Shown here: positions 1 to 34,722 of the stretch, in pieces
How positions within the stretch are numbered: the first letter of the stretch is position 1
How the letters are laid out: every line of letters begins with the position of its first letter
Assembly: GCA_028873155.1 (NCBI GenBank)
Contig: JAGWML010000002.1
Location: 1-34,722 of the forward strand
DNA from: Acidobacteriota bacterium
GTDB taxonomy: Bacteria > Acidobacteriota > Terriglobia > Terriglobales > Acidobacteriaceae
Reading direction: 5' to 3'
Length of the DNA: 34,722 nt
Notes under the pieces: generated by a model
Told to the model about the DNA's origin: nothing
The model's input: only the letters and a program-made list of their open reading frames with translations
Database searches by the model: none
Position numbers and translations under genes: made by a program

Positions 1-29
1 GCAATCGCGACGCGCGCGGGAGCAGACAT
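1..29 (-). CDS. Possible 5' end of a divergent gene running off the left edge (MSAPARVAI...)
   Basis: CAT at 27-29 gives an ATG on the minus strand, preceded by a GAGGTGAG-like RBS; only 9 codons are visible. Confidence 0.3.
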
Positions 30-145
30 TACAGGCCTCACCTCATGGACGCTGGGGTGCTCCATTGGGCAGCCTGAGCAGGAACGTTGGACCGAACGTG
101 GATGAAGCGCAGAGCACCGGCGGATGGTAGCATCAAAGCTGACCA

Positions 146-1801
146 ATGCATACCAAAAAGCTGAAAATCATCCCTCTGGGCGGACTCGGCGAGTTCGGCA
201 TGAACTGTCTTGCCCTGCGCTGGGAAGACGACATCATCGTCATCGACGCCGGACTTATGTTTCCCGAGACTGAGTTGCTCGGGGTGGACATCGTCGTGCC
301 CGACATTTCCTACCTCGTCGAAAACAAGGCGCACGTGCGCGCTATCATTCTGACCCACGGCCATGAGGACCACATTGGCGGATTGCCGTGGATTCTCAGT
401 GAGATCAAGGTCCCGGTTTATGCCACTGAGTTCACCCTGGCGTATGTGGAGGGCAAGCTCGAAGAGCATCAGCTTCTGGACGAGACCGAGCTGATCGAGA
501 TTGCGCCGAAAGAAAAGTTCTCCATTGGCCCATTCACGATTGAGCCGATTCGCGTCACCCACTCCCTGGTTGATTGCGTCGCGCTGGCCATCGACACGCC
601 GGCGGGCGTTGTAATCCATACGGGCGACTTCAAGATCGATCTTTCACCGCTCGACGAGAAGCCCTTCGATCTCCACACCTTTGCCGAGTATGGCAAGCGT
701 GGCGTGCTCGCCCTGCTGCAGGATTCAACGAACGTGGAGCGCGGTGGGTACACGCCGAGCGAACGGGCCGTTGTGCCGCGATTGGATGAGATCTTCTCGC
801 GGGCCAAGCGCAAGATCTTTTTCAGTTGCTTTTCTTCGTCGATCTACCGCATCCGCATCGCAATGGAACTCGCCCGCGCGCACGGCCGGAAGGTCGCGGT
901 GATCGGCCGATCGATGATGGAAAGCACCGAGATCGCGCAGGACCTGGGTTACATCGATCTGCCACCAGGGCTGGTCATCAATCCGGGACAGATGCGGGAT
1001 TATGCGCCGGACGAGCTGATGGTGCTCATCAGCGGCACACAGGGCGAGCCGATGAGCGCGCTGAGCCGTGCTGCGGTGGACAACCACAAGCATGCAAAGA
1101 TTGATGCCGGCGATACCGTCGTCCTGAGCTCGCGCATCATTCCGGGCAACGAAAAAGGCATCTTCCGCGTCATCGACCACCTCTACCGGCGCGATGCGCA
1201 TGTAATCTGCGATGACGGATCGAGCGGCCTGATCCATGTGAGCGGCCACGGCAGCCAGGAAGAGATGCGCCTGCTCATCAACCTCGTACGGCCCAAGTTC
1301 TTCATCCCTGTCCACGGCGACTACCGCTACCTGCGCCGCCACGCGCAGGTGGCCATGGAGACCGGAGCCGTTGAACACGCGATTGTCATCGAAGACGGCG
1401 ACGTGCTGGAACTGGACAAGAACGATGCGCGCAAGAAGGACAAAGTCACCGCCGGCCGCATCCTCATCGACTCCGGCTCAAGCATCGATGTGGTCGAGGA
1501 CCTGGTCATTCGCGACCGCCGCATCCTGAGCGAGGACGGCATTGTGCTCGCAGTCCTGGCGATCAACAAGCGTACAGGCAGGCTGGAGTTGACTCCTGAG
1601 GTCGTGATGCGCGGATTTGGCGGAGCAGACATCACCGAACAGGCACGCGAGCAGGTGCTGAAGACGCTGGACGAACTGAGTGACGAGCAGAAGGCCGACT
1701 ACGGCATGGCCAAGGACAAGATCCGCGCAGACCTGAAACGGCTCATTCAAAAGACGACGGGACGACGACCGATGATCATGCCGGTGATTCTGGAGATCTG
1801 A
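146..1801 (+). CDS. rnj: Ribonuclease J (metallo-beta-lactamase / beta-CASP family)
   Basis: 551 aa; PLGGLGEFGMN start, HGHEDHIGG metallo-beta-lactamase motif, SGTQGEP, SGHGSQEEM and PVHGDYR beta-CASP/RNase J motifs. Confidence 0.96.
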   Translation: MHTKKLKIIPLGGLGEFGMNCLALRWEDDIIVIDAGLMFPETELLGVDIVVPDISYLVENKAHVRAIILTHGHEDHIGGLPWILSEIKVPVYATEFTLAYVEGKLEEHQLLDETELIEIAPKEKFSIGPFTIEPIRVTHSLVDCVALAIDTPAGVVIHTGDFKIDLSPLDEKPFDLHTFAEYGKRGVLALLQDSTNVERGGYTPSERAVVPRLDEIFSRAKRKIFFSCFSSSIYRIRIAMELARAHGRKVAVIGRSMMESTEIAQDLGYIDLPPGLVINPGQMRDYAPDELMVLISGTQGEPMSALSRAAVDNHKHAKIDAGDTVVLSSRIIPGNEKGIFRVIDHLYRRDAHVICDDGSSGLIHVSGHGSQEEMRLLINLVRPKFFIPVHGDYRYLRRHAQVAMETGAVEHAIVIEDGDVLELDKNDARKKDKVTAGRILIDSGSSIDVVEDLVIRDRRILSEDGIVLAVLAINKRTGRLELTPEVVMRGFGGADITEQAREQVLKTLDELSDEQKADYGMAKDKIRADLKRLIQKTTGRRPMIMPVILEI

Positions 1802-1823
1802 ATCGAAGAGGCGCAGAGGTTCA

Positions 1824-2804
1824 ATGGCAGATGCACTTGTCACCCTGAACGCCGTGCGCGACGCGGCAGCGCGCATCGCCGGAATTGCCGTCCGTACACC
1901 GCTCGTCCACACCCCGTTTCCTGGAGTCGCAGGCAACGTCTGGCTCAAGGCCGAAAGCCTTCAGCCAATCGGCGCATTCAAGATTCGCGGCGCCGCGAAC
2001 AAGATTCTGCAGCTCACGCCCGACGAACGCAGACGCGGAGTGATTACCTACTCAAGCGGTAACCACGCCCAGGGCGTCGCCTATGCGGCGCGCGCCGTCG
2101 GTACGAAGGCTGTGATTGTGATGCCTTCGAATGCGCCGGCCATCAAGCGAGCTGCCACTCTGGCGCTCGGGGCAGAGGTCGTCGACGTCGGCCCCGCATC
2201 GAGTGAGCGCCTTGCCAAGGCAGAAGAGCTGGTGCGCGCTCACAGCTACGTGGTGGTTCCTCCCTATGACGATATAGACATCATCGCCGGGCAGGCAACC
2301 TGCGGCTTGGAGATTGCTGAGGCCCTTCCTGAGGTGGATCTTGTTTTGGCGCCCGTCTCCGGCGGAGGTCTGTTGAGCGGCGTGGCTGCAGCCGTCAAGC
2401 AGTTGTGTCCCCGCGTAAAAGTTGTCGGCGTGGAGCCGGAACTGGCTGGCGACACGGCCGAAAGCTTCCGCAAAGGGTCTGTCGTGGAGTGGCCTGCGGA
2501 ACTGACCACCCGCACCATCGCAGACGGACTGCGCACGCAGAGCGTGGGAAAGCGCAACTTCGCGCATATCCAGGCATTTGTAGATGACGTTGTGACTGTG
2601 ACTGAAGGCGAGATTCGTAGCGCGATGCGGGCCATTGTTTCCACCGCCCGGCTTGTTCCGGAGCCCAGCGGCGCTGTGGCTGCTGCCGCGTTGCTCTTCC
2701 ATGCAGGTCAGTTGCCTGCATATCAAAAAGCCGTTGCCGTGGTGAGCGGCGGCAATGTCGCGCCCGAGTTGCTGGCCCGTGTGCTCACTGAAGTCGACTT
2801 ATAA
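1824..2804 (+). CDS. PLP-dependent threonine/serine dehydratase
   Basis: 326 aa; PIGAFKIRGAANK PLP-lysine motif, SSGNHAQGVAYAA, PVSGGGLLSG glycine loop. Confidence 0.93.
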   Translation: MADALVTLNAVRDAAARIAGIAVRTPLVHTPFPGVAGNVWLKAESLQPIGAFKIRGAANKILQLTPDERRRGVITYSSGNHAQGVAYAARAVGTKAVIVMPSNAPAIKRAATLALGAEVVDVGPASSERLAKAEELVRAHSYVVVPPYDDIDIIAGQATCGLEIAEALPEVDLVLAPVSGGGLLSGVAAAVKQLCPRVKVVGVEPELAGDTAESFRKGSVVEWPAELTTRTIADGLRTQSVGKRNFAHIQAFVDDVVTVTEGEIRSAMRAIVSTARLVPEPSGAVAAAALLFHAGQLPAYQKAVAVVSGGNVAPELLARVLTEVDL

Positions 2805-2816
2805 CGTCGTTCGGCT

Positions 2817-3836
2817 ATGATGCTTCCTGTGATGAAGCTCCGTTCCCTTGCATTAGGATTGGCAGTCCTGTGCGCTCCTGCGGCGCATGCCCAGAAGCGC
2901 CCTCCGCAGATCGTCAAGCCGCTGGCCGGTCCGCGGGCCGCGGCATTGCGCGTCACATGGCTGTATGTCTCCCCGGACAAGAGCGCGCAAAAAGTGGAGC
3001 GCGTCCAGATCGGCCGTGAGCTGGTCATCGCGGAAAAAAGTGGCGACTGGCTGCGCGTCTACGCCAACACGGATGTCGAAGAGGAGCACTCAGAAGATGA
3101 GCCGGTCTTCGGCAGCAACGACACGCCTCCTCCCATCACGGGATGGATGGAAGCCAAGGGAGTCGTCTCAGAGAATTTGCCCAACGGGGACCAGATTCTG
3201 CTGGGCTCGGCGGCGTCTGAGGAAGCGCTGGCCGCGGATCCCCGTGGGCCTGCGAATGCCGCGCAGGCAGCCCGGCTGCTCTACCGGCGTGTGGTGGAGA
3301 TGTTTCCGAACTCGCCGCTGGCTGCTGAGGCAGCCTGGCGCGCCGCGGATATCCGCTGGCAGTTGCAGAAGGCCGACTACCATTCGTTGCCCTCGGCCAA
3401 GCTGCAGAATCCTGCGCTGCACAACCAGATGGACGAAGACGAGCTGCACAAGGTCATGAAGTATTACCCCCACACGCGCTGGGCCGACCTGGCGGACTTT
3501 GACCTGATTGATAACAAACTTTGCGGCGACTGGCAGGGCCAGGAAAAGTGCCCCGAGCGCGAGTCGGATGTCTATGAGCGGTACGCCGCCGAGCACCCCA
3601 ATGGGCCTCGCACGGCCCAGGCGCTCTATGAAGCTTGTTACCGGCAGGCGGTTCTCACGGATATGTACCGGGCCGATGGCAGTGATAAGCGCCACGACGA
3701 AGCGCACCACCATGCGGGTGCGCTCGCGGCGCAACTCAAAGACAAGTTTCCTGAGTCGGATTACACCTGGCGAGCGGCCGCGCTCGTGTTCAAATTAGAT
3801 CAGGAAGTGCCTGTTTACGGCATCGATCAACCCTAG
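2817..3836 (+). CDS. Exported protein of unknown function with SH3-like region and tetratricopeptide-like C-terminal part
   Basis: 339 aa ORF; N-terminal signal peptide (MKLRSLALGLAVLCAPAAHAQ); SH3-like stretch RVTWLYVSPDKSAQKVERVQIGRELVIAEKSGDWLRVY. Confidence 0.75.
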   Translation: MMLPVMKLRSLALGLAVLCAPAAHAQKRPPQIVKPLAGPRAAALRVTWLYVSPDKSAQKVERVQIGRELVIAEKSGDWLRVYANTDVEEEHSEDEPVFGSNDTPPPITGWMEAKGVVSENLPNGDQILLGSAASEEALAADPRGPANAAQAARLLYRRVVEMFPNSPLAAEAAWRAADIRWQLQKADYHSLPSAKLQNPALHNQMDEDELHKVMKYYPHTRWADLADFDLIDNKLCGDWQGQEKCPERESDVYERYAAEHPNGPRTAQALYEACYRQAVLTDMYRADGSDKRHDEAHHHAGALAAQLKDKFPESDYTWRAAALVFKLDQEVPVYGIDQP

Positions 3837-3854
3837 GGCATTCTCGGAGGTTTC

Positions 3855-4736
3855 TTGAACGTCTACATTCAGTCTGTTCTGTTGGGCATCGTCGAGGGCC
3901 TGACGGAGTTTCTCCCTGTCAGTTCAACGGCGCATCTGCGCATCACCGAAGCGCTGATGCGGATTCCCCTCGACGACGCGTACTGGAAGATGTACACCAT
4001 CGTGATCCAGGCCGGTGCCATCCTCGCGCTCCTGCTGCTGTATCTTGGCCGCATCGTCGGGTTTCTGCGGACATTTCCGGAGGGTGAAAACGGCGACCGC
4101 AACTGGCTGACGCATCCGATTTCCCTGACCTTCATCGCCTTCGCGTGCACCTCGGCTCCGGCGCTGCTGCTGAAGAAATGGAGCGACCACAACCTGGGCA
4201 GTCTCACCGTGATGGCACTTGCGCTGCTGATTGGCGGCGTGGTGATGTGGATCGTGGATGTCTGGTTCTCGCGCCAGGAAGCCTCAACGACCCATGTGGA
4301 GGAGATGACCCTCGGCCAGTCCATCTGGATTGGTCTCTGCCAGGCGCTTTCCGCGATCTTTCCGGGGGTCTCGCGCTCCATGTCCACCATCGCAGCAGGC
4401 CAGATTGCCAGTCTCGACCGCCCGTCGGCACTGGAGTTCAGCTTCCTGCTCTCCATCCCCACCATGCTGGCTGCCACGGGCTACGATCTGCTGAAGGAGA
4501 TCCATCCCCACAAGGACGCAAGTGCAGCGGCAGTTGCGGCGGCGCACGTGGTGATGAACGGCGAGCGCTGGATTGTGCTGGCGATTGGCTTCATCGTCTC
4601 GTTCGTCGTCGCGCTGGGAGTCGTCGAGTGGTTCCTTCTCTGGGTCCGGCGGCGCGGCTTCGCCCTGTTCGCTCTCTATCGCATCGTCCTCGGCATTGCA
4701 CTGCTCCTCTTCGGGGCGCACTACATCGCCAGTTAA
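3855..4736 (+). CDS. uppP: Undecaprenyl-diphosphatase (BacA/UppP family)
   Basis: 293 aa; GIVEGLTEFLPVSSTAHLRI and FPGVSRSMSTI signature motifs, multiple TM segments; TTG start after a GGAGG RBS. Confidence 0.95.
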   Translation: MNVYIQSVLLGIVEGLTEFLPVSSTAHLRITEALMRIPLDDAYWKMYTIVIQAGAILALLLLYLGRIVGFLRTFPEGENGDRNWLTHPISLTFIAFACTSAPALLLKKWSDHNLGSLTVMALALLIGGVVMWIVDVWFSRQEASTTHVEEMTLGQSIWIGLCQALSAIFPGVSRSMSTIAAGQIASLDRPSALEFSFLLSIPTMLAATGYDLLKEIHPHKDASAAAVAAAHVVMNGERWIVLAIGFIVSFVVALGVVEWFLLWVRRRGFALFALYRIVLGIALLLFGAHYIAS

Positions 4737-4908
4737 ACCCACAGATTTCATAGCGCAGCGGGGGTGGACACCATGGTTCCTCCCGCTTTGTTTTTGCCTG
4801 GAAGGAACCGGGCAGGCCTCGATAATAGGAATTGCTCTGGGATCTCTCACCGCACCGGCGGCTGCAATCAGCCAATTGCGGAATCCGGACAGCGGAGGCG
4901 TCCCCACC

Positions 4909-7473
4909 ATGAAGCCGATTCCAATCGCTTTGCCGCCCAAGCGTAACCGTGCCCTTGAGGTCTTCCTGGGGCTCTTAGCTTCGCTTGTCTCGATCCTTCT
5001 TTTCCTCTCCCTTGCCACCTATCACCCCGCAGACCCCTCGATGAGCACCTCCGTCGACGCAGCGCTCGCGCACAGCGCGCGGAACTGGGTCGGCGTCGTT
5101 GGGGCATGGACCAGTGACCTCTTGCTACAGTGGGCCGGGCTGGCAGCATTTCTGTTCCCGTTCTGGATTGGAATTCTCGGCTGGGGCTGGCTGCGCTCCC
5201 GGGAGAGCGGCTCCGCGTGGTTGCGCTGGGCGGGCTGCGCGCTGGCCTTGATCTTTGTCCCCGCTGCACTGGGATTGCTCCCGTGGCACTGGCGCTGGAT
5301 GCACGCCGTTCCCCTTGAAGGCGTGATGGGCCGCCTGATGGCCGGCGTGCTGGTCGCATACCTGAATATCCAGGGCGCATGGCTGGTCGCTCTGGCGCTC
5401 TCTGCAGTGGGCCTCTACTTCGCCGTTGGCATCCGCCTATGGGCCATGAAGCAATTCCTCGAAGATCGATGGATCCATCTCATCGCGCTGCGCGATAAAT
5501 GGAGAAACTGGCGCGAAGAGCGAGCCGAGCGCAAGGCCGATGCAGAGATGGCGCGCGACGAACAGGCTTCCCCCGGCCCCGAACAGCGCCTCTTCACCGG
5601 AACCATCGACGGCGAAGATCCCGCTGCGGAACCGCCGCAGCAGCATCGTCCCAGCCGACTTTCCCTTCTCTTTGGGCGCCGCACGAGGCCAGTGGCTGCC
5701 GACCCCGTGGATGAGATTCCGGCCTACCAGCGTGTGCCGCTGGCCGAATCCGATAGCGAGACGCCGGTGGCCGAGACTCTGCGGAGGGCGAGCATCTGGG
5801 AACGCCAGGCGCCCCCGACCGCAGCACCTGCGCCAGCTTCAACCCCAGTTCCCGCAGCAATGCCTTCGACTTCGCGACTGGTTGAGATGCCTTCCGCCGC
5901 TCCCGCAGCGCCTCCTGCGCCCGCCGCTGTGGAGAAGGAAATCGCCATCCACGAGCGTGCCGATGCAGAGATCCGCATGACCACTGTCGCGCCGAAGCAT
6001 ATGAGCGGCTACAAGCTGCCGCCGAGCACCCTGCTGAATGCAGGCAATGGGCCGCAGGCGATTCGCGAGGAAGAACTGCGCGAAGAGGCCCGGGTGCTGG
6101 TGGAAAAGTGCGCTGAGTTCGACGTCCGCGGTCAGGTTGTTCAAATCAATCCCGGTCCGATGGTCACCACCTACGAGTTCAAGCCCGAGGCTGGCGTCAA
6201 ATACTCGCGCGTCACCGGACTCGCCGAGGATCTGTGTCTCGCGATGCGGGCGGAGAGCATTCTGATCGAGCGCATGGCCGGCAAAAGTACAGTTGGCATC
6301 CAAGTTCCCAATCACGAGCGCGAGACGATCCACCTGCGCGACGTGCTGGAGTCGGAGACCTTTGCCAAGGCCAAGTCGCGGCTGACGCTTGCCATGGGCA
6401 AGGACATCAACGGCCGCATTGTGACGGCTGACCTTGCATCCATGCCGCATGTGCTCATCGCCGGATCCACCGGCTCCGGCAAATCCGTTGCCATCAACGC
6501 GATGATCATGAGCCTGCTCTTTCGCACGACACCAGCTCAGGTTCGGCTCATCCTGGTCGATCCGAAGCGCGTGGAACTAGGCATGTATGAGGGTATTCCT
6601 CATCTCTTCACGCCCATCATCACGGAACCCAAGCTGGCCGCGAATGCCCTGCGCAATGCTGTGCGTGAGATGGAACGCCGCCTGAAGCTGCTCGCCTCGC
6701 GCAGCGTGCGGAACATCGACCAGTACAACAAGTTGTTTGAGGGCTCCATGCCGTCGCTCTTTGAAGAGGGCGAGCCCGAGGAGCCGCTGCCCTACATCGT
6801 GATCATTATCGACGAGCTGGCGGACCTGATGATGCTGGACCGCGCCAACGTGGAGGAGTCCATCACCAGGCTGGCCCAGATGGCGCGTGCCGTCGGCATC
6901 CACCTGGTGCTGGCGACGCAGCGGCCCAGCGTGGACGTCATTACCGGCCTCATCAAGGCCAATGTGCCCACGCGCATCAGCTTCCGGCTGGCAACCAAGG
7001 TGGATTCCAGGACGATTCTCGACACCAATGGCGCCGAGGCTTTGCTGGGCCGCGGCGACATGCTCTTTCTGCCTCCCGGCACCAGCCGCCTGATGCGGCT
7101 CCATGCGCCGTATGTCAGTGAAAAGGAAACGGCTGCGATTGTTTCGTTCTGGAAAGATCAAGGCTCGGCCGAATATGCCGAAGGCTTCCTTGAGTCACCT
7201 CGTGATGAGCGGCCCGGCACCGATGCAGCGAGCGGCGGCGAGGATGAAAGTGACCCCCTCTTTGATGACGCCGTTCGTCTGGTCTTCGAGTTTGGCAAGG
7301 CGTCAACCTCTCTTTTGCAGCGCAGGTTACGAATTGGATATGGCCGAGCAGCCCATTTGATTGATTTAATGGAACGCGATGGGCTGGTTGGACCTGCCGA
7401 CGGTTCGCGCCCCCGGGAGTTGCTCAAGTCCCCCGGATGGCTGCATGAAGTCGCAGTCTCCAACGAATCGTAA
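4909..7473 (+). CDS. ftsK: DNA translocase FtsK/SpoIIIE
   Basis: N-terminal TM segments, Pro/Ala-rich linker, Walker A AGSTGSGKSVAIN, Walker B IVIIIDELADLMM, C-terminal gamma winged-helix domain. The ORF opens at 4573 inside uppP; the internal ATG at 4909 (MKPIPIALPPKRNR) is the likely start. Confidence 0.95.
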   Translation: MKPIPIALPPKRNRALEVFLGLLASLVSILLFLSLATYHPADPSMSTSVDAALAHSARNWVGVVGAWTSDLLLQWAGLAAFLFPFWIGILGWGWLRSRESGSAWLRWAGCALALIFVPAALGLLPWHWRWMHAVPLEGVMGRLMAGVLVAYLNIQGAWLVALALSAVGLYFAVGIRLWAMKQFLEDRWIHLIALRDKWRNWREERAERKADAEMARDEQASPGPEQRLFTGTIDGEDPAAEPPQQHRPSRLSLLFGRRTRPVAADPVDEIPAYQRVPLAESDSETPVAETLRRASIWERQAPPTAAPAPASTPVPAAMPSTSRLVEMPSAAPAAPPAPAAVEKEIAIHERADAEIRMTTVAPKHMSGYKLPPSTLLNAGNGPQAIREEELREEARVLVEKCAEFDVRGQVVQINPGPMVTTYEFKPEAGVKYSRVTGLAEDLCLAMRAESILIERMAGKSTVGIQVPNHERETIHLRDVLESETFAKAKSRLTLAMGKDINGRIVTADLASMPHVLIAGSTGSGKSVAINAMIMSLLFRTTPAQVRLILVDPKRVELGMYEGIPHLFTPIITEPKLAANALRNAVREMERRLKLLASRSVRNIDQYNKLFEGSMPSLFEEGEPEEPLPYIVIIIDELADLMMLDRANVEESITRLAQMARAVGIHLVLATQRPSVDVITGLIKANVPTRISFRLATKVDSRTILDTNGAEALLGRGDMLFLPPGTSRLMRLHAPYVSEKETAAIVSFWKDQGSAEYAEGFLESPRDERPGTDAASGGEDESDPLFDDAVRLVFEFGKASTSLLQRRLRIGYGRAAHLIDLMERDGLVGPADGSRPRELLKSPGWLHEVAVSNES

Positions 7474-7505
7474 GCACATCAGACCGATGGCGGTGAAAGA
7501 ACGTT

Positions 7506-8252
7506 ATGTTTCGAAATGGTGCGAATCATGAAGCTCCCGTTATCCTGCTCATCGATGACGACATGATTAGCCGCGAAGTGACCGCCACTCTGTTGACCAT
7601 GCGCGGATACACCGTCCATAGCGCGGATGATGGTGCAACCGCTCTGACCCTTCTTGGCCGGGACACGCTTGCCCCTCACGTGATTTTGATGGATGCGCAG
7701 CTGCCCGGCATGCACGGGGTCGAGTTGATTCGTGCTCTGAGGGGCAAGGCCAGCGCCAGCATCTATGTCATCAGCGGCAGCGAAGGTGAACGGGATGTCA
7801 TCGAAGCTGCCGATGGATTCCTTCTCAAACCATTTGGTGCGGATGCCCTTGGTCAACTCATCGATGGAAGGACGCCGCAGGTTGCATCCGCACTTCCGAA
7901 TGCCTCCGAACCAATCCTGAACCTTGAGACCCTGGCGCGCTTTCGCGAGATCATGCCGGAGGCCATGGTGCGCGAAGTCTACGCAGCCGTAGCTTCTGAC
8001 TTAAAGCAGCGGAGCGAAGCCCTGTGTGACGCGATTGCGGAAGGGGATGCCAACACCGTGCGCCGCATTGGGCATGCGATCAAGGGCGGGTGTGGCATGG
8101 CCGGGGTAAAAGAAGCTGCCCGCCTCGGGGCATTGCTCGAATCCGAGAGTGACCAACTGGATAACTCGGCCTCCGTTCTGCTTGATTTGCGTGAAGCGAC
8201 AAGGAGCCTTGAGCGTATGCTTGAGGTTGAGTTTCCGGCGCAAGCAATGTAG
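7506..8252 (+). CDS. Response regulator with receiver (REC) domain fused to an HPt domain
   Basis: 248 aa; REC motif VILLIDDD...ILMDAQLPG...LLKPFG, then HPt motif RRIGHAIKGGCGMAG. Confidence 0.88.
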   Translation: MFRNGANHEAPVILLIDDDMISREVTATLLTMRGYTVHSADDGATALTLLGRDTLAPHVILMDAQLPGMHGVELIRALRGKASASIYVISGSEGERDVIEAADGFLLKPFGADALGQLIDGRTPQVASALPNASEPILNLETLARFREIMPEAMVREVYAAVASDLKQRSEALCDAIAEGDANTVRRIGHAIKGGCGMAGVKEAARLGALLESESDQLDNSASVLLDLREATRSLERMLEVEFPAQAM

Positions 8253-8342
8253 TTGTAAAGAAAAGGGTTGAGTTATACCGGTTTTTATCGGATGCTACAA
8301 CCCACTTGCGAAGATCCTTGTTGTCGGAGGTTAGGGGCTGGC

Positions 8343-9008
8343 GTGGAAAGACCGATTCGAATCGTTCTGGCGGATGACCATCCTGTCGTACGCATTGGCG
8401 TGCGGAACATGCTGATGGTAGAGGAAGGTTTCAGCGTCGTTGGTGAGGCGGACGACGGCGATGACGCCATCACCCAGACGCTCGAACTGAAGCCGGACAT
8501 TCTGCTGCTCGATGTCGCCATGCCGCGCCTGCCTGGTCTCGAAGCCATGCGGGCAATCATGAAAGGTTCTCCTGAGGTCAAGATTCTTCTTCTGACCTCG
8601 ACCATCACGACACAGCAGATCATTGAAGCCCTGCACATCGGCGCGCGCGGCATCGTCCTCAAAGATGCCCTTGCAGGCCATCTCAAGGTCGCCATCCGGA
8701 CCGTCCACGCTGGCGACTTCTGGATCGGTGGCAAGCGCGTGGTCAACCTCGTGGCCGCGCTCCACGACCTCATGCAGCAGGCGGCCCCGCCGCAGAGAAA
8801 GACATACGGGCTCACTCCGCGCGAACTGGAAGTCGTGGGGTGCATTGTGGAAGGCTGCAGCAACCGCGACATCGCCAAGCAGTTTGGCCTGAGCGAAGAA
8901 ACCATCAAGCGGCACCTCTCCAACATTTTCGATAAGACAGGCGTCTCCACACGGCTGGAACTCGCGCTGTTTGCCATCGCGCATCATCTCGTCACCCCCC
9001 AGCAATAG
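8343..9008 (+). CDS. NarL/FixJ-type response regulator (REC + LuxR HTH)
   Basis: REC IRIVLADDHPVVRIGVRNML, LLLDVAMPRLPG; LuxR HTH LTPRELEVVGCIVEGCSNRDIAKQFGLSEETIKRHLSNIFDKTGV. The ORF opens at 8268 (TTG); the GTG at 8343 after GGAGGTTAGGGG is a better start. Confidence 0.93.
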   Translation: MERPIRIVLADDHPVVRIGVRNMLMVEEGFSVVGEADDGDDAITQTLELKPDILLLDVAMPRLPGLEAMRAIMKGSPEVKILLLTSTITTQQIIEALHIGARGIVLKDALAGHLKVAIRTVHAGDFWIGGKRVVNLVAALHDLMQQAAPPQRKTYGLTPRELEVVGCIVEGCSNRDIAKQFGLSEETIKRHLSNIFDKTGVSTRLELALFAIAHHLVTPQQ

Positions 9009-9281
9009 AACGAACCGCGCAGAGCCTGGGCACGTCTTGGCCAGGCTTGATTTCAAAAGCCTCACGTCCCGATTTTCTTCCAGCCCCTCGTCTGAACGCG
9101 CGCACTCACATGCGCGGATGAAGACAGCAGCAGTGCCCCGCGCGTTCCATTCAGAAAACTTGAGCGTTGTCACTCGATACACGGCCCCTTCGGCCACGTC
9201 CGCGAGGCCGCACATGTAGGCCGGAATGGTTGCCCTTGCAGCGCCCTCCAATGCCATGATGAATGCGTGGAGCAAATCAGG

Positions 9282-10172
9282 ATGAGAATCGGATTTCTGG
9301 GACTTGGCAAGATGGGAACGTCGATGGCGTTTCGCCTGCTCGCAGCAGGCCACGAATTGTCCGTATGGAACAGGACCGAGGGGCGCACCGAACCGCTAGC
9401 CCGCGAGGGCGCAATTGTGGCAGCGACGCCGGCGGAGGCTGAACTGGGCGCAGACGCCGTCATTACCATGCTCTTTGACGATGCTGCGCATGAAGAGGTG
9501 CTTTTTGGCCCAAACGGACTGCTCGATGCTCTTTCACCCGGCTCTCTTCATATTGCGTGCAGCACCATCAGCGTCGCGCTGAGCGAGCGGCTGGCAGCAG
9601 AGCACGCCCGGCGAGGCCAGGCGTACGTTGCAGCGCCGGTGTTTGGCCGTCCCAACGTTGCCGAAGAGGGGCGCTTGTGGATCGTGATGGCTGGAGAGGA
9701 TGCAGCTGTGGCCAGGGCCCGCCCGCTGCTTGAGCCCCTCGCGCGCGGTATCTCTGTGATTGGCAAAGAACCGCGCCAGGCACATGCCCTCAAACTCGGC
9801 GGCAACTTCCTGATCAGCGCGATGATTCACTCGCTGGCAGAGTCGTTCGTGTATGCCCAATCGCAGGGCATTGAGCCGGAAGTTTTCCTCAATGCAGTCA
9901 ACAGCGCGCTCTTCCAGTCTCCCATTTACGCAGCCTACGGGAATGTAATGTTGCATCCACCGTCGCAGCCCGGCGCCACTGTGGAGCTCGGCGCGAAGGA
10001 TCTTCGACTGCTTCGGGAGGCGGCTGCGGAACGGCACGCGCGCGTGAGTCTTGCTGAGGAGATGGCGGCAATCTTCGCTGAGGCGCAGCGGGTTGGGCTG
10101 GGGCAGACCGACTGGGCCGTTGGGCAGTACCGCATGGCGTTGGAGCGCGGCGTTCTGAAGACCGCAGGCTAG
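9282..10172 (+). CDS. NAD(P)-dependent oxidoreductase, 3-hydroxyisobutyrate dehydrogenase family
   Basis: MRIGFLGLGKMGTSMAFRLLAAGHELSVWNRT Rossmann motif; KLGGNFL catalytic-lysine region. ORF opens at 9267, ATG at 9282. Confidence 0.92.
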   Translation: MRIGFLGLGKMGTSMAFRLLAAGHELSVWNRTEGRTEPLAREGAIVAATPAEAELGADAVITMLFDDAAHEEVLFGPNGLLDALSPGSLHIACSTISVALSERLAAEHARRGQAYVAAPVFGRPNVAEEGRLWIVMAGEDAAVARARPLLEPLARGISVIGKEPRQAHALKLGGNFLISAMIHSLAESFVYAQSQGIEPEVFLNAVNSALFQSPIYAAYGNVMLHPPSQPGATVELGAKDLRLLREAAAERHARVSLAEEMAAIFAEAQRVGLGQTDWAVGQYRMALERGVLKTAG

Positions 10173-10254
10173 CAGGCACAACGCTGTACCACGATGTACT
10201 TCGACTGTGGCTGCCATCACCACTCTGGTCGCTTCCACGCAGTAGGATGATGCC

Positions 10255-11028
10255 ATGAGCCTTCGGGATAAGACTGTTTTCATCACTGGCGCCAGCAGCG
10301 GCATCGGCGCTGCAACGGCGATGGCGTTTGCAGCAGAGGGTTGCAGGCTCCTGCTGGCTGCGCGACGCGCCGGCAAGCTGGCCGGAGTCGGGATTCTCGC
10401 GCGCGAGCGGGGAGCCGCGGCGGTTCACTCCATCGACCTCGATGTACGCAACCATTTTGCCGTTCAAACCGCCATCGATGAACTGCCACCCGAGTGGGCC
10501 GAGATCGACATTCTGGTGAACAACGCCGGTCTAAGCCGCGGACTCGAGAAACTCTACGTGGGCAAGATTCAGGACTGGGAAGAGATGATTGACACGAACG
10601 TGAAGGGTCTCCTGTATGTGACTCGCGCGGTGGTGCCGGGCATGGTCGTGCGGGGCAGAGGACACGTCATCAATCTCGGCTCGACTGCCGGTGACATCAC
10701 GTATCCCAACGGGGCCGTGTACTGCGCCACGAAAGCGGCGGAGCGAGCCATCAACGATGGCTTGCGCCTGGATGTTCTGGGAACGCCGGTTCGAGTGACC
10801 AGCGTAGATCCCGGCATGGTCGAGACTGATTTCAGCCTAGTCCGCTTCCGCGGCGACGCCGAACGCGCCGCGAAGGTTTACAAAGGAGTGAAGCCCCTGA
10901 CTGCGGAGGACGTGGCGGATGCGATTGTATGGGTCGCAAGCCGGCCCGCTCATGTGAACATCGCGCGTGTGATGATGACGCCCGTTCAACAGGGGAACTC
11001 CCTGCTTTTTGCGCGAGACGAGTCTTAG
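10255..11028 (+). CDS. Short-chain dehydrogenase/reductase
   Basis: 257 aa; TGASSGIG cofactor motif, NNAG, YCATK (YxxxK) active site. Confidence 0.95.
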   Translation: MSLRDKTVFITGASSGIGAATAMAFAAEGCRLLLAARRAGKLAGVGILARERGAAAVHSIDLDVRNHFAVQTAIDELPPEWAEIDILVNNAGLSRGLEKLYVGKIQDWEEMIDTNVKGLLYVTRAVVPGMVVRGRGHVINLGSTAGDITYPNGAVYCATKAAERAINDGLRLDVLGTPVRVTSVDPGMVETDFSLVRFRGDAERAAKVYKGVKPLTAEDVADAIVWVASRPAHVNIARVMMTPVQQGNSLLFARDES

Positions 11029-11063
11029 AACGGCCCTGCCTCAGATGCGCGTTCCAGCTGCAG

Positions 11064-11366
11064 TTAAGCCTCTTCCAGAGCCGCCAGTTGCGCTTCAATC
11101 TGGCTTAATGCAGCTTCCAGCGCCGAGCGCCGGCCCGGATTCGACGTCCGCTGTGAGAGGATTTGTTCGCGCTGCAGGTTCAGGGACTGTTTCTGCCGTG
11201 AGACCACCGCGCGTTTAAGCTCCGCCGCCCGGCGCTGGTCTTCTGAAACCACGCCAGATGAGGGCTTCCCATCGGATCCCTTTGAGGCTTCCGCCATTTG
11301 CTCCTCCACGGATTTACTTTCCCAACCACGAGCCATATCTTCATTGTACGGATTCGCAGCGGCCAT
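11064..11366 (-). CDS. Small conserved-type hypothetical protein, coiled-coil-like C-terminus
   Basis: MAAANPYNEDMARGWESKSVEEQMAEASKG...ALEAALSQIEAQLAALEEA; sits between two plus-strand genes. Start could be 11366 or 11336. Confidence 0.6.
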   Translation of the reverse strand: MAAANPYNEDMARGWESKSVEEQMAEASKGSDGKPSSGVVSEDQRRAAELKRAVVSRQKQSLNLQREQILSQRTSNPGRRSALEAALSQIEAQLAALEEA

Positions 11367-11416
11367 CCGTCTCGCAGCATGGCGAGTTGAATGAAGGGTT
11401 TTGAACGGAGGAAGAA

Positions 11417-12424
11417 ATGCTTGCCTGGCAGATTGCACGCTTCGGCATTGATTCAATGGAGTTTGTGGAACGTGCGGAGCCGGAACCTGGCCCGGAAGAA
11501 GTACTCGTCCAGGTCCACGCGGTTTCTTTCAATTACCGGGATCTGCTAGTTGTCAAAGGATTGTACAACCCCAAAATGGCGCTGCCCCGCATCCCGTGCT
11601 CAGACGGGGCCGGACAGGTGCTTGCTGTGGGCTCACACGTGAAGAATTGGAAGACCGGAGACCGGGTGGCCGGGATTTTCATGCAGAACTGGGTGGACGG
11701 CCCTCCGTCGCCCGAAAAGGTAAAGGGAGCACTAGGCGGCGACATCGACGGCATGTTGGCAGAGCGGGTCGTGTTGAAAGAAAGTGGGCTGGTGCGGATT
11801 CCGGCCCATCTGAACTTTGCGGAAGCTGCCACGCTGCCCTGCGCAGCGGTAACGGCGTGGAACGCTCTCGCCGGGGCGCGCCTGATGCCCGGAGCGACCA
11901 TCCTCATTCAGGGAACAGGCGGAGTGTCACTGTTTGCGCTCCAACTTGCGAAACTTGCAGGCCTTCGGGTTCTCTGCGTCTCAAGCAGCGACGAGAACCT
12001 GGCGCGCGCCCGGGAGCTGGGGCTGGATGCCAGTCTGAACTACCGGGGAACCCCAGACTGGGATAAATGGGTGCTGGATCAGACCGGTGGTGAAGGCGTG
12101 GACCTGATTGTTGAAGTTGGAGGCGCAGGCACACTGCCCAAGTCACTTCGCTCTGTGCGGATGGGCGGGCAGATTGCACAGATTGGAGTTCTTTCAGGCC
12201 CATCGGACCAACTGCCGCTCCCGCTGGTGCTGCACAAGCAGGTTCAGATCAAAGGCATTTATGTGGGATCGAGAAGGGACTTCGAGCAGATGAATCGAGC
12301 AATTGAGCTTGCACGGCTGCGCCCAGTCCTTGCTGCCCGGCCCTGGGCCGATGCTCCGGCATCCCTCCGCCAGATGGAGGAAGCATCCCACCTCGGCAAA
12401 CTGGTTGTGACGATGCAGGGTTAG
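11417..12424 (+). CDS. Medium-chain (zinc-type) alcohol dehydrogenase / NAD(P)H quinone reductase-like protein
   Basis: 335 aa; MDR fold with AATLPCAAVTAWNAL, GGVSLFALQLAKLAG cofactor motif. Confidence 0.92.
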   Translation: MLAWQIARFGIDSMEFVERAEPEPGPEEVLVQVHAVSFNYRDLLVVKGLYNPKMALPRIPCSDGAGQVLAVGSHVKNWKTGDRVAGIFMQNWVDGPPSPEKVKGALGGDIDGMLAERVVLKESGLVRIPAHLNFAEAATLPCAAVTAWNALAGARLMPGATILIQGTGGVSLFALQLAKLAGLRVLCVSSSDENLARARELGLDASLNYRGTPDWDKWVLDQTGGEGVDLIVEVGGAGTLPKSLRSVRMGGQIAQIGVLSGPSDQLPLPLVLHKQVQIKGIYVGSRRDFEQMNRAIELARLRPVLAARPWADAPASLRQMEEASHLGKLVVTMQG

Positions 12425-12567
12425 GGGTGGAGCTTCCGACTGGCGGTGACGAACCGGACGAGCTTGAGAGGAAGACCGGCCCGTCAGCCGCTATCGGTCC
12501 CTTTCTGTCCTGACGATCTCTGAGTGCAGCACCCGGCGAAGTCTGTCGCTCAGGGACGTCTCGGTCG

Positions 12568-12852
12568 TCAGAGAGTGATGCGGACGCGCTCTACGTCTTG
12601 TCCGGTTTCCTTGTTATGTCCCAACCACTCGAGCTCTTTGATTCGAGCAACTGGGATCCGAACCCATGTCGGCGTCCGGCTGGTTTGACTGAACAGCATG
12701 TAACCCTGAACATCGCAGGGCATAAGGTATCCGTCTAGCGAGACGGGGGCTTTGGTTGCGAATAGCGCCCGGAAAAGCCGCGATACAGTCTTTGGCATGC
12801 AAAGATCTAGATCTCTTGATTCCGGTTCTAAATATCCAGCTACACTGCCCAT
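12568..12852 (-). CDS. Hypothetical protein (94 aa)
   Basis: ATG with upstream purine-rich RBS; fills an otherwise empty gap; no recognised motif. Confidence 0.5.
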   Translation of the reverse strand: MGSVAGYLEPESRDLDLCMPKTVSRLFRALFATKAPVSLDGYLMPCDVQGYMLFSQTSRTPTWVRIPVARIKELEWLGHNKETGQDVERVRITL

Positions 12853-13284
12853 GTTTTCCTCCGGCGATCGTGTGGATTCGGGCCCTTCAGAACGCTCCGA
12901 TCGGGGACGTGCCCTTCTTGGCGTGCGCTCTGCCCGGCTTGGGGACGCTGCAGAACAGAGAGGGCAGCCCGTCTTGCCGGTAACTATGGCTGACTATAGC
13001 TGGGCCGTATCAGAGATGGAATCCTGCGGTCGTCGTAGGTCTATGGCGAAAAGGTGGGACGTTTTATGCTTTTTCGCGCTTCTCTTTCACCTGCGCAAGC
13101 TCAATTTCAGGATGCTCTAGGAGTTCAATTCATGCCTTCATGGTGCACTCGCATTTGGACGATCCAGAAAAGCCGGCAATGCACTGTCAGTTCATTCTTC
13201 TGAGTTCCCGCCGAACCTACGCTACTCTTGACCGTAGGTGGCGTCTTATAGAGAGGTCCCACCGGGAGGAGGAGAGGCACGAGA

Positions 13285-15561
13285 TTGCAGCGAGCGCCAC
13301 AAATCGTGCTGTATCAATTATTTGTCTCCTACGCAAAGAGCGGGATCGCGAAGGTCGTTTCCTGTGCCCCGGCGGCAACGGCGATAGGCGCAATTCTGCT
13401 GTCAGGGTGCGGAGGCAGGGGCGCAACGCCACCGAGTTTCTCGAATTCATTTTTCTCAATTGCGCCGGGAGTCGCGAAAATCGATACGAACTGCACCGGA
13501 TGCAATGCTCATCGATTGACTGGCAGGGGAGCTTCCGGGGGGGCGGTTCTTGATTTCTCGGCCACGCAAACCAGCGGAGAACCCGCCGATGTGATTTGGA
13601 CCCTGACGGGCGGAGATCCGGTGGCGGGAGCCGGCACGATCACGCCGAACGGCGCGTATACGCCCCCAAGTTATCTCACTGCCGATCGCGTGGAGGTCAT
13701 CGTCACTGGCTCGCTCAAGGACCATCCCCAGATACGGGCATCAGCCTCCTTGACCGTCGCGCCTGGCTTTCAGCAGCCTTTGACCCCTCAGAATGCCGCA
13801 CTCGGCCCAGGAGGCACGGTCACTGTCTCCGGAACACTTGCTCAAGCAGGCGGTGGAACTGCAATTCAGTTCGTACTCTCCAATTCGCCATCCGGGGCGA
13901 CAGGGGGAACCGGATCACTGAGCGCTCCGCTCTGTCAGCGTTCGACAAAATCCTTTACATCGTGTTCGGTCACCTATACCGCTCCGACAAGCGTACCGGC
14001 GTCGACCGTGACGTACGTCGTCGCTCTTACAGGCAGCCTCGGTGCGCGAACCGAGGCTGCCGTGCTCTTGAATCCAGCCGCTGTCACCAGCACCCCCATC
14101 AGCCACCAGACCCCGCTTGCAATCCCCATGGCTCTTGGCACTTCCGGCGGCAACAACAATGACTTTGACCGGCGCGGTAATGCTGTCGTGGATTGTTGCA
14201 GCGGCACGCTGGGCGCGTTGGTGCAGGATGGGTCAGGCCGCCAGTATCTGCTGAGCAACAACCACATTCTTGCGAGGAGCGACCACGCTGCGCCGGGCGA
14301 TGCCATTGTGCAGCCGGGGCTCATTGACAACAATTGCACTCCGAACGGCGAAGGCCCCGGCACGATCCCCGTCGCATCCCTCGCAGCCTGGCGTTCGCTG
14401 CGCTCTCCCAGCACCAATGTGGATGCAGCGATTGCACAGGTTGCCTCGCACACCGTGGATCCAACAGGAGCCATCCTCGAACTTGGACCTCGACAACCGG
14501 ATAGTACGTTGGCTGCCGCGCCGCCGGGCATCTCCTCCAGCGAAGGAAAAGGCGAACCGGCAACTTTGCAGATGCGAGTGGCCAAGAGCGGGCGAACAAC
14601 CGGCTTGACCTGCGGCGCGATTTCCGCGGTGGCTGTGGATGTCGAGGTGGACTACTACAGCGACTGCGCAGAGACCATGCCGTATCTGACCAAGACGTTT
14701 TCAAACCAGATTTCCGTCAGCGGAAATCGCTTCAGCGATGCTGGCGACTCAGGTTCGCTCTTGGTGGATGCCACCGACGCGGAGCCGGTCGGGCTGTACT
14801 TTGCCGGTGGCACGGATGCAAACGGAGTCGTACAGGGTGTGGCGAATCCAGCCAATGAGGTCCTGACTGAATTGAGCGCGGAGATCGGCAACCAGCCTCT
14901 AACCTTCGTCGGCGGTCCCGATCGTCCGGTCAGTTGTCTCAGCTTTGGCGACAGCACGATCACAGCTTCCCAGGCCCGCTCACTCAGTGATCGAGAAATT
15001 GCGCGCGTCCAGCAGGCGCTGGCCATCGCGCGACAGTGGGTCAATCCCGCCATGGGAGTGCTGGGGGTCGCCATGGGCAAGAGTAACGACCGCCCGGGCG
15101 AAGCTGCCGTGCTTGTCTACACCGATACGAACAGCCGGGTGGCGATTCCTCAGCTTGCGGCTGGCGTGCGTACGGTCATCGTTCCCGCGACGCCCCGAGC
15201 CGTAGCGCTTGGCGCAGCGCCGATGTTCGTTCCAATGGAGGGTGCGCCTGCTGTGGATGCGGTCGCCATCAACCGCGCTTTGATTGTGAAGAGGGAACAA
15301 GCCCCGGCCTTGATGCGCGCCAACTCTGCGTTCTTTGGCATCGGCGTAGGACAGAGCTTCGATAATCCGCGCGAAGCTGCACTCGTCGTGTATGTGGATC
15401 GGCAGCGGCAGCCATCCACGCTGCCGTCAATATTGGGCGGCCTGCGCGTTCGCTACGTCATTATGGACCGGCTGCATGTGACGCGGTCCTACGTGGTGCC
15501 TTTCCAGACACATGGGCGCTGCCTGCCGCATGCGTCGGGCGACGCCCTGTCTTCTCAGTAG
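13285..15561 (+). CDS. Putative lipoprotein with trypsin-like serine protease domain and C-terminal duplicated modules
   Basis: 758 aa, TTG start after GGGAGGAGGAG; lipobox-like LLSGCGG; His-region LLSNNHILARS, Asp-region NVDAAIAQV, Ser-region DAGDSGSLLVD. Confidence 0.78.
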   Translation: MQRAPQIVLYQLFVSYAKSGIAKVVSCAPAATAIGAILLSGCGGRGATPPSFSNSFFSIAPGVAKIDTNCTGCNAHRLTGRGASGGAVLDFSATQTSGEPADVIWTLTGGDPVAGAGTITPNGAYTPPSYLTADRVEVIVTGSLKDHPQIRASASLTVAPGFQQPLTPQNAALGPGGTVTVSGTLAQAGGGTAIQFVLSNSPSGATGGTGSLSAPLCQRSTKSFTSCSVTYTAPTSVPASTVTYVVALTGSLGARTEAAVLLNPAAVTSTPISHQTPLAIPMALGTSGGNNNDFDRRGNAVVDCCSGTLGALVQDGSGRQYLLSNNHILARSDHAAPGDAIVQPGLIDNNCTPNGEGPGTIPVASLAAWRSLRSPSTNVDAAIAQVASHTVDPTGAILELGPRQPDSTLAAAPPGISSSEGKGEPATLQMRVAKSGRTTGLTCGAISAVAVDVEVDYYSDCAETMPYLTKTFSNQISVSGNRFSDAGDSGSLLVDATDAEPVGLYFAGGTDANGVVQGVANPANEVLTELSAEIGNQPLTFVGGPDRPVSCLSFGDSTITASQARSLSDREIARVQQALAIARQWVNPAMGVLGVAMGKSNDRPGEAAVLVYTDTNSRVAIPQLAAGVRTVIVPATPRAVALGAAPMFVPMEGAPAVDAVAINRALIVKREQAPALMRANSAFFGIGVGQSFDNPREAALVVYVDRQRQPSTLPSILGGLRVRYVIMDRLHVTRSYVVPFQTHGRCLPHASGDALSSQ

Positions 15562-15613
15562 GCACGCAGTTCTCTGCTCAGAGCGAAGACAGAGCTGCGG
15601 TGTTCAAACAGAA

Positions 15614-15646
15614 TCGGCCTGCCTCAGTATCGCCAAGGCAGGCCGA
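15614..15646. terminator. Hairpin between convergent genes, possible bidirectional terminator
   Basis: TCGGCCTGCCT (15614-15624) / AGGCAGGCCGA (15636-15646), perfect 11-bp stem, 11-nt loop, no clear T-tract. Confidence 0.6.
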
Positions 15647-15663
15647 CTGCAGATTGCGATCGC

Positions 15664-17376
15664 TTATGCCCCCAGAGCTGACTCCACGGCAGCGGTCAGA
15701 GTCTTGAGGCCGGATGCGACGTCTGCACCGAGATGGACTCGCAAGGCGCGTCGGCCGCGCGATTCCAGCACGGCCAAATCACCTGCCGCCTGCGCATCGA
15801 TGACAATTCCAAAGCTGTACTTCTGCCCTGGAATCGATACATCGACTGCGTGATCTGCGGTGATCTGCAGAAAAACGCCCGTGTTGGGACCACCCTTGTA
15901 GTCTTGCCCGGTGGAATGCAAAAAGCGTGGTCCGAAACCGAGACAGGTCGCTACTCTTTTTGTGTCGCGAATCCTGTGCCGGAAGGTCTGAATCGCGGCT
16001 TCATGTTGCGGGAACATCGGCAAGAAGGCGAGCGCCGCAAAGTAATCTCCTTCGTGGATCTGGTCGAGGTGAGCTTTGAGATAGCCGGTTAAGGAGGCCT
16101 GGGTCGCAGTCTCTTTGAGCCGGGCCGCATAGGCCGGCGCCGCATAGAGCCGGATGCCCGCGTCTGTCAGGATCGCATCGTGGACCGGCAGCTTGCCTGT
16201 CTCCTCGTACTTCGACGTCAAAGCGCGCGTCTCAATCTTTGCAGACTCAACGTCAGGCTGATTGAACGGGTTGATTCCCATCACGGAGCCAGCCACCGCA
16301 GTCGCCACCTCCCATGTGAAGAACTGGCCGAAGATCTCGTACCGGTCGGCAATCTCGAAGTACGCCACGGGATGACCGGCAGCCTCGAGCGCTGCGACTC
16401 TGGCATCGAGGCTGGAGTCGCGGGTGCCCTGCAGCTTTACATAGGCGAAGATCCGATCGTTCCCGTAGATTTCCGGCGCGGCAATTGCTTCGCGGTCCAC
16501 TGGCGTAATGCCCTTGCCGAGTTTGCCGGTGGACTCGGCGATGAGTTGTTCGAGCCAAGCTCCCAGATCGTGAATCTCGGGCGAGGTGAAGATCGTGATC
16601 TTGTCCCGGCCGGCATTTGCGCCCGTTCCGAGAAGAAGACCGAGTTGGACGGCGGGATTTTCTGCGGAGGGCAATTTTGCCTGCGCGACGCCTTTGGCAG
16701 CCTCAGCGAGCAGGCGGGGCGTATCGAGGCCCGCTACCGTGGCCGCCACCACGCCAAAGTTCGACAGCGCGGAATAGCGCCCTCCGATCTCAGGATCGCC
16801 ATAAAAGATATGGCGGAAGCCATCGGCTTTGGCGACCTGCTCCATTTTCGAACCGGGATCCGTGATGGCCAGACAATGACTGCCAGCTTTGTCCTTGCCT
16901 ACGGCCTTTTCCATCTCAGCAAAAAAGTATTGCTTCAAGATGTTGGGTTCAAGGGTCGAGCCCGATTTGCTGGCCACGATCACGAGGGTCTCAGTCAAAT
17001 TGAGCTTCTCGCGGGCGGCCTTCACCTGGGCAGGGTCGGTGGAATCGACGATATGCAGCGCGGGAAAGCCGGGTTGCGTGCCAAAGGTCTCCGCAAGCAC
17101 CTCCGGACAGAGGCTGGAGCCTCCCATGCCAACCAGTAGCGCTGACTTGAATCCGGCGGCTTTCACATCCTGCGCTAGGGCGGCGTGCGCAGCCGCGTCC
17201 TTTTGCTGGCGTTCGACGATGTCGATCCAACCAAGCCACTTTTCCTCTCCATTACTGGTCCAGAGAGTGGGATCCTTCTTCCAGAAGCGTGCCACTTTCT
17301 TGTTGTCGAGCCAATCACTGGCGGCGGCCGTCACTGCTTGACCCAGGGAGTGCGGTATCGCAAATCGAAAGTTCAT
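15664..17376 (-). CDS. pgi: Glucose-6-phosphate isomerase (the version often found fused to transaldolase)
   Basis: 570 aa; GMGGSSLCPEV, VASKSGSTLEPN, GDPEIGGRYSALSNFGVV, NQPDVESAK. Confidence 0.9.
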   Translation of the reverse strand: MNFRFAIPHSLGQAVTAAASDWLDNKKVARFWKKDPTLWTSNGEEKWLGWIDIVERQQKDAAAHAALAQDVKAAGFKSALLVGMGGSSLCPEVLAETFGTQPGFPALHIVDSTDPAQVKAAREKLNLTETLVIVASKSGSTLEPNILKQYFFAEMEKAVGKDKAGSHCLAITDPGSKMEQVAKADGFRHIFYGDPEIGGRYSALSNFGVVAATVAGLDTPRLLAEAAKGVAQAKLPSAENPAVQLGLLLGTGANAGRDKITIFTSPEIHDLGAWLEQLIAESTGKLGKGITPVDREAIAAPEIYGNDRIFAYVKLQGTRDSSLDARVAALEAAGHPVAYFEIADRYEIFGQFFTWEVATAVAGSVMGINPFNQPDVESAKIETRALTSKYEETGKLPVHDAILTDAGIRLYAAPAYAARLKETATQASLTGYLKAHLDQIHEGDYFAALAFLPMFPQHEAAIQTFRHRIRDTKRVATCLGFGPRFLHSTGQDYKGGPNTGVFLQITADHAVDVSIPGQKYSFGIVIDAQAAGDLAVLESRGRRALRVHLGADVASGLKTLTAAVESALGA

Positions 17377-17544
17377 ATTGGATTTGATTTTGCCTCAAAT
17401 GAATTTGGATGCGAAGCGTGAGAACGAGACATGGGATATTTGCTTAATCGGAGCATGGCCGGTAGATCCGGGCATCGCGGGATTCAATCTCGATGAAAGC
17501 CGCGTTTGAACGATCGCCCCTGGGCGCCGCGACTCAGGACGTAA

Positions 17545-18147
17545 TCAATATCTATGTTGCGGAAGCCTGAAGTCATACGCAAGGCCAAAGGTAAGTCCGC
17601 GGGGGTGAAGGTTTGTGCTGAAAAGCTGCGGCCAATACTGGTACTCGTAATCCGCGTGCGCCCAGACATTTTCCCATAAGCGATATTGCCCGCCGCCACT
17701 AAAGGAATAAATCACACGGCTGTCATGTGTGTAGGCGTAATTCTTGTTAAAGAGAAAGTCGATGGTCCCGTAACCGACCTTTGCACTCGCCATCGGATAG
17801 AAGTTCCTGTACCGGTGCCAGGAGTAATTCGCACCGCCCAGAAACGACTTCTCTGTTACATTGGGTTGGCTCGACGAACGATTGAATGTGATGTCTTTAA
17901 TCTGAGCCTCAATCGCTAATCCATGCACCCTGCTGGTCAGGAAGGCCGGACTATAGTCCCCCCACATGGTATAGCCCAGCATGTAGCCGGAACCGAGATC
18001 CGGATTAAACGCCGACAGACCGCCGCCAATCTCAAATGGGAGCACATCCTGCTTGGCTGACGGAACCACCTGCGCAACTGACTGCACCGAAAATTCCAAC
18101 AGGCAGGAACCGAGTAAAAAGATCAAAGCCCTTCGGAACATTTGCAT
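17545..18147 (-). CDS. Outer-membrane beta-barrel-type protein with signal peptide
   Basis: MQMFRRALIFLLGSCLLEFSVQSVAQ signal; alternating aromatic beta-strands; C-terminal LAYDFRLPQHRY. AAGGAGA RBS supports the 18147 start over the 18258 ORF start. Confidence 0.78.
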   Translation of the reverse strand: MQMFRRALIFLLGSCLLEFSVQSVAQVVPSAKQDVLPFEIGGGLSAFNPDLGSGYMLGYTMWGDYSPAFLTSRVHGLAIEAQIKDITFNRSSSQPNVTEKSFLGGANYSWHRYRNFYPMASAKVGYGTIDFLFNKNYAYTHDSRVIYSFSGGGQYRLWENVWAHADYEYQYWPQLFSTNLHPRGLTFGLAYDFRLPQHRY

Positions 18148-18309
18148 CTCCTTAGGAACCGCAAAACTTTGATAGCCCTGTAGCCATCCTAGAGGAACAG
18201 TGCAATCGACGGTCCGGAATTGCAAGGCAAGGAAAAACCTCTGAAATCGGGTTCGCAAAGCTCCTACGAAGTGTTACAAGACCACGTGGGGTGCACCACA
18301 TCGGCCCGG

Positions 18310-18907
18310 TCAATATAGCAGGTTTCCCGCCTCTGCTTCGATGGCAGCCATGAGCGACAGAGATGCGTCGTTACGTGTGCCTGCCAGTTCCCTCGATGTG
18401 TTTAGACGCAGCTTTCCCGGCAAAAGTTCAATTGCAGAACGGATCCCAGGAAGCAAAGAGGTAAAATTGGGATATCGCGCGTCGCGCCCAATCTTTGCCG
18501 CCGCCCGCAGAAACCGTATCGCGCCCAACTGCTCGAGGAAATCCGATCGCGTACGACCACCGCCTCGATGCAGACCGGGCGTCCTGTGGCTGATGGGTTC
18601 GAATTACCTCCTCAACGGCATGAAGCTTCGCGGGAGGGAATCCCCACGTGGGGAGCAGGCTTCGGACCTTATGGATGGTGTACGGAACGTGGTCCCAATG
18701 GGTCGAGGCTTCAGGGTCATTGGGGGCGGTGCCCAACAAATACGCCAATGTCATGCAGCCAGGCGGATGCGAAAACGACATCATCGTCGTAGTTAATCCC
18801 CGCCCAATCGTGCAGGCAAGTGCATACAAACGTGGCTGGTGACCGAATCTGTCCACAGGCCTTGCCTCGGACTCGATGTACTGGACGACGGCTTTTCTCC
18901 ACCCCAT
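18310..18907 (-). pseudogene. Frameshifted HD-domain protein gene
   Basis: One continuous homology-like reading requires all three minus frames: MGWRKAVVQYIESEARPVDRFGHQPRLYALACTIG / GINYDDDVVFASAWLHDIGVFVGHRP / NDPEASTHWDHVPYTIHKVRSLLPTWGFPPAKLHAVEEVIRTHQPQD / DFLEQLGAIRFLRAAAKIGRDARYPNF...AEAGNLLY. Confidence 0.82.
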
Positions 18908-18909
18908 CC

Positions 18910-19953
18910 TCACCGCGTGGGACCTCCCGGCCACCGAGGCGAGATGCGAATGAGGTCCAGGCCGCCCATATCCTGCACAGAGAAGACCGGGGATGCCGCG
19001 GGAATGGCTACGATGCCTCGTTCGGGAAGATCCAGCGACTCAAAACCAGGACTCATGAGCCGGGCCGAACCCGATGCGGCGAAGAGGTAAGCGAGTCCTT
19101 GCTCAGGTTCATGCAGGCCGGGCAGGGACACGCTGGAACGGCTGACCTTGACTGGAATGCGCTCCACGCAAAAGTAGTCATTTTCCAGGAAGACGGTGCG
19201 GTCCGGCAGTACCCTGGGCTGCACCTTGCCGGCGCGGGTCGCAAGCTTCGTCGCTTCCAGCGACTTTTCGATCTGCAGCTCACGAGGACGCCCATAGTCG
19301 AAGAGCCGGTAGGTAAGGTCGCAGTTCTGCTGGGTTTCCAGGAGAACAGAACCGGGCCAGATGGCGTGCACAGTTCCTGCATCGACGAAGACCATGTCGC
19401 CAGTAGCGATGGGGATGGACTGTAGAAGGCTTTCCATGGTCCCGCGATCCACTGATGACCGGATTTGGTCCATGGTCGTGTGCGGCTTCAGGCCAACGGC
19501 AACTTGCGCGTCCCGTTCGGCGGCCAACGCATACCAGCACTCGGTCTTTCCCCGCAGATGCCCATCTCTGCGAGCGAGCAAATCGTCGGGATGGACCTGG
19601 ACGCTCAATTTCTCGCGGGCGAAGATTACCTTGATCAGCAGGGGTGAACCCTCGGGCGGAGCACCCCTGCCAAGGAGCGCATCAGGCGCTTCGAGGAAAA
19701 GGTCACCGAGCGCCCTGCCGGTGTGCGGTCCGCTCGCGACCGTGCAGGCATCGCCCGTGAGCCACACCTCACCAATCGGATCTGTCTCTGAATCAATCGG
19801 ATACCATGGCTGGAGACTGCGTGCGCCCCATACTCTCGGAACAAATCGCGGGGCGACCCGAAACGGTGCAATCTGTGCAAAGAGATTGGGAGACCGTTTT
19901 TCCAAATGCCTGACTCCCGAACTGTGGAATCGCAGAAACCTGCTCTTCTTCAT
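18910..19953 (-). CDS. manA: Class I mannose-6-phosphate isomerase
   Basis: 347 aa; VWGARSLQPWYP, SVQVHPDD metal-binding motif, GKTECWY, DAGTVHAI; exact start uncertain. Confidence 0.9.
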   Translation of the reverse strand: MKKSRFLRFHSSGVRHLEKRSPNLFAQIAPFRVAPRFVPRVWGARSLQPWYPIDSETDPIGEVWLTGDACTVASGPHTGRALGDLFLEAPDALLGRGAPPEGSPLLIKVIFAREKLSVQVHPDDLLARRDGHLRGKTECWYALAAERDAQVAVGLKPHTTMDQIRSSVDRGTMESLLQSIPIATGDMVFVDAGTVHAIWPGSVLLETQQNCDLTYRLFDYGRPRELQIEKSLEATKLATRAGKVQPRVLPDRTVFLENDYFCVERIPVKVSRSSVSLPGLHEPEQGLAYLFAASGSARLMSPGFESLDLPERGIVAIPAASPVFSVQDMGGLDLIRISPRWPGGPTR

Positions 19954-20270
19954 TCAAACCGTCGTTGGGCCGGGCTTTCGCATCCAGTCCCACACACCCG
20001 GATTCACTTTAGCAGAGGCAGCAGTCGACATCGACGGGCAGACGCTCGTCGAGTATCTGCTCTCATCCCAAACCGCGACCGATTGGATAAAAATCGCTTT
20101 TCTGCGCAGATATTCTCTTCTGTTGGCGAACTTTACTGTGGGTAGCCTCGTCGAAATAAATGGATATCGGCCCGTGAGCTGTCCCTCGACGATCCGCAGG
20201 GTCAATGCTCTATTTTGAGTCACAGACAGTTGACTGCCGGGGAGAATCAACCAAAGGGGATGTACCTGCC

Positions 20271-21467
20271 ATGAAAAAGTATATTGCTTTCATCGCTTTC
20301 CTACTCGCTGCCATTCCGGTCTGGGCAATCAAGACCATTTCGGTAGGGCAGCTTGAAGACATGTTGCGCACCATGCAACAGGACAAAAAGTCAGACGCGG
20401 AAGTCGCAGATGCCTTGAAGCAGGTTCAATTAAACGAGGAACTTACCGTCGGCACAATGAATGGGCTCATCGGGAACGTTCCAGGCAAGCTGACGATCGA
20501 GCAGATTTATGTGCTGGAGGCGCGCAGTGCCGATCTTGCTCCGCCGGCGAAAGACCTGCCAAGCTCCCCAGCGCCAGACGCGGCAGCACAGAAGGCGATA
20601 CTGGACAAGACCCAAGCCTATGTCACCGGCGTATATATGAAGTTGCCGGACCTGACCGCAAACAAAACCACTGTGCGCTTCCAGGACAATGTGGAAGCTG
20701 TGGCGGCAAGCTCGGGCGTAAAGGGCAGTGTGACGGACGTTGTCACGAACTCTGGATTCGTGAATCCAGCATCGTTTGTCCACTACATCAACTCCACCGA
20801 ATCGGTGGTGTCGCTCACGGGTGGAGCGGAAAATCCTCCAAGCGAAAAGGATAAGACGCTCTGGGGAGCCAATCGGATGATCGCCGTCAAAGAGCCAGAC
20901 CCGAGCCTGGGCGCAGTGTTCCAGCAGGCTCAGTCTGCGGGCACACTTCAATGGCTGCGTTGGGAGATTGTGAACGGCAAACAGGTGGCAGTGTTCTCTT
21001 TCGCCGTACCAAAGAAGAAGACGCGAATGGCTGTCAACATCTGCTGTTTTCCTGATGTGTCTGAGGCCGGAATTGCGCGATTTTACACTGCAACCTCCAG
21101 CGCAGTGCTGGGGGGAAGCGGGAACGGCGGCGGAGTGATGGGCAACATGCAAACCAATACAAACTGGCACAATTTCCAGACCACAGCGCCGTACCATGGT
21201 CGTTTGTTCATTGAGCCGAGCACCGGCACCGTGGTGCGGATGATTGTGGAGCCGGAGCTGAAGATATCCGACGTAGTGCACCAGGTGGACACACGAGTCG
21301 ACTACGCGCCCGTTCAGGTCGGCTCGTCAACCATGATTGTTCCCGTAAAAACGGTCTTGAACACGGTCGTCGTGCCGAACGGTGACTCGCAGGCGGGAAG
21401 CTACAGTACCCGCTGCACCCTGTTCACGTCTGAGTACGCCGCCTACCAGACCGCCAAAGCGAAGTAA
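20271..21467 (+). CDS. Exported hypothetical protein
   Basis: ATG at 20271 in the 20205 ORF with clear signal peptide MKKYIAFIAFLLAAIPVWA; about 398 aa. Confidence 0.8.
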   Translation: MKKYIAFIAFLLAAIPVWAIKTISVGQLEDMLRTMQQDKKSDAEVADALKQVQLNEELTVGTMNGLIGNVPGKLTIEQIYVLEARSADLAPPAKDLPSSPAPDAAAQKAILDKTQAYVTGVYMKLPDLTANKTTVRFQDNVEAVAASSGVKGSVTDVVTNSGFVNPASFVHYINSTESVVSLTGGAENPPSEKDKTLWGANRMIAVKEPDPSLGAVFQQAQSAGTLQWLRWEIVNGKQVAVFSFAVPKKKTRMAVNICCFPDVSEAGIARFYTATSSAVLGGSGNGGGVMGNMQTNTNWHNFQTTAPYHGRLFIEPSTGTVVRMIVEPELKISDVVHQVDTRVDYAPVQVGSSTMIVPVKTVLNTVVVPNGDSQAGSYSTRCTLFTSEYAAYQTAKAK

Positions 21468-21516
21468 TTGCGGAAGACCGGGCGGATGAGGCGATAGTGA
21501 ATCTCCGCCCCCAAAG

Positions 21517-22143
21517 GTGTGGCGGATGGCCGCGGGTGGTCTTATGCTCGTTGCCATGATCTTCCAGACGATCTTCGACCATATGTTCCACCTGCCGCTG
21601 CCGCTGGCTGAAAAGCTGCTCCGGCCTGTACTTGTGTATTTGGCGCTGATTCTTCTGCTTCGCCTCTTTGGCAAGCGAGAGTTGGCGCAGCTCAACCCGT
21701 TCGATCTGGTTGTACTCCTGTCGCTTTCGAATACCGTGCAGAACGCGATCATCGGGGATGACAACTCCGTCAGCGGCGGGGTCATTGGCGCATTCAGCCT
21801 GCTGGCGATCAACTGGCTGCTGGTTCGCATCCTGTATCGCTCCCGGCGCCTGACGCGAGCGCTCGAAGGCCGGTCGTCGCTCCTGATCCACAATGGACAG
21901 ATTGAGCAAAAGGCCATGCGGAACGAGATGCTCTCCCGTGAAGAGCTGCTGGCTGTGGTGCACCGTCAGGGGTTTGAAGGCTTTCACCAGGTTCGCCGCT
22001 GTGAGCTTGAGCCCAACGGAACATTTTTCATTGAAGGATTTGAGCCTTCGTCTGCGGATTTGAAGCACGCGGAACTGCTCAAGCGGCTGGATGAGCTGAA
22101 CCGCGAAATTGCTCAGCTCCGAACGGAGCCACCGGGGCGATAA
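21517..22143 (+). CDS. DUF421 (YetF-like) membrane protein
   Basis: 208 aa; LLRLFGKRELAQLNPFDLVVLLSLSNTVQNAIIGDDNSVSGG is characteristic of DUF421 proteins. Confidence 0.92.
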   Translation: MWRMAAGGLMLVAMIFQTIFDHMFHLPLPLAEKLLRPVLVYLALILLLRLFGKRELAQLNPFDLVVLLSLSNTVQNAIIGDDNSVSGGVIGAFSLLAINWLLVRILYRSRRLTRALEGRSSLLIHNGQIEQKAMRNEMLSREELLAVVHRQGFEGFHQVRRCELEPNGTFFIEGFEPSSADLKHAELLKRLDELNREIAQLRTEPPGR

Positions 22144-22207
22144 ATGCTTTCGTTCGACGCCGCATACCGTCTTAGACTTGATACTGTTCGATCCCAGGAG
22201 CCATTCC

Positions 22208-23590
22208 ATGCAAGCCCGCCTTAGCCGCATCATTGCGATTGCCTTGCTCTCTGCGGCTACCGGGACCTTTTTTCCTATTGCAGCGCAGCAATTGCAGCAG
22301 CGCCCTGCGGCTCCTCAGGCCGCACCCTCCCTCGCTCCAGTCCTGGTGCAATCTGGCGTACCGGCGCAGCCGGTGCTGCCCAGCGGCACGAGTCTTCAGG
22401 TGGAGATTACCCGGCACTACCCGATGAAGGCTGGAGAGACATTGGAAGGCAGACTGATGCATCCCATCTACGTCGACGGAAAGCTGGCCGTGCCTCAGAA
22501 TACGCTGCTCCATGGGACAGTGGTTGCCCTGCAGCCGGACCGAAAGATGCGCTGGGAAGGTCGCGTGCGCGGCGATTTCACGCCTTTTCACACCGCGCAG
22601 GTCCGCTTCAATGAACTTGAGTTTGCGAGCGGGGCAATGCCCATCGCAGCGGCTGCGGCCGCTAACGGCGCACCGGTGCTTCACCTCACCGCACCCGGCG
22701 TCAAGCCCAGGCAATCGTTGTTCGCGCGCGAGTGGGCGCAGGCCAAGAGCCGCGTGCGCGACCAGCTCGCCTTCTTTACCGCTCCTGGATTCGGCGACCG
22801 CGCGCGCCAGTTGCTCTATCATCAGTTGCCGTATCACTCCGAGCAGATTCCAGCGCACACGGCCTGGTCCTTTGAGCTGACGGAACCCGTCACGCTGCCG
22901 CAGTCGCAGGTCGCGGTCAGCGATCCACCGCCCGCGATCGTCAATGGTTCCAACCCGGAGACATGGTCGGTTCACGCCATTCTGGAGCACGACCTCTCCT
23001 CCTCGACCGCGAAAAGCGGCGATCCGGTCCAGGCCCTGGTCGTAGAACCGGTTTACGACAAGGACCGAAAGCTCGTTGTGCCCGAGGGCGCAACGCTCAT
23101 CGGCAAAGTCTCGGCAGCCAAGGCCGCTCGCTCCCTTGGGCGCAACGGCAAGCTCCGCTTCACGTTTCAGCAGGTTCAATTTCCTGAGGGCTTCCAACGC
23201 GCCGTGCAGGGCTCGCTCGCTGGCGCTGCAACCGAAAAGGCGCAGGACCTGTCTCTGGACGCCGAAGGCACCATCACTCCACGCAGCCAAGCGAGCGCCA
23301 TCGCGCCACTGCTGCTCACGATGCTGGCCGGTCATGCGCTCGACTCGGACGGCAACATGACGCTGCAGACTGGTGTCGCATCCAACGGCTTCGGCTTCGT
23401 TGGCCGCATCGTCGGCACCGTCGCCGGAAGCAGAAACCTCGCGGCGGGCATCGGCTTCTATGCCGCCGGGCTATCGGTCTACGACAACTTTCTGCACTCC
23501 GGGCGCGATGTCGTCTTTCCCAAGGATACGCGCATCGAAATCGACACTACACCGCTGCGCGCACCGGTCCTGAAGCCGGAAGGACAATAG
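22208..23590 (+). CDS. Exported protein with two TrbI/VirB10-like beta modules, function unknown
   Basis: ATG at 22208 in the 22109 ORF; signal peptide MQARLSRIIAIALLSAATGTFFPIAA; two copies of a GExLEGxLxxPIYVDGKLxVPxxTxLxG-type segment. Confidence 0.78.
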   Translation: MQARLSRIIAIALLSAATGTFFPIAAQQLQQRPAAPQAAPSLAPVLVQSGVPAQPVLPSGTSLQVEITRHYPMKAGETLEGRLMHPIYVDGKLAVPQNTLLHGTVVALQPDRKMRWEGRVRGDFTPFHTAQVRFNELEFASGAMPIAAAAAANGAPVLHLTAPGVKPRQSLFAREWAQAKSRVRDQLAFFTAPGFGDRARQLLYHQLPYHSEQIPAHTAWSFELTEPVTLPQSQVAVSDPPPAIVNGSNPETWSVHAILEHDLSSSTAKSGDPVQALVVEPVYDKDRKLVVPEGATLIGKVSAAKAARSLGRNGKLRFTFQQVQFPEGFQRAVQGSLAGAATEKAQDLSLDAEGTITPRSQASAIAPLLLTMLAGHALDSDGNMTLQTGVASNGFGFVGRIVGTVAGSRNLAAGIGFYAAGLSVYDNFLHSGRDVVFPKDTRIEIDTTPLRAPVLKPEGQ

Positions 23591-23620
23591 CTCGCACCGA
23601 ATCCCAGTGCGTGTCCTCGC

Positions 23621-25210
23621 CTACTCCCACTCAATTGTGCCTGGTGGCTTTGAAGTAATGTCATACACCACCCGATTGATCCCGCGCACCTCATTCACAA
23701 TCCGGCTGGAGATGCGTTTGAGCACTTCGGGCGGCAGTGGAACCCAATCCGCTGTCATGCCGTCCTCTGAGTGAACCGCCCGCACCGCGCAGGTGTAAGC
23801 ATAGGTGCGCTGGTCGCCCATCACGCCAACGCTCATCACGGGCAGCAATACGGCAAAGCTCTGCCAGATTTTCGAGTAGAGACCAGCGGCCTTGATCTCG
23901 CTCACAACGACCTCATCGGCCTCCTGCAGCAACGCCACGCGCTCCGGCGTGACCTCACCCAGGATGCGCACCGCGAGCCCCGGCCCTGGGAACGGCTGGC
24001 GGCCGAGGATCTCTTCCGGCATACCCAGGTCGCGCCCGATGCGCCGGACTTCATCCTTAAACAGATCGCGCAAGGGCTCTATCAGCTTGAGCTTCATGCC
24101 CTCGGGCAATCCGCCTACATTGTGATGGCTCTTGATGGTCTGGCTGGGCCCCTTCACGCTGCTGGACTCAATCACGTCGGGGTAGAGAGTCCCCTGCACC
24201 AGCCAGTCCACGCCGCCCTGTTCCTGCGCTATTCGGTTGGCTTCGTCGTCAAATACCGCAATGAACTCGGCACCGATGCGCTTGCGTTTCGTTTCCGGAT
24301 CGGTCACGCCGGCTAGTTGCTGCATGAAGCGATCACTGGCGTCCACGCCCACAATCTTCAGGCCCAGCTTGTCGCGCAGGTTCTTCTGCACGTTCTCGAA
24401 TTCGTTTTTGCGCAGCACACCATTGTTCACAAAGATGCACGTGAGTTGGGACCCAATCGCCTTGTGCACGAGCACTGCGGCTACAGACGAGTCCACACCG
24501 CCGGACAGCCCGCAGATGACGTGGCCTGTCCCGACCTTTTCGCGAATCGCGGCTACGGTCGTCTCGATGAAATGCGCCGGGGTCCAGTCGCCGCGCGCGC
24601 CGCAGATCGCAAAGACGAAGTTCTTGATGAGCTGGGGTCCGAGCGGCGTGTGATGCACCTCAGGATGGAACTGCACTGCCCAGATGCGCCGCTGCTCGTT
24701 GGCAATTCCTGCCAGAGCGTTTGAAGTGACCGCGGTGCGACGAAAGCCGGCGGGCAACTCAAGCGCCTCGTCGCCGTGGCTCATCCACACGTGGAGCGTG
24801 GCGGGCAGTCCGGCAAACAGCGCCGTCGTGCCATCTTCAATGGTTACATCCGCATGGCCATACTCGCGCTTCTGCGCCGAGCGCACTTTGCCGCCAAGAT
24901 GGTGCACGATGAACTGGAGCCCGTAGCAGATGCCAAGCACCGGCACGCCAATGGCGAGCATAGCCGGATCAGCCGCGGGCGCATCTGCGTCATAGACTGA
25001 TGAGGGCCCGCCGGAAAGAATGATGCCAATGGGCTTGTGCGCCTGGATTTCACTGAGAGGAGCCGTGCAGGGAAGCACAACCGAGAAGACATTGTGCTCG
25101 CGAATGCGCCGCGCAATCAGCTGCGTATACTGCGAGCCAAAATCAAGGATGACAATTGTCTGGGTGTCCACGCTCCAGTGTGTCAGGGGGTGGGGCGGCG
25201 TGTAAAGCAT
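23621..25210 (-). CDS. guaA: GMP synthase (glutamine-hydrolysing)
   Basis: [27 protein letters not shown] glutaminase motif, [14 protein letters not shown]-loop, C-terminal [18 protein letters not shown] opens at 25489; ATG at 25210 is more plausible. Confidence 0.97.
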
Positions 25211-25552
25211 GCCCTGCAGGCGGCTCTCAAGCAAGCAGCGCACCCTTTCCGGCACGAATCCGGGCCCCTGCGGATGGCAAAAGCGGTGCTGGATGCATAA
25301 CGATTCCGTGTCATCGTCCGTCCAACCAGCAATTGCACCAGATGCAGGACTGACAAAGCGGGGCAGGGCTCCAAAATTCCTTGCTGGGCTGCGATTCCGG
25401 GAGCGAAAGTCTCCTTTTCGAGCCGGAGCGCGCCCAAAACTAGGCACAACCTGCCCTCGCCTTTTACAATGCATCAGGGACCAACCCAACCCAGCAATGC
25501 TGTGGAACTAGCAAACTTGGCGGCGGACGCCGGACCAGGATGAAGGAATCGC

Positions 25553-26878
25553 ATGAGGTTTAGTAAATTCGGCAAGGCCCTTCTGATGAGCGCCCTCTCG
25601 GTTGGCGGCATCCTCGGCATTACGTCTTGCGTGCAGAGCTATACGGTCGGTTATCTCTGGGTCACAGGCACAAACACGGCGCAGACCACGGGTAATGGCA
25701 TCATCAGCGGCTTTAAGATCGACCACAACACCGGCTTCTTGACACCGATCAACGGGCTTCCGATTGCATCCGGAGGCGCCAATCCGGGCCGATTCGTTCT
25801 TCTGACCGGTGGGCGCTTCATGTACGTGCTCAATCGCGGCGTTAATAAAGAGGGTGGCTCGACCTGCACCACCACCGATCCCTGCCAGAACTCGAATATC
25901 ACCGAGTTCGCCATTGGCGGCAACGGCATCCTCTCTCCGCAGGCGACTTTTTATACGCAGGGAATCAATCCGTTCCGCATTATTTCTGACCCCGGCGGGA
26001 ACTACATTTACGTCCTGGATCACGATTCGCCCTCCAGCGCCACCTGCGCACTGAGCCTCGGATCGAGCGCGACTTCCTGTGGTGACATCACGGCATTCAA
26101 AGTCGATCCGAATACGGGCCGGCTGACGCTGGTGGTCAACTCCCAGGTCACGGCCGCCAACGGCTCACCACTACCCTACTTCCCTGTTCCGGCAAACCCG
26201 ATCGATTTCGTTCTGGCTTCCGGCTACTTCCTTACGGTGAGCGGCACGCCCGGTTCCGGCGATACGGTCTTCCCGTACACCTACACGGCGAGCACCGGAC
26301 AGTTGACCGTGAACCAGAACAGCAGTCAGCCGCTGAACATCGCACAGGCAACCGCGATCGTGAGCGGCGGCGGTTACGTGTACGTTCTGGATAACGAGTC
26401 GATTACTGTGAACGGAATCACATCGTTCAGCCAGCTCATCCCCTTCTCGGTGGGCACCAATGGAGCGCTGCAGCAGCAGACCGGCGGAGCGATTCCGGAC
26501 GATCCGACATTGTCGAACCCGATCTACCTGATCTATGAGAACAAGAACAAGTGGGTCTATGTCGCCAATCAGGGCAACAACAACACGCAGACCGGCAACC
26601 CACAGAGCGGTCTGGCGGGGTACGTCATCGATCCGGCAACCCACCAGCTCAGCGAGATTCCGGGCAGTCCGTGGGGCAGCGGCGCGGGTCCGCAATGCCT
26701 TCTGGAGGATCCGTCCAACCAGTTCATGTATACGGCCAATTACAACGACTCCACGGTAACGGGTCGAGTGATTGACCAAAACTCCGGCGTGCTTAACAAC
26801 CTGCCGGGACCGGCGAATATCACGTATCCGCTGCTTGGCCCGGCGGCATGGTGTGTGGCCAGCGGCAGAACGAGCTGA
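25553..26878 (+). CDS. Beta-propeller (lactonase-like) lipoprotein, copy 1
   Basis: 441 aa; lipobox GILGITSC; repeated YVYVLD / KWVYVANQGNN / QFMYTANYNDSTV blades. Confidence 0.85.
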   Translation: MRFSKFGKALLMSALSVGGILGITSCVQSYTVGYLWVTGTNTAQTTGNGIISGFKIDHNTGFLTPINGLPIASGGANPGRFVLLTGGRFMYVLNRGVNKEGGSTCTTTDPCQNSNITEFAIGGNGILSPQATFYTQGINPFRIISDPGGNYIYVLDHDSPSSATCALSLGSSATSCGDITAFKVDPNTGRLTLVVNSQVTAANGSPLPYFPVPANPIDFVLASGYFLTVSGTPGSGDTVFPYTYTASTGQLTVNQNSSQPLNIAQATAIVSGGGYVYVLDNESITVNGITSFSQLIPFSVGTNGALQQQTGGAIPDDPTLSNPIYLIYENKNKWVYVANQGNNNTQTGNPQSGLAGYVIDPATHQLSEIPGSPWGSGAGPQCLLEDPSNQFMYTANYNDSTVTGRVIDQNSGVLNNLPGPANITYPLLGPAAWCVASGRTS

Positions 26879-26903
26879 TGCTGTATTCGTGTGCTGCGCA
26901 AAG

Positions 26904-26934
26904 GGCAGGAATGAATCACAGCCTCATTCCTGCC
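26904..26934. terminator. Hairpin downstream of beta-propeller copy 1
   Basis: GGCAGGAATGA (26904-26914) / TCATTCCTGCC (26924-26934), perfect 11-bp stem, 9-nt loop, no T-tract. Confidence 0.55.
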
Positions 26935-27060
26935 GCCAGCACCGAAGCAACCGGAGCCTTCGCAGTACGCACAGCCTGATCGCAGGCACAACCCGGAGCA
27001 TTTCGGGGCAAATTCCAGGAACAGTGATTGCGGGGTATGAATCCCGCTCGCTGATGAAAG

Positions 27061-28272
27061 ATGCGAATGAAGTTCAACAAATTGAGCCAGCTGATGCTAG
27101 CGGCCGCGTTCAGCCTCACGGCGGCGGGCCTCCTCACAGCGTGCAGCACATTGACCGCGGACTTCGTTTATGTGACCAGCGCCCTCGCAACCGGGTCGAA
27201 TCAGTACGGTCAGGTCGATGTCTTCGAGGTCAACCAGGACTCCGGCAGGATGCGAAAGATTCCCGCGTCGCCATTTCCCTCGGGCGGCCGCAATCCCGTC
27301 GCCGATGCGCCTGCCCCGGACAACGCCAGCCTGTATGTGGTGAATGAGGACGACAATTCAATTGTCCAATTCATCATCGGCAACGACGGCAAGCTCTATC
27401 CCAATTACACAACCAACACTCCCGGCGTCTTTCCTTTTGCAATCGCACCGGTCAAGGGTTATCTCTACGTCCTGGACACTTATCAGCCGCTGCCGACGTG
27501 CAATTCGGCTTCTCCATGTTCGGGCTCGGTGGCAGTGTTCCCGATTAACAAGGACGATTCTCTTGGCACAGCCATCTCCAACACCTCGAATGGCACCAGC
27601 TACTGGCCGCTGACTCTGGCGACGCGACCGAATGATGTGATTGTTCCCACAGGCATCGCCACAAGCGCGTCCGGCGCCTATGTCTACGTCACGGCTTACG
27701 ATTCCTCGGTATCTCCGACAGTCGGCTACGTTTTTGGATTCAGCGTCAACTCGGACGGTTCCCTCGCCCCGGTCAACGGCGGTACTCCATTCGCCGCAGG
27801 CACGCATCCATCCGCAGTTGCAGGCAATCCAGCCGCGAACGATCTCTACGTGACGGATATGGGACCGGGCAATATTCTGGGCTTCCAGATCAACGCAGGT
27901 ATGTTGACACCGCTGAGCGGCAGTCCATATCCCTCGGGGAATCAGCCGGTCGCCATTGTCGTGGACGGCAAAGGCAGATTTGCCTACGCCGCGAACTCGC
28001 TGGATGCCAATGTGACCGCGTACACCATCAATGCCGGCAATTTGACCCGTGTGGGTGCCTACACAACAGGCGCTCAGCCCGTCGCTCTCGGCATTGATCC
28101 TTACCTGAATCAGTATCTGTACACGGCAAACTTTCTCGGGAACACCGTGTCGGGATTCCAGATCAATTCAACGGACGGAACGCTTCTGATCGCTCAGTTT
28201 TCTCCGTTCAAGTCCAACACAAACCCAACGGCGGTGGCGGCTATTCCCCATCCCGTGCCGATTCCGAAATAG
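27061..28272 (+). CDS. Beta-propeller (lactonase-like) lipoprotein, copy 2
   Basis: 403 aa; MKFNKLSQLMLAAAFSLTAAGLLTAC lipoprotein signal; QYLYTANFLGNTVSGFQINSTDGTL blade. Start may be 27067. Confidence 0.87.
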   Translation: MRMKFNKLSQLMLAAAFSLTAAGLLTACSTLTADFVYVTSALATGSNQYGQVDVFEVNQDSGRMRKIPASPFPSGGRNPVADAPAPDNASLYVVNEDDNSIVQFIIGNDGKLYPNYTTNTPGVFPFAIAPVKGYLYVLDTYQPLPTCNSASPCSGSVAVFPINKDDSLGTAISNTSNGTSYWPLTLATRPNDVIVPTGIATSASGAYVYVTAYDSSVSPTVGYVFGFSVNSDGSLAPVNGGTPFAAGTHPSAVAGNPAANDLYVTDMGPGNILGFQINAGMLTPLSGSPYPSGNQPVAIVVDGKGRFAYAANSLDANVTAYTINAGNLTRVGAYTTGAQPVALGIDPYLNQYLYTANFLGNTVSGFQINSTDGTLLIAQFSPFKSNTNPTAVAAIPHPVPIPK

Positions 28273-28447
28273 CGCAGCGATGCGAGCCGCAATGGCGTAG
28301 GCCGGTTGCCGGTCCACATGCAGCAAAGGCCGGCGCAGCGCGAGTGAACACAGTAGCAAGACCCCATACCGGGCTTTTACACTGAATATGGGCAATTCCA
28401 ACAGACACGCCGGGCACTCCGTAGATGGCCCACAACGAAGGAAGCGC

Positions 28448-30091
28448 ATGAAGTTCAGCAAACCGAGCCAGCTTTTCCTGGTCTCTTCCCTCGGCCTTGT
28501 CGTGGCCACGTTCCTTTCCGCCTGCCAACTTGTGACGATCGACTATCTGTATCTGGCCTCGGCCGGAAGCGGCACTGGCAGCGACGGGCAGTTGCAGACT
28601 TTTGCGGTCGATTCTGAAACCGGCGCTCTGCGCACTGGACCGGCGGCAGTCTCCTCCGGCGGCGTCAATCCAGTCGCACTGGCGGTTTCGCCCAACTATC
28701 AAAATGTCTATGTTGCGAACGCTGGTAGCGATTCAGTCGTCCACTTCGCAGCCAACTACAACGGTGGACTAACCAAACAGGATGCCATCAGCACGGCTAG
28801 TTCTCCGGTTGCCCTCGCGGTGAATCAGGCAGGCACCTCTCTGTTCGTGCTTTCCGGCACGGCATCAGCGACGCTGACAGAGTACGCAATCTCATCCTCT
28901 GGCGCCATTGGCGCGGTCACCGCACAGCAAACCTTGGCTCTCCCCGGCTATACGGGCGACCCGCTCGCTCCCACGGGAATCGTCTCCCTCGCGAATAACA
29001 AGGCCGTGTACGTTACCGTGTATGACCAGGCTGCCTATAATCCGGGCGGCGCCGTCACCAGCACGGCCAATCCGGGCTGGGTCTTTGGCTTCACAGTCGG
29101 CAGCGGCGGCGCACTCGCAGCGACCCTGGGAAGCCCCTACAAGGCCGGAGTCAAGCCAAGCGGGCTCGCGGCGGACCCCACCAGCCGGTTCGTCTATGTC
29201 ACCGATTTTGCCTCGAATCAGTTGATCGGGTATGGCATCCAGTCCAGCGGGCTGCTGAACTTTCTGATTAACGGCCCATTCCGCACCGGGGCGGAGCCTT
29301 CAGGGGTGGCCATCGACCCGCGCGGCCTCTACATGTACGCCTCCAACGCGCTTGATTCATCCGTCTCTGCGTACCTGATCGACTTGAACACCGGCACACC
29401 TTCGGCGGCGATCAATCCCACCGGTTCGGCTACGAATGCCACAGATACGCAGCCCATTGCAATCGCGGTTGATCCGGCGTTAGGCCGCTTCGTCTACACG
29501 GCAAACTACCTCGGGAACTCAGTCTCCGGCTTCCAGCTCGATCCAAACGCCGGCACGCTCAAGCAGTCGCAGGCAACTCCGTATCCGGCCGACCTGCACC
29601 CGACGGCTCTGGCGATTGCCCCGCATGGCAACCACTCCATTCAGTCCGTCACGCCTTGGAACCCAGCGATCCAAAACTGGAACAAAAAGCCCAACCTCTT
29701 CGGTTGGGCTTTTTCGTGTCGTCCAGTCTGTATGCAACTTACTGGTCTCTCAGGCGGACATCCATTTCCTCAACTGCCGTTGAGCCGGCTTCTCAATCAA
29801 ATGGAGCGCCAGGACTGCCATCACGATGAGGAGGACATAGCTGATCCAAGGATCGAAGCGCGCCAGACCCAGCCGGGTCAGGAGATGCGAATCATGAATC
29901 ATGTTCCACATGTTGAAGTGGAGCAGGTAGAGACAATAGCTTGCCTCACCCACGAAGACCAGCGGCCTTGCGCCCAGAGCGTACGCCAGCGGATTGTTGC
30001 CTGCGAGTCCAAGCACAATGCAACCAAAGAGCGGCATCAGCAATCCATCGTGCAGCAGCGTGTACGGCACTCTGGGCCCGAAAGACAGTAG
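28448..30091 (+). CDS. Beta-propeller (lactonase-like) lipoprotein, copy 3, with run-on C-terminus lacking a natural stop
   Basis: MKFSKPSQLFLVSSLGLVVATFLSAC signal parallels copy 2; blades RFVYVTDFASNQLIGY, RFVYTANYLGNSVSGFQLDPNAGTL; homology to copies 1 and 2 ends near 29630, after which the ORF passes through the terminator and antisense to the acyltransferase. Confidence 0.82.
   Translation: MKFSKPSQLFLVSSLGLVVATFLSACQLVTIDYLYLASAGSGTGSDGQLQTFAVDSETGALRTGPAAVSSGGVNPVALAVSPNYQNVYVANAGSDSVVHFAANYNGGLTKQDAISTASSPVALAVNQAGTSLFVLSGTASATLTEYAISSSGAIGAVTAQQTLALPGYTGDPLAPTGIVSLANNKAVYVTVYDQAAYNPGGAVTSTANPGWVFGFTVGSGGALAATLGSPYKAGVKPSGLAADPTSRFVYVTDFASNQLIGYGIQSSGLLNFLINGPFRTGAEPSGVAIDPRGLYMYASNALDSSVSAYLIDLNTGTPSAAINPTGSATNATDTQPIAIAVDPALGRFVYTANYLGNSVSGFQLDPNAGTLKQSQATPYPADLHPTALAIAPHGNHSIQSVTPWNPAIQNWNKKPNLFGWAFSCRPVCMQLTGLSGGHPFPQLPLSRLLNQMERQDCHHDEEDIADPRIEARQTQPGQEMRIMNHVPHVEVEQVETIACLTHEDQRPCAQSVRQRIVACESKHNATKERHQQSIVQQRVRHSGPERQ
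29684..29714. terminator. Bidirectional Rho-independent terminator
   Basis: AAAAAGCCCAACC (29684-29696) TCTTC GGTTGGGCTTTTT (29702-29714): perfect 13-bp stem including A/T tracts on both sides. Confidence 0.93.
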
Positions 30092-30844
30092 CGCAAAGGC
30101 AGCGGCGAATCCAAAGACTCCCAGAATCAGCCGAAAGCGACCCGAGCGCGGGATCAGTTCGTCCAGCTCGGCCAGAAGCACGCCAAAGACAAAGCTCGCC
30201 AGATGCGGCATCGGAGTGTACTTGAGCGCCTGCAACCACGGCCCATAGCTCCAGCGATCCGGGTGAGCGATGCCATCCGGGTTGAAGACGATGTAGAGCG
30301 TTCCTGGAATCAGCCCTACCATCCACACGCCAAACATCTTCCCGAGATGCGTTCGAATCCGCTCCGGCTTCTTCCATTGCGCCATCCAGGGAAAAAGAAC
30401 GTAAAAGAACGACTCGGCAGACATCGTCCACGCGGGAGTATTCAGAAAAGTCGCAATCTCCGGAATCCAGCCCTGCAACAACAACGGCGAGAGAGTCATC
30501 CCAGTCCAGAACATGGCGTGGGTATGTGCGCTCCACTCCAGGGGAATCATGCGCCAGGCCAGCAAGAGGCTCAGGAGATAAATCGGATAGAGCCGCGTGA
30601 AGCGAGCCTTATAGAAGCGGGCTACGTCCAGTTCGCCCGCACGGGCGCGGGCGTTGTAGTTATATCCCAGTACAAAACCGGAGAGCAGAATGAAGTAGCT
30701 CACCGAAGCATAGCCGGCGTTCACGATAGGCGCGAACCACCCGAACCATTTCGGATCAGAAAAGTGAAAAAAGACAATATTGACGGCTGCGAAGCAGCGC
30801 AGACCTGTCAGGGCCTTGAGCGGGGCTGGCTTACGTTGTTCCAC
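29750..30844 (-). CDS. Acyltransferase family 3 (OafA/YrhL-like) membrane protein
   Basis: 364 aa; LKALTGLRCFAAVNIVFFHF start, SYFILLSGFVLGYNY, RFTRLYPIYLLSL, WTMSAESFFYVLFP. Confidence 0.92.
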   Translation of the reverse strand: MEQRKPAPLKALTGLRCFAAVNIVFFHFSDPKWFGWFAPIVNAGYASVSYFILLSGFVLGYNYNARARAGELDVARFYKARFTRLYPIYLLSLLLAWRMIPLEWSAHTHAMFWTGMTLSPLLLQGWIPEIATFLNTPAWTMSAESFFYVLFPWMAQWKKPERIRTHLGKMFGVWMVGLIPGTLYIVFNPDGIAHPDRWSYGPWLQALKYTPMPHLASFVFGVLLAELDELIPRSGRFRLILGVFGFAAAFALLSFGPRVPYTLLHDGLLMPLFGCIVLGLAGNNPLAYALGARPLVFVGEASYCLYLLHFNMWNMIHDSHLLTRLGLARFDPWISYVLLIVMAVLALHLIEKPAQRQLRKWMSA

Positions 30845-30869
30845 AAACGATAGACGGTTCCAACCGATT

Positions 30870-31574
30870 CTACGCTGTCACCAGCGAGCCAACCTTTTCA
30901 CCCAGAACCACACGGCGGATATTTCCGGGCTGGTTCATGTTGAAGATGATCATGGGGAGATTATTGTCTTTGCAGAGGCTTACGGCAGTCAGATCCATCA
31001 CTTTCAGGCCCTTCTGCAGAATGTCCATATAGGTCAATTCGTCATACTTGACCGCGTCTTTCACCAGCACCGGATCGGCGCTGTACACGCCCTCGACCTT
31101 GGTACCCTTCAGCAGAACATCCGCCTTGATCTCCATCGCGCGCAGGCTGGCCGCCGTGTCGGTCGAGAAGAAGGGGTTTCCAATCCCGGCAGCAAAGATC
31201 ACCACCCTGCCCTTTTCAAGGTGGCGCACGGCCCGGCGGCGGATATACGGCTCCGCAACCTGATTCATGAAGACCGCGGTCATCACGCGGCACTGCACTC
31301 CGAGCTGCTCCAGCGCATCCTGCAGCGCAATTGCGTTCATCACAGTGGAGAGCATGCCCATGTTGTCGGCCGAGACGCGATCCATTTGCTTGGCCTGTTC
31401 GGCCACGCCACGGAAGAAGTTGCCGCCGCCCACCACGATGCCGATTTCAACGCCAAGTGCATGCACCTCAGCGATTTCGCCAGTGATTTCTGTCACCTTG
31501 GCTGCGTCGAGGCCGAATCCGCGTGATCCAGCCAGGGCCTCTCCTGAGAGCTTGAGGATAATGCGCTTGTACAT
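30870..31574 (-). CDS. pyrH: UMP kinase
   Basis: [39 protein letters not shown]-like [30 protein letters not shown]. Start at 31574 rather than 31634. Confidence 0.96.
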
Positions 31575-31755
31575 GTCACTCCGAGTATCGCATACCGCAG
31601 GACTGCCAGCCCAAGCTACCATCGGGCCGGCCATCTTGCTCCGTGGCCTGTGCGCGGTGAATTGAAGTCACAGATTCAACACTGTGTTAATACAGTCGAA
31701 AGACAGGCGAGGATAGAGTGGGGCAATGTGCAACACGATGCTGGCGGCATCCGGG

Positions 31756-32028
31756 TCACTTCAGGTACGCGCGGACCAGGTCAATCAAATCCTCTGCCAG
31801 TTCCGGCGCGATGCGCTCCTTCGCCCCGTCGACGAGATGGAAGCGAATATGCGTCTCAAGGATTTCAGCCATCAGGCCGTTGACCCCACCGCGGACGGCG
31901 GCGAGAAGCATCAACTGCCCGCCGCAATCGTCATCCGCGGTGACCAGACGTTCCACCGCATCCAGTTGGCCGCGCAGGCGGCGCACTCTTTGGAGCAGCT
32001 TGACCTTTTCGCGTTCTTGAAGAGACAT
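31756..32028 (-). CDS. Metal/formaldehyde-sensing transcriptional regulator, CsoR/RcnR/FrmR family (DUF156)
   Basis: 90 aa; KVKLLQRVRRLRGQLDAVERLV, DCGGQLMLLAAVRGGVNGLMAEILETHIRFHL, C-terminal DLVRAYLK. Start at 32028 rather than 32094. Confidence 0.92.
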   Translation of the reverse strand: MSLQEREKVKLLQRVRRLRGQLDAVERLVTADDDCGGQLMLLAAVRGGVNGLMAEILETHIRFHLVDGAKERIAPELAEDLIDLVRAYLK

Positions 32029-32043
32029 TCTGATTACTCCCGG

Positions 32044-32091
32044 TTGACTATACCCACCCTGGGTATGGTATAAACCCAGTGGGGGTATGGT
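32044..32091 (+). promoter_or_regulatory. Putative promoter with two operator-like repeats for the CsoR/FrmR-type regulator
   Basis: TTGACT (32044-32049) and GGTATA/TATAAA (32067-32074); ATACCC-N5-GGGTAT inverted repeat at 32050-32066; CCCACCCTGGGTATGGT (32053-32069) and CCCAGTGGGGGTATGGT (32075-32091). Confidence 0.65.
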
Positions 32092-32144
32092 CATTCGGAT
32101 TGTATATCGAATCGACTTATCGAGCCAATCAAGAAGACTCGACG

Positions 32145-33659
32145 ATGCGTTTCCTGCTCTGCCAATCCGCTCTTTTAGCCTGCCTGTCGCTCCTTTTGGG
32201 CACTACGAACTGCCACGGGCAGGCGCTCCTGAATTCTCTGCCAAGCGCACCGGAACCGCAGATGGCAATGCGCGCCGCAGTGGATTCTTCGTACGGCGGG
32301 ATGCAGCATGGCAGCGTCGGCGACAAGCCAAGCGATGCAGACCCGGCAGCGGCCGCGGCGGTCTCGCTGCCACCTGTGACAATGGCTCCGCACCCTGAGA
32401 ATTCCCTGTATTGGATCTCGGGCCAGGTCAATGTGATCTTCCAGGGCAACCTACCGTTTCACTCACCCTATCAAGGCACGAACAGCTTCCGCGATGCCGC
32501 CGAGTACAAAACCTCGATGGTCGGCACACTCTTTTCCGCGCTTCGCCGGAGCCATTCGATTCGCTATAACACCGACTTCCTGTTCGATATGGAGGACGCC
32601 CTTGGCAGAGGATTAAGCCAGGCGCTCGGTTTGGCCGGATTCACCAACCTTGATGTGGTTCGCAATCCCTACCTTAGCCAGGCGCCCTACATCGCCCGCT
32701 ACGGAATTCATCAGGTCATTGGGTTGACGAACGAGACGACCAGTCAGGCACAGGGACCGCTCTCGCCCGCGCCCGACGTTCCGGTGAGGCGCATTGAGTT
32801 GCGCGCCGGTAAGATGACCCTGCCGGACGTCTTCGACATCAACGACGTAGGATCGGACAGCCACTTGCAGTTCATGAACTGGACTGCCGACAACAACGGC
32901 GCATGGGATTATGCGGCCGACACGCGCGGCTACACGGTGGGAGGTCTCGCCGAGTACGACGATCGCGCCTGGAGCGTGCGCTACGGTCTCTTCGCCATGC
33001 CGACCGTGGCCAATGGCCTGGATCTGGACTGGGCCTTCAGCAGGGCCCATGGCCAGAACGGCGAGTTTGAGCTACGGCGCAGCCTTGTGGCCAATCGGAA
33101 GGGCGTAACGCGCGTGCTTTTCTACGCCAATCGCGCGCACATGGGTGATTATCGCGAAGCCGTTGCTGCGTACCTCGCTGGGGTAGATCCGACGCCGACG
33201 ATCACCTCGCACGAGCACTTCAGCGCCCTGAAGTATGGCTTTGGATTCAATCATGAGCAGGAATTGACCAACACTCTGCGCGTCTTTGAACGCTTTGGAT
33301 GGAATGAAGGCCAGCATGAGTCCTTTGCTTACACCGAAGTGGACCAGACCGTCGAGGCGGGAGGCGATCTCGCCGGAGCAAGATGGCATCGCCCGCTCGA
33401 CAAGGTCGGTCTTGTAGTGATCTCGAATGCGATCAAACGCGATCATCAGAATTACCTTCGGTATGGCGGACTCGGTTTTTTGCTCGGGGATGGCCGGCTG
33501 AACTACGGCCGCGAAAATATCGTGGAGAGCTATTACAACTGGCATGCATGGCGCGGGCTGTTCTATGGCGTAGATGGGCAGCACTTCAACAATCCTGGCT
33601 ATAACCGGGACCGCGGCCCTGTGTGGGTGGGGTCAGTGCGTGCCCATGTCGACTTCTAA
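32145..33659 (+). CDS. Outer-membrane porin, carbohydrate-selective porin OprB-like
   Basis: Signal peptide MRFLLCQSALLACLSLLLGTTNCHGQA; RIELRAGKMTLPDVFDIND, HLQFMNWTADNNGAWDYAADTRGYTVGG, VGLVVISNAI...YLRYGGLGFLLGDGRLNYGREN, typical of the OprB family. Confidence 0.85.
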   Translation: MRFLLCQSALLACLSLLLGTTNCHGQALLNSLPSAPEPQMAMRAAVDSSYGGMQHGSVGDKPSDADPAAAAAVSLPPVTMAPHPENSLYWISGQVNVIFQGNLPFHSPYQGTNSFRDAAEYKTSMVGTLFSALRRSHSIRYNTDFLFDMEDALGRGLSQALGLAGFTNLDVVRNPYLSQAPYIARYGIHQVIGLTNETTSQAQGPLSPAPDVPVRRIELRAGKMTLPDVFDINDVGSDSHLQFMNWTADNNGAWDYAADTRGYTVGGLAEYDDRAWSVRYGLFAMPTVANGLDLDWAFSRAHGQNGEFELRRSLVANRKGVTRVLFYANRAHMGDYREAVAAYLAGVDPTPTITSHEHFSALKYGFGFNHEQELTNTLRVFERFGWNEGQHESFAYTEVDQTVEAGGDLAGARWHRPLDKVGLVVISNAIKRDHQNYLRYGGLGFLLGDGRLNYGRENIVESYYNWHAWRGLFYGVDGQHFNNPGYNRDRGPVWVGSVRAHVDF

Positions 33660-33720
33660 GCAAGGCCCTCTGCAAGGTCTCGACTCTACTTACCAGTGGA
33701 GGATGAAGGGTGGGCGCGCG

Positions 33721-34074
33721 CTACTTTCCATCTGCCGGCGCCGAACTCTGGGTGGCTGAGGGAAGGGCGTAGATCACTTCTCCCGGGCGAGCATAGTGCA
33801 ATTGCTCGCGGGCCTGGTGTTCAATCGCATCCGGGTCTGACTTGAGGTGCTGTATATGGTCACGGATACGCGCATTCTCCTGCTGCAGGTCCTGAACCTC
33901 CAGGCGCAGCCTGCGATCCTGAGCCCGCTGCTGTTGCCAGGCGGACAGTCCATGCTTGCCATTGACGACGCCCCAACCCAGCAGCAGAGCCAGCGCGACA
34001 ACCACCAAAGTTCCGGCGGGGCGCCAGCCCTGTTGAATCCATTCCGCCATCTGCGGGCCGGTCGGTATTCTCAT
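33721..34074 (-). CDS. Septum formation initiator (FtsB/DivIC-like)
   Basis: Single TM then coiled coil LEVQDLQQENARIRDHIQHLKSDPDAIEHQAREQLHYARPGEVIYALP. Start 34074 or GTG at 34137. Confidence 0.86.
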   Translation of the reverse strand: MRIPTGPQMAEWIQQGWRPAGTLVVVALALLLGWGVVNGKHGLSAWQQQRAQDRRLRLEVQDLQQENARIRDHIQHLKSDPDAIEHQAREQLHYARPGEVIYALPSATQSSAPADGK

Positions 34075-34133
34075 CGAGTGGAGACCTCGAAGCGGTTTGG
34101 ATCCGGCGATGTGTATGGCGCTGTGATTTTCCG

Positions 34134-34722
34134 TCACGAAAGAACAAACTCCTTGGCTGCGGCGCTGAGCGACTCCATATCACGCTCGCTACGGGCCTCT
34201 GTGTAGGCTCGCACCACCGGCTCGGTTCCAGAAAGCCGGTAGCAAACCCACGATCCATCTTCAAGAATGAGCTTCAGGCCATCGGTCCGGACAACACCTG
34301 TCACCTTGCGGCCGCTCAACTCCTTCGGATCGACCTTCAACTTTTCAGTGAACGCGGCCTTCCTCTCGTCGGTCAAGCGGAAGTTCTCTCGCACAGGATA
34401 GTAGGAACCAACCTTGCTAAACAACTCTCGCAACTGCACGCCAAGGCTCTTACCGCGTGTGGCGACCATCTCTGCCACCAGCAGACCGGCAATCACTCCG
34501 TCTTTCTCTGGAACATGTCCGCGAATAGTGAGCCCGGCCGACTCTTCTCCGCCAATCGCAATCTTGTCCGCAATGATCAGTTCGCCAATGTACTTGAAGC
34601 CCACAGGCGTCTCATAGAGTTGCACTTTGTGATGCTCCGCGAGTGCGTTGATCAGGTTGGTGGTTGCGACGCTCTTGGCAACTCCGTTCTTCCATCCTCG
34701 CGTCTCGACAAGATAATCGAAG
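34134..34722 (-). CDS. Phosphoglucomutase/phosphomannomutase, C-terminal part (5' end outside window)
   Basis: Frame is open to the window edge: FDYLVETRGWKNGVAKSVATTNLINALAEHHKVQLYETPVGFKYIGELI...IGGEESAGLTIRGHVPEKDGV...YRLSGTEPVVRAYTEA. Confidence 0.92.
   Translation of the reverse strand, partial: FDYLVETRGWKNGVAKSVATTNLINALAEHHKVQLYETPVGFKYIGELIIADKIAIGGEESAGLTIRGHVPEKDGVIAGLLVAEMVATRGKSLGVQLRELFSKVGSYYPVRENFRLTDERKAAFTEKLKVDPKELSGRKVTGVVRTDGLKLILEDGSWVCYRLSGTEPVVRAYTEARSERDMESLSAAAKEFVLS

Follow-up and report, generated by a model that had tools for sequence, protein, structure and literature searches.

A probable one-base stop codon loss ahead of a conserved terminator in a beta-propeller lipoprotein gene of an Acidobacteriota draft genome

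Introduction

In Bacillus subtilis, brfA carries a terminator inside its open reading frame (ORF), resulting in an SsrA-tagged, rapidly degraded product, and disruption of the terminator abolishes this effect (PMC6881298). A similar stem-loop is found in Escherichia coli arfA (PMC10107115). When a non-stop ORF is translated, the mRNA upstream of it, on the same transcript, can also be degraded as a result (PMC10107115).

Here we describe a locus with a related layout in a 34,722-nt stretch of DNA (the window) from contig JAGWML010000002.1 of assembly GCA_028873155.1, an Acidobacteriota bacterium of the family Acidobacteriaceae. The third of three beta-propeller genes in this window (copy 3) has no stop codon before its own terminator hairpin. 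The initial annotation offered three options for this state: stop loss, a sequence error, or a real non-stop gene that couples protein level to rescue or termination efficiency. Comparison with same-genus genomes supports the first, by a single substitution. A sequence error has somewhat less than an even chance, whilst the real non-stop gene is not supported.

Results

The window contains tandem lactonase-fold lipoprotein genes (25553-30091) between guaA and an acyltransferase gene, an arrangement kept across the genus (Table 1). Copies 2 and 3 are in tandem in nearly all genus genomes searched, with identity between copies of only ~35-45%. Orthologues of copy 3 across the genus stand in tandem with a second copy (36 same-genus genomes), and the acyltransferase gene lies close downstream in most. 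Copy 2 is unusually divergent in this genome, with a branch dN of 0.138; the corresponding values for G081 and G085, its two closest relatives (hereafter the sisters), are 0.044 and 0.048. Most of the divergence falls at approximately residues 160-280 and at the C-terminus. It is absent from copies 1 and 3, and possibly reflects recombination or relaxed selection.

Copy 3 starts at ATG 28448, with orthologues aligning from residue 1. Its N-terminus, read directly, is a signal with an LSAC lipobox, and its protein matches the Pfam family Lactonase (PF10282) at 76.9 bits (E 2.2e-21), over the curated cut-off of 21.7. From this ATG the frame is open for 547 aa. As first annotated, it passes through the hairpin and continues antisense into the acyltransferase gene, closing only at 30091.

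Table 1. Features of the beta-propeller locus (positions in the window).
Feature	Position	Strand	Basis or remark
Propeller copy 1, normal stop	25553..26878	+	
Propeller copy 2, normal stop	27061..28272	+	
Propeller copy 3, Lactonase-fold (PF10282) lipoprotein	28448..29656	+	403 codons to ancestral end; Pfam Lactonase
TGG codon in place of orthologue stop	29657..29659	+	Codon 404; stop in 71/71 readable orthologues
Run-on frame, coding sequence not conserved	29660..30091	+	Closes at TAG 30089-30091; 29750-30091 antisense to acyltransferase gene
13-bp hairpin with A- and T-tracts, most likely a bidirectional intrinsic terminator between convergent genes	29684..29714	both	Fold energy, locus conservation
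Convergent acyltransferase gene (PF01757), intact	29750..30844	-	Pfam; end agrees with both sisters

The 3' end of copy 3 was compared with its orthologues in 71 other genomes of the genus, omitting G076, where the locus is cut by a contig end, and G068, which gave a paralogous hit. A stop is present at the homologous codon in all 71 (37 TAA, 33 TAG and 1 TGA), directly after a motif resembling PHGNHxxQSVTP or, more loosely, PHGNHxxQxVTP (for example, PHGNHSIQSVTP). In this genome SVTP is followed by TGG, which a single transition would turn into TAG or TGA; TAA would take two. The copy 3 protein is collinear with its orthologues up to this codon, and the DNA alignment sets TGG over TAA or TAG. 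The sisters, at 81% (G081) and 80% (G085) protein identity, stop here with TAA and TAG, respectively. A homologous stop in the relatives, a sense codon in this genome and a collinear frame up to that codon together point to a stop loss. Because every orthologue stops at this position and TGG is a single transition from TAG or TGA, it is very probable that a single substitution, private to this genome, removed the copy 3 stop, whether as a true mutation or through an error of the consensus.

This comparison moves the expected end of copy 3, previously put near 29630, to 29659. The orthologue alignment is collinear to codon 403, which led us to reject both a frameshift and a deletion near the 3' end. 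The earlier statement that a single-base shift cannot repair the frame is correct for insertions and deletions but not for substitutions, one of which suffices to explain the present state.

Branch dN for copy 3 was 0.045 in this genome, 0.050 in G081 and 0.088 in G085, and comparison of this genome with G081 gave a dN of 0.095 and a pairwise dN/dS of 0.063. Judged by these values, copy 3 is under the same constraint here as in the sisters. Since its branch shows no raised protein divergence, the change to TGG is either very recent or an error. Pseudogene decay was rejected because copy 3 has no internal lesion and its branch dN is not raised. There was likewise no sign of a chimeric contig at this point, with copy 3 and the acyltransferase gene similarly divergent from the sisters.

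The genome is a draft metagenome assembly, fragmented into 323 contigs and 87% complete, and the two nearest genomes are also metagenome assemblies, with stated coverage of only 2.6 and 5.0. TGG could thus stem from a wrong base or consensus call in assembly, or from the assembler picking the allele of a minority strain, with the organism's gene retaining a normal stop. That the change is private, involves one base and sits in an otherwise constrained gene fits this reading, to which we give somewhat less than an even chance. However, neither frameshifts nor premature stops were found in the other conserved genes of the window, all of which end within ~15 residues of the sister ends. Likewise, no lesions were found in 24 comparable ORFs (~200 kb against partial sister sequence), a set that includes several shadow frames and is too small for an error rate. 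The contig therefore looks clean, though substitution errors are mostly invisible to such checks. On balance, a real base is slightly more likely than an error.

The perfect 13-bp hairpin that the initial annotation placed at 29684-29714 is exact. It consists of AAAAAGCCCAACC-TCTTC-GGTTGGGCTTTTT, with a 5-nt loop, an A-tract before it and a T-tract after it, and folds at -21.7 kcal/mol on the plus strand (z -5.0) and -21.9 kcal/mol on the minus strand (z -5.2) relative to shuffled sequence. The terminator scanner did not list it because the T-run was counted within the stem. The hairpin is flanked by tracts and separates two convergent genes, and so most likely terminates transcription arriving from either side. 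At 65 of 72 loci a stem of ≥9 pairs was found no more than 110 nt from the stop, a median of 22 nt downstream, and the stem letters differ between this genome and G085 with pairing retained. The hairpin is an ordinary conserved terminator, common to copy 3 and the convergent acyltransferase gene.

In this genome no backup stop occurs in the 24 nt that separate the lost stop from the hairpin, and the ORF therefore runs through the terminator. Such scarcity of stops is typical of the locus, because among the 65 loci with a strong hairpin, 47 have no in-frame stop between the normal stop and the hairpin end and 30 have no stop of any frame. In two other genomes, G008 (L028, 1501-2772) and G029 (L010, 1501-2769), the first 441 and 504 nt past the true stop, respectively, are free of in-frame backup stops, which leaves both as exposed to a non-stop outcome.

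The absence of stops from all plus frames near the end of copy 3, also reported initially, extends further than was then described: no TAA, TAG or TGA starts within 29482-29780, the flanking stop triplets starting at 29481 and 29781. At 300 nt, this gap exceeds all others on the window's plus strand (736 gaps in total). Its length alone is unremarkable in this DNA, since the minus strand of the window has stop-free gaps of 331 and 313 nt. For this reason, and given the 30 loci similarly devoid of stop triplets, stop-free length was rejected as a sign of selection.

If the TGG is real, termination at the U-tract near 29714 would leave most copy 3 transcripts with no stop codon. Ribosomes reaching this stopless 3' end would be expected to stall, and the protein would be tagged and released by tmRNA-SmpB, whilst a minority of read-through transcripts would yield the 547-aa run-on protein. 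Both tmRNA (182.5 bits, tag ANDNLALAA) and SmpB (192.1 bits) were found in the genome. ArfA and the RqcH family domain NFACT_N were not found in it and no ArfB was seen, the RF-1 domain family matching only two genes, both of RF1/RF2 length (357 and 373 aa); these absences are weak because the draft is 87% complete. The predicted need of a non-stop mRNA for rescue, by tmRNA or an Arf-type factor, would thus follow from a real base as far as tmRNA and SmpB are concerned. The matches L002-L005 to the tmRNA family were sub-threshold and ~76 nt long, the length of a tRNA, and are probably tRNA genes.

Should the propeller trio be one transcript, expression of the upstream copies could also be lowered. 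It is highly improbable that the stop loss is fixed in the species and that the non-stop transcript holds copy 3 low, perhaps together with the upstream propeller genes via trans-translation-coupled mRNA decay.

Formation of the terminator hairpin could be hindered by a ribosome that follows closely on the polymerase. With the frame open to 30091, such transcription-translation coupling could block the hairpin and give the full 547-aa protein. We consider it very unlikely that this run-on protein is abundant through terminator read-through and functional. The 144 added residues match no Pfam family, and the extension is antisense to a conserved acyltransferase gene with 86-87% identity to the sisters across its full 364 aa. 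Moreover, the corresponding frame in the sisters is not open as it is here, closing 177 nt (G081) and 81 nt (G085) after the stop.

A hairpin inside the ORF with no stop ahead of it is the geometry of arfA and brfA (PMC10107115, PMC6881298), and copy 3 might by analogy be a selected non-stop gene whose protein level is set by ribosome rescue or terminator efficiency. None of the 71 orthologues lacks a stop, the closest two included, and in each the stop precedes the hairpin; the arrangement is not conserved, nor is the run-on frame. Copy 3 encodes a lipoprotein of the lactonase fold that has no connection with rescue, and this protein shows no sign of altered selection. Selection for a non-stop state is thus extremely improbable. 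The proposal that copy 3 couples its protein level to rescue finds no support, as the stop loss is shared by no relative and the gene does not encode a rescue factor.

Discussion

The probable loss of the copy 3 stop by one substitution draws attention to a property of the locus itself. Where a conserved terminator lies ~22 nt past the stop with no backup stop in between, one substitution leads to a non-stop transcript and not to an extended protein. A single stop loss would expose 47 of 65 loci of this gene family to this outcome, which is mainly a caution. Should the change be genuine, this species would offer a natural test of cellular tolerance to a permanent tmRNA substrate.

Copy 3 resembles other PF10282 seven-bladed beta-propeller lipoproteins in scoring over the family cut-off and belonging to a tandem set conserved in the genus, and differs from them only by its lost stop. 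In the usual stop-loss (nonstop extension) mutation the protein is extended; by contrast, the next stop of copy 3 is beyond an intrinsic terminator and the transcript may lack any stop. In this it is like E. coli arfA and B. subtilis brfA, since its terminator is inside the ORF, before the first in-frame stop, and its transcript is a predicted tmRNA substrate. Unlike in arfA and brfA, where the arrangement regulates a ribosome rescue factor, the gene concerned here encodes a beta-propeller lipoprotein, and the arrangement is private to one genome whose relatives all stop before the hairpin.
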